Assembly (NCBI RefSeq): GCF_017744135.1
Contig: NZ_JAGHQU010000005.1
Coordinates: 1-64,000, forward strand
Direction of reading: 5' to 3'
Length of the DNA stretch: 64,000 nt
Origin: Endozoicomonas sp. G2_2
GTDB taxonomy: Bacteria > Pseudomonadota > Gammaproteobacteria > Nevskiales > Salinisphaeraceae
This document shows positions 1-64,000 of the stretch, piece after piece. Both the position numbers and the translations under genes were made by a program. How positions within the stretch are numbered: position 1 is the stretch's first letter; each line of letters opens with the position of its first letter. The notes beneath the pieces were generated by a model. It was not told where the DNA came from. It worked only from the letters and a program-made list of their open reading frames with translations, and did no database searches.

Positions 1-23
1 AAGAACGACCGAAGAAAGAACTC

Positions 24-76
24 AGCGGGCTGACGCCCGCTGACTACGCTGCGCGGATGGCCGCAGAAGCGGCCAT
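24..76 (-). terminator. Two hairpins after the PIN-like membrane protein gene
   Basis: Directly after the stop codon of the leftward gene lies a perfect 8-bp stem with a 4-nt loop (57-76), then a 7-bp GC-rich stem with loop tgac (24-41). On the minus strand the second stem is followed by a T-rich but interrupted run. A transcription terminator is likely but not textbook. Confidence 0.35.
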
Positions 77-2143
77 TTAAACCCTGGGGCTCTGGATCGA
101 AACGCTACTGAAACCGGGGTATGGTCGTTTATACCCTCTTAACTGCCTAGACTGGATAATGTCGTCAAATTTGCTCCGCCTATTATCTAGCCACTTATCC
201 ACGAATTGCTGTATCCAGGAAAGAAAATGGCTAATTGTTAGCCCACCAACCAAGAGTACCCAAAGTAACACCGATCCCCATAGTGGCAGACCGTTAACGT
301 TTCCTAGGGCTGTAGCTCCTAAACCAAATCCTAGTGCTATGAGATAAACCACCAGAATTCCAAGGGCCCGTCGACACTTATAAGCACTATTAACTTCCGA
401 AAGAGCTACCTCAAATTGGCTTCGAACGAACTCCATTTTTGATTCGTCACTTTTGTGTGCACGACTCTCCGAGCTTTCAGCTAAGACCCTGGCACGCTCT
501 GCGCGGTCTTTCTCCCTTTGAATTTCCTCGTTCTTTCGGTCAATTTTGGCGGACGTTTCCTCCTGGAGTTGATGGACGAGGGCTTCTTCAATCGATTCAA
601 GAATTTCCGCATAGTTATCATCATTTATAATTTCTGCATCATTCAAGGTCTGATCGGTCAAAACATATTGGCACCTTTGATCTCGAAGCAAAGCTTCATA
701 GCGCTCCAAACTCTCAGGGTCATTCTTAGCAACGAAGGCGTGCATCCGTGAGATCACGTCCTGGCGAGGCGCGAGCGCGCGACTACTATTTGCTAACAAC
801 TTACTCTGCGGCAGCGATCTAGCGCTTTGACCCCCGGTGACGACCCATAAAAGACCGGCCAAATGGCGATCCGTTATACACGCAGGGAAGACATATGGAG
901 GCACTAGTTTTTCGCGTTTCAAAGCGTTGTCGCCTTGCGCCGCCAAACGCGGATTTCTCGTTATAAACAGGAATTTGCATCCATAAAAGTCGCGGGGCTC
1001 GTTATCGCGCCGTAGACGTAAGATGTGCGCCAATGAAGCAGCGTCTCGCTCCCTAGTCACAACGTTAGATATAAACGATAGATTTTCAAAGAGCTTTTCT
1101 TCTTTTTCTCTTGTAAAATATTTTATAGACGTCGGGTCTATATTCCCCGCCCATTTATGAACAGTAACGTCGAATTTTTCGAGCAAATAAGAGGTGCTTT
1201 TTTGAGCCAACCGAGCCTTCATTTTTAAATCCGGCTCAGCTCGCATCCTCGTCGCAAGATCACCGTATGCGCCATTAGTGTAAGACGCCGAGATTACCGC
1301 ATCGATAATTGAACCCACTTCCTCTACACAATGAGTGAACGTTTTCACCGCTGCGCCGGCAGATTTTAGGTTATTGATCAGCCTATGTGCGTAATCGACT
1401 TGTTTTTCGTTGCTCAGCCCAAGAATATCGAGAAGTATTGGGCCGTCGAGAAATACCGACATGCCTTCCACATACTTTTCATTGGTGGTTGGCTTTTTTA
1501 TTTCGTCGATGACTTCAGCTAACAAAGCACCCTCCGCAACTTTTACTAGAGCGTGCATGTCTTCTGTTTTTTTGTTAGCGACATGAAGTATAAATTGCGC
1601 GCAGACTGTATCAATATGTAGCTCTGTTGAGTTACCAACTGAGGGTAACGACCGCCCCGGCTGATACTCTAGATCTGGCCGCATAAGCAGATCCACGAAT
1701 TCCATTTTTCTTAGTCTTTTTAATAGTGCGTCGCCTAGCTCATGTGCCGTTGAATGGCTTTTTAGCCTCGCTAGTTTTGGGCGGGCGAAATCTACGAAAG
1801 CGCAAGTGATATCAGAAATTTTCTTTTCGATATCCTCCAGCGGCGCTTCTTCAACCTCGTTATAGTAATAGGTGACCCTTCGGTTAGAACGCTCGTTCGC
1901 GGAGATGAGGCCCGCTTCCTCAAGATATTTAGCCATCTGGTTGACGGCATACGGATGGATATCTATCCCGTAAAGATTTTCCATCTCTTTCGAAACAGAG
2001 TCCGCGTTAAAAACAGCTCCGGATTGGAATTTAGCTATGGCTGGCGCAAAAAGCGCGGTGTATGCAGAAGTTAGGCTGCTCGTTTCTACAAACTGTTCAG
2101 CAGCATATGCGAAAAGCAAAGCGGCCCTTGATACTTGCGCCAT
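77..2143 (-). CDS. Membrane-anchored PIN-like protein, putative toxin/defence effector
   Basis: This is a 688-residue protein I do not recognise as a named family. Residues 1-100 look like a winged-helix segment. A PIN-nuclease-like pattern follows: hydrophobic strand FLDGPILLDILG with Asp233, THCVEEV with Glu274/275, RDAASLAHIL with Asp368, then strand KFLFITRN, where the last PIN acid position is Asn397. Residues about 515-590 are a charged coiled coil. Two hydrophobic helices (about 593-612 and 622-640) suggest inner-membrane anchoring near the C terminus. Base composition is visibly AT-richer than all neighbours, which points to recent acquisition. It lies 46 bp downstream of a HigA-like antitoxin gene in the same direction, so the two may form an operon. 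A nuclease role in toxin-antitoxin or phage defence is inference. The PIN reading rests on motif spacing only. Confidence 0.6.
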   Translation of the reverse strand: MAQVSRAALLFAYAAEQFVETSSLTSAYTALFAPAIAKFQSGAVFNADSVSKEMENLYGIDIHPYAVNQMAKYLEEAGLISANERSNRRVTYYYNEVEEAPLEDIEKKISDITCAFVDFARPKLARLKSHSTAHELGDALLKRLRKMEFVDLLMRPDLEYQPGRSLPSVGNSTELHIDTVCAQFILHVANKKTEDMHALVKVAEGALLAEVIDEIKKPTTNEKYVEGMSVFLDGPILLDILGLSNEKQVDYAHRLINNLKSAGAAVKTFTHCVEEVGSIIDAVISASYTNGAYGDLATRMRAEPDLKMKARLAQKSTSYLLEKFDVTVHKWAGNIDPTSIKYFTREKEEKLFENLSFISNVVTRERDAASLAHILRLRRDNEPRDFYGCKFLFITRNPRLAAQGDNALKREKLVPPYVFPACITDRHLAGLLWVVTGGQSARSLPQSKLLANSSRALAPRQDVISRMHAFVAKNDPESLERYEALLRDQRCQYVLTDQTLNDAEIINDDNYAEILESIEEALVHQLQEETSAKIDRKNEEIQREKDRAERARVLAESSESRAHKSDESKMEFVRSQFEVALSEVNSAYKCRRALGILVVYLIALGFGLGATALGNVNGLPLWGSVLLWVLLVGGLTISHFLSWIQQFVDKWLDNRRSKFDDIIQSRQLRGYKRPYPGFSSVSIQSPRV

Positions 2144-2189
2144 CTACGCTCCTTCCCGTTAATTGAAAGTAGGGCTAAGGTCAGGTCTT

Positions 2190-2435
2190 TCATTGTGCAT
2201 TCTCAGTGTCGTAATCCGCCTGCAACCCCAACCAGAACTGAACCGACGTGCCAAAGAACTGGCTCAGCCGGCAAGCGATATCGGCATCTACCCGGCGCCG
2301 TGCTTCCATAAGCGAAGCTAAATCGTCATGCAGAAGACCAGTCGCATCCGCGACGTTGCGAAGGGTCAAACCCATCGGCGCGATAAACTCTTCGCGCAGC
2401 ACGTCGCCCGGATGAACATTCGCAAGCTCGGCCAT
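2190..2435 (-). CDS. HigA-family antitoxin (XRE helix-turn-helix), no HigB partner
   Basis: An 81-residue protein with the HigA/VapI layout: HPGDVLREEF near the N terminus, a helix-turn-helix in residues about 22-60, and the hallmark FFGTSVQFWLGLQADYD at the C terminus. In known HigBA loci this protein binds the HigB RNase and represses the operon. In higBA the toxin gene normally comes first, but here only 132 bp separate this start from the lpdA stop, and no HigB-like frame exists there. The only co-directional partner is the PIN-like membrane protein downstream. The start has a good purine-rich ribosome site (gagggg). The family call is confident; the role as antitoxin for the downstream gene is inferred. 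Confidence 0.85.
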   Translation of the reverse strand: MAELANVHPGDVLREEFIAPMGLTLRNVADATGLLHDDLASLMEARRRVDADIACRLSQFFGTSVQFWLGLQADYDTENAQ

Positions 2436-2465
2436 GTCGCCCCCTCGCAGCAGTATTAACAGCCG

Positions 2466-2503
2466 CTATCTAGAACAATAGAGAAGCGAATAGACCGAGT
2501 AAA
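2466..2503 (-). promoter_or_regulatory. Candidate promoter/operator of the HigA-like operon
   Basis: On the minus strand TTTACT (2498-2503) and TATTGT (2475-2480) are separated by 17 bp in an AT-rich stretch. An imperfect dyad CTAT-N8-ATAG (2466-2481) overlaps the -10 element, where a HigA-type autorepressor could bind. Both hexamers match only 4 of 6 consensus bases. Confidence 0.4.
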
Positions 2504-2513
2504 TGCAAAATGC

Positions 2514-2544
2514 ATAAAAAAAGGCCGGCGAATTGCCGGCCTTT
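2514..2544 (-). terminator. Intrinsic terminator of the pyruvate dehydrogenase operon
   Basis: On the minus strand a 10-bp stem (AAAGGCCGGC with its complement, loop aattc) is followed by a run of seven T. It lies just after the lpdA stop and separates the operon from the HigA-like gene. Confidence 0.85.
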
Positions 2545-2567
2545 AGTCGTAGAAGTGAGCGCTTGAG

Positions 2568-4436
2568 CTACTTCTTCTTCGGAATATACAAATCCGTCAA
2601 AGTTCCGGCCGCGGCCTCGGCGGCCATCCCTACCGTTTCCGACAGGGTCGGATGCGGATGGATGGTGAGGCCGATGTCGTGGGCGTCGCAGCCCATTTCG
2701 ATGGCGAGGCCCAGTTCGGCGATCAGTTCGCCGGCACCGGGGCCGACGGCGCCGGCGCCGATGGTACGGCCGGTGTCCTTGTCGAACAGGATCTTGGTGT
2801 TGCCTTCCGAGGTACCCATGCCGAGGGCGCGGCCGCTGGCGGCCCAGGGGAAGGCGCCCTTCTCGTATTCGATACCGTCTTTCTTGGCCTGGGTTTCGGT
2901 GACGCCCGTCCAGGCGACTTCCGGGTCGGTATAGACCACGGAGGGAATGACCTTGGCATCGAAAGCGGCTTTTTCGCCAGCACAGCATTCGGCTGCGACC
3001 TTGCCCTGGTGGGTGGCACGGTGGGCGAGCTGCGGTTCGCCGGAGACGTCGCCGATGGCGAAGATGTTATCCACACTCGTGCGGCACTGCTTGTCGATGG
3101 TGATGAAGCCGCGCTCGTCCACTTTCACGCCGACGTTCTCGGCACCGATCTTCTTGCCGTTGGGCTTGCGGCCGATGGCTGCGAGCACGCGGTCGTAGTC
3201 CTTGCTCTCGGGGGCGTCCTTGCCCTCGAAGCTGGCTTTCAGTGACTTCTTGCCGGCCTTTATGCCGGTGACCTGGGTGCCGGTCCAGATATTGCCGCAG
3301 CGGCTGCTCATGCGTTTCTGCAGCGGCTTGACCAGATCGCGGTCGGCGCCGGGGATGAGCGTGTCGGTCATCTCGACGATGTCGACATCGGTGCCGTGGG
3401 CGGCATAGACGTTGGCCAGTTCCAGGCCGATGATGCCGCCGCCGATCACCAGCAGTGATTTCGGGATTTCGTCCGGCGACAGGGCGGCTTCGGAATCCCA
3501 GATGCGGTCGTCTTCGGGCCAGTCGGGCAGGATGACCGGCTCGGAGCCGACGGCGATGATGCAGTTGTTGAAGCTGATCTCGCTGGTTTCGCCATCGCCA
3601 TGACTATCACCTTCAATGGACAGCGTGTGTTCGTCCTTGAAGGTGCCCGTACCGGTAACGACGTTGACCTTGCGCTTGGAGGCCATGGATTTGAGGCCGC
3701 CGGTGAGCTTGTCGATGACCGACTGCTTGAACTCCATGAGCTTGGGCAGTTCGATCTTGGGTTTGCCGAAGGACACGCCGTGGTTGGCCATGTCGGCGGC
3801 GTCCTCGATGACCTTGGCGGAATGCAGCAGGGCCTTGGAGGGAATGCAACCGATGTTCAGGCAGACACCGCCGAGCACGCTGTGGCGTTCGACCAGGGTG
3901 ACGTTCAGGCCCATGTCTGCGGCACGAAAAGCTGCGGTATAGCCGCCGGGGCCGGAGCCGAGCACCAGTACGTCGCAGTCGTAGCCGTGGTCTTTCTTCG
4001 GCGCCGACTTCGGCTGGCTTTCCTTCTGGCTCTTTTCGCCACTCTTGGCGTCTTTTCCGCTGCTTTTCGACGACGATTGCTTCTTTTCGCGCTCTTTAGC
4101 GGCGTCGTCCTGCTTCTGTTTGGCAGCCTTTTCTTCCTTTTCGGATTCGTCGGCCTTGGCGTCGGCATTGTCGTCGTCGCCGTCTTCGTCACCGCCGGCG
4201 TCGGCAGCTTCCAGCAGGGCGATCACGTCGCCCTCGGAGACCTTGTCGCCTTCCTTGACCTTCATTTCGGTGATCTTGCCGGCCGCGGACGAAGGCACTT
4301 CCAGCGTGGCCTTGTCCGATTCCAGCGTGATTAGCGGCTGTTCTTCCTCGACCTCGTCGCCCTTGGCGACCAGTACTTCGATGACCTCGACTTCGTCGAA
4401 ATCGCCAATGTCCGGAACCTTGATTTCCTGCGCCAT
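2568..4436 (-). CDS. lpdA: Dihydrolipoyl dehydrogenase (E3) with N-terminal lipoyl domain
   Basis: E3 of the pyruvate dehydrogenase complex reoxidises dihydrolipoamide with FAD and NAD+. Residues 1-80 are a lipoyl domain with Lys42 in ESDKATLEVP as the predicted attachment site. A highly charged Glu/Asp/Lys linker runs to about residue 148. Then come the FAD-binding GSGPGGYTAA, the redox pair GGVCLNIGCIPSK, the NAD-binding VIGGGIIGLE, and the catalytic HPHPTLSE near residue 593. E3 proteins carrying a lipoyl domain are known from some proteobacteria; Escherichia coli Lpd lacks it. The gene is last in aceE-aceF-lpdA, 185 bp after aceF. Its lipoyl domain is nearly identical to the two in AceF at both protein and DNA level. 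Confidence 0.95.
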   Translation of the reverse strand: MAQEIKVPDIGDFDEVEVIEVLVAKGDEVEEEQPLITLESDKATLEVPSSAAGKITEMKVKEGDKVSEGDVIALLEAADAGGDEDGDDDNADAKADESEKEEKAAKQKQDDAAKEREKKQSSSKSSGKDAKSGEKSQKESQPKSAPKKDHGYDCDVLVLGSGPGGYTAAFRAADMGLNVTLVERHSVLGGVCLNIGCIPSKALLHSAKVIEDAADMANHGVSFGKPKIELPKLMEFKQSVIDKLTGGLKSMASKRKVNVVTGTGTFKDEHTLSIEGDSHGDGETSEISFNNCIIAVGSEPVILPDWPEDDRIWDSEAALSPDEIPKSLLVIGGGIIGLELANVYAAHGTDVDIVEMTDTLIPGADRDLVKPLQKRMSSRCGNIWTGTQVTGIKAGKKSLKASFEGKDAPESKDYDRVLAAIGRKPNGKKIGAENVGVKVDERGFITIDKQCRTSVDNIFAIGDVSGEPQLAHRATHQGKVAAECCAGEKAAFDAKVIPSVVYTDPEVAWTGVTETQAKKDGIEYEKGAFPWAASGRALGMGTSEGNTKILFDKDTGRTIGAGAVGPGAGELIAELGLAIEMGCDAHDIGLTIHPHPTLSETVGMAAEAAAGTLTDLYIPKKK

Positions 4437-4452
4437 GGTTTAACTACCTTGA

Positions 4453-4468
4453 CCGGCCCTAAGGCCGG
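4453..4468 (-). other. Hairpin in the 185-bp aceF-lpdA gap
   Basis: CCGGCC and GGCCGG flank a 4-nt loop, giving a perfect 6-bp stem shortly upstream of lpdA. There is no T-run, so it is more likely an mRNA-processing or stability element than a terminator. The rest of the gap shows no gene. Confidence 0.4.
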
Positions 4469-4621
4469 ATTGTGCGTTCAAGAAGCGAGCGATCGAAGCG
4501 ACAAAACCTCGATCGCCCGGCGCGAGTCATGAGGCTGCAAGACAAGGCGCCGCGAGCGCCGTGTAGCAACGCTACACAAGCGATCGGCAACGCCGTATTG
4601 CAGTCGCATGGCCGCGGCCGC

Positions 4622-6403
4622 CTAGAGAAGCAACGTACGAAGATCGGAGAGTTTTTCGCTTAGGAAGCCGGTGATTCGTGCCGCCTTGGCGCCGTCGATC
4701 ACGCGGTGATCGTAGGACAGCGACAGCGGCAGGATCAGGCGCGGCTCGAACTCGCTGCCGTTCCAGACCGGCTGCCAACTGTGCTTGGACACGCCGAGGA
4801 TGCCCACTTCCGGGCTGTTCACGATCGGCGTGAACGCGGTACCGCCGACGCCGCCCAGGCTGGAGATGGAGAAGCAGGCGCCCTTCATCTCGTCGCCCTT
4901 GAGCTTGCCTTCGCGGGCGCGCCCGCTGAGATCGTCCAGCTCGCGGGCGATCTGGTAGATGCCTTTCTGGTCCACATTCTTGAGCACCGGCATGAGCAGG
5001 CCGTTGGGCGTATCCACCGCCACGGCGATATGCACGTAATGCTTGTGTACCAGATGCTCGCAGTCCGCGGTGAGCGAGCTGTTGAGGTCCGGGAATTCGC
5101 GCAGCGCTGCAGCCGCGGCCTTGAGCATGAAGGCCAGCGGGGTGAGCTTCACGCCGTCGGCCTTGGCTTTTTCCTTATTGGCCTGGCGGAAGGCTTCCAT
5201 CTCGGTGATATCGGCGGTATCGAACTGGGTGACATGCGGAATGAGCAGCCAGTTGCGGTGCACAGCCTTGGCCGAGAGCTTGCGGATCCGCGGCAGTTCG
5301 TTGGTCTCGACCTCGCCGAACTGGCTGTAGTCGATATCCGGCTGGGCCGGTACGCCGCCGCCCCCGGCCGGCGCCGCGCTGCCGGCACCGGCACTGGCGC
5401 GGCCCTGAACCTGTTCCAGCGTCTTCCGGACGTATGCCTGGACGTCTTCCTCGAGAATGCGCCCCTTGCGGCCGCTGCCTTCGATCCGCCCGAGATCGGC
5501 ACCGATCTGGCGCGCGTACTTGCGCACGCTCGGCGAGGCGTGGGCCTTGTTGAAACGGTCCTCGTCGACGCTCTTGAGCTTGCTCGAGTCGCCGCTGTCG
5601 CCGGCCTTGGCCGCGGGCTGTGTGGGCGCGTCGTCCTGCGGCTCGTCCTTGCCGCTCTTGCCGCGCTTCGGCGGCTTCGGTTCACCATCCTTCTTGGGCT
5701 TCGAATCGGCCTTGGACTCGGACTTCTTGTTGCCCCCGGACGCCTTCTTGCCGCCGCCGGCGGTTTCCAGCATCGCGATCACGTCGCCCTCGGACACCTT
5801 GTCGCCTTCGGAGACCTTGAGTTCGGTGATCTTGCCGGCGCCTGACGAGGGCACTTCCAGTGTGGCCTTGTCCGATTCCAGGGTGATCAGCGGCTGTTCT
5901 TCCTCGACGTCGTCGCCTTCGGACACCAGAACTTCGATGACCTCGACCTCGTCGAAGTCGCCGATGTCCGGCACCTTGACCTCGACACTCTCGCCGCCGC
6001 CCGAGGCGTCGTCGTCAGCTTCATCGTCGTCGCTGTCGTCGTCATCCTCGGATTCCGAGGCGTCGGCTTCTTCTTCGCCGTCGTCCGCGCCGCTCGAGTC
6101 GTCTTCGGCTTCCTCGTCCGTATCGGCGTCGTCGGCTTCGTCCTCCGAGTCGTCGCCGGATGCGTCTGCAGCCTCGAGCATGGCGATCACGTCGCCCTCG
6201 GAGACCTTGTCGCCTTCGGCGACCTTGAGCTCGGTGATCTTGCCGGCCGCGGACGAGGGCACCTCGAGCGTGGCCTTGTCGGATTCGAGGGTGATGAGCG
6301 GCTGCTCTTCCTCGACCTCGTCACCCTCGGACACCAGCACCTCGATGACCTCGACCTCGTCGAAGTCGCCGATATCCGGGACCTTGATTTCCTGCGCCGC
6401 CAT
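4622..6403 (-). CDS. aceF: Pyruvate dehydrogenase E2, dihydrolipoamide acetyltransferase
   Basis: A 593-residue E2 core protein that transfers the acetyl group from lipoamide to CoA. In order: lipoyl domain 1 (about 2-78, Lys43), a very acidic Asp/Glu/Ser linker (about 79-142), lipoyl domain 2 (about 143-220), a basic/proline linker, a peripheral-subunit-binding domain (ASPSVRKYARQIG, GSGRKGRI, about 287-325), and the catalytic domain ending in SYDHRVIDG with His566 and Asp570. E. coli AceF has three lipoyl domains; here two are in E2 and one is in E3. The extreme acidity of the first linker fits a salt-adapted cytoplasm. It sits between aceE and lpdA on the same strand. Confidence 0.95.
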   Translation of the reverse strand: MAAQEIKVPDIGDFDEVEVIEVLVSEGDEVEEEQPLITLESDKATLEVPSSAAGKITELKVAEGDKVSEGDVIAMLEAADASGDDSEDEADDADTDEEAEDDSSGADDGEEEADASESEDDDDSDDDEADDDASGGGESVEVKVPDIGDFDEVEVIEVLVSEGDDVEEEQPLITLESDKATLEVPSSGAGKITELKVSEGDKVSEGDVIAMLETAGGGKKASGGNKKSESKADSKPKKDGEPKPPKRGKSGKDEPQDDAPTQPAAKAGDSGDSSKLKSVDEDRFNKAHASPSVRKYARQIGADLGRIEGSGRKGRILEEDVQAYVRKTLEQVQGRASAGAGSAAPAGGGGVPAQPDIDYSQFGEVETNELPRIRKLSAKAVHRNWLLIPHVTQFDTADITEMEAFRQANKEKAKADGVKLTPLAFMLKAAAAALREFPDLNSSLTADCEHLVHKHYVHIAVAVDTPNGLLMPVLKNVDQKGIYQIARELDDLSGRAREGKLKGDEMKGACFSISSLGGVGGTAFTPIVNSPEVGILGVSKHSWQPVWNGSEFEPRLILPLSLSYDHRVIDGAKAARITGFLSEKLSDLRTLLL

Positions 6404-6425
6404 AAAGCGTTTCCTTGATCCGGTG

Positions 6426-6453
6426 GCGCGGCCCGCGGACGGGCCGCGCTTTT
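6426..6453. other. Ten-bp stem in the aceE-aceF intergenic space
   Basis: GCGCGGCCCG and its complement flank loop cgga (6426-6449). In the operon direction no T-run follows, while on the plus strand four T follow. Inside an operon this is more likely a pausing or RNA-stabilising element than a terminator. Confidence 0.35.
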
Positions 6454-6493
6454 AAAGCATTGTTTCGACTGGGTGATCCGCGTTTTCAGACCA

Positions 6494-9184
6494 TCAGTGG
6501 GTAATGGGCTCCGGCTTGTCCGGATCGATGCCGTACTTGCGAATCGCCTCGCCCACCTGCTTGCGCTCGATGGTGCCTTCGTCGGCCAGCGCCTTGAGCG
6601 CCGACACGGTGATCCAGCGGCGGTCGACCTCGAAGAAGTCGCGCAGGGCCTCGCGCGTGTCCGAACGGCCATACCCGTCGGTGCCGAGCGTGTGATACGC
6701 CACCGGCATAAACGGCCGGATGAGGTCCGCATAGCCGCGCACATAGTCGGTCGCGGCAATCGCCGGGCCCTTGGCGTCGGCGAACTTCTTGCCGATGAAG
6801 CTCTGGCGCGGTTCCTCCTCCGGATGGAGCATGTTCCAGCGTTCGGTGGTGAGACCGTCGCGGCGCAGCTGGGTGAAGCTGGGTACGCTCCAGACGGTGG
6901 CCCCGACGTTGTATTCCTTCTCGAGCATTTCGGCGGCGGCGATGGCTTCGCGCAGGATGGTGCCGGAGCCCAGCAGGTTGACCTGCTTCTTGTAGCGCTT
7001 GTTGCCCTCCGAGAACTTGTACATGCCGGCGATGATGTCGTCTTCCACGCCTTCCGGCATCGCCGGATGGCTGTAGTTCTCGTTCATCATCGTGAGGTAG
7101 TAGTAGACGTCCTTCTGCTCGACGTACATCTCTTCCAGACCGCGATGAATGATCACCGCCATCTCGTAGGAGAAGGTCGGGTCGTAGGCGCGGCAGTTCG
7201 GCACGAAGTCGAACATGATGTGGCTGTGGCCGTCCTGGTGCTGCAGGCCTTCGCCGTTGATCGTGGTACGACCGGCGGTGCCACCGAGCAAAAAGCCGCG
7301 GGCGCGCATGTCGCCGGCCGCCCAGCAGAAGTCGCCCACGCGCTGGAAGCCGAACATGGCGTAGTAAGCATAGAACGGGATCATCGTCTTGCCGTGGTTC
7401 GAGTACGACGTGGCCGCGGCGATGAACGACGAAATAGCGCCCGCTTCGGTGATGCCTTCCTCGAGGATCTGGCCCTTGACCGATTCCTTGTAGAAGGCGA
7501 GCTGGTCGGAGTCCTCGGGCTTGAATAGCTGGCCGACCGGCGAATAGATGCCCAGGCTACGGAACATGCCTTCCATGCCGAAGGTGCGCGCCTCGTCCGG
7601 GATGATCGGCACCACGCGGTCCTTCACGTTCTTGTCGCGGGTGAGGATCTGCAGGATGCGCACGAACACCATGGTGGTGGCCATTTCGCGATCGCCGGAG
7701 CCGTCGAGCAGCTTCTGGAATGCCGACAGCGGCGGGATCTCGAGCTTGTCGCCGTCGGTGCGACGCTGCGGCAGGTAACCGCCCAGCTCCTTGCGACGCG
7801 CCTTGAGATACTGGATTTCCTCGGAATCCTCGGCCGGCTTGTAGAAGGGCGCCTCGGCGATCTTGTCGTCGTCGACCGGGATCTCGAAGCGATCACGGAA
7901 TTCCTTGAGCGCGTCCTCGCCCATCTTCTTCTGCTGATGGGTGATGTTCTGGCCTTCGCCGGCCTCGCCCATGCCGTAGCCCTTGACCGTCTTGGCCAGG
8001 ATCACGGTCGGCCGCCCGTTCTTGTTGTTCACCGCGCGGTGATAGGCCGCATAGACCTTGTGCGGGTCGTGGCCACCACGGTTGAGGCGGCGGATGTCCT
8101 CATCGGACATCGACGCGACCATCTTCTTCAGCTCCGGATACTTGCCGAAGAAGTTCTCGCGCGTGTAGTCGCCGCCGTGCGCCTTGTACGCCTGGTATTC
8201 GCCATCGACGGTTTCGTTCATCAGCTCGACGAGCTTGCCGTCGTGATCCTGGGCCAGCAGGCCGTCCCAGAGGGCACCCCAGATCACCTTGATGACGTTC
8301 CAGCCGGCACCGCGGAAGGAGCCTTCCAGTTCGTTGATGATCTTGGAGTCGCCGCGTACCGGGCCGTCGAGGCGCTGCAGGTTGCAGTTGACCACGAAGA
8401 TCAGGTTGTCGAGGCCTTCGCGGGCCGCGATATCGATCGCGCCCATGGATTCGGGCTCGTCCATCTCGCCGTCGCCACAGAAGCACCACACGTGGCGATC
8501 GCTGGTGTCCTCCACGCCGCGATTGTGCAGGTAGCGCATGAAGCGCGCCTGGTAGATGGCGTTGATCGGGCCGATGCCCATGGACACGGTAGCGAACTGC
8601 CAGTAGTCCGGCATCAGCCAGGCGTGCGGATAACTGGACAGCCCCTTGCCGCCGGCTTCTGAACGAAAGTTGAGCAGCTGATCCTCGGTCAGACGGCCTT
8701 CGAGATAGGAGCGCGCATAGATACCCGGCGCCGAATGGCCCTGGATATAGACCAGATCGCCGCCGTGTTCCTCGCTGGGCGCATGGAAGAAATGGTTGAA
8801 ACCCACTTCATAGAGCGTGGCCGCCGACGCGAAGCTGGCGATATGCCCGCCCACGCCTTCGTGGTGGCGATTGGCCTGGATGACCATCGCCATCGCGTTC
8901 CAGCGGATGATCGAACGGATACGCCATTCGATGGCCGGATCGCCCGGCGAGGGTTCCTCCCGGTGTGGCGGGATGGTGTTCACATAGGCCGTATTCGGCG
9001 AGTAGGGGATATAGGCCCCGGACCGCCGGGAACGCTCAATAAGCATTTCCAGCAGAAAGTGCGCCCGTTCCGGGCCCTCGCGTTCGATAACGGCATCGAG
9101 TGCGTCGCGCCATTCGGCGGATTCCTGCGGATCGACGTCTTCTGCGTCGTCGGCGTGCTCGGGGTGCGCGCTCGCCTGGACCAT
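6494..9184 (-). CDS. aceE: Pyruvate dehydrogenase E1 component (homodimeric type)
   Basis: An 896-residue thiamine-diphosphate enzyme that decarboxylates pyruvate and acetylates the lipoyl groups of AceF. The length matches the homodimeric AceE family (E. coli 887). The thiamine diphosphate motif GDGEMDEPES is present, and NTIPPHREEPSPGD and VKGYGMGEAGEGQN are typical of the family. The open frame extends 65 codons further upstream. I chose ATG at 9184 because AAGGAG sits about 7 bp before it, and because the upstream residues are basic, low in family resemblance and antisense to the next gene. It is the first gene of aceE-aceF-lpdA, divergent from the amidoligase. Confidence 0.95.
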   Translation of the reverse strand: MVQASAHPEHADDAEDVDPQESAEWRDALDAVIEREGPERAHFLLEMLIERSRRSGAYIPYSPNTAYVNTIPPHREEPSPGDPAIEWRIRSIIRWNAMAMVIQANRHHEGVGGHIASFASAATLYEVGFNHFFHAPSEEHGGDLVYIQGHSAPGIYARSYLEGRLTEDQLLNFRSEAGGKGLSSYPHAWLMPDYWQFATVSMGIGPINAIYQARFMRYLHNRGVEDTSDRHVWCFCGDGEMDEPESMGAIDIAAREGLDNLIFVVNCNLQRLDGPVRGDSKIINELEGSFRGAGWNVIKVIWGALWDGLLAQDHDGKLVELMNETVDGEYQAYKAHGGDYTRENFFGKYPELKKMVASMSDEDIRRLNRGGHDPHKVYAAYHRAVNNKNGRPTVILAKTVKGYGMGEAGEGQNITHQQKKMGEDALKEFRDRFEIPVDDDKIAEAPFYKPAEDSEEIQYLKARRKELGGYLPQRRTDGDKLEIPPLSAFQKLLDGSGDREMATTMVFVRILQILTRDKNVKDRVVPIIPDEARTFGMEGMFRSLGIYSPVGQLFKPEDSDQLAFYKESVKGQILEEGITEAGAISSFIAAATSYSNHGKTMIPFYAYYAMFGFQRVGDFCWAAGDMRARGFLLGGTAGRTTINGEGLQHQDGHSHIMFDFVPNCRAYDPTFSYEMAVIIHRGLEEMYVEQKDVYYYLTMMNENYSHPAMPEGVEDDIIAGMYKFSEGNKRYKKQVNLLGSGTILREAIAAAEMLEKEYNVGATVWSVPSFTQLRRDGLTTERWNMLHPEEEPRQSFIGKKFADAKGPAIAATDYVRGYADLIRPFMPVAYHTLGTDGYGRSDTREALRDFFEVDRRWITVSALKALADEGTIERKQVGEAIRKYGIDPDKPEPITH

Positions 9185-9327
9185 AGGGCGCTCCTTGGTA
9201 ATAGAGTCGTTGAAAGACAGTCTGAAAGCGATACTACGCCCGCATTTCGAGGGCCGACAACTGGCCGTCGCGGCGCGTCGGTGGCATGCTTGCCACGTTT
9301 TTCGATAATGCTGCGTTGCACTATACA

Positions 9328-10335
9328 ATGACCACTTTCGATGCGGCCGCGGCCAAGCCCCCGCTGTGCCTGCCATCACGCCTCCATACGGCGTCGAACG
9401 GTGAAAGGCGTGTCGGCGTGGAACTTGAATTTACCGGCCTGACCATCGAACGCATCGGCGAAACCCTACGACAGACGCTGGGCGGCGAGATTCACCCGCA
9501 CAGCGCGTACGAATACACCGTGTCGGACACGCCGCTGGGCGATTTCGCCATCGAACTCGACTACGCGTTTCTCAAGGAGCGGGGCCGCCGCGAGGGCGAA
9601 CCCGGGCTGCTCGACGAGATCGAACGCGTATCCGAGGACATGCTCGGCGCGCTGGCCAAACGCGTGGTGCCGTTCGAGATTGTCGGCCCGCCGATCGCGA
9701 TCAGTCGGCTGCACGAACTGCATCCGCTGATCGAGGCGCTGCGCGTCGCCGGCGCGCGCGGTACGAGCCAGTCGGCGATCTACGCGTTCGGGCTGCATCT
9801 CAATCCGGAGTTGCCGGATCTGGAAACGCCCACGCTGGTGAACTATATCCGTGCCTTCGCCGTGGCCTTCGACTGGCTGCGTCGGGTCAGCGAGATCGAT
9901 ATCAGCCGGCGCGTGTTTCCGTATATTCAGCCGTTCACCAAAGCCTATGTGCGCCAGGTCTGCGACCCGGCCTATACGCCCACGCGTACGGCCATGATCG
10001 ACGACTATCTCGCCGAGAACGCCAGCCGCAACCGCGCGCTGGACATGTTGCCGGTATTCGCCCACCTGGACGAGGCGCGCGTACGCGCCGCGGTTTCGGA
10101 TGGCCTGGTCAATGCCCGGCCGACGCTGCACTATCGCCTGCCCAACTGCGAGATCGAACAGCCCGGCTGGGATCTGCACCCCGCGTGGAATCACTGGTGC
10201 GTGATCGAGGAACTGGCGGCCGACGAGGACCGCCTGCTGGAGATCTGTGCCGAATACTGCGCGACCCTCGACAAGCCCTTCGGCGACTGGCTCGGGCGCT
10301 GGGGCGATCGCTTCGAACAGCTCGTCGACGCCTGA
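9328..10335 (+). CDS. Amidoligase family protein (glutamine synthetase-like fold)
   Basis: The start of the conserved region, RRVGVELEFTGL, is the hallmark of the amidoligase family (Pfam putative amidoligase enzyme). These are carboxylate-amine ligases of the COOH-NH2 ligase superfamily, predicted to make small amide metabolites or to modify peptides. Downstream, AYEYTVSDTPLGDFAIELDYAFLK and HPLIEALR fit the same family. The open frame begins at 9286; I prefer ATG 9328, nearer the conserved block, although neither has a clear ribosome site. The next gene, 9 bp downstream, is a class I glutamine amidotransferase, a pairing described for this family by Iyer, Aravind and colleagues. The substrate is unknown. 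Confidence 0.8.
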   Translation: MTTFDAAAAKPPLCLPSRLHTASNGERRVGVELEFTGLTIERIGETLRQTLGGEIHPHSAYEYTVSDTPLGDFAIELDYAFLKERGRREGEPGLLDEIERVSEDMLGALAKRVVPFEIVGPPIAISRLHELHPLIEALRVAGARGTSQSAIYAFGLHLNPELPDLETPTLVNYIRAFAVAFDWLRRVSEIDISRRVFPYIQPFTKAYVRQVCDPAYTPTRTAMIDDYLAENASRNRALDMLPVFAHLDEARVRAAVSDGLVNARPTLHYRLPNCEIEQPGWDLHPAWNHWCVIEELAADEDRLLEICAEYCATLDKPFGDWLGRWGDRFEQLVDA

Positions 10336-10344
10336 GGCGCTGTC

Positions 10345-11028
10345 TTGGCTCGTAAACGACCGCTGATTGCCGTTACCGGCAAAGCCAGCCGCTGGGCGCC
10401 CGGGTGGTGGGCCGCCTGGCTGGCCATCGCGCTGGCGGGCGGACGCGCGGTCCGCGCCACGCCCCGGCATCCCATGCCGGCGCCGATCGACGGGCTCGTG
10501 ATCGGCGGCGGCGACGACATCGCCACTGATCTCTACGGCGCCACCGCGGCCTACGACAACACCGCCGATCGTGCCCGCGACGAGATGGAACTGGCCGCGA
10601 TCAAGCGCGCCCGTGTCGATAACACGCCGATACTCGGCATCTGCCGCGGCGCCCAGCTGATCAACGTCGCCGCCGGCGGCACGCTGTATTCGGACATCAG
10701 CGAACTGCGGCGCTCCACGTCCAATCGCGTCAATCCGCTGGCCTGCAAGCCGATCGCGCTCAAGCGGCGCTCACGGCTGGCGGCTATCGTGGGTAGCTCG
10801 CGGCTGCGCGTGAACAGCCTGCATCACCAGGCCGTGCACGGGCTGGGCAGCGGAATACAGGCCAGTGCACGCGATGCCGACGGTTTCGTGCAGGCGATCG
10901 AGGCCCGCAACGCGGCCTTCGTGATCGGCGTGCAGTGGCACCCCGAATATCTGTGCTATCGCCCGGCCCAGTACCGGCTTTTCCGGGCGCTGGTCGCCGC
11001 CTGTCACCAGGCGCGCCCGGCGCGATAG
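10345..11028 (+). CDS. Class I glutamine amidotransferase-like hydrolase (PuuD/C26 family)
   Basis: A 227-residue protein of the gamma-glutamyl-GABA hydrolase group. GICRGAQLINV carries the nucleophilic Cys of the class I triad, and GVQWHPEYL carries the His and Glu. DGLVIGGGDDI is the usual N-terminal loop of this family. Its start codon is TTG, preceded by a gagg ribosome site. It directly follows the amidoligase and is probably cotranscribed. It may supply ammonia to the ligase or hydrolyse its gamma-glutamyl product, as PuuD does in putrescine degradation. Which of the two cannot be told from sequence. Confidence 0.8.
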   Translation: MARKRPLIAVTGKASRWAPGWWAAWLAIALAGGRAVRATPRHPMPAPIDGLVIGGGDDIATDLYGATAAYDNTADRARDEMELAAIKRARVDNTPILGICRGAQLINVAAGGTLYSDISELRRSTSNRVNPLACKPIALKRRSRLAAIVGSSRLRVNSLHHQAVHGLGSGIQASARDADGFVQAIEARNAAFVIGVQWHPEYLCYRPAQYRLFRALVAACHQARPAR

Positions 11029-11045
11029 CCACCGCAAGGCGGGCA

Positions 11046-11080
11046 ATAAAAAAGCCGCCCGGCAGAACCGGACGGCTTTC
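11046..11080 (-). terminator. Terminator after csbD (minus strand), shared with the converging operon
   Basis: A stem of about 11 bp (AAGCCGTCCGG with its near-complement, loop ttctg) is followed on the minus strand by six T and ATT. It lies between the converging amidotransferase and CsbD genes. The T-run is stronger for the leftward transcript. Confidence 0.8.
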
Positions 11081-11096
11081 GCGGTCGATACGCGCG

Positions 11097-11303
11097 CTAG
11101 AGATGCTTGCGTTCGAAATCCTTGAGCATCTCTTCGGCCTTTTCCTTGGTCTCGCCGTACTTCTCCTGGATCTTGCCCAGCATGTTCTGGCGCTTGCCGG
11201 CCGTTTCCTCGACCTCGTCGTCGGTCAGACGCCCGAAATGCTCACGGGCCTTGCCCTTGACGCGTTCCCAGCGGCCTTCCCATTTGTCGTCGGATTCTGC
11301 CAT
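11097..11303 (-). CDS. CsbD-family stress protein
   Basis: A 68-residue, highly charged, mostly helical protein. WEGRWERVKGKAREHFGRLTDD and the following repeated KIQEKYGETKE pattern match the CsbD-like family, whose founding member in Bacillus is under general stress control. No catalytic function is known. It has its own terminator and no obvious operon partner; the formate/nitrite-family channel gene on the same strand begins 76 bp upstream of it. Confidence 0.85.
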   Translation of the reverse strand: MAESDDKWEGRWERVKGKAREHFGRLTDDEVEETAGKRQNMLGKIQEKYGETKEKAEEMLKDFERKHL

Positions 11304-11379
11304 GACAGATTTTCCGTTTGAGTGGTGACTCGACTATACCGCATCGCAGCATCTTCGCCAGCGACGACCGGAACGTGCA

Positions 11380-12240
11380 TCAGTCGCCCTTGTCGACGTC
11401 GCTGTTATCGCGCTCGGAGTCGCTGTAGGCGACCTGGGCGTAGTTCACGGCGGCCACCAGTGCCACCCCCCCGATCACGTTGCCCAGAATCGTCGGCACG
11501 AAGAATACGGACACGAACTCCATGAACCCGTGGGCGCCCGTGAACACGCCGTAGAGCGCGGCGACCGAGCCGGCGATGATGTGCGGGAAATGCGCGAGCC
11601 CGATGACATAGGTCACGAGGATGATCACGCCGACGCGCGCGGTCTCGGCGAAGGGCATCAGCCAGAGCATGAGCGCCACCAGCCAGCCGGCAAAGATCGC
11701 GCGCACGAACATCGTGCCGAAGCCGTACTCGTATTCCTTAGCCGCGATCGAGGCGAGCGCGCCGTTGATCTTGGGGTCCAGCACGTCGAAATTGGCCAGC
11801 GTCGCCGCGAATATGGCCGTGCCCACGAGGTTGGCGACGAGCACCACGCCCCAGAGGTTGATCGTGCGCGAGACCGTTGACCAGCGCCGCACACGCAATA
11901 CTTCGAGCACCGGCGTGAGGGTGTTTTCCGTGAACAGTTGCTGGCGGCCCAGAATCACGAACAGGAAGCCGATCGAATAGCCGAAGCTGGCGATGATCGG
12001 CCGCCAGGCGGATTCCGGCGTGTAGCTGTAGAGCAGCGCCTGGGCGATGAGGGAGAAGCCCATGGACAGCCCGGCAGCCAGCGCGGAGAAGGCCAGCCCG
12101 GGCAGGGGGCGGGTGAGCTCGGACTCGGCCTCGCGCCGGATCGCCTCGTAGACGACAGCAGCGCTGGGCGCTTCACGACGACGCGCGTCGCGCTTCTGAT
12201 TCGAATCCAGATCGTGTTCGGTATGTTGGTGTTCGGCCAT
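11380..12240 (-). CDS. Formate/nitrite transporter family membrane protein
   Basis: A 286-residue protein with six predicted membrane helices after a charged 40-residue cytoplasmic N terminus. GRQQLFTENTLTPVLEVL and the helix pair near GLAHFPHIIAGS and FVPTILGNVIGG match the FNT family (subgroup resembling YfdC). These are pentameric channels for small monovalent anions such as formate or nitrite. No formate- or nitrite-metabolising gene is nearby, so the substrate is unassigned. Confidence 0.85.
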   Translation of the reverse strand: MAEHQHTEHDLDSNQKRDARRREAPSAAVVYEAIRREAESELTRPLPGLAFSALAAGLSMGFSLIAQALLYSYTPESAWRPIIASFGYSIGFLFVILGRQQLFTENTLTPVLEVLRVRRWSTVSRTINLWGVVLVANLVGTAIFAATLANFDVLDPKINGALASIAAKEYEYGFGTMFVRAIFAGWLVALMLWLMPFAETARVGVIILVTYVIGLAHFPHIIAGSVAALYGVFTGAHGFMEFVSVFFVPTILGNVIGGVALVAAVNYAQVAYSDSERDNSDVDKGD

Positions 12241-12355
12241 GCAAGGCGTCTCTTAGCGGTTACAAGTCTTCCATGATAATCGTCTTTTCCCTGTCTTAGC
12301 AGGCTGCTGCCGCGACTTTCGAACGCCATCGCGCAACGCGCGCTACCATGCACGC

Positions 12356-13111
12356 ATGCCGCGCCTGCTTGCCCTGTCGACACTGCTGGCCGCCGTGCTC
12401 GCATCCACGGCCTGCCGCGCCGATACCGCGCCCGCGAACGTGATTTCCAGCGCACCACACGACGCCGCTGCCTTCACCCAGGGCCTGCTTTTTCACGACG
12501 GCATGCTCTACGAAACCACCGGCAAGCACGGCCGCTCGACCCTGCGCCGGGTGAACCCCGCCACCGGAAACATACGCGCGCAGCAGCGATTGCCGGCCCG
12601 CTATTTCGGCGAAGGCCTCGCACGAATCGACGACAAGCTCTACTGGCTCACCTGGAAAGCCGGCGAGGCCTTCGTCTTCGACGCCGCCTCGCTCGAACTG
12701 ATCGGCCGGCGGCGGTACACCGGCGAGGGCTGGGGTCTGACCTACGACGGCGCGCATCTATGGCTGAGCGACGGCACCGACACGCTGCGGGTGCTGGACC
12801 CGTCGGATTTCGGCGTCGTGCGGCGTGTCCAGGTGCGCCGGAACGGTCGACCGGTCGACCGACTCAACGAACTCGAATACGTCGACGGCGAGATCTGGGC
12901 GAACGTCTGGTTCGACGACCACATCCTGCGCATCGACCCGGACAGCGGCGCTGTACTGGGGCGTATCGACGCCTCCGGTCTGCGCGAGGCTCTGCCCGGC
13001 GACAGCAATGCCGAGGCGTTCAACGGCATTGCCTACGACAGCGACAACGATCGCGTCTATGTCACCGGCAAATACTGGCCGCGCCTGTTCGAGATCGAAC
13101 GCAGCCCCTAG
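12356..13111 (+). CDS. Glutaminyl-peptide cyclotransferase (bacterial/plant beta-propeller type)
   Basis: A 251-residue exported enzyme predicted to convert N-terminal glutamine to pyroglutamate. The N terminus is a signal peptide ending around STACRADTAP. The mature part shows family features: HDAAAFTQGLLFHDGMLYET, FGEGLARIDDKLYWLTWK, GEGWGLTYDG, LNELEYVDGEIWANVW, and the C-terminal FNGIAYD. The Cys near the signal end is not in a canonical lipobox. It converges on ectC with a single base between the two stop codons. Confidence 0.88.
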   Translation: MPRLLALSTLLAAVLASTACRADTAPANVISSAPHDAAAFTQGLLFHDGMLYETTGKHGRSTLRRVNPATGNIRAQQRLPARYFGEGLARIDDKLYWLTWKAGEAFVFDAASLELIGRRRYTGEGWGLTYDGAHLWLSDGTDTLRVLDPSDFGVVRRVQVRRNGRPVDRLNELEYVDGEIWANVWFDDHILRIDPDSGAVLGRIDASGLREALPGDSNAEAFNGIAYDSDNDRVYVTGKYWPRLFEIERSP

Positions 13112-13112
13112 C

Positions 13113-13520
13113 TCAGCGCTGCAGAACGCTGCCGTCGTCGTCGAGCAGCGGGTAGCTGCCCTGTTCGTCGTGATCTTCGGGGCCGACGAGCGCCGGGCTG
13201 AAACAGCACAGCACGGTCATGCCCTTTTCGCTCGAGAGGATATGCTGCTGGTTCTTGTCGAGGGCATAGAGCACGCCCGGCTTCAGGTCCCACTGGCCGC
13301 CCTCGGTGAGGTCCTCGATCCGACCTTCGCCTTCGATGCAGATCACCGTTTCCTTGTGGTTCTTGTACCACATGTGCAGCGCGCAGCCGGGTTTGACGTA
13401 GGTCTCGTGAAAGGAGTGGCCCATGCCATCGGCACGCAGCGTGTAGCGGCGACTGATGAACTTCTCTTCATCGATTGCGGACTCTTGCGCATCGTCGTGA
13501 TCGCGAACAACCATGGTCAT
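13113..13520 (-). CDS. ectC: L-ectoine synthase, solitary gene
   Basis: A 135-residue cupin that cyclises N-gamma-acetyl-diaminobutyrate to the compatible solute ectoine. The core HSFHETY, YKNHKETVICIEGEGRIE, KPGVLYALDKNQQHIL and CCFSPALVG aligns with EctC. The three residues reported as iron ligands in EctC (a Glu, a Tyr and a His) appear to be kept, in HKETV, VLYALD and QQHIL. I chose ATG 13520, which has an aggg-type ribosome site; ATG 13514 is possible. No ectA, ectB, ask or ectD is adjacent, although ectABC is normally an operon. The gene may be an orphan ectC or may act with ectAB elsewhere. Confidence 0.85.
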   Translation of the reverse strand: MTMVVRDHDDAQESAIDEEKFISRRYTLRADGMGHSFHETYVKPGCALHMWYKNHKETVICIEGEGRIEDLTEGGQWDLKPGVLYALDKNQQHILSSEKGMTVLCCFSPALVGPEDHDEQGSYPLLDDDGSVLQR

Positions 13521-13606
13521 GCCCTGTTTCGGCTCGGTCGATGGCCGCACAGGCTATAGCCCGCGGCCGACACGGCCCATCCGGCAGACTACGGAATGGC
13601 CGGGGG

Positions 13607-14965
13607 CTATTTGCCGATACAGAAACTGGAGAAGATCGCGCCGAGCAGATCGTCGCTGGTGAAGGTACCGGTGATCTCGCCCAGCGCTGCCTGCGCCAGG
13701 CGCAGCTCCTCGGCAAGCAGCTCCCCGGCCGCGTCGACGACCAGACGCTCGTGCCCGGTCTCGAGAGCGGCGCTCGCCCGCGCCAGCGCGTCGAGATGAC
13801 GCCGGCGCGCCATGAAAGCCGGGGTGGCGTCGTCACTCAGCCCGGCGGCCTCCTTCAGATGCCGCGCCAGCGCGTCGAACCCGGTGCCCGCGGTCGCAGA
13901 CACGCGCACGGCGTCGCGGCCCGCCAGTTCCGCCGGGCCGGCCGGTGCACCGGTGAGATCGATCTTGTTGGCGACGATGGTCACCGCGCAGCGGGTACCG
14001 ATGTCTTCGAGCAGGGCCTGTTCCTCCGGGCCGATGCCCTGCGCGTCGTCGACCACCAGCAACACGCGATCGGCGCGCTCGAGTTCGGCTTTCGCCCGAC
14101 GCACGCCTTCGGCCTCGATCGGGTCTTGGGTTTCGCGCAGGCCCGCGGTATCCACCAGCGTGAGCGGTAGCCCGTCGATGGACAGCTGCTCGTGAAGCAC
14201 ATCCCGCGTGGTGCCGGCGATATCCGTGACGATTGCGGTATCGCGCCTGGCGAGGCGGTTGAGCAGGCTGGACTTGCCGACGTTCGGCGCGCCGAGGATG
14301 ACCAGACGCAGCCCTTCGCGCAGGCTTGCCCCCTCGCTGGCCTGGCGGGTCAGAAGACGCAGGCGCTCACGCAGGGCGTCGAGGCGATGCGCGATCTCGC
14401 CGTCGCCGAGAAAATCGACATCGTCCTCGTCCGGAAAATCGATAGCCCCTTCGGTATAGACACGCAGCTCGATGAGCGCTTCAACCAGGGCGTTCACCTC
14501 GGCCGAGAATGCCCCTTCGAGCGAGCGCATGGCCGCCCGCGCGGCGGCGCCGCTGCCGGCATCGATGGCATCGGCGATCGCTTCGGCCTCGTTGAGGCTC
14601 AGCTTGTCGTTGAGAAAGGCGCGCCGCGAGTACTCCCCGGGATCGGCGAGGCGCGCGCCGAGCTCCAGCAGGCGTGCCAGCAGCATGTCGACCAGCACGG
14701 GGCTGCCGTGGCCCTGCAGTTCGAGCACATGTTCGCCGGTAAACGAGGCAGGGGCCGCGAAATACAGCGCTACCCCGTGGTCGATCGCGATGCCCTCGCG
14801 ATCATGAAAGCCGCAAACGCGTACGCGCCGTGGCGCGGGCAGTTCACCGATGAGCGCGGCCGCAATCTCCGGGACCGCCGGGCCGGAGACACGGATCACG
14901 CCGACGCCCGCTCGCCCGGCACCACTGGCCAGTGCCGCGATGGTGTCGCCGGGCGCCGCGCTCAT
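13607..14965 (-). CDS. mnmE: tRNA modification GTPase MnmE
   Basis: A 452-residue protein that, with MnmG, installs cmnm5U at the wobble uridine of several tRNAs. The N-terminal folate-binding domain has DTIAALASGAGRAGVGVIRVSG. The GTPase domain has GAPNVGKSSLLN, DIAGTTRD, DTAGLRETQDPIEAEG and NKID, and the protein ends with the catalytic CIGK. It is the last gene of rpmH-rnpA-yidC-mnmE, 10 bp after yidC. In many gammaproteobacteria mnmG, rsmG and parAB follow nearby; here ectC follows instead. Confidence 0.97.
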   Translation of the reverse strand: MSAAPGDTIAALASGAGRAGVGVIRVSGPAVPEIAAALIGELPAPRRVRVCGFHDREGIAIDHGVALYFAAPASFTGEHVLELQGHGSPVLVDMLLARLLELGARLADPGEYSRRAFLNDKLSLNEAEAIADAIDAGSGAAARAAMRSLEGAFSAEVNALVEALIELRVYTEGAIDFPDEDDVDFLGDGEIAHRLDALRERLRLLTRQASEGASLREGLRLVILGAPNVGKSSLLNRLARRDTAIVTDIAGTTRDVLHEQLSIDGLPLTLVDTAGLRETQDPIEAEGVRRAKAELERADRVLLVVDDAQGIGPEEQALLEDIGTRCAVTIVANKIDLTGAPAGPAELAGRDAVRVSATAGTGFDALARHLKEAAGLSDDATPAFMARRRHLDALARASAALETGHERLVVDAAGELLAEELRLAQAALGEITGTFTSDDLLGAIFSSFCIGK

Positions 14966-14975
14966 GCCGGGGCGG

Positions 14976-16718
14976 TCAGCTGCTGGCAGCCTTGTGGCCC
15001 AGGCCTTCGGCGTCCAGCTTGCGATAGATGTACCACTGCTGGCCGATCGAGAGCAGGTTGTTGGTACACCAGTACAGCACCAGCCCCGCCGGGAAGAAGG
15101 CGAAGAACACCGCCAGGCCGACGGGCATGATCTGCATGATGCGCTGTTGCATCGGGTCCATGGTGACGTTCGCGGTCAGCTTCTGCTGCAGGAACATGGT
15201 CACGCCGAAGATCACCGGGAGAATGTAGTAGGGGTCCGGTGCAGACAGGTCCTGGATCCAGAGCATGAACGGTGCATGCCGCAGCTCGACGGATTCACGC
15301 AGCACCCAGTACAGCGAGATGAACACCGGCATCTGGACCAGCATCGGCCAACAGCCGGCCAGCGGGTTGAAGCCCTCTTTCTTGTAGAGCTCCATCATCT
15401 TCGACTGCAGCTTCTGGCGGTCGTCGCCGTACTGCTCCTTGAGCTGCTGCATGCGCGGCGCGAACTTGCGCATGCGGGCCATCGCCCGGTACTGCGTCTC
15501 GGACAGCTTGTAGAAAACGAGCTTGATGAGGAACGTCAGCAGAATGATGGCCACGCCCCAGTTGCCGACCAGCGCGTGCAGATGTTCCAGCACCCAGAAG
15601 ATCGGCTTGGCGAGCACGGTCAGCCAGCCATAGTCCACGGTCAGCCCGAGCCCGGGCGCCACCGATTCGAGCTGATCCTGCAGTTTCGGGCCCACGAACA
15701 GGGTCGATTCGAAATCGGCCTGCGAGCCGGCAGCCACCTGCTGCTGGGCACCGATGAAGCCGGTCGCGAAACCGCCAGCCGCGTTGGGCACGTCCTTGGG
15801 CTGGCCGAAGAAACGCGCCTTGGCGTCGGGCGGCGGGATCGCGGCGCCGATGAAATAGTGCTGGATCATGGCCACCCAGCCACCCTGCTGGGTCAGCTCG
15901 AGCGGGTTTTCGGCCAGATCCTCGTGGCTTTCAGTGCGGTAGCTGTAGCTGTCGCCGCCGTCCTTGCGGTCGTACCAGCCGACGCCGAAGAACGCCTGGG
16001 CGAAGGGCACGTCGCCGGTGATTTCGTAGGGCGCGCGCCAGAACCGCACGTACTGGGACAGACGCCAGGGGCTGTCGCCATTATTCGTCACGCGATGGTT
16101 CAGGCCGATGCGATAGCTGTCGCGGTGGAAGGTGTAGACCTTTGTCACCTCGTGCCCGGCCTGGTTGGTCCAGGTCAGCGGCACCTCGAGCGTGTCCTGG
16201 CCGTCCTCGAGCTCGTACTCCTTGCGCTCCGCCTGATAGGTCGAGCGATGATCCGGCGCCTTGGCGCCGTCGGCCACGAGACCACTCTGGGTGATGAAGA
16301 AGTTCGGCGCGCTGTCGTTGATCAGGCGCAGGTTGGTGTCCGGCTTTTCCGACGACACCGGCACGCCGCGCAGCTCGACCTTGCGAAGATCGCCGCCGCG
16401 CGTGTCGATGATGACATCGAGCCGGTCGGTGACGACATGAATCTGATCCGCTTCGCCGACAACCGGCTCGTCGTCCTGGCCGGTCTGCGCCTGGCGCGAA
16501 TCGCTACTCTGCTCCGGACCACCGTCGCTTTCTGGCGCCGAGGACAGCGAGGGCACATCATCCTCGTCGGCCGACGCATAATCGTTCTGGCCGGCCGTCT
16601 GGCCGTTGGCCGACGTGGCGTCAGCCTGGGTGGGTGCGTAGTCGGTCTGCCAGGCCTGATAGAGGAAAAAACACAGGACGCCGATAGCGCAGAGGAGTCC
16701 GAAACGAATATTTTCCAT
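14976..16718 (-). CDS. yidC: Membrane protein insertase YidC
   Basis: A 580-residue Gram-negative YidC. It has an N-terminal membrane helix (IRFGLLCAIGVLCFFLYQAW), then a large periplasmic beta-domain (about 60-350), then the conserved five-helix insertase core with the hydrophilic-groove Arg region (FYKLSETQYRAMARMRKF, GCWPMLVQMPVFISLYWVL). It inserts and folds inner-membrane proteins alone or with SecYEG. An acidic Ser/Asp-rich stretch follows the first helix. It lies 18 bp after rnpA; the small yidD gene usually found between them is absent. Confidence 0.97.
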   Translation of the reverse strand: MENIRFGLLCAIGVLCFFLYQAWQTDYAPTQADATSANGQTAGQNDYASADEDDVPSLSSAPESDGGPEQSSDSRQAQTGQDDEPVVGEADQIHVVTDRLDVIIDTRGGDLRKVELRGVPVSSEKPDTNLRLINDSAPNFFITQSGLVADGAKAPDHRSTYQAERKEYELEDGQDTLEVPLTWTNQAGHEVTKVYTFHRDSYRIGLNHRVTNNGDSPWRLSQYVRFWRAPYEITGDVPFAQAFFGVGWYDRKDGGDSYSYRTESHEDLAENPLELTQQGGWVAMIQHYFIGAAIPPPDAKARFFGQPKDVPNAAGGFATGFIGAQQQVAAGSQADFESTLFVGPKLQDQLESVAPGLGLTVDYGWLTVLAKPIFWVLEHLHALVGNWGVAIILLTFLIKLVFYKLSETQYRAMARMRKFAPRMQQLKEQYGDDRQKLQSKMMELYKKEGFNPLAGCWPMLVQMPVFISLYWVLRESVELRHAPFMLWIQDLSAPDPYYILPVIFGVTMFLQQKLTANVTMDPMQQRIMQIMPVGLAVFFAFFPAGLVLYWCTNNLLSIGQQWYIYRKLDAEGLGHKAASS

Positions 16719-16736
16719 GCGTGGGGAAATCCCTCG

Positions 16737-17126
16737 TTAACGGGCCTGATCGGACCCATGGTCGTGCGGCGGCCGGCTGTTCAGGCGTTCCAGCTGCGGC
16801 CATATCTCGGCGAGCTGGGCGAACAGTGCCGCGTTGTCCATCGCGGCCGTACGGCTTCTGGCCAGCACCACGACATCGATCGAGCCGAGCCGGTGGCGGT
16901 TGTTGCGAAAAGATTCCCTGAGCACCCGCTTGACCCGGTTCCGGTCGACGGCGCGCGCGATCCTGCGCTTGGCGAGCGCGAGCCCAAGCCGCGATCGATC
17001 GGCGCCGCCCGGGGCAGCGATGATCACGAATCCGCGGCTGACGTACTTTCGGCCGCGAGCGAAAACGGCTCGGAATTCACTCGCCTGCCTGAGGCGCGCA
17101 GTCGCGGGAAACCCAGCCTGCGCCAC
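16737..17126 (-). CDS. rnpA: Ribonuclease P protein component
   Basis: A 129-residue basic protein that pairs with the catalytic RNA (rnpB, not in this window) to mature tRNA 5' ends. The RNP motif region KRRIARAVDRNRVKRVLRESFR is clear, and RLGLALAKR precedes it. The start is GTG at 17126 with an aggaaaa ribosome site. It is second in the rpmH operon, 10 bp after rpmH. Confidence 0.95.
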   Translation of the reverse strand: MAQAGFPATARLRQASEFRAVFARGRKYVSRGFVIIAAPGGADRSRLGLALAKRRIARAVDRNRVKRVLRESFRNNRHRLGSIDVVVLARSRTAAMDNAALFAQLAEIWPQLERLNSRPPHDHGSDQAR

Positions 17127-17136
17127 CCGGTTTTTC

Positions 17137-17271
17137 CTACGGCGTCAGGCGCTTGCGGCCCTTGGCACGGCGCGATGCCAGCACGGCGCGACCATTCTTG
17201 GTAGCCATGCGCGCACGGAAGCCGTGGGTGCGCTTACGGTGCAGGTTGCTCGGCTGATAGGTTCTTTTCAT
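17137..17271 (-). CDS. rpmH: 50S ribosomal protein L34
   Basis: A 44-residue L34, [18 protein letters not shown] onward, ending KGRKRLTP, which is the usual family length. The open frame extends 24 codons upstream, but those residues are not part of L34. It is the first gene of the leftward ribosomal/insertase operon at the origin. Confidence 0.97.
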
Positions 17272-17323
17272 GACGGTCTCGACTCGGCGGCCTGACGGAC
17301 GCACTTCGCGGTAAAGAGCGCGG

Positions 17324-17353
17324 ATTCTAGTCGCCCGCCCCATGCCCTTGCAA
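17324..17353 (-). promoter_or_regulatory. Sigma-70 promoter of the rpmH operon
   Basis: On the minus strand TTGCAA (17348-17353) and TAGAAT (17324-17329) are separated by 18 bp. They are about 55 bp upstream of the rpmH start. A consensus DnaA box sits immediately upstream at 17368-17376. Confidence 0.6.
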
Positions 17354-17367
17354 GCGGTGAAAAACGC

Positions 17368-17376
17368 TGTGGATAA
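17368..17376 (-). promoter_or_regulatory. DnaA box in the rpmH-dnaA gap
   Basis: TGTGGATAA, the exact complement of consensus TTATCCACA, lies between the divergent rpmH and dnaA genes. It is probably used for dnaA autoregulation or as part of a bipartite origin. The rest of this 182-bp gap shows no gene. Confidence 0.75.
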
Positions 17377-17453
17377 GTTGTGGCTCGTACGCTAGGGTAA
17401 GGCGCCGGCGCGCCGGCAAGGCAGCGCTTTTTTTCGCTACGGAGTATGGGATC

Positions 17454-18767
17454 TTGGCTGACACGCTCTGGCAACGTTGTCTGACGCATATCGAGGCGCG
17501 GCTGCCTGAAAAGGACATCAACCTCTGGCTGCGCCCCCTCGAGGCCGAGTTCAACGATGACGGGCTCGATCTCATGGCCCCGAACGAGGTTGTGCGTGAT
17601 CAGGTCGAGCGCGAACTGCGGACACCGATCGCCAACGCGCTGAACGATCTCGGTGCCTTACCCAAGCGAATCCGGGTGCTGGTCGGCGGCGGGCGCAAAC
17701 CCGACACCAGCACGAAAAACGAGGCCGCGGCCGCGCCGCCCGCATCGCGCCACAACCTGGACAGCCGCTACACCTTCGAGGCGTTCGTTCAGGGTAAATC
17801 CAACCAGATCGCCCGTGCGGCCGCCGAGCAGGCCGCCAATCCGGACAACATGGCCTACAACCCGCTGCTGATCTACGGCGGCGTAGGTCTGGGCAAGACG
17901 CATCTGATGCAGAGCGTGGGCAATCGCCTGCTGGATAACAATCCGCGGGCCAAGGTCGCCTACGTTCGCTCCGAGCACTTCGTCAACGAGATGGTCACCG
18001 CGATCCGGCATAACCGGATGGATCGCTTCAAGGCGCATTACCGTTCACTGGACGCCCTGCTGATCGATGATATCCAGTTCTTCGCGAACAAGGATCGATC
18101 GCAGGAGGAGTTCTTCCATACGTTCAATTCGCTGCTCGAGTCCAATCAGCGAATCGTGATCACCTGCGATCGATTTCCCAAGGAAGTCGAAGGCCTCGAG
18201 GATCGACTCAAGTCGCGGTTCTCCTGGGGGCTTTCCGTGGCCGTCGAACCGCCGGAACTGGAGACACGGGTCGCGATCATGCTCTCCAAAGCCGATGCCC
18301 ATGGGGTCGCGTTGCCGCAGGAGGTCGCGTTCTTCATCGCCAAGCGCGTGCGATCGAACGTGCGCGACCTGGAAGGCGCACTGCATCGCCTCAAGGCGTC
18401 CGCCCAGATTACCGGGACGCCCATCACGGTGGATTTCGCCAAGCAGGCGCTGCACGACATGCTGGCCGTATACGACCGGCTGGTCACGCTCGAGAACATC
18501 CAGCGCACGGTCGCGGAGTACTACAAGATGCGACTCGCCGACCTGCTCGGCAAGAAACGCACCCGTTCGGTGGCACGCCCGCGTCAGATATCGATGGCGC
18601 TCGCAAAGGAACTCACGAACCACAGCCTGCCGGAAATCGGCCAGGCATTCGGCGGACGCGACCACACGACGGTCCTGCACGCCTGCCGCAAGGTCAAGGA
18701 GTTACGCGAAACCGACGCACGGGTCGACGAAGACTACGCCAACCTGAGCCGGATACTCACAAGCTGA
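17454..18767 (+). CDS. dnaA: Chromosomal replication initiator protein DnaA
   Basis: A 437-residue AAA+ initiator. Domain I occupies about 1-85. A short linker leads to domain III with [17 protein letters not shown] (Walker A) and [12 protein letters not shown] (Walker B). Domain IV carries the DNA-binding signature [14 protein letters not shown]. The start codon is TTG at 17454, with GGAG 10 bp upstream; an ATG eight bases upstream is out of frame. It is followed by the presumed origin and dnaN. Confidence 0.98.
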
Positions 18768-19019
18768 CTGTGGATAGCGCGTGGACAATTACTGAAGCCT
18801 CGAAAAGGCGCGTGCCCTGGATGAAGAACGCACAATCTGTCCACAGCCGAGCAACAGGATTCGAACGCTTTTTAGAACAATCTTAATAATATCTCAGGTG
18901 TCTGTTTTTATTGAATAAAAACCGGTTATCGACAGAGTTGAACCACACCAGTTACTACTACTACTAGCTTTTCTTACTAGTCCTTAAGACAACAAAGACG
19001 ACTGTTCCCGGAGCCCGTC
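18768..19019 (+). other. oriC: Presumed chromosomal origin (oriC) between dnaA and dnaN
   Basis: This 252-bp gap holds several DnaA-box-like sites: 18769-18777 (one mismatch, reverse), 18780-18788 and 18837-18845 (7 of 9), 18926-18934 (TTATCGACA, one mismatch) and 18939-18947 (7 of 9). An AT-rich stretch lies at about 18867-18923. A DnaA-trio-like run follows the last two boxes. Position next to dnaA and dnaN is the classic location. Confidence 0.75.
18926..18966 (+). promoter_or_regulatory. Tandem DnaA boxes plus DnaA-trio run (unwinding element)
   Basis: Two co-directional DnaA-box-like 9-mers (18926-18934 and 18939-18947) are followed after 4 bp by TTA(CTA)x4 at 18952-18966. Read 3' to 5' on the minus strand this is AAT then four GAT, the DnaA-trio consensus described for bacterial basal unwinding systems. 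Confidence 0.65.
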
Positions 19020-20120
19020 ATGCAATTCACCGTGCAGCGCAAGGATCTGCTCACTGCTCTCCAGACCGTTATCGGCGTCGTGGAACGTCGACAGACGATG
19101 CCGATTCTGTCGAATATTCTTATTCGGGCAGAAAACGATCGCATCATCGTTACCGCAACGGATCTCGAACTCGAGCTGATCACCGATACACCCGCCGTTA
19201 TCAGCAACCCGGGCTCTGCCGCAGTACCGGCACGAAAACTGCTCGATATCTGCCGCGGCCTGCCAGACGATGCGGAAATTACGCTGCACCATGATCAGCA
19301 ACAGACACGCGTGCAGTCCGGTCGCTCTCGGTTCACGTTGGCGACAATGTCCGCTCAGGATTGGCCGTATCTCGACGAAGTCGAGGAAGGTCAAAGGATT
19401 GCCATTGCCGAGCGGGTACTGAAAGGGCTTCTGGACCGCACACACTTTGCAATGGCACATCAGGATGTGCGCTATTACTTGAACGGACTGTTGTTGTCGC
19501 TTCGGGAAGATCGCGCCCGTTGTGTGGCCACCGATGGACATCGTCTCGCCCTGAGCGACGCACAGGTGAAGACGGGAATCAACGAACCAATACAGGCGAT
19601 CGTGCCGCGTAAGGCGATCACCGAACTGGTTCGCCTGCTCGATAGCAGCGAAGCTGAAATCACGTTGCAGCTGTCCTCAAAGCATCTTCGCCTGCAACTG
19701 CCTGGCCTCGTGTTCACAACCAAGTTGATCGATGGGCGGTTCCCGGATTACGAACGCGTCATTCCCCAGGAGGCGGACCGCCAGATGCATGCCGATCGCG
19801 ACACGATTCGGCAGGCGCTTTCTCGAACAGCGATTCTCTCCAACGAGAAATTCGGCGGCGTGAGGCTGGCTCTCAACGACCACAGTCTTCGGCTTCAGGC
19901 CCAGAACGTGGAACGAGAAGAAGCAGAGGATGAAATCCAGGTCAGCTACGACAGTGATCCGATTGAAATCGGGTTCAACGTCAATTATCTGCTCGAGGCG
20001 TTGGGCGCCATGGATAGCGGAGAGTTCACCCTGTCGTTGTCGGGCCCGGATAGCAGCGGTTTGCTGCAAGCGGTAAACGATCCCGCGACGCGGTATGTCG
20101 TCATGCCCATGCGTCTCTAG
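19020..20120 (+). CDS. dnaN: DNA polymerase III beta sliding clamp
   Basis: A 366-residue clamp, the normal length. The three-domain fold is recognisable from MQFTVQRKDLLTALQTVIGVVERRQTMPIL, the central RDVRYYLNGLL-like stretch (QDVRYYLNGLLLS), and the C-terminal YVVMPMRL that lines the protein-binding pocket. It lies downstream of the origin and 10 bp before recF. Confidence 0.98.
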   Translation: MQFTVQRKDLLTALQTVIGVVERRQTMPILSNILIRAENDRIIVTATDLELELITDTPAVISNPGSAAVPARKLLDICRGLPDDAEITLHHDQQQTRVQSGRSRFTLATMSAQDWPYLDEVEEGQRIAIAERVLKGLLDRTHFAMAHQDVRYYLNGLLLSLREDRARCVATDGHRLALSDAQVKTGINEPIQAIVPRKAITELVRLLDSSEAEITLQLSSKHLRLQLPGLVFTTKLIDGRFPDYERVIPQEADRQMHADRDTIRQALSRTAILSNEKFGGVRLALNDHSLRLQAQNVEREEAEDEIQVSYDSDPIEIGFNVNYLLEALGAMDSGEFTLSLSGPDSSGLLQAVNDPATRYVVMPMRL

Positions 20121-20130
20121 TCTGGCCCGA

Positions 20131-21204
20131 ATGCACCTTTCAAGCCTGCGACTGCATGACTTTCGGTGCTTCGAAAATGTAGAACTTGCGCCGGACGCAG
20201 GTGTAAACGTCATCACCGGAGACAACGCCTCGGGGAAAACAAGCCTCCTCGAGGCGATTTTTTTCCTGGGCCGGGGGCAGTCGTTTCGACAATCGGGCCC
20301 CAGGCCGGCAATTCGGCGTAACGCCGAAGCATTTACCGTGTCGGGCGAAATTGATGTTCCCGGGGGACGTTCACACCGTATCGGGATCCAGCGAACCCGC
20401 CGGGCAATCACCTATCGTCGAGATGGTGACCCGAACACCACGCGCCTTGATCTCGTCAACGCGCTTCCCCTTCAACTCATCGACCCCAACGTCCACCGCC
20501 TTCTGGAACAGGGGCCGCGTTACCGTCGATATTTCATGGATTGGGGCGTGTTTCACGTGGAACACACTTTTTTCCCTGCGTGGCGGCGTTATCGACGCGC
20601 CTTACGTCAGCGCAATCGCGCACTCAAATCCCGCTGGCCTAAGAAAGACGTCATTGCATGGGATGCGGAACTTGTCCGCAACGCCGAGCTCGTGGACGCA
20701 TCGCGTCGAGCCTACATCGACCAGCTTCATGCCGGATTACCTGCCCAGGCGCGCCGTCTTCTGGGGGACGAAGCCGTTTCTCTCGAATACGACAGCGGCT
20801 GGCGCGGTGAGGACGGGTTGGGCCATGCGCTAGCCGCGAATCTCGATCAGGATTTGCGTGCCGGTTTCACCCAGCAAGGCCCACATCGGGCTGACCTCCG
20901 TGTAACGATCGCCAGCGCAAATGCGCGTGACTGGGTGTCACGCGGCCAACAGAAAATACTGACTACCGCGTTGCTTCTCGTCCAGGCCGAGCTTCTATAT
21001 GCCCGCCGCGGCATTCGGCCTGTTCTTTTAATCGACGATATGGCCGCTGAACTCGGTGCTCGTTATCGCGAAGTGCTGGCCCACGAAATTGCCGCCCTCG
21101 GCGGGCAATCGTTCGTCACGTTTCTCGAAGCGTCGCTCGTGCCGGAGGCATTGGCGGAGGCGCGGATGTTCCACGTGGAACATGGGGCGGTGACCCGGCG
21201 TTAA
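20131..21204 (+). CDS. recF: DNA replication and repair protein RecF
   Basis: A 357-residue SMC-like ATPase that helps load RecA at gaps. Walker A is GDNASGKTSLLEAI. The signature region is RGQQKILTTALLLVQAE, and the Walker B region is PVLLIDDMAAELG. I start at ATG 20131 (MHLSSLRLHDFRCF, the family start) rather than the frame's first ATG inside dnaN. Two parS-type palindromes are embedded in its coding sequence, both read as FHVEH. Confidence 0.97.
   Translation: MHLSSLRLHDFRCFENVELAPDAGVNVITGDNASGKTSLLEAIFFLGRGQSFRQSGPRPAIRRNAEAFTVSGEIDVPGGRSHRIGIQRTRRAITYRRDGDPNTTRLDLVNALPLQLIDPNVHRLLEQGPRYRRYFMDWGVFHVEHTFFPAWRRYRRALRQRNRALKSRWPKKDVIAWDAELVRNAELVDASRRAYIDQLHAGLPAQARRLLGDEAVSLEYDSGWRGEDGLGHALAANLDQDLRAGFTQQGPHRADLRVTIASANARDWVSRGQQKILTTALLLVQAELLYARRGIRPVLLIDDMAAELGARYREVLAHEIAALGGQSFVTFLEASLVPEALAEARMFHVEHGAVTRR
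20549..20564. promoter_or_regulatory. parS-like ParB-binding site inside recF
   Basis: TGTTTCACGTGGAACA differs from the Pseudomonas-type parS consensus (TGTTCCACGTGGAACA) at one base and from the Bacillus-type one at one base. It is about 1.6 kb from the dnaA-dnaN gap. Confidence 0.75.
21167..21182. promoter_or_regulatory. parS ParB-binding site, perfect palindrome, inside recF
   Basis: TGTTCCACGTGGAACA is an exact match to the Pseudomonas-type parS and extends to an 18-bp perfect palindrome (21166-21183). It lies near the 3' end of recF, within the origin-proximal zone where ParB nucleation sites cluster. Confidence 0.85.
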
Positions 21205-21207
21205 GCC

Positions 21208-23688
<2,481 letters not shown>

Positions 23689-23716
23689 CGAGCGGCATGT
23701 CACCGCCCCGGGTTTG

Positions 23717-23747
23717 AAAAGCGGCTGGTCGTTCAGCCGCTTTTTTT
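23717..23747 (+). terminator. Bidirectional terminator between gyrB and gmhB
   Basis: AAGCGGCTG and CAGCCGCTT pair around a 6-nt loop. The plus strand continues with seven T, and the minus strand continues with TTTTC. The hairpin overlaps the last codons of the converging gmhB gene. Confidence 0.85.
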
Positions 23748-24290
23748 ATGCCTGCGCGGCGCGTGGGTCTGGATGAGGGCCTCGGCTGCCGCCGCCAGAT
23801 CGGCGTAGGTCTGCACGCCGTCCAGCGAGGCGTCGTGTGGCAGCGGCTTGCCGCTACGCACCAGCACCGGTTGGGCACCGGCATCGCGCGCCGCGTTAAT
23901 ATCCGAGAGGCTGTCGCCGACGAATGGCACGCCTTCGATCGAGCGGCCGAATCGGCGCGCGATATCGTCGAGCAGGCCGGTATGCGGCTTGCGGCAGGTG
24001 CAGCCGTCCTGTGGTCCGTGCGGGCAGAAAAAGATGCCGTCCAGCTGCGTGCCGATATCGGCGAGCATTCGGGTCATCTTGTCGTGGATCGCGAATAACG
24101 TGTCGTAATCGAACAGGCCGCGCGCCAGCCCCGACTGGTTGCTCGCCACGACCACCCGAAAGCCTGCGTGCTTGAGTTTGACGATGGCCTCGAGGCTGCC
24201 CGCGATCGGGCGCCATTCGGCCGGCGACTTGATGAAGTCGTCGCTGTCTTCGTTGATGACGCCGTCGCGATCGAGGATGACCAGTTTCAT
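23733..24290 (-). CDS. gmhB: D-glycero-beta-D-manno-heptose-1,7-bisphosphate 7-phosphatase
   Basis: A 185-residue HAD phosphatase for ADP-heptose precursor synthesis, the sugar of the LPS inner core. The HAD motif LDRDGVIN is at the N terminus, VASNQSGLARG carries motif II, and FVGDSLSDINAARDAG carries motif III. The zinc loop FCPHGPQDGCTCRKP is typical of GmhB and separates it from HisB. Its last codons overlap the gyrB terminator. It is 40 bp after glyS on the same strand, the same gene neighbourhood as in many gammaproteobacteria. Confidence 0.92.
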   Translation of the reverse strand: MKLVILDRDGVINEDSDDFIKSPAEWRPIAGSLEAIVKLKHAGFRVVVASNQSGLARGLFDYDTLFAIHDKMTRMLADIGTQLDGIFFCPHGPQDGCTCRKPHTGLLDDIARRFGRSIEGVPFVGDSLSDINAARDAGAQPVLVRSGKPLPHDASLDGVQTYADLAAAAEALIQTHAPRRHKKSG

Positions 24291-24330
24291 GCGGTCAGTC
24301 TGTTGGATGTCCGTGGGCGCGTCCAGTGCG

Positions 24331-26403
24331 TCAGTCCAGGGCCAGACAGGAAATATCCGCCACCTCTCGGCAAAGCCGGTCGAGCGCCTGAAGCAGCGCC
24401 AGGCGATTCTGGCGCAGGGTGTCGTCCTCGGCCATGACCATCACGTCGTCGAAGAACGCGTCGAGTGGCTCGGCAAGTGCCGCAAGGCCTGCCAGCGCCC
24501 GGGCCGGATCCTCGTCACGCATGGCGCCGGTGACGGCGTCCCGCTGCGCTTCGAGCGCCTGCGCCAGCCGCGTTTCGGCGCCCGGTTCCACCAGGCGATC
24601 GTCGAACGACCGGCCATCGAGCTCGGATGCATTTCGACGCAGAATGTTGCGGATTCGCTTGTGTGCGCCGCAAACGGTCTGTGCCGCCGCTTCGCGGCCG
24701 AACGCATCGACGGCGACGATGCGCCGATCGAAATCCACAAGATCGCGCAGGCCGAGATTGGCGACGGCATCGAACCGGTCGCCGCTGATGCCGCGCTCAG
24801 CGTAGTAACCGCGCAGACGTTCCATGTGGAACGTCCAGAGCGCTTCGAGGCTGCCCTCGGCCGGTTCGACGGGCTGCATGCTCAGCGCATGGTCGAGCTC
24901 GGCACGAAGATCGAGCGACAGATTGCCCTCGATGAGGGTTCGCAGTACACCGAGCGCCGCGCGACGCAGGCCGAACGGGTCCTTGTCGCCGCTCGGGCGC
25001 CGGTCGATGGCGAAGATTCCGGCCAGGGTGTCCAGGCGATCTGCAAGCGCGAGGGCCTGGCCTGCCGGCGTGGCCGCGATCGGCGCACCGGCACGGGCCG
25101 GCGCGTACTGTTCGGTGATCGCGGTTGCCACATCGTCTGACTCGCCGCCATCGCGGGCGTAGTAATAGCCCATCACCCCTTGCAGATCGGGGAATTCGCC
25201 GACCATTTCGGTAAGCAGATCGGCCTTGGCGAGTTCGGCGGCCCGCGCCAATGTGTCCGAATCGGCGCCGGCAGCCTCGCCAAGCCGGTTACACAGGGTG
25301 GCCACCCGCCCGCTCTTGTCGGCGAGCGAGCCCAGTGACTGTTGGAACGTGACTCGGGCCAGCCCGTCGACATGGGCCGCGAGGCCCCGGCGGCGATCCT
25401 GTTCCCAGAAGAACAGCGCATCGGCAAGGCGCGGGCGCACAACACGCTCGTTGCCCGCGATGACCTGGGCGACGTCCCGGCTTTCGAGGTTGGCGACGGT
25501 CACGAACCCGGCCATCAGTTCGCCGTTGCCGGCTTCGATCGGAAAGTAGCGCTGGTGTTCCTGCAGCGTCGAGATAAGCACCTCGCGCGGCAGCACCAGG
25601 AAACGTTCATCGAACGTGCCGGCGATACCCACCGGCCACTCGACCAGAGCCGTCACCTCTTCGACCAATCCGTCGTCGATCAGCGCGCGGCCGCCGAATG
25701 TCTCGCCTGCCGCGGTAACCTGGGACTCGATACGCGCCTTGCGCACGTCGGGATCGGCGATCACATGGCCGGTCTCCTCGAGAGCGCGGGCGTATTCGTC
25801 AGCTGTTTCCAGGACGATGGTGCCGCCATGATGAAAACGGTGACCTTGCGTATTGCGATCTGCGGCTTCCTTGAACAGCGTCAACGGCACGATCTGCGCG
25901 CCGTGCAATGCCACGACCCAATGCACGGGCCGTACGAAGCCGGTATCCGAATCGCCCCAGCGCATCAGTTTCGGAATCGGCAATCCGCGCAGGGCGCTGT
26001 CGACCGCGCCCTGTAGGAGATCGGCCAACGGCTTGCCCGGCTCGGTCGCGCGATAGACGAGACGCTCCCCCTTGTCACTGTCCTCGCGGGCCAGTGCGTC
26101 GACCGTCGTGCCCAGCGAGCGGGCAAAGCCCTCGGCTGCCTTGGTCGCGTTGCCCTCGTCGTCGAAGGCGATTGCCACGGTCGGGCCGGCTTTCTCCACC
26201 GCCTCCGGCGCGGTCTGTTCGGCCACGTCGGTAATCGATACGGCCAGCCGACGCGGTGTCGCATAGCGCGATGTCTTTCCGATCGCCAGGCCCGCATCTC
26301 GCAGGCCCTGGGTGACGCCGTCGGCGAGGGCGTCGGCCAGGGCGCGCATGGCTTTCGGCGGCAGTTCCTCGACGCCGATTTCAATGAGTAGCGTAGCGGT
26401 CAT
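24331..26403 (-). CDS. glyS: Glycyl-tRNA synthetase beta subunit
   Basis: A 690-residue beta subunit of the heterotetrameric glycyl-tRNA synthetase, involved in tRNA recognition. [15 protein letters not shown] is the family start, and the [30 protein letters not shown] region is characteristic. It overlaps the end of glyQ by 4 bp (ATGA), which suggests translational coupling and equal subunit synthesis. A degenerate parS-like palindrome lies inside it. Confidence 0.97.
24818..24833. promoter_or_regulatory. Degenerate parS-like palindrome inside glyS
   Basis: CGTTCCATGTGGAACG matches 13 of 16 bases of the parS consensus. The core is CATGTG instead of CACGTG. It may be a weak ParB site or coincidence. 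Confidence 0.35.
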
Positions 26404-27293
26404 GCAGCCTCGCTGTTCTTGAGCAGCGGAAATCCGAGGGCTTCACGGGATGCGTAATAGGATTGCGCGCAGGCGCGAGCGAGCGTACGCACGCGCAGGA
26501 TATAGCCCTGGCGCTCGGTCACCGATATGGCGTGCCGTGCGTCGAGCAGATTGAAGGTGTGCGAACATTCGAGCATGCGTTCGTAGGCCGGCAAGGCCAG
26601 TTCGGCCTCGATCAGGCGCTGGCACTCGGTCTCCAGGGCATCGAAGTGTGTGAACAGCGCGTCCACGTCCGCGTGTTCGAAGTTGTAACGCGACTGCTCG
26701 ACCTCGTTCTGGTGAAACACGTCGCCGTAGTAGATCGTGCCCGCCGGCGAGTCGGACCACACTAGGTCGTAGACGCTCTCCACGTTCTGGATATACATGG
26801 CGATGCGCTCGAGCCCGTAGGTGATCTCGCCGGAAACTGGCCGGCAGTCGATGCCGCCCACCTGCTGGAAATACGTGAACTGGGTGATTTCCATGCCGTT
26901 GAGCCAGATCTCCCAGCCAAGACCCCAGGCCCCGAGTGTCGGCGATTCCCAGTTGTCTTCGACGAAGCGCACGTCGTGGATCGACATGTCCAGACCCAAC
27001 GCCTCCAGCGACTGCAGATACAGCGACTGAATGTTCTTGGGCGACGGCTTCAGCAATACCTGAAACTGATAGTAATGTTGCAGCCGGTTCGGGTTCTCGC
27101 CGTAGCGGCCGTCGGTCGGTCGGCGCGACGGCTGTACATAGGCCGCGCGCCAGGGTTCGGGCCCGATCGAGCGCAGAAAGGTCGCCGGATGAAAAGTGCC
27201 GGCACCGACCGGCATATCCAGCGGCTGCACGATGGCGCACCCCTGCTCGGCCCAGAATTGCTGCAGCCGAAAGATGAGCTGTTGGAAATCCAT
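26400..27293 (-). CDS. glyQ: Glycyl-tRNA synthetase alpha subunit
   Basis: A 297-residue catalytic alpha subunit. [19 protein letters not shown] and the strongly conserved [19 protein letters not shown] are diagnostic, as is [22 protein letters not shown] split over the next stretch. The open frame runs 25 codons further upstream, but the family starts at ATG 27293. It is divergent from glnA across a 259-bp regulatory gap. Confidence 0.97.
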
Positions 27294-27361
27294 GCGAACT
27301 GTCCTTGATTCGAGCGCGGAGTATAACGAAAACACGCTGTTTTCATGGTGGCGCGGCATCA

Positions 27362-27376
27362 GCACCAAAAAAGTGC
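27362..27376. promoter_or_regulatory. NtrC-binding site 1 upstream of glnA
   Basis: GCACC-N5-AGTGC, with an AAAAA spacer, closely matches the NtrC dyad (TGCACC-N5-GGTGCA). It is centred about 125 bp upstream of the predicted glnA start site, an enhancer-like distance. Confidence 0.7.
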
Positions 27377-27412
27377 AGCGTCTTTCGTCTGCACCCTAAT
27401 CGATCTTCTAAA

Positions 27413-27427
27413 GCACTATAAAAGTGC
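27413..27427. promoter_or_regulatory. NtrC-binding site 2 upstream of glnA
   Basis: GCACT-N5-AGTGC is a second NtrC-type dyad. Its centre is 51 bp from site 1, close to five helical turns, and about 74 bp upstream of the predicted start site. That arrangement favours cooperative binding of two dimers on one DNA face. Confidence 0.7.
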
Positions 27428-27467
27428 ATTGAGGCGCGCTGTGACCCGAAAACAGGCAAAGATGACG

Positions 27468-27482
27468 TGGCATGGAAACTGC
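27468..27482 (+). promoter_or_regulatory. Sigma-54 promoter of glnA
   Basis: TGGCATG-N4-CTGC has the required GG-N10-GC spacing of the -24/-12 elements. Deviations from consensus are one base in each element. It lies 70 bp before the glnA ATG. Confidence 0.75.
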
Positions 27483-27552
27483 CTTTATAGTGGCTGTCCT
27501 CGTTGCTCTGCAGCAGACAGTTCAACCGGGTTCTACTTACAAGGAGTCATCA

Positions 27553-28962
27553 ATGTCGAGTAGCGAAGCGCTCAAACTCATCAAGGAAACCGAAGCGAGA
27601 TTCGTGGATTTCCGCTTCTGCGATACGCGCGGCAAGGAACAGCACGTCACCATGCCGGCGCATATCGTCGACGAAGAGTTCATGGAAGAAGGTAAGATGT
27701 TTGACGGTTCGTCGATCGACGGCTGGAAGGGCATCAACGAGTCCGACATGGTTCTCATGCCGGATGACAGCACCGCGGTGCTGGATCCGTTCTTCGAGGA
27801 ACCCACCGTCATCATCCGCTGTGACGTTCTCGAACCCAACACCATGATGGGTTACGAGCGCGACCCGCGCACCGTCGCCAAGCGTGCCGAAGCCTATCTG
27901 GCGTCCACCGGTATCGCCGACACGGCGTTCTTCGGCCCCGAAGCCGAGTTCTTCGTGTTCGACTCGGTCACCTGGCAGAACGAGATGAAGGGTGCCGGCT
28001 TCGCGATCGACTCCGAAGAAGGCTACTGGAGCAGCAACAAGAAGTACCCGGAAGGCAACATGGGCCATCGCCCGGGTATCAAGGGCGGTTATTTCCCGGT
28101 GCCGCCGGTCGATTCCCACCAGGACATCCGCTCGGCCATGTGTCTGGCCATGGAAGAGATGGGCCTGACCGTCGAAGTGCATCACCATGAAGTGGGCACC
28201 GCCGGCCAGGGCGAAATCGGCATGCTGTTCAACACGCTGGTCAAGAAGGCCGACGAGTTGCTGGTCTACAAGTACTGCGTGGCCAACGTTGCCCACAGCT
28301 TCGGCAAGACGGCGACCTTTATGCCCAAGCCGCTGGTCGGCGACAACGGTTCCGGCATGCACGTGCACCAGTCGCTGTCCAAGGACGGCAAGAACATCTT
28401 CTCCGGTGAAGAATACGGCGGTCTCTCCGAGACGGCGCTGTACTACATCGGCGGCATCATCAAGCACGCCAAGGCGATCAACGCCTTCGCGAACGCCTCG
28501 ACCAACAGCTACAAGCGTCTGGTCAAGGGCTTCGAGGCACCGGTGCTGCTGGCCTATTCGGCCCGCAACCGCTCGGCCTCGATCCGTATCCCCTGGGTCT
28601 CCAGCCCGAAGGCGCGTCGTATCGAGGTGCGTTTCCCGGATCCGACCGCCAACCCGTATCTGGCGTTCTCGGTGATGATGATGGCCGGCCTCGACGGCAT
28701 TCAGAACAAGATCCATCCGGGCGAAGCCATGGACAAGGATCTCTACGATCTGCCGCCGGAAGAGGAAAAAGCCATTCCGACCGTCGCCCAGTCGCTGGAA
28801 GAAGCGCTCAAGGCGCTGGACGAGGATCGCGACTTCCTCAAGAAGGGCGACGTGTTCACCGACGACCTCATCGACGGTTACATCGAACTCAAGATGGAAG
28901 AAGTGCTGCGCATGAAGATGAGCACGCACCCGGCCGAGTTCGACATGTACTACTCCTGCTAG
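27553..28962 (+). CDS. glnA: Glutamine synthetase, type I
   Basis: A 469-residue GSI, exactly the enterobacterial length. It condenses ammonia with glutamate using [55 protein letters not shown] and the adenylylation loop (NLYDLPPEE-like, [10 protein letters not shown], Tyr) are present, so it is probably controlled by GlnE. The start is ATG 27553 with a perfect AAGGAG 7 bp upstream; the open frame extends 27 codons earlier across the sigma-54 promoter. Two NtrC sites and a sigma-54 promoter precede it, and ntrB-ntrC follow downstream. Confidence 0.98.
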
Positions 28963-29031
28963 AGCGGGATTCCCGCTTCAGGGGAGGCCGGTACCGCGTG
29001 TTCGCCTGAGTGCGGCATGCCATCGGCCAGC

Positions 29032-29065
29032 AGGGCGCGCCCTTTCGTCGGGTGCGCCCTTTTTT
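29032..29065 (+). terminator. Terminator after glnA
   Basis: AGGGCGCGCC and GGTGCGCCCT pair with one wobble around a loop of about 9 nt, followed by six T. It separates glnA from the DUF4124 gene, so ntrBC transcription needs read-through or another promoter. Confidence 0.8.
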
Positions 29066-29095
29066 ATGCGCGCCGTGCGCGCTAGATTGCACCTT

Positions 29096-29782
29096 ATGAA
29101 CAAGCTGCTTCTGTTTTGTGTCGTCTCGTTCGCGGCAAGCGTCGCACAGGCCGACATCTACACCTGGGTCGATGCCCAGGGCGTGCGTCATTACAGCGAC
29201 AGCGCTGCGCATGGCGGGGCGAAACGCGCCAACCTGCCCGGGCTGCAGAGCGCGGATGGCAATCCTCAGGCGCTCGAGCAATTGCGCGCCATGTCGCCGT
29301 CGGCGAATGCCGGCTCGCGGGCCGAAAGCGCGGATTCGCGGCTGCCGCGGATCTTGCGGCCGCAGTCCGAAGAAACCTTTCGTGACGCCCAGGGCATCGT
29401 GCCGGTTTCGGTCACCATCGGCGGCGCGGACGGTCTGCGCGACGGCGAACAGATCACCTACTATCTGGACGGCAGCCCGATACCCCAGTCGCCCACCGAC
29501 CAGACCACGCTGCAGCTCGGCAACGTGCCGCGCGGCAGCCATACGTTGAGCGCGGCCTTGCTTTATCAGGGCAGAGAGATCCGTCGCACCGAGCCGGTCA
29601 CCTTCTACATGCAGCCGCCGTCGGCCATTTCGCCGCTCAATGCCAACCAGGGCGGTGGTGCGTCGGACAGCGAAACCCCCAGTGGCTCGGTTGCTGCACC
29701 ACCGGCGGGCAACAGTTCGGGCGCTCCGGCAGCGCCGCGGTTTAACACCACCACGGGCAGTGCCGGGCAACCTCCCAGTTAA
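29096..29782 (+). CDS. Exported DUF4124-domain protein
   Basis: A 228-residue secreted protein of unknown function. It has a signal peptide (MNKLLLFCVVSFAASVAQA), then a DUF4124 domain with the typical IYTWVDAQGVRHYSD. The middle segment (about 90-175) looks like a beta-sandwich (VPVSVTIGGADGLRDGEQITYYLDG), and the C terminus is low-complexity Gly/Ser/Ala/Pro. Genes of this family are often found between glnA and ntrB in gammaproteobacteria. ATG 29096 is chosen because it begins the signal peptide; the frame opens 10 codons earlier. Confidence 0.85.
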   Translation: MNKLLLFCVVSFAASVAQADIYTWVDAQGVRHYSDSAAHGGAKRANLPGLQSADGNPQALEQLRAMSPSANAGSRAESADSRLPRILRPQSEETFRDAQGIVPVSVTIGGADGLRDGEQITYYLDGSPIPQSPTDQTTLQLGNVPRGSHTLSAALLYQGREIRRTEPVTFYMQPPSAISPLNANQGGGASDSETPSGSVAAPPAGNSSGAPAAPRFNTTTGSAGQPPS

Positions 29783-29867
29783 GGCACTATAGTGGTGCAG
29801 AGCGACGGCGCGTTCGCGCGCTTCGCCGGTCTCTTGTACTGGCCCGAGTCTTGCTTCTGCAGCCATC

Positions 29868-30947
29868 ATGATTGCCCGCGACAGTATCGGTGTTCGGCCG
29901 GACACGATTCTCGATAACCTCAAGACCGCCGTCGTCTGTCTGGATGCCCGGTTGCGGGTCACCTACCTGAATACCGCCAGCGAGATGCTGTTCGGCGTGT
30001 CGGCCCGGCACTGCGGCAGCGAAGCCTTCGACAAGGCTTTGCCCTATCTCGCGGACCATCGCAGCAAGCTGGAATCCGCGCTCTACGAAGGCGCGGCCTT
30101 CACCGAGCGCGAGCTCTACCTGCGTGCCGGCGGCGGCGATCCGTTGACGGTCGACTGTACGGTCACGCCCTTCACCGATCGCAACGGCGACTCGGCACTG
30201 CTGCTGGAATTCCTCTCGCTCGACCGGCAGTTGCGCATATCCCGCGACGACCAGATGCGGGTCCAGAATCTGGCCAATCGCGAAATGATTCGCGGGCTCG
30301 CCCACGAGATCAAGAATCCGCTCGGCGGCCTGCGCGGCGCGGCCCAGCTGCTCGAGCGCGAGATCGACGACAACGGCCTCAAGGAATTCACCACGGTGAT
30401 CATCCGCGAGGCCGACCGGCTGCAGAATCTCGTCGACGGCCTGCTCGGCCCGCGTCGGCCGCCCAACAAGCAGCCGCTCAACATCCACGAGCCGCTCGAG
30501 CACGTGCGCGCGCTGATCAATTCCGACCTGCCCGAAGGCATCACGCTCCAGCGCGATTTCGACCCCAGCATTCCGGAAATCCGCGCCGACCGCGAACAGC
30601 TGATCCAGACGCTGTTCAATCTCGTCGGCAATGCCGTGACCGCGCTCGACGGCAACGGCGACATCCTGCTGCGCACGCGCACCCAGCGTCTGTTCACCAT
30701 CGGCGGCACCCAGCATCGGCTGGTCGCGCGTATCGACGTGATCGACAACGGCCCCGGCATACCGCGCGACCTGCTGCCGCGCATCTTCCATCCGATGGTC
30801 AGCTCGCGCGCCGAAGGCACCGGCATGGGTCTGCCGATCGCCCAGTACCTCATTCACCTGCACCAGGGGCTCATCGAGTGTGAAAGTCGCCCCGGGCAGA
30901 CCGTATTCAGCGTCATTCTGCCCCTGGAGGCCGCCGATGATGATTAA
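29868..30947 (+). CDS. glnL: Nitrogen regulation sensor histidine kinase NtrB
   Basis: A 359-residue cytoplasmic kinase/phosphatase that, under PII control, sets NtrC phosphorylation. It has an N-terminal PAS domain (DNLKTAVVCLDARLRVTYLNTA split over residues 14-36). The phosphoacceptor H-box is LAHEIKNPLGGLRGAAQLL. The ATPase domain has the N-box LFNLVGNAVTAL, DNGPGIP and the G2 motif GTGMGLPIAQ. It has no membrane segment, as expected for NtrB. ntrC follows 66 bp downstream. Confidence 0.95.
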   Translation: MIARDSIGVRPDTILDNLKTAVVCLDARLRVTYLNTASEMLFGVSARHCGSEAFDKALPYLADHRSKLESALYEGAAFTERELYLRAGGGDPLTVDCTVTPFTDRNGDSALLLEFLSLDRQLRISRDDQMRVQNLANREMIRGLAHEIKNPLGGLRGAAQLLEREIDDNGLKEFTTVIIREADRLQNLVDGLLGPRRPPNKQPLNIHEPLEHVRALINSDLPEGITLQRDFDPSIPEIRADREQLIQTLFNLVGNAVTALDGNGDILLRTRTQRLFTIGGTQHRLVARIDVIDNGPGIPRDLLPRIFHPMVSSRAEGTGMGLPIAQYLIHLHQGLIECESRPGQTVFSVILPLEAADDD

Positions 30948-31013
30948 GGTCGCTGTTGTTCAGCCCGCTGTGGTCCTGAAACCGACCGCGCGCGTCGTGA
31001 CGGGGTGGGTACG

Positions 31014-32519
<1,506 letters not shown>

Positions 32520-32548
32520 CGGCGCCCGTCTCGCGACGCCGGCTCGGC

Positions 32549-33880
32549 TCAGGCGCTGTCGTCGCCGGCGCGGTGTTCCGCGCGGATACGTTGCGTGTTG
32601 GGCGGCCGGCCGGTGATCAGCCGGTCGCCGGTGCGCCGGGTGAAGTATTTCCATACCCACTGCAGCATCACCCGCAATCGACGCTCGCTGCCGATCAGCG
32701 CATAGATATGCACGATCACCCAGAGTAGCCAGGCGTTGAAGCCCGACACGGTGAAACCCGGCAGGCTGCCGACCGCGCGATTGCGCCCGATCACCGCCAT
32801 GCTGCCCTGGTCCTTGAACTTGAACGCCGGCGTGTCCTTGCCCGCGGCCCGGCGCTTGAGCAGCCTGGCAACGTACTCGCCCTGCTGGATCGCCGCCGGC
32901 GCGAGCCCCGGCACGTCCTTGCCGCGCCGGTCCGTGACCGCCGCGAGATCGCCGATCACGAAGATGTCCGGCCGGCCCGGCAGCGCCAGCGACCCGTCGA
33001 CGCGCAGTCGCCCGCCGCGCTCGCGTGTCGCGCCGGTGCGCTCGGCCAGGGCCTCGCCGAAAGCCGAGGCACGAACCCCGGCTGCCCACAGGACGGTGCG
33101 TGCCGCGACGCGCTGTTCGTTGCCGTCGGCGTCCTTCATGACCACGCCGTTCTCGTCGATCGAGCCCACGAGCGTGCCGGTGATGACCTCCACGCCGAGC
33201 TCGGCGAGCATGGCCTCGGCCTTGCGCGACAGTTTTTCCGGATACACCGGCAACACCCGGTCCGCACCCTCGACGAGCAGGATGCGGGCCTTCTGCGGGT
33301 CGACATGGCGGAAATCGTCCACCATGGTGCGATGCGCCAGTTCGGCGATTGCCCCGGCCAGTTCGACGCCGGTGGGGCCGGCACCCACGATCACGAAGTT
33401 CAGCCACGGCGCGCGCTGGCTTTCGTCGCTGGTAAGCTCGGCGGTCTCGAACGCGTAGAAGATCTTGCGGCGCATGCGCAGCGCGTGTTCCACGGTCTTG
33501 AGTCCGGGCGCGAACTCGCCCCACTGGTCGTTGCCGAAATAGGCGTGCTTCACGCCGGTGGCCACGATCAGCGTGTCGTAGCGCAGTTCGCCGGCCTCGT
33601 GATACAGGATCCGGCGGTCTGGATCGACATCGTAGGCCGTACTCATGAGCGTGCGCACGTTCTTCTTGTGACGCAGCGTCACGCGGTGGGGGGTGCAGAC
33701 GTCGCCGGTGGTGAGCATGCCGGCCGCGACCTGATACAGCAGAGGCTGAAACGTATGGAAATTGCGCTTGTCGAGCAGGGTCACGTCGTAGCCGCTGCGG
33801 CCCAGCTTGCGCGCGGCGAACAGGCCGCCGAAGCCGCCGCCCACGATCACGACATGATGTTTTTCTTCCTGTCTTCGCAC
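32549..33880 (-). CDS. NDH-2-type NADH dehydrogenase (FAD/NAD oxidoreductase)
   Basis: A 443-residue flavoprotein predicted to pass electrons from NADH to quinone without proton pumping. It has the two Rossmann motifs VVIVGGGFGGLFAARKL (FAD) and FVIVGAGPTGVELAGAI (NADH). LLYQVAAGML, DTLIVATGVK and FVIGDLAAV are characteristic of NDH-2. A hydrophobic/amphipathic C-terminal stretch (AWLLWVIVHIYALIG, about 376-390) would bind the membrane. It is convergent with ntrC, and its 5' end faces the TANGO2-like gene divergently. Confidence 0.9.
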   Translation of the reverse strand: MRRQEEKHHVVIVGGGFGGLFAARKLGRSGYDVTLLDKRNFHTFQPLLYQVAAGMLTTGDVCTPHRVTLRHKKNVRTLMSTAYDVDPDRRILYHEAGELRYDTLIVATGVKHAYFGNDQWGEFAPGLKTVEHALRMRRKIFYAFETAELTSDESQRAPWLNFVIVGAGPTGVELAGAIAELAHRTMVDDFRHVDPQKARILLVEGADRVLPVYPEKLSRKAEAMLAELGVEVITGTLVGSIDENGVVMKDADGNEQRVAARTVLWAAGVRASAFGEALAERTGATRERGGRLRVDGSLALPGRPDIFVIGDLAAVTDRRGKDVPGLAPAAIQQGEYVARLLKRRAAGKDTPAFKFKDQGSMAVIGRNRAVGSLPGFTVSGFNAWLLWVIVHIYALIGSERRLRVMLQWVWKYFTRRTGDRLITGRPPNTQRIRAEHRAGDDSA

Positions 33881-33957
33881 GGTGTACCCCCTTCTCCGTG
33901 GAGGCGTAGCTTAGCAGTTCGGGCTTGCGGTCGATCGCCGGCCACCGGTGGCTTGCC

Positions 33958-34737
33958 ATGTGCCTGATCGCCTTCGCCTGGCAGGCGCATCCGCAGCTCG
34001 ATCTGGTGGTCGCGGCCAATCGCGACGAGTTCCATCAACGCCCCACCGAAGCGGCGCACTGGTGGCAGGCGCCGGCCGGCACATTCGGCGGGCGTGATCG
34101 CGAAGCCGGCGGCGCCTGGTGTGCGGTCGATCGCCACGGTCGCTTCGCGGCGGTGACCAATGTGCGCGAGCCCGCACGCGCTGCGCCGGTGCGTTCGCGG
34201 GGTCTGCTGGTACGCGACTATTTCGCCGAGCCGTGCGGGGCCAGCGCGTGGGCCGCACGCATGGCCGAGCAAGGCCCGGCCTTCGGGCCGTTCAATCTGC
34301 TGGTCGGCGATCGCGACACGCTCTGGTTCGTGTCCAACCGGGGCTCGGTGCGACACATGGCATTGCGTCCCGGGGTGCATGCGATCTCCAATGGCCACTG
34401 GGGCGACCACTGGCCCAAGACCGAGCGTGCCCAGGACCGACTGCAGACGCTGCTCGGTGCTGGCGCGCTTGAAGACGACGTCCTGTGCGACTTGCTCGCC
34501 GATACGGATATCGCGCCGGCCCGGGCCCTGCCGGATACGGGCGTCGGCGACGAGCGCGAGCGTTTTCTGTCGCCGCTGTTCATTCGCAGCGCCATGTACG
34601 GCACACGGGCGTCGACGGTCATTCGTCGCGACCGAAGCGGCCGCGTGCATTTTCACGAGCGCGGCTTTGATGCCGACGCGCGCATCACTCATCGTGTTGA
34701 TCAGGACTGGCGTATCGACAAGGAAGACCGTTCATGA
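33958..34737 (+). CDS. NRDE/TANGO2-family protein
   Basis: A 259-residue protein starting MCLIAFAW, with the family motif AANRDEF near residue 24. The family is named for the NRDE motif. Cys2 is conserved in the family and has been suggested to act as an N-terminal nucleophile after Met removal. Eukaryotic TANGO2 is linked to haem and lipid metabolism; the bacterial role is unknown. The start follows the conserved MCLI; the open frame begins 11 codons earlier. Its stop overlaps the start of the S9 peptidase gene (ATGA), so the two are translationally coupled. Confidence 0.88.
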   Translation: MCLIAFAWQAHPQLDLVVAANRDEFHQRPTEAAHWWQAPAGTFGGRDREAGGAWCAVDRHGRFAAVTNVREPARAAPVRSRGLLVRDYFAEPCGASAWAARMAEQGPAFGPFNLLVGDRDTLWFVSNRGSVRHMALRPGVHAISNGHWGDHWPKTERAQDRLQTLLGAGALEDDVLCDLLADTDIAPARALPDTGVGDERERFLSPLFIRSAMYGTRASTVIRRDRSGRVHFHERGFDADARITHRVDQDWRIDKEDRS

Positions 34738-36671
34738 CCGATTCGCAGCATAGCGAGCGTGCCTACGGCAGCTGGCCTTCGCCCATCACGGCAGCGCATG
34801 TCGCCGCTGCCGGACGAAAGCTCAGCGATGTCTGTATCGATCGCGCCGGCGACACGCCGGTACTCTACTGGATCGAAAGCCGGCCGGACGAGGCCGGGCG
34901 CAACACGATCATGCGGCTCGACGACGACGGCGAAGCGGTATCGCTGCTGGACGCGCCGGCAAGTGCGCGCAGCGCCGTACACGAGTACGGCGGCGCGGCG
35001 TTCACCGTGCATGCGGGTACCGTATGGTTCGTCAATGCCGCGGATCAGGCGATCTGGCGGCGCGCGCCATCGGGCGAACTCGCGCCCATCACCGATGCCG
35101 CCAAACCGGGCCAGTTCGCTGATCTGCAGTTCGACGCGGCGCATGACCGCCTGTTCGCGATCGCCGAAACGCCGCGCGATGGCGACGAGCCGCGGGCAAC
35201 CGTCGAAAGCATCGATGCCGATGGCCACCGGCGCGTAATCGCGCAGGGGCACGATTTCTATGCCAGCCCGCGGCTGTCGCCGGCCGGCGATCGACTGGTC
35301 TGGCTGGCGTGGAATCATCCCGACATGCCCTGGGATACCACCGAGCTCTGGCAGGCGGATATCGACGCCGATGGCACCGTGGCACAACCCGACTGCCTGT
35401 GGGCGCCGTGCTCAGCGTCGCTGTTCGGCCCGTGCTTCGATGCCGCCGGCCGATTGCATATTGTCTGCGACGCGAGCGACTGGTGGAACATTCACCGCGA
35501 GCGCGACAACGGTGACGGTTTCGAAGCGCTCACCCGTGAAACCGCCGAGTTCGGGGTGCCGCAATGGGTGTTCGGCCAGAGCACCTATACGTTCACCGAC
35601 GACGGCCGTCTGATCGCCATGGCCACCCGCGATGGCATCTGGCAGCTTGGCGAAGTCGACCAGGGGTCGGGTGAGTTCATGCCCTGGTCGCTGGGTCACG
35701 ATTTCTACGAGCAGCTGCAGGCTTGTGGTAACGAGATTGTCGTCATCGCCGCGGATGCGCGCACCCCGAAGCAACTGATCGCGGTTTCGTCCGACGTCCA
35801 GGCGCGCGTGCTGCGCGCTACGGACGGCCTGCCCGCCGACGCGGTCTTGTCCGCGCCCGAGCCGGTCTCCTGGGCCACGGCCGATGGCGACACCGCCCAT
35901 GGTCTGTTCTACCCGCCCGCGAGTGCGGCCTGCACGGGCCCGCAGGGCGCGGCGCCGCCGCTGATTCTCAAGTGTCACGGCGGGCCAACCGGCGCCACGA
36001 GTACCGCGCTCGATGCCCGCATCCAGTACTGGACCTCGCGCGGGTATGCGCTGCTGGATGTGAACTATCGCGGCAGCACGGGTTATGGCCGTGCCTATCG
36101 CCAGAAGCTGACCGGCGCCTGGGGCGTGGCCGACGTGGCCGACTGCGTACACGGCGCGCATCATCTCACCGCCGCCGGCCGGGTCGACGGCGAGCGCGTG
36201 GTCATCTCCGGCAGCAGTGCAGGCGGGTATACCGTGCTCTGCGTGCTCACCTTTGCCGATGTCGCCGCTGCGGGCGCCAGTTATTACGGCATTGGCGATC
36301 TCACCCGTCTGACGGCCTCGACCCACAAGTTCGAGTCCCGCTATCTGCATCGACTGATCGGCGATGCGCCCGCAACGCTGGTTGAACGCTCGCCGCTCGC
36401 GCACGCCGAGCGGCTGTCCTGCCCGGTACTGTTTCTGCAGGGCCTCAAGGACAAGGTGGTGCCGCCGGACCAGGCCGACACGATGGCCGCCGCGCTTCGC
36501 GAACGTGGCGTGCCGGTGGCCCACGTGACGTTCGCCGAAGAGCGCCACGGCTTTCGCGACGCGGCGAATATCCGTACCGCCATCGAATCCGAGCGCGCTT
36601 TCTATACGCGCGTGCTCGATATTCCCGGCGTCGAGGACATCGTCGATTTACGCATCGACAATTTCGCGTAG
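34734..36671 (+). CDS. S9-family serine peptidase (prolyl oligopeptidase-like)
   Basis: A 645-residue protein with an N-terminal beta-propeller (about 30-370; DDDGEAVSLL, LSPAGDRLVWLAWNHPDMPWD) and a C-terminal alpha/beta-hydrolase domain. The nucleophile is Ser495 in GSSAGGY. The acid is probably in GLKDKVVPPDQ and the His in EERHGF. LDVNYRGSTGYGRAYR is typical of acylaminoacyl-peptidase-type members. There is no signal peptide, so it is probably cytoplasmic and acts on short peptides. It starts within the stop of the TANGO2-like gene. Confidence 0.92.
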   Translation: MTDSQHSERAYGSWPSPITAAHVAAAGRKLSDVCIDRAGDTPVLYWIESRPDEAGRNTIMRLDDDGEAVSLLDAPASARSAVHEYGGAAFTVHAGTVWFVNAADQAIWRRAPSGELAPITDAAKPGQFADLQFDAAHDRLFAIAETPRDGDEPRATVESIDADGHRRVIAQGHDFYASPRLSPAGDRLVWLAWNHPDMPWDTTELWQADIDADGTVAQPDCLWAPCSASLFGPCFDAAGRLHIVCDASDWWNIHRERDNGDGFEALTRETAEFGVPQWVFGQSTYTFTDDGRLIAMATRDGIWQLGEVDQGSGEFMPWSLGHDFYEQLQACGNEIVVIAADARTPKQLIAVSSDVQARVLRATDGLPADAVLSAPEPVSWATADGDTAHGLFYPPASAACTGPQGAAPPLILKCHGGPTGATSTALDARIQYWTSRGYALLDVNYRGSTGYGRAYRQKLTGAWGVADVADCVHGAHHLTAAGRVDGERVVISGSSAGGYTVLCVLTFADVAAAGASYYGIGDLTRLTASTHKFESRYLHRLIGDAPATLVERSPLAHAERLSCPVLFLQGLKDKVVPPDQADTMAAALRERGVPVAHVTFAEERHGFRDAANIRTAIESERAFYTRVLDIPGVEDIVDLRIDNFA

Positions 36672-36885
36672 CCCGGCCGCCGGGCGCCCGCGGCTCATCC
36701 GAAAGCGGCGCCGGCGAGTAGATCAAGGCAGCGGCTGTGCCCGTTCGTGTTGCGAGCGGGACCGCCGTTTGGGGTAACCTAGATTCGCGCACCCGGCGGC
36801 GTTCGCGGTCAGGGGTCTGATTTTTTTGGGGGTTTGTCGCCGCAATGGCGAAAGACGCAACCACCGCTTGGGTACTTCGGGCAAC

Positions 36886-38733
36886 GTGATCGAGCGCTAT
36901 CGAAAGATTCTGAAATGGCGACACCTGCCACTGGTGGCGGTGATCGCGCTGGCGGGCGTGCTCGTGCGCCCGGCCGCTGCGGACGTGGTCAACGTCAATA
37001 TCGACGGCATCGAGGATCCGCTGCTGTCGAATGTGCGCAAGTCACTGTCGGTGGCCGGCGAGCACGAAGCGCCCTGGTCGGCCGGCCAGATTCGCCGGCT
37101 GTACCGCCTGGCGCCGAACGAGATCAAGAAAGCGCTGGCGCCCTACGGCTACTACAATCCCGTGATCGAACAGGATCTCGTCGAGCCCGAGGGCAAGGGC
37201 GATACCTGGCATGCCACGTTTCGCATCAAGCACGGCCCGCGAACCCGGATCACCGCGCTCAATCTCAAGGTCACGGGGCCCGGCGACGAGTTGCCGGAGA
37301 TACGCGAGGCGCTGCGCAGCAGCAAGCTGGCCGAAGGCAAGCGCCTGATCCATGCCCAGTACACCGCCACCAAGAACGCCCTCTACACCGCGGCTTACCA
37401 GGCCGGGTATCTCGATGCGCGCTTTAGCAAGTCGGCGATTCGCGTGCGTCCGGACGACAACGCCGCTCAGATCGATCTGGTGCTGAATACCGGTGAGCGC
37501 TACTACTTCGGTGACGTGACGTTCGACCAGGACGTACTCAACGACGACTTCGTGCGCCGCTTCGTGCCGTTTTCCGCGGGCGAGCCGTTCGACGCCGAGC
37601 GCCTGGTGGATCTGCAGCTGATCCTGTCCGACACCGACTACTTCAACAAGATCGCGATCCAGGCGGAGCGCGGCCAGGCCACGCGCGAAGCCCCCATCGA
37701 GGACTGGCTGTTCGACATTCTCTACCCGCCGGACGATCCGCTGATCAGCATCGGCCGGCTGCAGGTGCCGGTCGCGGTGACCGCCGAGCCGAGCAAACCG
37801 CAGAGCTACGAGATTTCCGGCGGCTACGGCACCGATACCGGCCCGCGCGTGGGCTTCGGCGTGAAGTTCCGGCATCTGAACAAGCGCGGCCATCAGTTCC
37901 GCAGCGATCTGCGGCTGTCGACCGTCAAGCAGGCGCTGCAGGCGTCCTACGACATTCCCATCGAGAACGTCGCCGAGGACAAGCTCAGCTTCACCGCCAA
38001 CGTCGCCAACGAGGAGTTCGGCGATATCACGTCGATCAACTATGGCATTGGCGCGGTGCGCGATACGGGCTGGTCGCTGGGGCGCAAGCGCGCCTATATC
38101 AACCTGGAGCGCGAGACCTACGATCTGGGCGACGACGTGGGCGATCGTACCTCGACGCTGCTCTACCCCGGCTACACCATCACGCTGCAGAAGGCCGACG
38201 ACCTGCTCAACACCCGCAAGGGCGTGAGCGCGTCGCTGGACGTGCACGGCGGCAGTGAAGCACTCGCCTCGAGCGTCGATTTTCTGCAGGCCACGGTCAG
38301 CGGCAACGCGGTACTGCCGCTGACGTCCAAATCGCGGCTGCTGCTGCGCACCCAGTTCGGCGCCACCGAGGTCGACGACTTCGATCAATTGCCGCCTTCG
38401 CAGCGTTTTTTCACCGGCGGCGATCGCACCGTGCGCGGCTACGGCTATCAGCAGATCAGCCCCGAGAACGAGGACGGCGACAACATCGGCGGCCAGTATC
38501 TGGCGGTGGGCAGCATCGAGGCCGACTACAAGGTCTATGGCGACTACGGCGTGGCCGCGTTCTTCGACGTCGGCGACGTGGCCAATACCACCAGCTTCGA
38601 TCTCAAGCGCGGCGTGGGCATCGGCTTTCGCTGGGCTTCGCCGGTCGGCCAGATCCGGCTCGATCTCGCCCATCCGCTGGATGACCCCGACAGCGATTTC
38701 CGTATCCACTTCAGCCTCGGCCCCGACCTGTGA
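36886..38733 (+). CDS. tamA: Autotransporter assembly outer-membrane protein TamA
   Basis: A 615-residue Omp85 protein. It has a signal peptide with a basic N-region (RYRKILKWRH), a hydrophobic core and AxA cleavage near PAAADV. POTRA domains fill about residues 35-260. The 16-strand barrel follows, with the characteristic GGDRTVRGYGYQQISP strand and FDVGDV, GVGIGFRWASPVGQIRLDLAHPL split at the end. I chose GTG 36886; a TTG at 36826 would add 20 residues before the signal peptide. TamA and TamB assist insertion of some outer-membrane proteins and lipid traffic. tamB overlaps its stop. Confidence 0.93.
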   Translation: MIERYRKILKWRHLPLVAVIALAGVLVRPAAADVVNVNIDGIEDPLLSNVRKSLSVAGEHEAPWSAGQIRRLYRLAPNEIKKALAPYGYYNPVIEQDLVEPEGKGDTWHATFRIKHGPRTRITALNLKVTGPGDELPEIREALRSSKLAEGKRLIHAQYTATKNALYTAAYQAGYLDARFSKSAIRVRPDDNAAQIDLVLNTGERYYFGDVTFDQDVLNDDFVRRFVPFSAGEPFDAERLVDLQLILSDTDYFNKIAIQAERGQATREAPIEDWLFDILYPPDDPLISIGRLQVPVAVTAEPSKPQSYEISGGYGTDTGPRVGFGVKFRHLNKRGHQFRSDLRLSTVKQALQASYDIPIENVAEDKLSFTANVANEEFGDITSINYGIGAVRDTGWSLGRKRAYINLERETYDLGDDVGDRTSTLLYPGYTITLQKADDLLNTRKGVSASLDVHGGSEALASSVDFLQATVSGNAVLPLTSKSRLLLRTQFGATEVDDFDQLPPSQRFFTGGDRTVRGYGYQQISPENEDGDNIGGQYLAVGSIEADYKVYGDYGVAAFFDVGDVANTTSFDLKRGVGIGFRWASPVGQIRLDLAHPLDDPDSDFRIHFSLGPDL

Positions 38734-41700
38734 GCGAAGACGACAACGACAAGCCGGCCACCGACTCGGCGCCGAACGCACAGCCGGCCACCGGCAAGAA
38801 GCAGGCGCCCAAACGGCGTCGTTCGCGCGTCTGGCGCATCGTCAAGTGGACGCTGCTGATCCTGCTGCTGTTGATCGTGGTCATCGTCGGGCTGGTCGCC
38901 TGGGTGGCCACCACCCGTAGCGGCCTCGACTTCGCCTGGGGTCAGATCGGGCCGCGCCTGCCGGAAGGCATCGAGGTGGCCAGCGTCGAGGGCCGGCTGA
39001 TCGGCCCGCTCGAGGTGCGGGGCGTCAAGTACGAAACCGAGACCATGAAGGTCGCGGTGAATGCCGTCGACTTCGACTGGACCGCCAGCGAGCTGCTCTC
39101 GGCGACCGTGCATGTGCGCAATCTCGCGGTGCGCGGCGTGGACTACGAAGTCACGAAGATCGTCGATACGCCCGAGCCCGAACCGGAAGAACCGGCCGAG
39201 CCGTTCAGCTTGCCGGATGCCATCGATCTGCCGGTCACGGTGCAGATCGACAACGTCGCGCTCGACGATATTTCCGCGATCACCGCGCCCGAGGCCGAGC
39301 CCTTCGTGGTCGACAGTGCACGCCTGGCCAACGCCCGCCTCGACGGCGAGCAGTGGCGGATCGAGTCGCTCACCGGCCACGGGCCGATGTTCGATATCGA
39401 CGCCCGGGCCGAGCTGAACCCGCGCGGCGGGTATGCGACCAATCTCAGCCTCAACGCGGCGCTGCGCCTGCCGGATCTGGCGCCGATCGAGGCGGATGCC
39501 GAGATCCAGGGCGATCTCGCCGATCTCGGTCTGCGCGCGACCGTCGCCGCGCCCTACAACGTCGATCTCGACGCCCGCCTGACGGATGCCCTCGAGAAAC
39601 CGGCCGTCGATGCCACCCTTAAACTAGACGACACACGCCTGCCGGCGATTCGTGAGGACCTGCCCAAGGCCGGGTTCACGGCCACCGTCGGCGCCAAGGG
39701 CCCGCTCGACGATCTGGGCGTGAATCTCGACGTGGATGCCGACAGCGCGGACTTCGGCCGCGCCGCGCTCACTGCCGCGCTGCGCTATACCGGCGAGGCG
39801 GTGGCCATCGAGCGCCTGAATCTGTCCAGCCCGGACATGCCCGGCACGCTGAATGCCGAAGGTCAAGTCGCGCTGGCGGAAGGCAACGCGATGGATCTGT
39901 CGGTGGACTGGTCCGATCTGCAGTGGCCGCTGGCCGGCGCGCCGGCCTATCGCTCGGAAAGCGGCCGGGTTCGTCTGACCGGCGAGATGACCGACTACGC
40001 GCTGGATACGGATCTCGCCTGGCAGGTCGTCGGCCAGACCGCCGGGAAGCTGTCGCTTGCCGGTAGCGGCAGCATGGAAGCCTTCGAACTCGCCAGGCTG
40101 AACGTCACCGGCGGCCCGGGCGACATCAGCGGCAACGCGTCGGTGCGCTGGGCCCCGGCGCTGGACGTGACCGCGCATCTGGAAGGCGAAGGCATCAACC
40201 CGGGTGCGGTGGTCGCCGACGTGCCGGGCGATTTCAACCTCGTGGCTGACGTGCGCGCGAAGCAGGACGGCGAGCAGATCGTCGCCAATATCGACAAGCT
40301 CACCGCGCGCGGCAGCCTGCGTAACCAGCCGCTGCGGCTCGACGCCAAGGCGCGGTATCTCGGCGATCATGTGCTTGTGGACAACTTCGATCTGGTTTCG
40401 GGTGCGACCAACGCCAAGATCACGGGCCGCTTCGGCTGGACGCCCGATGCCGTGCTCGACGGCCGCTGGACGATCGATTCCAGCGATTTGTCCACCGCCT
40501 GGCCGACGCTTGCCGGTACGATTCAGAGCCAGGGGACGGTGAAAGGCCGCGTCGCCGCCCCGAACGTCGATGCCACGCTCGCCGCGCGCAATATCGCGGT
40601 CGACGAGAACCGGGTCGCCAGCGCGGATCTGGATGCCAAGGTCGACTGGTCGGGCAACAGCCGGTCGAATGTCGCGCTGGATATCGCCGGCGTCGATGCC
40701 GGCGGCCAGGCGATCGACAGCGTGACGCTGCGCATGAACGGTACGCCGGGCGCGCATTCGATCACCGCGAATGTGGACAGCGAGATCGCCAAAGCAGATC
40801 TCGGCCTCGACGGCGCGTTGAACAAGAACACCATGAACTGGCGGTACACGCTCAACGCACTGACAGCCGGCTACGGCGAACTCGCGCCCTGGACGCTGGC
40901 TTCGCCGGCCTCGGGTGCGGTCTCGGCGAACGCCCAGTCCATTCAGGATGCCTGCCTGACCTCGGGCGATGCGCGGGTCTGCCTGCGCGGTTCGCACGAC
41001 AATAAGGCGAGCGTCGCCCATGTCGAGCTGTCGGATTTCGCCTACGACTACGCCCGGATCTATTTCCCCGAGGGCCTGGATATCGAGGGCGCTGTTTCCG
41101 GCGTGATCGACGCGCGCCTGCCGGCCAGCGGCGACCCCGACGTGGACGCCCGGCTCAATACCAGCGCCGGCAGCGTGTCCATGACCCAGCCGGACGAGAG
41201 CGTGGTGCGCATCGTCGACATGGAGCCGGGGACGATTCGCCTGCGCATGCAGCGCTCGGCGCTGGATGGCGCGGTGAACCTGCCGTTGGCCGAAACCGGC
41301 GGTATCGACGCGGACGTGGCGGTGGCGCCGGGCGCGGCACCGCTCACCGAACGTGCCTTGAGCGGCTCGGTCAATCTGGATATCGAGCGCCTGGCCGTGA
41401 TCGAGAAACTCTCGCCCGAGGTGGACGAGTTCAACGGCCAGATCGCCGGCCAGCTGGATCTTGGCGGCACCCTCGCGCGCCCGACCGTGCTGGGCGATAT
41501 CGCACTCACGGCGTCGCGCGTGGTGCTGGTCACCCCGGGGCTCGTGCTTTCCGATCTGCGCCTGGCGGCGACCGGGCGTGGCGACGCCATCGATATCGAC
41601 GCCACCGCGAAATCCGGCGGCGGAACGCTCAACGCCAACGGCGCGATCGCGTTGAACGACGACGGCCAGGATGTGGACCTGGCGATTCAGGGCGAGCGCT

Positions 41701-42635
41701 TCCAGGTGGTCAATATTCCGGATGCGAAAGCCTACGTCAGCCCGGATCTGACCGTGGCAGTCACACCCAGCCGCGTGGATGTGACCGGCAGCGTGACGGT
41801 GCCGGAAGCCGCGATCACGCCGCGGGACCTGCCGGCCGCAGGCGTGGATACGGTCTCGGGCGATCAGGTCATCGTCACCGGCGATGAAGACAGCCCGGCC
41901 GCCGAAGCGGTCAGCCGCGCGATTCATGCCGATGTGCGGGTGGTGCTGGGCGACAAGGTCCGTATCGAGGGCTTCGGCCTCAAGGCCAACCTCACCGGCG
42001 ACCTGCGCGTGGTCCAGCAGCCGGGCGATGTGACCACCGGTACCGGCGAGATCCAGATCGTGGACGGGTCCTACCGAGCCTACGGCCAGAATCTGGATAT
42101 CCAGGAAGGCCGGATCCTGTTTGCCGGCGGCCCGGTGAGCGAACCGGGTCTGGACATGCGTGCCGCGCGCTATCCGGCCGAGGACATCACCGTGGGCGTG
42201 GAGGTGCGCGGCAGCGTCCGCAGCCCGCGCCTGACCCTGTTCTCGGAGCCCGGTATGGGGCAGTCCGAGCAGTTGTCCTGGCTGCTGCTGGGCCGCCCGC
42301 TCGACGGCGCCAACAGTCAGCAGTCGAGCCTGGTGGCGCGCGCGGCGCTCGCGCTGGGCAACAGCCGCGCGAACCAGACGCTGGAAAACATCGGCGACCG
42401 GCTGGGCGTGGACGATATCGGCATCGGCAGCGGCGCGGGCGAAAGCAGCGATGAAGCCGCGTTCACGGTCGGCAAGTATCTGTCGCCCAAGCTTTATGTA
42501 AGCTACGGCATCGGCCTGTTCAACCCGGTATCGACGCTCTCGCTGCGCTATACGCTGAGTTCACGCTGGCGACTGGAGACCCAGTCCAGCGGCGTGGCCA
42601 CCGGCGGTGATCTGATCTATTCCATCGATCGCTAG
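38730..42635 (+). CDS. tamB: Translocation/assembly module protein TamB
   Basis: A 1301-residue AsmA-like envelope protein. A charged cytoplasmic N terminus is followed by one membrane helix (about 31-56, VKWTLLILLLLIVVIVGLVAW split). Then comes a very long periplasmic beta-helical region of repeated strands. The C-terminal DUF490/TamB domain (about 950-1301) contains LSWLLLGRP and VGKYLSPKLYVSYGIGLFNPV. It bridges inner and outer membranes, partnering TamA. The start is GTG at 38730, overlapping the tamA stop (GTGA), so the pair is translationally coupled. Confidence 0.93.
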   Translation: MSEDDNDKPATDSAPNAQPATGKKQAPKRRRSRVWRIVKWTLLILLLLIVVIVGLVAWVATTRSGLDFAWGQIGPRLPEGIEVASVEGRLIGPLEVRGVKYETETMKVAVNAVDFDWTASELLSATVHVRNLAVRGVDYEVTKIVDTPEPEPEEPAEPFSLPDAIDLPVTVQIDNVALDDISAITAPEAEPFVVDSARLANARLDGEQWRIESLTGHGPMFDIDARAELNPRGGYATNLSLNAALRLPDLAPIEADAEIQGDLADLGLRATVAAPYNVDLDARLTDALEKPAVDATLKLDDTRLPAIREDLPKAGFTATVGAKGPLDDLGVNLDVDADSADFGRAALTAALRYTGEAVAIERLNLSSPDMPGTLNAEGQVALAEGNAMDLSVDWSDLQWPLAGAPAYRSESGRVRLTGEMTDYALDTDLAWQVVGQTAGKLSLAGSGSMEAFELARLNVTGGPGDISGNASVRWAPALDVTAHLEGEGINPGAVVADVPGDFNLVADVRAKQDGEQIVANIDKLTARGSLRNQPLRLDAKARYLGDHVLVDNFDLVSGATNAKITGRFGWTPDAVLDGRWTIDSSDLSTAWPTLAGTIQSQGTVKGRVAAPNVDATLAARNIAVDENRVASADLDAKVDWSGNSRSNVALDIAGVDAGGQAIDSVTLRMNGTPGAHSITANVDSEIAKADLGLDGALNKNTMNWRYTLNALTAGYGELAPWTLASPASGAVSANAQSIQDACLTSGDARVCLRGSHDNKASVAHVELSDFAYDYARIYFPEGLDIEGAVSGVIDARLPASGDPDVDARLNTSAGSVSMTQPDESVVRIVDMEPGTIRLRMQRSALDGAVNLPLAETGGIDADVAVAPGAAPLTERALSGSVNLDIERLAVIEKLSPEVDEFNGQIAGQLDLGGTLARPTVLGDIALTASRVVLVTPGLVLSDLRLAATGRGDAIDIDATAKSGGGTLNANGAIALNDDGQDVDLAIQGERFQVVNIPDAKAYVSPDLTVAVTPSRVDVTGSVTVPEAAITPRDLPAAGVDTVSGDQVIVTGDEDSPAAEAVSRAIHADVRVVLGDKVRIEGFGLKANLTGDLRVVQQPGDVTTGTGEIQIVDGSYRAYGQNLDIQEGRILFAGGPVSEPGLDMRAARYPAEDITVGVEVRGSVRSPRLTLFSEPGMGQSEQLSWLLLGRPLDGANSQQSSLVARAALALGNSRANQTLENIGDRLGVDDIGIGSGAGESSDEAAFTVGKYLSPKLYVSYGIGLFNPVSTLSLRYTLSSRWRLETQSSGVATGGDLIYSIDR

Positions 42636-42673
42636 CGTTTTGCGCGCCGGCTCATTCGGGCCGGCAACAGGCC

Positions 42674-43240
42674 CTAGGACGTGGTGTTGCGCCGCATGCG
42701 GTAATAGCCGACGGCGATGGCGCCGCCGACCAGTACGACGGCAACCAGCACTTTCTCCACCTCTTGGATATGGTTGAGCGCGACGTCGACCGCGCCGGCC
42801 AGGTGAACGCCGATGAAGGTGATGGTGCCGACCCAGATCAGGGTGCCGAGGGTGGCGAAACAGAAAAAGCGCAGGGGCGAGATGCCGAGCGAACCGAGCA
42901 GGAACGGCGTCACGTAGCGCAGGCCGTAGAGGAATCGAAAGCCGATCATCACCGGCGCGCCGTGGCGCTCCAGCAGGCCCTCCACGCGCGCGATCTTGGG
43001 CTGCCAGCCGGGGCGCCGGTCGAGCGCCGGCCGGCCCATGCGGCGACCGATATGAAAACAGATGTTGTCGCCGATCATCGTGCCGACGACGGCCGCGATC
43101 ATTACGGCTTCGAGCGGGAACATGCCGCGATGCACGGCGAAAACGCCAAGCAGGATCGCGGTTTCGCCTTCCAGCAGGCAGCCGATCGCGACCGCGATCG
43201 CGCCATAGTCGCCCATCAGCCCCTGCAGCGTTTCGATCAT
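42674..43240 (-). CDS. DedA-family membrane protein
   Basis: A 188-residue inner-membrane protein of the DedA/SNARE-associated family. Members include undecaprenyl-phosphate and phospholipid flippases. LLEGETAILLGVFA holds the conserved membrane-embedded acid. GDNICFHIGRRMGR and RFLYGLRYVTPFLLGS carry the family's conserved Arg residues. It has four to five hydrophobic helices. The ATG at 43240 overlaps the stop of the upstream esterase gene (ATGA). The specific substrate cannot be assigned. Confidence 0.9.
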   Translation of the reverse strand: MIETLQGLMGDYGAIAVAIGCLLEGETAILLGVFAVHRGMFPLEAVMIAAVVGTMIGDNICFHIGRRMGRPALDRRPGWQPKIARVEGLLERHGAPVMIGFRFLYGLRYVTPFLLGSLGISPLRFFCFATLGTLIWVGTITFIGVHLAGAVDVALNHIQEVEKVLVAVVLVGGAIAVGYYRMRRNTTS

Positions 43241-43914
43241 GCCGGCAGGCGGTCGGTGAGCCAGCGACCGATGGTCGCGATCTGCGGCATGCAGACCTGG
43301 TGCTGCATCGGATACTCGTGCCAGGCGACGTCGTAGCCGGCTTCCAGCATGTGGTCGCGGCTGGCCTGGCCAAGCTGCATGGGTACGACCGGGTCCTGGC
43401 TGCCGTGCGCCTGGAGAATGGATACGCCGCGGTTGGCGTCGCTGGCTTCGTCGCCAAGCGTCTCGGCCAGGGGAAGATAAGTGGACAGGGCCATGATGCC
43501 GGCAAGCCCACGGGCATGACGCAACCCTGTATGCAGCGCGATCGCACCGCCCTGCGAAAAGCCGGCGAGCACGATGCGCTCGGGCGCGATGCCGCGTTCG
43601 CCCTCGCGGTCGATCAGCTGCTCGATCTCCCGGGCGCTGGCGCGAATGCCTTCGGCGTCCTGCTTGTCGGCGATCGCCATGCCCTTGATGTCGTACCAGG
43701 CGCGCATCGGCATGCCGTTGTTGATCGTGACGGGCTGCACCGGCGCGTTGGGAAACACGAAGCGCACCCCGTGGTCGGCAGGCAGACCGAGTTCGTCCAC
43801 GATCGGCACGAAGTCGTTGCCGTCGGCCCCCAGGCCGTGGAGCCAGATCACGCTGGCGGTGGCGGGACCGTTCGGTTCGATTTCGATACAGTCGAGCATT
43901 CGCACAGGGTCCAT
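43237..43914 (-). CDS. Phospholipase/carboxylesterase family protein
   Basis: A 225-residue alpha/beta hydrolase. The nucleophile elbow is LAGFSQGGAIAL, the oxyanion region WLHGLGADGNDF, the acid GSQDPVVP, and the His is in the terminal YPMQHQVCMP. Together with PNAPVQPVTINNGMPMRAWYD (split) this is the bacterial carboxylesterase/acyl-protein thioesterase group. It has no signal peptide, so it is cytoplasmic. It is coupled by a 4-bp overlap to the DedA gene downstream. Confidence 0.9.
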   Translation of the reverse strand: MDPVRMLDCIEIEPNGPATASVIWLHGLGADGNDFVPIVDELGLPADHGVRFVFPNAPVQPVTINNGMPMRAWYDIKGMAIADKQDAEGIRASAREIEQLIDREGERGIAPERIVLAGFSQGGAIALHTGLRHARGLAGIMALSTYLPLAETLGDEASDANRGVSILQAHGSQDPVVPMQLGQASRDHMLEAGYDVAWHEYPMQHQVCMPQIATIGRWLTDRLPA

Positions 43915-44053
43915 GAAAATTCAGATGCGGAAGTCTGGACAGCGAACGTTGCCAGCGCAAGGAATTCTTTGGTTGCGTATAAGACAGATCAATGCGCTAG
44001 ACTCGGATACCTGTCCAATACCGATATAAATGAACGCTCGATTCATTGCATAA

Positions 44054-45175
<1,122 letters not shown>

Positions 45176-45262
45176 CCGCCATCGATGATCGTCATAGCGC
45201 CGTGGTGTCGAGTGTCGACATCGCGGCGTTTTTTTACGACCCGTTTCCGAAGAGAGCCGACC

Positions 45263-46111
45263 ATGGAAAAGATTGACGAACACAAGGCGTTCGGCGGCGT
45301 GCAGCGCCGCTATACCCACGCGTCGAGCACCTGCAACTGCGACATGACGTTTGCGCTGTATCTGCCGCCGCTGGCCGATACGCGGCGCGTGCCGGTGGTG
45401 TACTGGCTATCGGGGTTGACCTGCACCGACGAGAACTTCGTCAACAAGGCCGGCGCGCAGCGCGTCGCCGCGGAGCTGGGCGTGGCCATCGTCGCACCCG
45501 ACACCAGCCCGCGTGGCGACGACGTCGCCGACGAGGACAGCTACGACATGGGCAAGGGCGCGGGCTTCTACGTCAACGCCACACAAGAGCCCTGGGCCAA
45601 GCACTACCAGATGTACGACTACGTGGTCAGCGAACTGCCCGGCCTGCTGGCCGACGAGTTCGGCACCACACTGGATCTGTCGCGCGAGGCCATTTTCGGC
45701 CATTCCATGGGCGGCCACGGCGCGCTCGTGATCGGGCTGCGCAACATCGACCGCTTTGCCGCGATCTCGGCCTTCTCGCCGATCTGTGCGCCCACCGAGG
45801 TGCCGTGGGGCCACAAGGCGTTTCCGAAATATATCGGTGACGACAAGCAGGCCTGGAACCAGTACGACGCCACCTATCTGCTGTCCAATGCCGACAACGC
45901 CGAGGCGCTGCCGCCCATTCGTGTCGAGCAGGGCCTGGCCGACAACTTCCTGGACGAGCAGCTGCACCCGCATCGCCTGGAAGAAGCCGCCCAGAAGGTC
46001 GGTGCCGACGTGACCGTGAATCGCCGCGACGGCTACGACCACAGCTACTTCTTCATCGCGAGCTTCGTGGAAGACCACCTGCGTTTTCTGGCCAAGCATC
46101 TGGGCGTGTGA
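45263..46111 (+). CDS. fghA: S-formylglutathione hydrolase
   Basis: A 282-residue serine hydrolase releasing formate and glutathione from S-formylglutathione. The nucleophile elbow is GHSMGGHGAL. LSGLTCTDENFVNKAGAQR and APDTSPRGDDV are diagnostic of the FGH/esterase D family. The start is ATG 45263, the family start; the frame opens 26 codons earlier in the intergenic space. It is downstream of frmA in a likely operon. Confidence 0.96.
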   Translation: MEKIDEHKAFGGVQRRYTHASSTCNCDMTFALYLPPLADTRRVPVVYWLSGLTCTDENFVNKAGAQRVAAELGVAIVAPDTSPRGDDVADEDSYDMGKGAGFYVNATQEPWAKHYQMYDYVVSELPGLLADEFGTTLDLSREAIFGHSMGGHGALVIGLRNIDRFAAISAFSPICAPTEVPWGHKAFPKYIGDDKQAWNQYDATYLLSNADNAEALPPIRVEQGLADNFLDEQLHPHRLEEAAQKVGADVTVNRRDGYDHSYFFIASFVEDHLRFLAKHLGV

Positions 46112-46153
46112 CGGCTGCTAGACTAGGCGCCTAATCCACGGTTGCGAACGACA

Positions 46154-46360
46154 ATGAAGGCGTTTCCCAGCGCGCTGTTTCTGGCGCTGTTCTCGGTGTT
46201 CGTGCTGGCCGGCTGTGGCCAGAAGGGACCGCTGTATTTGCCGGGCAACGCGCCCGAGTCGCAGACCCAGGGCCCGTTCGGCCTGGAGGATGACCAGGGC
46301 GACGACCAGTCCAGCACGCCGGACAACGCGGCCGACGACGAAGACGGCAACGCACAGTAG
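46154..46360 (+). CDS. lptM: LPS translocon maturation lipoprotein LptM (YifL-like)
   Basis: A 68-residue lipoprotein with signal peptide and lipobox LAGC (Cys21), followed by the family hallmark GCGQKGPLYLPG. LptM helps the LptD/LptE translocon mature in E. coli. The C-terminal half is an acidic Asp/Gln/Ser tail. ATG 46154 is preferred over the TTG at 46142. It lies directly upstream of lysA (2 bp), the same arrangement as in many gammaproteobacteria. Confidence 0.85.
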   Translation: MKAFPSALFLALFSVFVLAGCGQKGPLYLPGNAPESQTQGPFGLEDDQGDDQSSTPDNAADDEDGNAQ

Positions 46361-46362
46361 CC

Positions 46363-47625
46363 ATGGATCATTTCGAGTATCGCGACGGCGTCCTCCACGC
46401 CGAGGGCGTCGCCTTGCCTGCCGTTGCCGAGCGTTTCGGTACGCCCTGCTATGTCTACAGCGCGGCGACGATCCGCCGTCATTACCGCGTGTTCGACGAA
46501 GCGCTGGCCGGTATCGATCACGACATCTGCTACGCGGTGAAGGCCAACGGCAACCTCGGCGTACTCGGCCTGCTTGCCGACCTGGGCAGCGGTTTCGACA
46601 TCGTGTCGGTCGGTGAACTGGAACGGGTGATCACCGCCGGCGGCGACCCGGCCCGTGTCGTGTTCTCGGGCGTGGGCAAGCGTGTCGACGAGATCGAACG
46701 CGCGCTGGAAGTCGGTATCGCCTGCTTCAACGTGGAATCCGAGGCCGAGCTGGAACGCATCGACAGCGTGGCCCGCCGCATGGGCGTGCGTGCGCCGCTC
46801 TCGCTGCGCGTGAACCCCGATGTGGATGCCCAGACCCATCCCTATATCGCGACCGGCCTGAAAGAGAACAAGTTCGGCGTCGACATCGGCCGCGCTGAGA
46901 CGCTCTATGCGCGCGCCGCCGGCATGGATGGCCTGAGCATACGCGGCGTGGACTGTCATATCGGTTCGCAGCTGACCCAGCTCGCGCCGTTCCGGGATGC
47001 GGTCCAGCGTGTGCTGGCGCTCATCGACCGGTTGGCCGACCAGGGTATCGCGATTGGGCATCTCGATGTCGGCGGCGGCCTGGGCATTCGTTACCGCGAC
47101 GAAGAGCCGCCGTCACCGGCCGCCTATGCGGAAAATATTCGGGATCTGGTGGCCGGACGCGATCTGAAGCTCGTCTTCGAGCCGGGCCGGGTGCTGGTCG
47201 GCAACGCCGGCGTGCTGCTGACCCGGGTCGAGGTGCTCAAGCCCGGCGCCGAGCCCGAGGACAAGCATTTCGCGATCGTCGATGCGGCGATGAACGACCT
47301 GCTGCGGCCCGCGCTCTACGATGGCTGGCATGCCATCGTGCCGGTGACCGAGGCCAGCGCGGCAGCGACGCGCCCGTGGGAGATCGTCGGCCCGATCTGC
47401 GAGACCGGCGATTTCCTCGGCCACGACCGCGAACTCGCGCTGGACACCGGCGATCTGCTTGCGGTGCGTACCGCCGGCGCCTATGGCTTTGCCATGGCCT
47501 CGTCCTACAACGCCAGGCCGCGCCCGGCGGAGGTGATGGTCGATGGCGACGCGGTGCACGAGGTGCGCGCACGCGAAAGCATTGCCGATCTCATGCGCGG
47601 CGAGCAGCGACTGCCCTTCGCCTAG
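46363..47625 (+). CDS. lysA: Diaminopimelate decarboxylase
   Basis: A 420-residue PLP enzyme catalysing the last step of lysine synthesis. CYAVKANGNLGVL holds the PLP-binding Lys. HIGSQLTQLAPF, DVGGGLGIRY, EPGRVLVGNAG and the substrate-binding CETGDFL are present. It starts 2 bp after the lptM stop. dapF, which often follows, is not here; polA follows instead. Confidence 0.97.
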   Translation: MDHFEYRDGVLHAEGVALPAVAERFGTPCYVYSAATIRRHYRVFDEALAGIDHDICYAVKANGNLGVLGLLADLGSGFDIVSVGELERVITAGGDPARVVFSGVGKRVDEIERALEVGIACFNVESEAELERIDSVARRMGVRAPLSLRVNPDVDAQTHPYIATGLKENKFGVDIGRAETLYARAAGMDGLSIRGVDCHIGSQLTQLAPFRDAVQRVLALIDRLADQGIAIGHLDVGGGLGIRYRDEEPPSPAAYAENIRDLVAGRDLKLVFEPGRVLVGNAGVLLTRVEVLKPGAEPEDKHFAIVDAAMNDLLRPALYDGWHAIVPVTEASAAATRPWEIVGPICETGDFLGHDRELALDTGDLLAVRTAGAYGFAMASSYNARPRPAEVMVDGDAVHEVRARESIADLMRGEQRLPFA

Positions 47626-47718
47626 CGGTCCACTGCCAACGCGCAGTGTGCGCGTTAAGCTGTGCTCAGCCATTTTTTCGTCGTCGGCATGGCCGGCGAC
47701 CGCCAGCGCGTTTTTGCC

Positions 47719-50430
47719 ATGTCGAAAGATTCCAACACGCCCCGCGGCCCGCTGATTCTCATCGACGGCTCGTCGTGGCTGTACCGCGCCTACCACGTGC
47801 TGCCGCCGCTCACGAACGCGGCCGGCGAGCCCACGGGCGCGATCTACGGCATGACCAATATGCTGCGCAAGTTCCTGCGCGAATACGAGGCCGACCGCAT
47901 CGTCGTGGTCTTCGACCCGAGAGGCGGCACCTTTCGCAACGAGCTGTTCGCCGACTACAAGGCCAACCGCCCGCCGGTGCCCGAGGAGCTGTCGGCCCAG
48001 TTCGAAGGCATTCGTGACGTGATTGTCGCGCTGGGCCTGCCGCTGCTGCAGGTGCCGGGTGTGGAGGCCGACGACGTGATCGGCACGCTCGCCGCCCGCG
48101 AGACCGGCGAGGTGCTGATCGTGACCGGCGACAAGGACATGGCGCAGCTGGTCAACGACCGTGTGCACCTGCTCGACACCATGCAGGACAAGCGCACCGA
48201 CGTCGCCCGTGTGCATGACAAGTTCGGCGTGGGTCCGGAATTGATCACCGACTACCTCGCGCTGGTGGGCGATACGTCGGACAACATTCCCGGGGTGTCG
48301 AAAGTCGGCCCCAAGACGGCCGCCAAATGGCTGGACCAGTACGGCTCGCTCGCGGGTGTGATCGAGCACGCCGACGAGATCGGCGGCAAGGTGGCCGACA
48401 ATCTGCGCGCGGCGCTCGAGGATCTGCCGCTGTACAAGGACCTGGCCACGATCCGCGTCGACCTGGACCTCGACGGCGCCGACGCCGAGCTCACGCGCCG
48501 CGACGCGGACGTCGAAACCCTGGCCGCGCTGTATCGCGCCTACGAGTTCCACAAGTTCCTCGAGGATCTGGACACCCCCGCGGCGCAGTCGTCGGCGCCG
48601 GCCGCGCCCACGGCACCGGCCGAAACGCATTACCAGTGCGTGCTCGATGCGGACGCGCTGGAAGCGATGATGGCGAAGCTCGAAGCCGCGGACCTGATCT
48701 GCGTGGATACCGAAACCGATGCGCTGTCGGCGATGCAGTCCAATCTCGTCGGCCTGTCGTTCGCGGTCGAGCCGGGCGAGGCCTGGTATGTGCCGGTGGC
48801 CCACGATTACATGGGCGCGCCCGAGCAGCTGCCGATGAAGACCGTCATCGAACGCGTGCGCGGCGTGCTCGAGAATCCCGATATCGCCAAGCTCGGTCAG
48901 CACATCAAATACGACATCAATGTACTGAAGCGCCACGGCATTAATATCGCCGGCGCCGATCACGACACGATGCTCGAATCCTACGTGCTCAACAGCACGG
49001 CCACCCGCCACGACATGGACTCGCTGGCGCAGAAGTATCTCGAACGCGGCACGACCAAGTTCGAGGAAGTCGCCGGCAAGGGCGCCAAGCAGATCACCTT
49101 CAATCAGGTGTCGCTGGAAGAAGCCACGCCCTATGCGGCGGAAGATGCCGATATCACCCTGCAGCTGCATCATCGCCTGTATGGCGAACTGGCCGACAGC
49201 CCGCGGTTGAAAGCACTCTACGAAGAGATCGAGATGCCGCTCATGCCGGTGCTGGCCCATGTCGAAGCCAACGGCGTGCTCGTCGATCGCGATCTGCTGG
49301 GCCGCGTCAGCCAGGAAATGGCCGAACGCATGGCCGAAATCCAGACCGCGGCGTTCGACGCGGCCGGCGGTGAGTTCAATCTCGGCTCGCCGGCACAGCT
49401 CAAGGAGATCCTGTTCGATCGGCTCGAACTGCCGGTGATCCGCAAGACGCCCAAGGGCGCGCCGTCCACCGCGGAGGATGTGCTGCGCGAGCTGGCCGAC
49501 AAGCACGAACTGCCGGCGATGATCGTGTCCTGGCGCGAGCTGTCGAAGCTGCGCTCGACCTATGCCGAGAAGCTGCCGACCCAGATCAATCCGCAGACCG
49601 GGCGTATTCACACCTCCTACCACCAGGCCGTGGCGGCCACCGGACGGCTGTCGTCGTCCGACCCCAACCTGCAGAACATTCCCATCCGTACCGAGTCTGG
49701 CCGGCGAATCCGCGAGGCGTTCATTGCGCCGGAAGGCCACCAGATTCTGGCGGTCGACTACTCGCAGATCGAACTGCGGATCATGGCGCATCTGTCCGGT
49801 GACCCCGGCCTCGTCAGCGCATTCAACGATGCGCGCGATATTCATGCGGCCACCGCGAGCGAGGTTTTCGACACACCGCTCGACGACGTCAACGCCGATC
49901 AGCGCCGGGCCGCCAAGGCGATCAACTTCGGCCTCATGTACGGCATGTCGGCGTTCGGGCTGGCCAAGCAGCTCGATATCTCACGTGAGGACGCCGGGCG
50001 TTATATCGACACCTTCTTCGAGCGCTTTGCCGGCGTGCGCCGCTATATGGACGAAACCCGCAAGCTCGCCAAGGCCGAAGGTTATGTGGAAACACTCTAC
50101 GGCCGGCGCCTGTACCTGCCCGAGATCAACGCGCGTAACGGTGCACGGCGCCAGGGCGCGGAGCGCGCGGCGATCAACGCGCCGCTGCAGGGCACTGCGG
50201 CGGATCTGATCAAGAAAGCGATGATCGACGTGCACGCCTGGCTGCAGGACACCGGCGAGCCGGCGCGCATGATCATGCAGGTGCACGACGAGCTGGTCTT
50301 CGAAGTACCCGAAGCCGAGGCCCAGCGGCTGGGCGACGCGATCAGCCAGCGCATGGGCGCGGTGGCGAAGCTCGATGTGCCGCTGCTCGCGGAAGCGGGT
50401 ATCGCCGAGAATTGGCAGCGGGCGCACTGA
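47719..50430 (+). CDS. polA: DNA polymerase I
   Basis: A 903-residue polymerase with all three domains. The 5'-nuclease occupies about 1-290 (LILIDGSSWLYRAYH, GVEADDVIGTLA, GDTSDNIPGVSKVGPKTA). The 3'-5' proofreading domain keeps its acids (CVDTETDALS, AEDADITL). The polymerase has VDYSQIELRI (motif A), RRAAKAINFGLMYGMSAFG (motif B) and QVHDELVFEVP (motif C). I start at ATG 47719; the frame opens 19 codons earlier. It is followed by three tandem sRNA-like genes and then engB, the gap that holds Spot 42 in E. coli and ErsA in Pseudomonas. Confidence 0.97.
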   Translation: MSKDSNTPRGPLILIDGSSWLYRAYHVLPPLTNAAGEPTGAIYGMTNMLRKFLREYEADRIVVVFDPRGGTFRNELFADYKANRPPVPEELSAQFEGIRDVIVALGLPLLQVPGVEADDVIGTLAARETGEVLIVTGDKDMAQLVNDRVHLLDTMQDKRTDVARVHDKFGVGPELITDYLALVGDTSDNIPGVSKVGPKTAAKWLDQYGSLAGVIEHADEIGGKVADNLRAALEDLPLYKDLATIRVDLDLDGADAELTRRDADVETLAALYRAYEFHKFLEDLDTPAAQSSAPAAPTAPAETHYQCVLDADALEAMMAKLEAADLICVDTETDALSAMQSNLVGLSFAVEPGEAWYVPVAHDYMGAPEQLPMKTVIERVRGVLENPDIAKLGQHIKYDINVLKRHGINIAGADHDTMLESYVLNSTATRHDMDSLAQKYLERGTTKFEEVAGKGAKQITFNQVSLEEATPYAAEDADITLQLHHRLYGELADSPRLKALYEEIEMPLMPVLAHVEANGVLVDRDLLGRVSQEMAERMAEIQTAAFDAAGGEFNLGSPAQLKEILFDRLELPVIRKTPKGAPSTAEDVLRELADKHELPAMIVSWRELSKLRSTYAEKLPTQINPQTGRIHTSYHQAVAATGRLSSSDPNLQNIPIRTESGRRIREAFIAPEGHQILAVDYSQIELRIMAHLSGDPGLVSAFNDARDIHAATASEVFDTPLDDVNADQRRAAKAINFGLMYGMSAFGLAKQLDISREDAGRYIDTFFERFAGVRRYMDETRKLAKAEGYVETLYGRRLYLPEINARNGARRQGAERAAINAPLQGTAADLIKKAMIDVHAWLQDTGEPARMIMQVHDELVFEVPEAEAQRLGDAISQRMGAVAKLDVPLLAEAGIAENWQRAH

Positions 50431-50435
50431 TCGCA

Positions 50436-50451
50436 CCGGCCAAACGGCCGG
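50436..50451 (+). other. Hairpin shortly after polA
   Basis: CCGGCC and GGCCGG pair around loop aaac, six bases after the polA stop. No T-run follows. The rest of 50452-50620 shows no gene. Confidence 0.3.
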
Positions 50452-50621
50452 GGCAACGCCACAGCCGCGCCTGGTATGGGCAACGCGCTGTGTGGATTCG
50501 AGTGGTGCTGCGCAGGGGCCGCCACGTGATTCAAAGCGCGTTGGCCGGATTGTGGCGGCCGCGCTTGCGCTAGCAATGCCATCCGACGCGGATAGCCGAT
50601 CGGGCGGTCGAATCGGGACGC

Positions 50622-50636
50622 TCGAAAATTTTTCGA
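50622..50636. repeat. AT-rich palindrome upstream of sRNA A promoter
   Basis: TCGAAAATTTTTCGA sits 7 bp before the GGAAC element. A longer version lies in the same place before sRNA C. It could be an UP element or a regulator-binding site. Confidence 0.5.
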
Positions 50637-50643
50637 ACGGGTG

Positions 50644-50671
50644 GGAACTCGATCGTAGAGTGCCGGTCTCA
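50644..50671 (+). promoter_or_regulatory. Sigma-E/AlgU-type promoter of sRNA A
   Basis: GGAACTC (50644-50650) and TCTCA (50667-50671) with 16 bp between them. Copies B and C have the same arrangement with TCTGA. This matches the envelope-stress ECF sigma consensus GGAACTT/TCTGA. Confidence 0.7.
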
Positions 50672-50677
50672 TCCAGC

Positions 50678-50798
50678 ATGAGCGTCGTGCAACGCTCGAC
50701 CGCTTTTCTCCCTGAGCGGTAACCAGTATCCGGTTTCCCCCCAAGAACCGGACGACTTACCCCGACAGCGTTCCCCCGCGCTGTCGGGGTTTCTTTTT
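50678..50798 (+). ncRNA. Tandem envelope-stress-type sRNA, copy A (Spot 42/ErsA locus)
   Basis: A predicted transcript of about 121 nt from just after the promoter to the T-run. Hairpin 1 is GAGCGT/ACGCTC (50680-50697). Hairpin 2 is CCGCT/AGCGG with loop tttctccctg (50700-50719). Hairpin 3 is TCCGGTT/AACCGGA with a CCCCCC loop (50729-50752). The terminator has an 11-bp stem with loop ttcccccg followed by TTTCTTTTT (50760-50798). It is one of three copies. The position between polA and engB is that of Spot 42 and of Pseudomonas ErsA, and the promoter type matches ErsA. The C-rich loops could pair with Shine-Dalgarno regions. No coding potential is evident. Confidence 0.75.
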
Positions 50799-50899
50799 GT
50801 GGCGCGCCTGGCTTGGTCGCGCCTGGTTCGATACCGGGTGGTTTGCCCCGTGTGCGAGCGCTATTTCTCGGGACCCCGGGAAAAAACTTCGTAACCCGA

Positions 50900-50928
50900 G
50901 GAACTCCGCCGCGCGGCGCGCAGTCTGA
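50900..50928 (+). promoter_or_regulatory. Sigma-E/AlgU-type promoter of sRNA B
   Basis: GGAACTC (50900-50906) and TCTGA (50924-50928) with 17 bp between. The interval 50799-50899 before it shows no gene. Confidence 0.7.
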
Positions 50929-50933
50929 ACCTT

Positions 50934-51049
50934 GCAAGCAACAGGCTTGCCCGCTTTTCTCCCTGAGCGGTAACCCGAATCCGGTTCCCCCCAATAACCG
51001 GAATCTTGCCCCGACACGCATTTCCCCCGTGCTGTCGGGGCTTCTTTTT
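50934..51049 (+). ncRNA. Tandem envelope-stress-type sRNA, copy B
   Basis: A predicted transcript of about 116 nt. Hairpin 1 is GCAAGC/GCTTGC (50934-50950). Hairpin 2 is CCGCT/AGCGG with the same loop tttctccctg (50951-50970). Hairpin 3 is TCCGGTT/AACCGGA with a CCCCCC loop (50980-51002). The terminator is CCCCGACA/TGTCGGGG with an inner GCA/TGC and a tttccccc loop, followed by CTTCTTTTT (51009-51049). The first stem differs from copy A on both sides yet still pairs, which supports a structured RNA. Confidence 0.75.
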
Positions 51050-51138
51050 GCCCGGCGATCGCGAGAGCGGGGCAGTTGCGCCGTACAAGCCCCCTTGCAT
51101 GGCGCGCCGTTATGGTGGTTACGAGGGTCGTAACGGGC

Positions 51139-51157
51139 TTCGAAAAATTTTTTCGAA
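51139..51157. repeat. AT-rich palindrome upstream of sRNA C promoter
   Basis: TTCGAA and TTCGAA flank an A5T6-like centre, 6 bp before the GGAAC element. The same element precedes copy A but not copy B. The interval 51050-51138 shows no gene. Confidence 0.5.
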
Positions 51158-51163
51158 TTTTCT

Positions 51164-51191
51164 GGAACAAATTCTCGAAGGCCCGGTCTGA
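51164..51191 (+). promoter_or_regulatory. Sigma-E/AlgU-type promoter of sRNA C
   Basis: GGAACAA (51164-51170) and TCTGA (51187-51191) with 16 bp between, the same arrangement as copies A and B. Confidence 0.7.
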
Positions 51192-51196
51192 CCTTA

Positions 51197-51307
51197 TGCA
51201 AGCGCAATACTTGCCCGCTTTTCTCCCTGAGCGGTAACCCGATCCGGTTCCCCCCAAGGCCGGATCACCCGCCCCGACGGTATTCCCCCTGCCGTCGGGG
51301 TTTTTTT
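51197..51307 (+). ncRNA. Tandem envelope-stress-type sRNA, copy C
   Basis: A predicted transcript of about 111 nt. Hairpin 1 is GCAAG/CTTGC (51198-51214). Hairpin 2 is CCGCT/AGCGG with loop ttctccctg (51215-51234). Hairpin 3 is GATCCGG/CCGGATC with a CCCCCC loop (51241-51266). The terminator is CCCCGACGG/CCGTCGGGG with an attcccc-type loop and seven T (51272-51307). Hairpin 3 and the terminator stem differ from copies A and B by paired changes, while the C-rich loops are kept. Confidence 0.75.
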
Positions 51308-51352
51308 ATCCCTGAGCAATCAGACCTTTGTTGCGCATACTTTATGCCATAG

Positions 51353-51386
51353 AAAAACCGGCGCGTCGATTCGACACGCCGGTTTT
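51353..51386. terminator. Bidirectional terminator between sRNA C and the Fur-controlled gene
   Basis: AAAACCGGCG and CGCCGGTTTT form the outer stem of a 15-bp near-perfect hairpin with an inner GTCGA/TCGAC-type pairing. A/T runs on both sides serve both strands. Confidence 0.75.
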
Positions 51387-51420
51387 CCGACAAATGGTCA
51401 TTTGGCGTCGACGAGTGTGA

Positions 51421-51624
51421 TCAGCGTCGCGCTGAGGCCGCCTGCATACGCGTCAGGTCGTCCCGGACACTGAGGAGCATGAGTTCGTGGAACAGATCCT
51501 TGATCGCCCGCGAACGATCCCCCCGGCAGTCCCAGGCAACGCGCACGCTGCCCGAGTCGATATCGATGATCTCGAGCTGCGGGGTGCCCTCGCGATCAAG
51601 CCATGCCCGAATGTCGTATCCCAT
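51421..51624 (-). CDS. Small protein of unknown function under a Fur-type promoter
   Basis: A 67-residue protein starting MGYDIRAWLDREGTPQLEIID. It is probably an antiparallel beta-sheet followed by a helix (RSRAIKDLFHELMLLS). I do not recognise the family. The frame has an earlier ATG at 51660, but that ATG overlaps the predicted -10 element, so ATG 51624 with its aagagg ribosome site is the likelier start. The Fur box in its promoter suggests expression under iron limitation. It lies between engB and the sRNA cluster on the engB strand, with its own terminator. Confidence 0.65.
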   Translation of the reverse strand: MGYDIRAWLDREGTPQLEIIDIDSGSVRVAWDCRGDRSRAIKDLFHELMLLSVRDDLTRMQAASARR

Positions 51625-51657
51625 GTCGTTGGCCCTCTTGAGACATCGCAGTTCGAG

Positions 51658-51685
51658 CATATATGAGAATGATTCTCATTTACAA
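51658..51685 (-). promoter_or_regulatory. Promoter with an embedded Fur box
   Basis: On the minus strand TTGTAA (51680-51685) and TATATG (51658-51663) are 16 bp apart. The spacer carries the 7-1-7 palindrome TGAGAAT-G-ATTCTCA (51664-51678), a strong Fur-box match. The -35 element overlaps the engB stop codon. Confidence 0.75.
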
Positions 51686-52294
51686 GCCAGGTTCGGCCGG
51701 CAATTCGTTGGCCAGCGTCGCGATGGCTTCACGCGCTTCGTCCACGCCCAGGCGCTTGAGTGCGGAAAACAGCTGTGCGGTCGCGTCGGGCATTTCGCGT
51801 TCCACGGCGCGCAGCGCCTTGATCTGCTGGTTGCGTGAAAGCTTGTCTGCCTTGGTCAGCACCAGATGAAAAGCCAGACCGACCTGTGTGCCCCAGTCGA
51901 TGAGCTGGCGATCGAACGCCATCAGCGGTCGGCGGGCGTCCATGATCAGCACCACGCCGGCAAGGGTTTCACGGTTGCTGAGATAGCCCTCGATCAGGGT
52001 TTGCCACTGAGCCTTTACGGCCGGCGGCACACGGGCGAAGCCGTAGCCGGGCAGATCCGCGAACTGCAGGCAATCGCTGGTGAAGAAATTGATGGCCTGG
52101 GTGCGGCCCGGCGTCTTGCTCGTGCGGGCCAGGCCGGTACGCGCACAGATGGCGTTCAAGGCGCTCGACTTGCCGGCGTTCGAGCGCCCGGCAAAGGCGA
52201 TCTCCGCGATATCGGGCGCCGGAAATGCACGCGCATTGGGTGCGGAGCAGACGAATCGCATCGCTTTGAAATCGGCTGGCGTAATGGCTGTCAT
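51680..52294 (-). CDS. engB: Ribosome biogenesis GTP-binding protein EngB (YihA/YsxC)
   Basis: A 204-residue essential-type GTPase acting in 50S subunit assembly. G1 is GRSNAGKSSALN, G2/G3 are SKTPGRTQ and DLPGYGFARV, and G4 is TKAD. The start ATG 52294 fits the family length; the frame runs 47 codons further upstream without similarity. The position between polA and cytochrome c4/dsbA mirrors Pseudomonas. Confidence 0.95.
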   Translation of the reverse strand: MTAITPADFKAMRFVCSAPNARAFPAPDIAEIAFAGRSNAGKSSALNAICARTGLARTSKTPGRTQAINFFTSDCLQFADLPGYGFARVPPAVKAQWQTLIEGYLSNRETLAGVVLIMDARRPLMAFDRQLIDWGTQVGLAFHLVLTKADKLSRNQQIKALRAVEREMPDATAQLFSALKRLGVDEAREAIATLANELPAEPGL

Positions 52295-52469
52295 GGGCAA
52301 CGACCGGAATTGGCGGGTCTGGCGGGCGTGATCGGCGCCGCCATGGCGGACTGTGGCCGGCGGACCGGGTGGTATACAATAAAGGCTATTTCCAGTGGGC
52401 AGCCAGAATCCGGTAAGGGCATCGGATAGCGCCATTGTGCTGCCGTTTTGCGTCGGAGACGACTACGAC

Positions 52470-53483
52470 ATGACCAAGCGCTTTTTTGTGTTGTTCGGCC
52501 TTATGATCTGTGCCGGGGCGGTTGCCGCCGAGCCGCTGGTTGACGGGGATGTCGAAGCAGGCAAGACGAAGTCCGCCCAGTGCGCGGCCTGCCACGGTCC
52601 GCAGGGCAACATGCAGTCCGGCCAGTTCCCCAAGCTGGCCGGCCAGGGCGCGCCGTACATCTACGAGCAGCTCAAGCTGTTCAAGTCGGGCGAGCGCCAG
52701 AACGCGGTCATGGCGGGCCAGGTGGCCGGCCTGAACGATCAGGACATGAAAAACCTCGCGGCCTATTATGCCGACCAGCAGACCCGTCCGGGCGCGGCGG
52801 ACGTGGCGGTGGCGCCCGCCGGGGCTGCGATCTATCACGGTGGTGATCCCGACAACAACATTCCGGCCTGTTCCGGTTGTCACGGTCCCAGCGGGCTGGG
52901 CAACGCGGCCGCCAAGTTCCCCCGGCTGTCGGGTCAGTCGCCGCAATATATCGCCGCGCAGCTCAAGGCGTATCGCGACGGCAAGCGTAGCGGGTATCGC
53001 AATGCCACGATCATGAACGGTGTGGCAGAGAATCTTTCCGACAGCGATATTCAGGCGCTGTCGTCCTATGTCGCCGGGCTGGGCCCGTCGACCGGCGATA
53101 GCAAGGGCAAGGCGTACGGCGCGCTGATGCAGAACGCCGGCGGCGCGCCGGGCGCGGCCGGTGCCGCCGCGGGTAACGCGAGTGGCGATGCTGCGGAAAG
53201 CGAAGCCAGCGATACCTCGCCTGCCGAAGCCAAGGCCAGCGACGCGGAATCCGATGAAGCGGATGCGGCGGCGAAGGAAGAAACCGGCACCGCGGCCGGC
53301 GATGCGCCGTCGGGGACCGACGCGGCGGCCGATGCGACCGGCGGCGTCGATGACACCGCGTCCGACGACTCGTCCAGCAATTCAGCTGGTAATGGCGAGC
53401 AGAACGGCGACGACAGCGCGGCGTCGCCGAGCGACAGCGAATCCGAGAACAGCGCGGACGCCGAAACCGACGACGCGCAGTAG
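52470..53483 (+). CDS. Dihaem cytochrome c4 with long acidic C-terminal tail
   Basis: A 337-residue periplasmic electron carrier. The signal peptide ends near AVAAEP. The first haem site is CAACH (Cys38, Cys41, His42) and the second is CSGCH (Cys134, Cys137, His138). Met ligands are likely in the MAGQ and MNGV segments. Typical cytochrome c4 ends around residue 210; here about 125 more residues follow, made almost entirely of Ala, Asp, Glu, Ser, Gly and Thr. This tail is probably disordered and may be a salt adaptation or a docking segment. dsbA follows 36 bp downstream, as in Pseudomonas. Confidence 0.92.
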   Translation: MTKRFFVLFGLMICAGAVAAEPLVDGDVEAGKTKSAQCAACHGPQGNMQSGQFPKLAGQGAPYIYEQLKLFKSGERQNAVMAGQVAGLNDQDMKNLAAYYADQQTRPGAADVAVAPAGAAIYHGGDPDNNIPACSGCHGPSGLGNAAAKFPRLSGQSPQYIAAQLKAYRDGKRSGYRNATIMNGVAENLSDSDIQALSSYVAGLGPSTGDSKGKAYGALMQNAGGAPGAAGAAAGNASGDAAESEASDTSPAEAKASDAESDEADAAAKEETGTAAGDAPSGTDAAADATGGVDDTASDDSSSNSAGNGEQNGDDSAASPSDSESENSADAETDDAQ

Positions 53484-53519
53484 CCGTCGGCCGTGCCCGC
53501 CGCAATCCAGAGGCAGAGC

Positions 53520-54167
53520 ATGAAAGCATCCCGCATCGCCACCGTCGCCGTCCTGTTACTGGCGGCTTTCGGTGTCGCAAGCGCGCAGGGGCTCGTGTCC
53601 CGTTATGTGGCCGGCGAGCATTACCGTGCAGCTGCGGAGCCCGTGGCCCAGCCGGACGACGGCAAGATTCATGTCGTCGAGTTCTTCCTTTACAGCTGCC
53701 CGCATTGCGACGACCTCGAGCCGGATGTCGAGGCGTGGCGTGAAGAGCTGCCCGACGACGTGGAATTCTCGCGTGTGCCGGCACTGTTCGGCGCGGGCGG
53801 GCAACGCTACGCGCGCCTCTATTACGCCGCCGAAAAGCTCGGCGTGCTCGAAGCCGTGCACAGCCAAATCTTCAGCGCCATCCACGACGATGGCCGGCGG
53901 CTGCTGTCCGAGTCCGAGATGCGCGACTTCATGGAAGACCAGGGCGTTGACGGCGAGCGTTTCGTCAGCGCGTTCGAGAGCGACGAAGTCAGCGCGAAGG
54001 TTCGCCAGGCCGGCGAGATCATGCGCGGTTATCGCGTGACGGCCACGCCGAGCTTCGGCGTGGCCGGCGAAGCCTATGTCAGCGGCCGCACCGCAGGCAG
54101 CAATGATCGGATGTTCGACGTGGTCGATTTCCTGATCCGGCAGCAGCGCAACGCCAACCGCGACTGA
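53520..54167 (+). CDS. dsbA: Thiol:disulfide interchange protein DsbA
   Basis: A 215-residue periplasmic thioredoxin-fold oxidase that introduces disulfides in exported proteins. The signal peptide is MKASRIATVAVLLLAAFGVASA. The active site is CPHC at Cys60-Cys63 after VVEFFLYS. The cis-proline loop is TATPSFGV. The length matches DsbA. It follows cytochrome c4 in a likely operon. The 226-bp gap after it shows no gene. Confidence 0.93.
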   Translation: MKASRIATVAVLLLAAFGVASAQGLVSRYVAGEHYRAAAEPVAQPDDGKIHVVEFFLYSCPHCDDLEPDVEAWREELPDDVEFSRVPALFGAGGQRYARLYYAAEKLGVLEAVHSQIFSAIHDDGRRLLSESEMRDFMEDQGVDGERFVSAFESDEVSAKVRQAGEIMRGYRVTATPSFGVAGEAYVSGRTAGSNDRMFDVVDFLIRQQRNANRD

Positions 54168-54393
54168 GAAACGCACGCCGTGGCACTCGCCACGACCGCG
54201 GCCGGTCGTTCCGCCTGCTCTGGTCCTAGCGAAATGAAGTGTCTGCTTGCGAATGGCGCAAGGAGTCTGGGCGCGCCTGCGATCGACTGATCGCGTTGAT
54301 GACCACCGCCGCCCGTCCGGAATACGCCGCAATCAGGCGCCGAGCCTTGTCCCCGCCCGGGCCGGCTGCGCGATCAGGCCGCGGGCTGTGCGC

Positions 54394-55611
54394 CTAGTCC
54401 TTTTCCGTCTCTAGAACGATCTGCCACTGGCCGTCGTCGTTTTGCTGCCAGTACTGCGTCTTGCGGTCTTCCGCGTGATAGTTGTTGCTGGTGTAGTTCT
54501 GATTGAACGTCACCTTCATCATCCGGTCTTCGCCGGGATAGCGGAAGATGCTGATATCGCTCAGATCGACGGTGATATTGGTCTTGGACGCGTTGATCTG
54601 TTTCTTGTAGGTCGCGAACGCCGCCTTGTCGCGCCCGTCGTCGCTCACGAAGTCCGGGGCGTAATAAGTCAGGTATGACTTGGTATCGATCGCCTGCCAG
54701 CTGTGGCGCCAGGACTCCACTGCCGAGAGCAGCGCCGTGCGTTGGGCCTCGACGTCGGCTGCCGGCACCCAGTCGATCCCCGTGGTCATGATCACCGGCG
54801 TGGTTCCCACATCGACGTGGTCGCGGATGGATTCGAAATCGTCATTCGCGATGACCACGCAGCCTTCGCTGGCCCGCGGTGTGCGCGAGTAGGTGGTGCG
54901 CGGCACGCCGTGCAGCCAGATGCCGTAACCGGTGCGTCCGCGCGCGCGGTCCAGCGCGTTCGGGTAATTCACGGGCAAGGCGCCGACGCCGTAAAGCTCC
55001 GGCAGGCCGTTGTCGTTGATATAGCGGGTGATGTGGTAGATGCCGATGGGCGTGCGCATGTCGCCCTCCACCTGTTTGCCCGCGCCGCCACGGCCGATGG
55101 TGGTGTAGAAATCGGAAATCAGCCGCGGCACGCCCTGGTCGTTGGCGAACAGATACAGGCGGTTGTTCGACAGATCGACCACGATGGCGTGTTCGTATTC
55201 CGGCGCCATCTGCAGGATCACGTCGGGCACCTTGCCGTCGGTGGCCGCCGACACGCGATGCGCCCATCGCGTCTTGGCCTCGTCGAGCAGCGCATCGCGC
55301 TGGTCGCGCATTTTTTCGCTGATCGCGGGGTCGATACTGCGCCCCGAGCGGGCCACCATGAGTTCGCCGTAGACGAGCTGGGCCAGGCGGAAATTCGGCC
55401 TTGCTTCGATGAGGTCGGAAAGATCGTTGATGGCCGTGTCGTATTCGCCCTGCTGGGCCAGGTTCAGCACCGCGAGCAGCTGCGATTCGGCGTTCGAGTG
55501 CACGCGCTCGCTGACGGTGCTGTCCGCTGTCTCGGTGCCGGCCGATGCCGCCAGCACTGGCCACAGACCGCACCCGGCAAGCAGCAGCAGAAGGGGTATC
55601 GCGCGCTTCAT
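54394..55611 (-). CDS. Exported L,D-transpeptidase with C-terminal NTF2-like domain
   Basis: A 405-residue protein. The N terminus has a very hydrophobic signal with LAGC at residues 11-14, so it may be a lipoprotein, or it may be cleaved later near LAASA. A helical TPR-like stretch occupies about 40-110. The YkuD catalytic domain (about 135-285) has IWLHGVPRTTYSRTP and ASEGCVVI with the catalytic Cys. A C-terminal domain (about 290-405) resembles NTF2-like/SnoaL folds. It would crosslink peptidoglycan or attach proteins to it. It lies 3 bp after the TPR gene, with which it shares the C-terminal domain type. Confidence 0.88.
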   Translation of the reverse strand: MKRAIPLLLLLAGCGLWPVLAASAGTETADSTVSERVHSNAESQLLAVLNLAQQGEYDTAINDLSDLIEARPNFRLAQLVYGELMVARSGRSIDPAISEKMRDQRDALLDEAKTRWAHRVSAATDGKVPDVILQMAPEYEHAIVVDLSNNRLYLFANDQGVPRLISDFYTTIGRGGAGKQVEGDMRTPIGIYHITRYINDNGLPELYGVGALPVNYPNALDRARGRTGYGIWLHGVPRTTYSRTPRASEGCVVIANDDFESIRDHVDVGTTPVIMTTGIDWVPAADVEAQRTALLSAVESWRHSWQAIDTKSYLTYYAPDFVSDDGRDKAAFATYKKQINASKTNITVDLSDISIFRYPGEDRMMKVTFNQNYTSNNYHAEDRKTQYWQQNDDGQWQIVLETEKD

Positions 55612-55614
55612 GGC

Positions 55615-56562
55615 TCAGTCCGCGCCGCTGGTTTCGCGCAGGATGCGCCAGCCTTCGGCCTTGCGCTCGAGGATGAGATGCTTGTCCACGCGGTCGCTAT
55701 AGCGCGGCGATTCGTACTCCTGGGTGAAATCCACCCGCACGGTGCCGTTGGCCAGCCGCGTGATCGCGGGATCCTCGATACGGATATGGATATCCTCCGG
55801 CGTGCCGAGGCGGGCGCGGCGTAGGCTCAGCCACTGCGCGCGGCTCATGCCGTCCCCCGGGTCGTACTTGTCGGCGTAGAAATCCGTGTACGCATCGAAA
55901 TCCTGCGATGACCAGGCCAGCGCCCAGGCTCTGATGGTCTGGATGATGCTGCGGCTGTCCTGGTCGCTGATCTTGTTGTTCTTGTCCGCGTCCGGCGTGG
56001 CCGGCCGTTTTGCCGGCGCCGGTGCCGGGGCGTTCCCTGGCGCCACCGACTCCTGAGCGTAATATAGACGATCCAGCATGGTCAGCGGTAGCTGCTTTTC
56101 GCTTTCGTCGCTGCCCAGCGCCTTGCGATAGGCGAGCTCGGCGAGCGCGGTATACACGTCGCCGAGATTGCGATGAGCGGTCGCGTAGGCGGGCTGCGTC
56201 GCCAGCGCCTTTTCCAGCCAGGTCCGTGCCTTGTCGTAGTCGCCCTGGCCGGCGTAGAGCACCGCCAGGTTGTTGGCGGGTTCCACGCGCAGCGGGAAAT
56301 CTGCCGCCAATGCTTCGTAGGCGGCGATGGCCTTGTCGGTGTTGCCTTGGCCGGCGAGTGCGCGCGCATGCAGAAAACGGGCATCGCGATTGCCCGGATG
56401 CGCGTCGAGATAGCTCGCCGACTGGCGGGCGGCGGCGTCGAACTTGCCGGCATCGATATCGTCTTGCAGATCGTCGAGGGTCACGGCCGCGGCCACCGAC
56501 GCCACGAAGATCAGCGCACCCACGAGGGGCACGAACGGCTTCGTCGCTATTCGTCGTGTCAC
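55615..56562 (-). CDS. Membrane-anchored TPR protein with C-terminal NTF2-like domain
   Basis: A 315-residue protein with an N-terminal hydrophobic segment (PFVPLVGALIFVASVAAA), either an anchor or a signal. Three or so TPR repeats follow (about 30-150: DARFLHARALAGQGNTDKA and similar). A Pro/Ala/Lys linker and a C-terminal NTF2-like domain (about 205-315, ending KAEGWRILRETS) complete it. The start is uncertain: I chose GTG 56562 just before the hydrophobic segment; the open frame reaches 56700. It is cotranscribed with the L,D-transpeptidase and may scaffold it. Confidence 0.75.
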   Translation of the reverse strand: MTRRIATKPFVPLVGALIFVASVAAAVTLDDLQDDIDAGKFDAAARQSASYLDAHPGNRDARFLHARALAGQGNTDKAIAAYEALAADFPLRVEPANNLAVLYAGQGDYDKARTWLEKALATQPAYATAHRNLGDVYTALAELAYRKALGSDESEKQLPLTMLDRLYYAQESVAPGNAPAPAPAKRPATPDADKNNKISDQDSRSIIQTIRAWALAWSSQDFDAYTDFYADKYDPGDGMSRAQWLSLRRARLGTPEDIHIRIEDPAITRLANGTVRVDFTQEYESPRYSDRVDKHLILERKAEGWRILRETSGAD

Positions 56563-56790
56563 GAGTACATTGTCCTGTTCCGCATGGACGTATCCAGACC
56601 GGCCCGCCTGCAGCAAGGCCTTCCCCCGGTCGTGGCCGTAGCCTTGGGAAATTATACTAGACAAGCACGCCGGTCTCGTGGATCGCGCGCGCGAAGGCAA
56701 TCGTCTGTTATAAAACCCGCTTTGAGTCCAGCGCTCGCGCTGCGACGGTCATGCACCAGGGGCTCGAATCGCAGCCCATGGGAGAGGGAC

Positions 56791-58284
56791 ATGCTGGTAC
56801 CTGTTCTGCTCGCCGGCGGCGTCGGCACGCGCCTGTGGCCGCTTTCGCGCGAAAGCCGCCCCAAGCAGTTTCTGTCGCTGACCGGCGAGGCGAGTCTGCT
56901 CGAAAAGACGCTGGCGCGGCTTGCCCGCCTGGACGATCTCGGTCCGGCGCTATTGATCGGCAACGCCGACCATCGCTTTGTGATGGCCGAACAGCTGCGT
57001 GCATCGGGCGTCGACGGCAAGGTGCTCATCGAGCCGTCGCGCCGGAACACCGCGCCGGCAGTCGCCGCCGCGGCGTTCGAAGCGCTCGGCGCGCATGGCG
57101 AAGACGCGGAGCTGCTGGTATTACCCACCGACCACGCCATCGCCGATGACGCGGCCTTTGCCGCGGCCGTCGCGACCGCGCGCCGGAATGCGGCATCCGG
57201 ACGGCTGACTCTTTTCGGCGTCGTGCCCGGCCGGGCCGAACCCGGCTATGGTTACATCCACGCCGGCGAGACCCTGTCGACCGGCGTGCGCACGGTGCGC
57301 GCCTTCGTGGAGAAGCCGGACATGGATCGGGCCGCGGCCTACGTGGCGGACCCCGACTACTACTGGAACAGCGGCATGTTCCTGTTCTGCGCGCGCGACT
57401 ATCTCGACGCGCTGGCAAGGCAGGCGCCGGATATCCACGCCGCCGCGCAGCGCGCGCATGCCCAGGCGCATACCGATATCGACTTCCTGCGCCTCGACGC
57501 AGCGGCGTTTGCCGCCAGCCCGGCGGATTCGATCGATTACGCGGTGATGGAGGACGCCGAGCATGCGGTGGTGGTCGAGCTCGACGCGGGCTGGACCGAC
57601 CTGGGCAGCTGGTCGGCGGTGGCGCAGGCCAACGGGACCGATGCGCAGGGCAACAGCGTGCACGGCGATGTGGTGATCGAGAACACACACAACTGTCTCG
57701 TGCACAGCGAAGGGCGGCTGGTCACCGCGCTCGGGGTGCGCGACACGATCATTGTCGAGACCGGCGATGCAGTCCTGGTGGCCGATCGCGGCAGCGAACA
57801 GCAGATACGCGCGCTGGTGGCACGGCTGGCCGACGCGGGACGCGAAGAGGCCACGCAATACCGCAAGGCCTATCGGCCCTGGGGTAGCTACGAGCAGATC
57901 GCCGTGGGCGCACGTTTTCAGGTCAAGCACATCCGCGTGAAGCCGGGCGGGCGGTTATCGCTGCAGAAACATCATCACCGCGCCGAGCACTGGGTGGTCG
58001 TGCACGGTACGGCGCGCGTGACCTGCGACGGCCGCGAAAGCCTGCTCACCGAGAACCAGTCCACCTTCATCCCACTGGGCGCGGTGCATCGGCTGGAAAA
58101 CCCCGGCAAGGTCGACCTCGACCTGATCGAGGTGCAGTCCGGCAGCTATCTCGGCGAGGACGACATTGTGCGCTTCGACGACGTCTATGGCCGCAGCGAC
58201 GCTGAACCCGACACGGAAATTGCTGTCGACCCCACGTCGAACAACGCGCCGGACGCGAACGCGGCCGGCCGCAAAGCAGACTGA
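56791..58284 (+). CDS. manC: Mannose-1-phosphate guanylyltransferase / mannose-6-phosphate isomerase
   Basis: A 497-residue bifunctional type II PMI-GMP enzyme. The nucleotidyltransferase domain starts LVPVLLAGGVGTRLWPLSRE, with EKPD and YYWNSGMFLF. The C-terminal cupin has the isomerase motif QKHHHRAEHWVV. ATG 56791 has a ggagaggg ribosome site; the frame reaches further left but through non-coding sequence. With the phosphomannomutase gene that follows, it makes GDP-mannose for surface polysaccharide. A Ser/Asn/Asp-rich tail follows the cupin. Confidence 0.95.
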   Translation: MLVPVLLAGGVGTRLWPLSRESRPKQFLSLTGEASLLEKTLARLARLDDLGPALLIGNADHRFVMAEQLRASGVDGKVLIEPSRRNTAPAVAAAAFEALGAHGEDAELLVLPTDHAIADDAAFAAAVATARRNAASGRLTLFGVVPGRAEPGYGYIHAGETLSTGVRTVRAFVEKPDMDRAAAYVADPDYYWNSGMFLFCARDYLDALARQAPDIHAAAQRAHAQAHTDIDFLRLDAAAFAASPADSIDYAVMEDAEHAVVVELDAGWTDLGSWSAVAQANGTDAQGNSVHGDVVIENTHNCLVHSEGRLVTALGVRDTIIVETGDAVLVADRGSEQQIRALVARLADAGREEATQYRKAYRPWGSYEQIAVGARFQVKHIRVKPGGRLSLQKHHHRAEHWVVVHGTARVTCDGRESLLTENQSTFIPLGAVHRLENPGKVDLDLIEVQSGSYLGEDDIVRFDDVYGRSDAEPDTEIAVDPTSNNAPDANAAGRKAD

Positions 58285-58308
58285 ATTCGCTAATCAAGGA
58301 GCGACCCG

Positions 58309-59664
58309 ATGGGTGAGTACTACTCGTTCTTCAAGGCCTATGACGTGCGTGCAAAGGTGCCCGACGAGCTCGACGCCGATCTCGCCCGGCGCATCGGCCG
58401 CGCTTTCGTTGCCGAACTGGGGGCCGAAACGGTCGTCGTGGGCCGCGACATGCGCCTGTCGAGCGAGGAACTCACCGATGCGCTCATCGACGGGCTCACC
58501 GCCGGCGGCGCGGACGTGCTCGATATCGGCCTGTGCGGTACGGAAGAGGTGTACTACGGCACGTTCTCGCAGAACGCGGATGGCGGCATCATGGTCACCG
58601 CCAGCCATAACCCGAAGGATTACAACGGCCTCAAGTTCGTGCGCGAGCAGGCCAAGCCGATCTCGAGCGACAGCGGTCTGTTCGACATCGAGAAGATGGC
58701 CTACGAGAACCACTTCCCCGAGCCGACGCGTGTCGGCGAGCGCAAGCCCCTGGATCAGCGTGCCGACTATGTGCGTTTTTTGCTCGATCAGATCAAGCCG
58801 GAGAACCTCAAGCCGCTCAAGATCGTGGCCAATCCGGGCAACGGCTGCGCCGGGCTGGTGGCCGAAGCGCTCGAGCCGCATCTGCCATTCGAGATCGTGC
58901 GCGTGCATTTCGAGCCGGACGGCAACCTGCCCAACGGCATCCCCAACCCGCTGTTGCCGGAAAACCGCGAAGCCACCGCCGCCGCGGTACGCGAGCACAG
59001 CGCGGATTTCGGCGTCGCCTGGGATGGCGACTTCGACCGCTGTTTCTTCTTCGACGAGCGTGGTGAATTCATCGAGGGCTATTACGTGGTCGGCCTGATC
59101 GCCGAGATGCTGCTCAAGATGAACCCCGGTGAAGCGATCGTTCACGACCCGCGCCTGACCTGGAACACCCTGGCCCAGGTCGAGGAGAACGGCGGCAGGC
59201 CGGTTCAGTCCAAGTCCGGCCACTCATTCATGAAGCAGGCCATGCGCGACGCCGACGCGCTCTACGGCGGCGAGATGAGCGCGCACCACTATTTTCGTGA
59301 TTTCTCCTATGCCGACAACGGCCATCTGCCGTGGCTGGTGCTGGCGCAGCTGGTCAGCGAGACCGGCAAGCCACTGTCGACGCTGGTGGAAGAGCGCATC
59401 GCGGCTTTCCCCGCCTCGGGCGAGATCAACCGCGAGATCGGCGATCCCGACGCCGCGCTGGCCGATCTCGAGTCGCACTACGGCGCCAGCGCGCAGGCGG
59501 TCGAACATGTCGACGGCCTGTCGATGGATTTCGGCGCCTGGCGCTTCAATCTGCGCAAGTCGAATACCGAACCGGTCGTGCGCCTGAACGTCGAGGCCCG
59601 CGGGGATATCGACCTCATGCGCGCAAAGACCGACGAGCTGCTCGAGCGCCTGTCGCGGCACTAG
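58309..59664 (+). CDS. manB: Phosphomannomutase (ManB/CpsG type)
   Basis: A 451-residue alpha-D-phosphohexomutase interconverting mannose-6-P and mannose-1-P. FKAYDVRAKVPDEL is the family start. VTASHNPKDYNGLKF carries the catalytic phosphoserine. The metal loop is WDGDFDRCFFFD, and the sugar-binding loop is GGEMSAHHYFRDF. It starts 24 bp after manC, with aaggag before the ATG. The pair supplies GDP-mannose; no glycosyltransferases are nearby. Confidence 0.94.
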   Translation: MGEYYSFFKAYDVRAKVPDELDADLARRIGRAFVAELGAETVVVGRDMRLSSEELTDALIDGLTAGGADVLDIGLCGTEEVYYGTFSQNADGGIMVTASHNPKDYNGLKFVREQAKPISSDSGLFDIEKMAYENHFPEPTRVGERKPLDQRADYVRFLLDQIKPENLKPLKIVANPGNGCAGLVAEALEPHLPFEIVRVHFEPDGNLPNGIPNPLLPENREATAAAVREHSADFGVAWDGDFDRCFFFDERGEFIEGYYVVGLIAEMLLKMNPGEAIVHDPRLTWNTLAQVEENGGRPVQSKSGHSFMKQAMRDADALYGGEMSAHHYFRDFSYADNGHLPWLVLAQLVSETGKPLSTLVEERIAAFPASGEINREIGDPDAALADLESHYGASAQAVEHVDGLSMDFGAWRFNLRKSNTEPVVRLNVEARGDIDLMRAKTDELLERLSRH

Positions 59665-59691
59665 CGCGGGCGCTGCGTCTACGGAGGATTC

Positions 59692-60735
59692 ATGCAGGAT
59701 CGTGAATGCCTGGCGTTGCGATTGCAGTCGGGCCGGCTCCAGCTTCTGGATCAGTCCCGCCTGCCGCAGGTGCAGGACTGGTTTGCGGTGGATGACGTCG
59801 ACACGCTCATCGAGGCCATCCACGCACTGCGCACGCGGGGTGCGCCGATGATCGCCATCGCCGCCGCACTACTGGTGGCCGTGCGCGTCGAGCAGGGCGA
59901 CGAGCGCGCCACCATTGCGGATGCGATCGAGCGCCTGCGGGCCGCGCGGCCCACGGCGGTCAACCTCATGCATGCGATGGATGCGCTGCGCAGCGCGCTG
60001 GACAGCGACGACTGGCGCGCCGCGGTGGTGGCGAGCGCGCAAAGCCTGTTCGACGACGATCGCGCGTTGTGCAATGCGATGGCCGAACATGGCGCGGCGC
60101 TGGTGGCGCGCGGCGAGCGTATCCTGACCCACTGCAACACCGGTGGTCTGGCCACGGCGGGCATCGGTACCGCGCTCGGCGTAATCCGTCGGGCACACGA
60201 GCAGGGCAAAGGGGTTTCGGTCTGGGTCGACGAGACCCGGCCGCTGCTGCAGGGCGGACGCCTGACCGCCTGGGAGCTGGGCGAACTGGGTATCGATTAT
60301 CGCCTGATCACCGACAGTATGGCCGCCAGCTTCATGGCGGCCGGCCAGGTCGATCGCGTCGTCGTCGGCGCCGACCGGATCGCGGCCAACGGCGATTTTG
60401 CCAACAAGATCGGCACCTACGGGCTCGCCGTGCTCGCCCGTCATCATGGCATTCCCTTTGCCGTGGTCGCGCCCCATACGACCGTCGATCCGGCCTGCGA
60501 GTCTGGCGACGCGATCCCGATCGAACAGCGCGACGCGGCGGAGGTCCGCGGCGTGACGGGTGCGGCCGGCGAACTGCGCTGGGCGCCGGCGAACGCGCGC
60601 GTGGCCAATCCGGCCTTCGACGTCACGCCGGCTGCACTCATCGATCACTGGGTGCTCGATACCGGCGTCTACGATCGCGACGCGGTCGCCGACGGCGTGT
60701 TCCGTGCGTTGCGGGGCGCTGCAGCGACAGCCTGA
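59692..60735 (+). CDS. mtnA: S-methyl-5-thioribose-1-phosphate isomerase
   Basis: A 347-residue methionine-salvage enzyme of the eIF2B-like fold. The catalytic Cys is in [13 protein letters not shown] and the catalytic Asp in [27 protein letters not shown]-type ([14 protein letters not shown]) is also diagnostic. A cggagg ribosome site lies 7 bp before the ATG. It converts MTR-1-P to MTRu-1-P. The next pathway genes mtnB, mtnC and mtnD lie 1.3 kb away on the opposite strand. Confidence 0.95.
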
Positions 60736-60751
60736 GGCGCAGCGAAGCCGC

Positions 60752-61141
60752 TCAGTTGTCGTGCCGAATCCGGCTGCCGTGAATTCGCACGACCGGCAAG
60801 GCATCGATATCCACGCCTGCCAGGCAGCGCACATTAATCGCCCAGCCGTCGAAGGGTGCGACGCCGTTGCGGCGTTCCGCGGGCGTCGGGTCGCTGGGCC
60901 GACGAAACGCCAAGATGCCGCAGGTCGCACAGAAATAATCCCGGGCCGTGTGCGATCCCCATTGATAAAGCACCAGGTTCTCCCAGCGGGTGAGCAGGGT
61001 CAGGTTCTCGCGCGGCACACGGAAGTTCAGCGCGCCGCGTAGCCGACAGATGGAACAGTCGCAGCTACGCACATGATCGATTTCGGCGACGATCTCGAAG
61101 CGCACGGCCGCGCCGTGGCAGGCGCCGCCGTAGCGCGTCAT
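60752..61141 (-). CDS. GFA-family zinc-binding protein
   Basis: A 129-residue protein of the glutathione-dependent formaldehyde-activating (Gfa)/CENP-V fold. The Cys ligands are [15 protein letters not shown] and FCATCG. The family's founding Gfa was reported to condense formaldehyde and glutathione, but most members have unknown substrates. It is translationally coupled to the upstream carboxymuconolactone decarboxylase-like gene (4-bp overlap). The frmA-fghA formaldehyde pair is elsewhere in the window, so a link is conceivable but unproven. Confidence 0.88.
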
Positions 61142-61536
61142 GGTGTAGTGCCCTCATCGAGCAGGCCGCGCTCGGCGAACACGCCCTTGGCGACGCTCAT
61201 GCCATTGAGCGCGGCCGGAAAGCCGGCATAGACCGCCATCTGGATGATGACCTCGACGATCTGCTCGGGCGTAACGCCGACATTGAGCGCGCCGTGGATA
61301 TGCACCTCGAGCTGCGGCGCGCAGTGGCCCAGGGCAGTCAGCGCGGAGACAGTCGCGAGCTCGCGGCTTTTCAGATCCAGCCCCGGGCGCTGATAGATAT
61401 CGCCGAACGGAAATTCGATGGTGTAGCGGGCGAGATCCGGCGCGATGGCCTGTAGGCTGTCGATGACGGCTTCGCCCGCGGCGCCGTCGATTTCGCGAAG
61501 CTTTGCCAGGCCGGATTCGTAGCGTGTGTCGTTCAT
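61138..61536 (-). CDS. Carboxymuconolactone decarboxylase-family protein
   Basis: A 132-residue alpha-helical protein with [30 protein letters not shown] and the helix [18 protein letters not shown], the classic CMD signature. It has a single Cys in this region, so it is the decarboxylase/lactonase-like type rather than the CxxC AhpD peroxidase type. It is first in a two-gene operon with the GFA protein, downstream of a MerR-type promoter. The substrate is unknown. Confidence 0.9.
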
Positions 61537-61580
61537 GGTCGGTCACTCCCGGTAGCGGACTATCGAAAAGGCTCGATATC

Positions 61581-61611
61581 AAGCTACAAGTTGGAGTGAA
61601 CTCCAGGTCAA
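61581..61611 (-). promoter_or_regulatory. MerR-type promoter/operator of the CMD-GFA operon
   Basis: On the minus strand TTGACC (61606-61611) and TAGCTT (61581-61586) are separated by a 19-bp spacer, the extended spacing used by MerR regulators. The spacer holds the perfect dyad TGGAGT-GA-ACTCCA (61592-61605). Confidence 0.8.
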
Positions 61612-61629
61612 GCGCCGCTGTCGCGGCGC

Positions 61630-61992
61630 TCAATGCTGTCGGTAGAACGCGATCTTGTCGTTGATTGCCGCCAAATGGCCGCGATCGCGCGCGATTCGCG
61701 TTTCAAGATCGCGGGCGTGCGCTTCGAGCAGCGCCTGGCGCTCGGCTTCGGTGGCCGGGCCCTGGCTGCGCAATTCGGCATAGCGGCGGATATCGGCCAA
61801 TGGCATGCCGGTGGCCTTGAGCCGGAGCACGAAGGCAATCCAGTCGAGATCGCTGCGGTCGAACTGCCGATGGCCGCTGGGGTTGCGCGCGATGCGGCGC
61901 AGTACGCCGATCTTTTCGTAGTAGCGCAGGGTGTCGGCCGACACGCCGCTGCGCTCGGCGAATTGCCGAATGTTCACGTGCGCTGCGTCCAC
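61630..61992 (-). CDS. MerR-family transcriptional regulator
   Basis: A 120-residue regulator. The winged helix-turn-helix is NIRQFAERSGVSADTLRYYEKIGVL with NPSGHRQF, then the dimerisation coiled coil. It contains no cysteine, which argues against metal or thiol sensing of the classic kind. It lies just upstream of the CMD-GFA operon, whose promoter carries a MerR dyad. It probably activates that operon by DNA untwisting. The inducer is unknown. Confidence 0.92.
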   Translation of the reverse strand: MDAAHVNIRQFAERSGVSADTLRYYEKIGVLRRIARNPSGHRQFDRSDLDWIAFVLRLKATGMPLADIRRYAELRSQGPATEAERQALLEAHARDLETRIARDRGHLAAINDKIAFYRQH

Positions 61993-62039
61993 GCATCCGG
62001 GCGGGCGTTTGCGATGATGCCCGCCCGGATGAGGCGGTT

Positions 62040-62603
62040 TCAGCCTTGGCCGAGCATCTGCTCGCCGGACGGCCGGAAATCACGGGCGATATCGGTACCG
62101 GTGAAGTTCGCCACCCAGCCTTCCTGGTTGTTGAACAGGCGGATCACCTTGAAATGCGGCTTGTCGCCCATGTCGAACCAGTGGCGGGTGCCGGCCGGCA
62201 CGCTGATCAGGTCGTTGGCCTCACAGAGCGTGGCATAGACACGGTCGCCGATATGCAGGGTGAACAGCCCGGCGCCGTCGACGAAGAAACGGACTTCGTC
62301 CTCGCTGTGGGTATGTTCGTCCAGAAATTTGGCGCGCATGGCGTCTTTCTGGGGGTGTTCGGGATGCAGGCCGATGACGTCCCAGGTCGCGTAGCCGAAC
62401 TGCTGCTGCAGGCGCTCGATATCGTCCGCGTAGGCCTCGCCGATCTGTTCGGGCGTGGCGTCGGCGGCTAGCTGATGGCTGGCCGGCCAGCGCTCGAAGA
62501 GCACGCCCACGGTATCCAGCTCGCGCGCGATCTCGTCGGCCTCGCGGGTATCGAGAATCGGCGTGTCGGTATCGTTTTCGTTATAGACGGTCAGTTGGCT
62601 CAT
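62040..62603 (-). CDS. mtnD: Acireductone dioxygenase
   Basis: A 187-residue cupin that cleaves acireductone to the methionine precursor ketoacid and formate (iron form). The metal-binding motif HTHSEDEVRFFVDG and the later GTRHWFDMG carry the His/Glu ligands. The length is typical. It lies 42 bp after mtnC, in an mtnB-mtnC-mtnD operon. Confidence 0.95.
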   Translation of the reverse strand: MSQLTVYNENDTDTPILDTREADEIARELDTVGVLFERWPASHQLAADATPEQIGEAYADDIERLQQQFGYATWDVIGLHPEHPQKDAMRAKFLDEHTHSEDEVRFFVDGAGLFTLHIGDRVYATLCEANDLISVPAGTRHWFDMGDKPHFKVIRLFNNQEGWVANFTGTDIARDFRPSGEQMLGQG

Positions 62604-62645
62604 CGCATCACTCCGCGCGTCGGTCCAGATTCGGCCCAGGGTCGA

Positions 62646-63392
62646 TCAGAGCAGTTCGATATCTGCGAACGACATCACGACCGGATGGGTTTCGTTCATT
62701 CTAGCCTTTTCCTGGGTGTCTTCATCACGTGCCACCCAGCACGTCTGCAGGCCGGCTGTGGCGGCGGCATCGAGCTCGTCGCCGACGTCCGACAGAAACA
62801 GCAGCGACGACGGCGGCTCGCCCAGCTCGGCGGCGATCGCCTTGTAGCTGCGGCTTTTCTTCTTGGGCCCGATGCGGGTATCGAAATAGCCCGAGAAAAG
62901 ATCGGTGAGATCGCCGTGATCGCTATAGGCGAACAACAGCTTCTGGGCGGCCACTGAACCCGAGGAATAGACATACAGCGCACGGCGATCGTCCGCCCAG
63001 CCCTGTAGCGCGGCCACAGCGTCTTCGTAGACATGGCCGGTGAAGTCGCCGTCGGTATAGCCCTGCTGCCAGACCATGCCCTGCAAGGCCTTGAGCGGCG
63101 TGGACTTGCGATCCTCGTCCATCCATTGCGACAGGATTCCGATCACGCGGTCTAGGTCGGCGTCCGAGGCGTCGGCCTCGGCCCGAACGTCTTCGATCAG
63201 GGCAGCGACTTCGGGGTCGTCGGCGCGGGCGCGTACGAAGTCCGGCAGGTATTCGCGGGCATAGGGGAACAGCACGTCGTGCACGAAGGCGATATCCGAG
63301 GTGGTGCCTTCGATATCGGTGATGATTGCGCGCACGTCCGGTGTGGGCTCCTCGAGGCGCAGCCGGTCGTAATCGCTCATGGTGTCGCTCAT
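62646..63392 (-). CDS. mtnC: Enolase-phosphatase E1 (acireductone synthase)
   Basis: A 248-residue HAD enzyme performing both enolisation and dephosphorylation in methionine salvage. The HAD motif is ITDIEGTTSDIAFVHDVLFPYA. YSSGSVAAQKLLFAYSDHGDL and FLSDVGDELDAAATAG are diagnostic. Its ATG overlaps the mtnB stop (ATGA); a second in-frame Met four codons later is possible. Confidence 0.95.
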   Translation of the reverse strand: MSDTMSDYDRLRLEEPTPDVRAIITDIEGTTSDIAFVHDVLFPYAREYLPDFVRARADDPEVAALIEDVRAEADASDADLDRVIGILSQWMDEDRKSTPLKALQGMVWQQGYTDGDFTGHVYEDAVAALQGWADDRRALYVYSSGSVAAQKLLFAYSDHGDLTDLFSGYFDTRIGPKKKSRSYKAIAAELGEPPSSLLFLSDVGDELDAAATAGLQTCWVARDEDTQEKARMNETHPVVMSFADIELL

Positions 63393-64000
63393 CGGTCGTT
63401 CTCCAGTTGCCGGCGCTGCATTTCACAGGCGAGCAGAAATTCCCAGCCTTCCAGATGCCGGCGTGCGCTGGCCAGGTCGGCGCCCCAGGCATAGATGCCG
63501 TGGCCGCGCACCAGAAAGCCGTACGCCGCCGCGGCCTCGTCGTAGCGTTGTGCCAGGGCGTCGGCGAGTTCGTCCATGTCCTGGCTGTTGTCGAGCACGG
63601 GCAGGGTAATGCGTGCCTCGTGGCTGTCGTTGCCGGTGATTGCTTTCTGCATTTCGTAGCCCTCGAAATGCAGTTGTTGTGGCTGGCCGATGCGCGACAT
63701 CAGCGTGTTTGCCACGGAATGCACGTGCAGCACCGCGCCGATGGCCGCATCGCGCCGGTATAGCGCGAGATGCAGGCCGGTTTCGGCCGAGGGCTTGCCG
63801 TCGGCCAACAGTTCGCCGGCGGTGGTCATCGGCAACAGATCGGCTGCCGTGAGGGCGGTCTTGTCGACGCCGGAGGCGGTGATCAGCAGGCGTTCGTCAT
63901 TCAAACGCAGCGAGAAGTTGCCGCCGGTAGCTGGGCAATAGCCGCGTTGCGCGAACCAGCGCACGGTTTCGCAGAGGGCTTCGGCGCCGGCGGTCGTTGC
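63389..64000 (-). CDS. mtnB: Methylthioribulose-1-phosphate dehydratase, 5' end beyond the window
   Basis: A class II aldolase-fold zinc enzyme dehydrating MTRu-1-P. CPATGGNFSLRL, ITASGVDK, HVHSVAN (zinc His residues) and the C-terminal RGHGIYAWG fit MtnB. The reading frame stays open to the right edge without a convincing start. The 12 codons right of the first in-window GTG (63964) read as a plausible helix (AGAEALCETV), so the N terminus lies outside. Visible length is 203 residues. Confidence 0.93.
   Translation of the reverse strand, partial: ATTAGAEALCETVRWFAQRGYCPATGGNFSLRLNDERLLITASGVDKTALTAADLLPMTTAGELLADGKPSAETGLHLALYRRDAAIGAVLHVHSVANTLMSRIGQPQQLHFEGYEMQKAITGNDSHEARITLPVLDNSQDMDELADALAQRYDEAAAAYGFLVRGHGIYAWGADLASARRHLEGWEFLLACEMQRRQLENDR

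Follow-up and report, generated by a model that had tools for sequence, protein, structure and literature searches.

A tandem array of predicted C-rich-loop sRNA genes with sigma-E-type promoters between polA and engB in Salinisphaera

In this study, we describe three complete predicted sRNA genes that lie in tandem on the plus strand (50644-51307) of the polA-engB spacer of a Salinisphaera genome, within a 64,000-nt stretch of DNA that was analysed as a whole (the window). They probably form a sigma-E-driven, multicopy array of the sX13/anti-hemB/ErsA kind, which would repress porins and lipoproteins. The array, its promoter motifs, RNA structure, conservation and the enrichment of complementary sites are all seen in the sequence. 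That C-rich-loop sRNAs occur beside polA was known already; what appears new is a tandem array in Salinisphaera with sigma-E-type promoters.

The polA-engB locus

The array is preceded by polA (47662-50430, plus strand) and followed by the convergent engB (yihA/ysxC; 51680-52435, minus strand), both open reading frames (ORFs) whose orthologues flank the arrays of relatives. Each unit follows one order: an A/T-rich stretch, GGAAC(T/A), 15-16 nt, (G/A)GTCT(G/C)A, a short 5' hairpin, the hairpin CCGCUUUUCUCCCUGAGCGG, a C6-loop hairpin, a terminator hairpin with a C5 loop, and U's. There are thus four predicted hairpins in each unit, the last three with C-rich loops.

For unit 1, an A/T-rich stretch (about 50622-50637) lies just 5' of the putative promoter (GGAACT ... 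GGTCTCA, 50644-50671), which has the same form as the rpoE promoter of the genus. The predicted sRNA spans 50677-50798, its 5' end being placed from the promoter, with the loop-1 hairpin at 50700-50719, hairpin 2 at 50730-50751 and the terminator hairpin at 50759-50790, followed by a T-run ending at 50798. The promoter of unit 2, assigned by motif pattern (GGAACT ... AGTCTGA, 50900-50928), precedes a predicted sRNA at 50933-51049 with its loop-1 hairpin at 50951-50970, hairpin 2 at about 50981-51001 and terminator at about 51009-51049, the T-run ending at 51049. Unit 3 has an A/T-rich stretch (51141-51158), a candidate promoter read from the sequence and conforming to the motif pattern (GGAACA ... 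GGTCTGA, 51164-51191) and a predicted sRNA at 51197-51307, in which the loop-1 hairpin occupies 51215-51234, hairpin 2 about 51241-51266 and the terminator hairpin 51271-51301, followed by a T-run ending at 51307. All of these elements are on the plus strand. The original prediction had placed three plus-strand units here, each with a promoter, four hairpins and its own terminator; its coordinates hold, and its unit lengths of 110-121 nt fit.

Over about 110 nt, unit 2 shares 85% and unit 3 shares 81% identity with unit 1, and the start-to-start distances are 251 and 264 nt. Terminator-like sites number 9 in the region against 1.6 in shuffles, and a sigma-70 promoter scan of the window region returned none. 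A DNA search of the window genome found the units at no other place. With R1, a covariance-type model built from units of the genus, whose scores inside the genus are high by construction, units 1-3 scored 107.3, 108.6 and 131.1 bits, and one extra weak match was found in the window genome (23.4 bits).

Three further elements lie between the last unit and engB. Directly after the last terminator (51309-51322) is the conserved TCCCTGAGCAATCA, found at the equivalent place in L093, L094, L095, L097, L100 and L101; it partly echoes the loop-1 core CTCCCTGAGC, and could be a relic of another unit or a piece of read-through RNA. An inverted repeat at 51354-51386, with 16-nt arms that are 94% complementary, is probably the engB-side (bidirectional) terminator. 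Just downstream of engB, a 79-aa ORF (51421-51660, minus strand) yielded no Pfam match and may be a real small gene.

Spread, structure and history of the array

The set had been predicted as a triplication; this is correct for the window, but the expansion is genus-wide rather than peculiar to one genome. Spacer arrays of 3-6 units are present between polA and engB in 13 of 14 Salinisphaera genomes, with 50 units in all (three units in six genomes, four in four, five in two and six in one). Used alone as a DNA query, unit 1 matched 3-6 times in each of 12 of the 13 remaining genus genomes. R1 counts agreed with the array in 13 of 14 genomes, R1 having been built from these same units; the Rfam model RF02837, which is independent of them, gave 3-6 matches below its cut-off in the same 13 genomes, some of them outside the array. 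The sole genus genome without a unit (G010, 81% complete) yielded none by DNA search, R1 or RF02837, through either a gap or a true loss. Relatives of EngB come from Salinisphaera, among them S. shabanensis and S. japonica. On their named loci, R1 identified 3 units each in S. shabanensis and UBA6602, 4 each in S. japonica, isolate NP40 and GH4, and 6 in strain Q1T1-3, six loci that belong to the genus set already counted and are not further cases. All three other genomes of the family, outside the genus, carry one spacer unit each, and these single-copy members together with the 50 genus units make up the 53-unit set used below. One of them (G016) has a second R1 match besides its spacer unit.

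Across the order, R1 matched at E 0.01 in 82 of 85 genomes, including 72/72 of good quality. In other genera of the order, units likewise occur in tandem, as pairs or in arrays of as many as four (four in L163 and L164; three in L165, L166 and L167). In the class sample, 134/369 genomes had R1 matches at E 1e-4, and no genome outside the genus had more than two, with at most nine candidates per genome scored and weak matches lost. Among the best-scoring class loci, 25 of 27 have polA and/or engB within 1.5 kb. A group of polA-engB C-rich-loop sRNAs can be described by a common structure detectable with R1 and by the polA/engB neighbourhood, and the window units have both. No match was found with Rfam at gathering level in nine EngB loci outside the genus, nor with R1 at E 0.01 in 21 non-Salinisphaera EngB loci; since some of these contigs may lack the polA side, the empty loci are weak evidence of absence.

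Four genomes of the order (G047, G051, G064 and G032) have more R1 matches, on other contigs or distant from the first, and some relatives in the order may carry copies at a second locus. At L103 (G014), a long minus-strand frame, dihydroxyacetone kinase-like by its translation, fills the gap between polA and the single unit.

A covariance search had been suggested as a check on the original prediction. Carried out with the unit-based model and Rfam, it gave the matches in relatives described above. In the 53-unit alignment, 98.2% of pair cells are paired, and double-sided changes occur in 18 of 27 pairs (99 cells against a shuffled mean of 23.0, with 0/500 shuffles as high), figures biased in the structure's favour by a consensus structure predicted on the same alignment. 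Sliding the pair partners abolishes the covariation signal. Together with the unit-1 matches in 12 of 13 genomes, this covariation argues that the array is more than chance and that its RNA is under selection. In the loop-1 hairpin, six pairs are invariant across the 53 units and the hairpin is exact in 50; since the other stems covary, the first hairpin seems to be kept as sequence and the others as structure. Constraint of this kind on the first hairpin is, as expected, what a pairing site would show. The C-rich loops reported at the outset are borne out, as CUCCC stands in a hairpin loop in 53/53 units, which all have at least two CCC loops, and 50 of which have three.

In a tree of the 53 units, in which 13 of 49 inner branches were starred and the bootstrap had not settled, position labels cluster across species (11 label changes, where shuffles give 24.9 and 0/200 are as low), with 4 label changes for first units, 6 for last and 9 for middle units. 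No position class is a single clade, and in G001, G008 and G013 the middle units cluster with others from the same genome. Because the labels cluster across species, the array is probably older than the species, and because of the within-genome grouping, its middle probably underwent later turnover. The array of G006 (L096) is split between units 2 and 3 by an insertion of about 1.2 kb, in which a minus-strand frame looks transposase-like from its translation; all five units retain their hairpins and terminators, with a strict promoter in four and GAAA in one.

Promoters and known relatives

The putative unit promoters appear to be of sigma-E type, with the same form and spacing as the rpoE promoter of the genus. 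GAAC(T/C/A)-N15-17-GTC(T/A/C) is found 5' of 51 of 53 units, against 0.24 in shuffles, and a looser pattern before all 53, against 1.14 expected, the remaining two units carrying GAAA. The spacing from GAACx to GTC is 16 in 45 units and 17 in 6. In E. coli, sigma-E autoregulates, which makes the rpoE promoter of the genus a natural yardstick. We found rpoE in 14/14 genus genomes and, at all ten loci examined (of 14), GAACT-N15-GGTC(T/C) lies 117-123 nt before its start codon; the loose rpoE pattern has additional matches in six of these ten upstream regions, and the match at 117-123 nt is the only one common to all ten. This rpoE motif is preceded by C or A, and a pattern demanding G/T before GAAC matched at 0/14 loci.

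Among homologues from outside the family, 74 of 90 have a somewhat looser pattern in front of them (21/27 in the class, 53/63 in the order), against 2.1 expected, the 27 class loci being the best-scoring ones and the 63 order units coming from 40 chosen stretches, the first 20 of which were picked favouring genomes with several matches. The 90 exclude the 5'-truncated L175 and include one homologue in masked sequence. Among the 16 homologues without the pattern, roughly half nevertheless have, by eye, GAAC or GAAA and a TCTA/TCCA-like -10, and one is masked. Genome-wide, a strict promoter pattern gave 3 matches versus 6 for a backwards control, and so revealed no regulon past units 1 and 2.

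With respect to known RNA families, all three window units score under every Rfam cut-off, and on sequence grounds they are therefore best called homologues of the sX13/anti-hemB/ErsA group rather than members of a named family. For units 1-3, anti-hemB (RF02837; cut-off 49.5) scored 36.9, 31.3 and 32.7 bits, with the lowest E-value for all three; sX13 (RF02232; cut-off 50) scored 30.5, 31.5 and 38.1, the top bit score for units 2 and 3; and ErsA (RF01719; cut-off 50) scored 22.3, 21.4 and 13.8. By sequence, the units are tied more closely to anti-hemB than to sX13 and ErsA. RybB gave a weak partial line (E 5.7). The anti-hemB cut-off is passed in 16 of 85 order genomes and in 0/14 control genomes, three of which match below it, and anti-hemB positions coincide with R1 matches in the four genomes compared (G033, G038, G039, G050). 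Among the matches listed, no Salinisphaera unit reaches that cut-off, the best scoring 42.1. A scan of 40 loci at gathering level found anti-hemB in four (L138, L139, L167, L183), and sX13 and ErsA in none.

In the parts of its report drawn on here, sX13 of Xanthomonas lies beside polA, has three C-rich-loop hairpins, acts on 4G motifs independently of Hfq and represses mRNAs with G-rich motifs; its authors had already remarked on sRNAs at the polA locus of several bacteria and raised the question of whether more species have them (PMC3771888). The window units likewise adjoin polA and have three C-rich-loop hairpins. Those same parts of the report treat sX13 as one gene and leave sigma-E unmentioned, whereas the window has tandem copies, sigma-E-type promoters and the loop 1 UUCUCCCU. 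With anti-hemB and Burkholderia RNA 7, the units share a first hairpin of the same kind (CUCCCUGAGCGG); anti-hemB itself appears in the literature drawn on here as table entries that give no function. The closest physiological parallel, by analogy, is ErsA of Pseudomonas, described in the available portions of two papers as an envelope-stress sRNA that depends on sigma-22 (a sigma-E homologue) and represses the porin OprD (PMC7565897, PMC8395346). Here too the promoter motif resembles the sigma-22/sigma-E type. Repression of a porin is a prediction for the window units, drawn from complementarity of 11-14 nt at the ribosome binding site (RBS) of DcaP in 7 genomes. As described there, however, ErsA is one gene, in contrast to the tandem array of the window.

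From a different phylum, LhrC1-5 of Listeria are, according to the portion of the report used here, multicopy and envelope-stress induced, with copies judged additive and CUCCC motifs predicted to cover the Shine-Dalgarno sequence (PMC4132741). The likeness is one of working only: their regulator is LisRK, and we claim no homology. In E. coli, porins or the Lpp lipoprotein are repressed by the sigma-E sRNAs MicA, RybB and MicL, whose loci and sequences differ from those of the window units. Among the titles and abstract openings listed, drawn largely from outside subscription journals, there was no report of the Salinisphaera array and no sigma-E link for the polA/engB sRNA group besides ErsA.

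Predicted targets and proposed function

Loop 1 is 8 nt long and has AGGGAGAA as its exact complement; it is unpaired with a predicted probability of 1.0 in all three window units. AGGGAGAA stands 1-9 nt before an ATG 135 times in 14 genomes, versus 14 for the backwards pattern. A Shine-Dalgarno-like control octamer, AAGGAGAA, behaves in the same way (156 versus 21 backwards), so that the count alone says nothing and the encoded products have to speak. A hydrophobic N-terminus is encoded by 41 of 63 ORFs with a AGGGAGAA RBS against 8/23 for AAGGAGAA (p 0.012), and a lipobox by 14/63 against 0/23 (p 0.008), with significance against the control octamer arising after the addition of 20 control loci and a Rossmann-fold filter. 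This filter was adopted after the first comparison; unfiltered, the counts are 42/63 versus 59/195. The first matched sample was not significant on its own, with 15/20 versus 6/13 (p 0.095), and all 63 against those 13 gave p 0.14. In background genes, which a simple ORF caller delimited in a single genome (G000, 541 kb), the corresponding numbers are 77/320 for hydrophobic N-termini (p 7e-10 against the AGGGAGAA set) and 11/320 for lipoboxes (p 3e-6). No dose-response was found between envelope enrichment and match length.

As to sampling, the 63 ORFs exclude those under 120 aa, with masked residues or with near-identical N-termini, and the set leaves out one site of G007, which nearly duplicates that of G003, and nine of the eleven in G011, which nearly duplicate those of G012. 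For the control octamer, 50 of the 156 sites were used, giving the 23 non-redundant ORFs; 20 of these 50 loci were hand-picked from four genomes, passing over a repeated element and a few others.

Seven of the eleven AGGGAGAA sites in the window genome precede credible genes, the other four preceding short or doubtful frames. The seven encode a DcaP porin, a TonB receptor, a putative lipoprotein, a ZapG-like protein, a TRAP transporter DctM subunit, a MAPEG protein and, contrary to the envelope trend, the cytosolic Ndk. DcaP is the strongest predicted target case. Contiguous complementarity at its RBS extends to 12 nt in G000, G003, G004 and G007, 14 in G005 and 11 in G011 and G012, seven genomes that are not independent, as the sites of G003/G007 and G011/G012 are the same or nearly so. 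By comparison, the longest match at 322 background starts is 7 nt, bar one lipoprotein with 10, itself a AGGGAGAA site. The DcaP-like genes of G010 and G013 have 10 nt of complementarity upstream, DcaP of G002 has only 6, and further DcaP-like paralogues in G004, G010, G011, G012 and G013, as well as that of G009, are without a site; in three genomes the DcaP orthologue search gave no match at cut-off. By duplex energy, DcaP ranks 35, 11 and 42 of 323 for the whole units and 4 of 323 for the loop-1 hairpin, so whole-length duplex energies do not single it out.

We propose that the three genes encode trans-acting sRNAs and are homologous copies of the C-rich-loop sRNA that many genomes of the class carry next to polA/engB. 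Each would be its own transcription unit, with a sigma-E (RpoE) promoter, an RNA of about 110-120 nt and an intrinsic terminator. Under envelope stress, sigma-E would turn on all copies at once, and the exposed loop 1 would pair with AGGGAGAA at the RBS of porin (notably DcaP), TonB receptor and lipoprotein mRNAs, thereby blocking translation. Loops 2 and 3 could add contacts to G-runs through their C-runs, and 3-6 copies would give a higher output under a single signal. In this scheme, that the units are expressed, depend on sigma-E, pair with and repress their targets, and that dosage matters, is what we infer. That these might be envelope-stress sRNAs had been anticipated in the original prediction, and the sigma-E-type promoters and envelope-enriched RBS complementarity lend this idea backing.

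Other readings of the array deserve consideration. If all the C-rich loops acted broadly on G-rich (GGGG) translation enhancers, and neither envelope genes nor sigma-E had a particular part in it, the units would be regulators of the sX13 type, a view we hold to be unlikely. It draws on the bit scores of units 2 and 3, on the action of sX13 on 4G motifs through its C-rich loops (PMC3771888, in part) and on a mild enrichment of GGGG upstream of AGGGAGAA (13/63 versus 30/322 in background, p 0.012), which would also fit extra contacts by loops 2 and 3; against it stand the sigma-E-like promoters of 51 of 53 units, the envelope enrichment of AGGGAGAA genes and the fact that the invariant part is loop 1, not the C-runs. 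To a similar degree, we doubt that first, middle and last units are specialised to different targets. Their clustering by position across species makes first and last units look like old paralogues, but no position class forms a single clade, and the re-duplication of middle units within lineages fits dosage better. Overlapping or divided targets had both been envisaged; as almost every copy has an identical loop 1, overlapping targets and a greater output are favoured, and division is unsupported.

Two more readings strike us as very improbable. A Spot 42-type carbon-catabolite sRNA in orthologous position would account for the polA/engB neighbourhood, and a shared polA locus is noted in the part of the sX13 paper considered here (PMC3771888). 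The label of Spot 42/ErsA locus given in the original prediction is right as to place; the Spot 42 model, however, does not match the units even at E 10 and their promoters are sigma-E-like, so that the Spot 42 reading is disfavoured; ErsA matches them less well than sX13 and anti-hemB. Multicopy stem-loop RNAs often titrate CsrA, and the units might be such protein-binding decoys (CsrA/RsmA sponges) or mere terminator repeats. CsrA titration is raised also in the LhrC paper, in the portion used here (PMC4132741). Against this reading speak the C-rich hairpin loops of all 53 units and the promoter motif before every unit, strict or loose.

Returning to the sigma-E-driven array that we prefer, we would venture a wider proposal, tentatively and with slightly less than even confidence. 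The C-rich-loop sRNA by polA/engB may be an ancient member of the sigma-E regulon of Gammaproteobacteria in the broad sense, with sX13, anti-hemB and ErsA as separately named branches; in Salinisphaera, and less so in other genera of the order, it would have become an array of tandem copies, their number setting how strongly outer-membrane proteins are shut off. If true, separately described sRNAs would be brought together by a shared promoter logic and a shared predicted pairing loop, and the relatives would provide a natural copy-number series, from one to six, for gauging sRNA gene dosage in the envelope-stress response. The little-studied Salinisphaera would, in turn, gain a concrete circuit for shutting off porins and lipoproteins.
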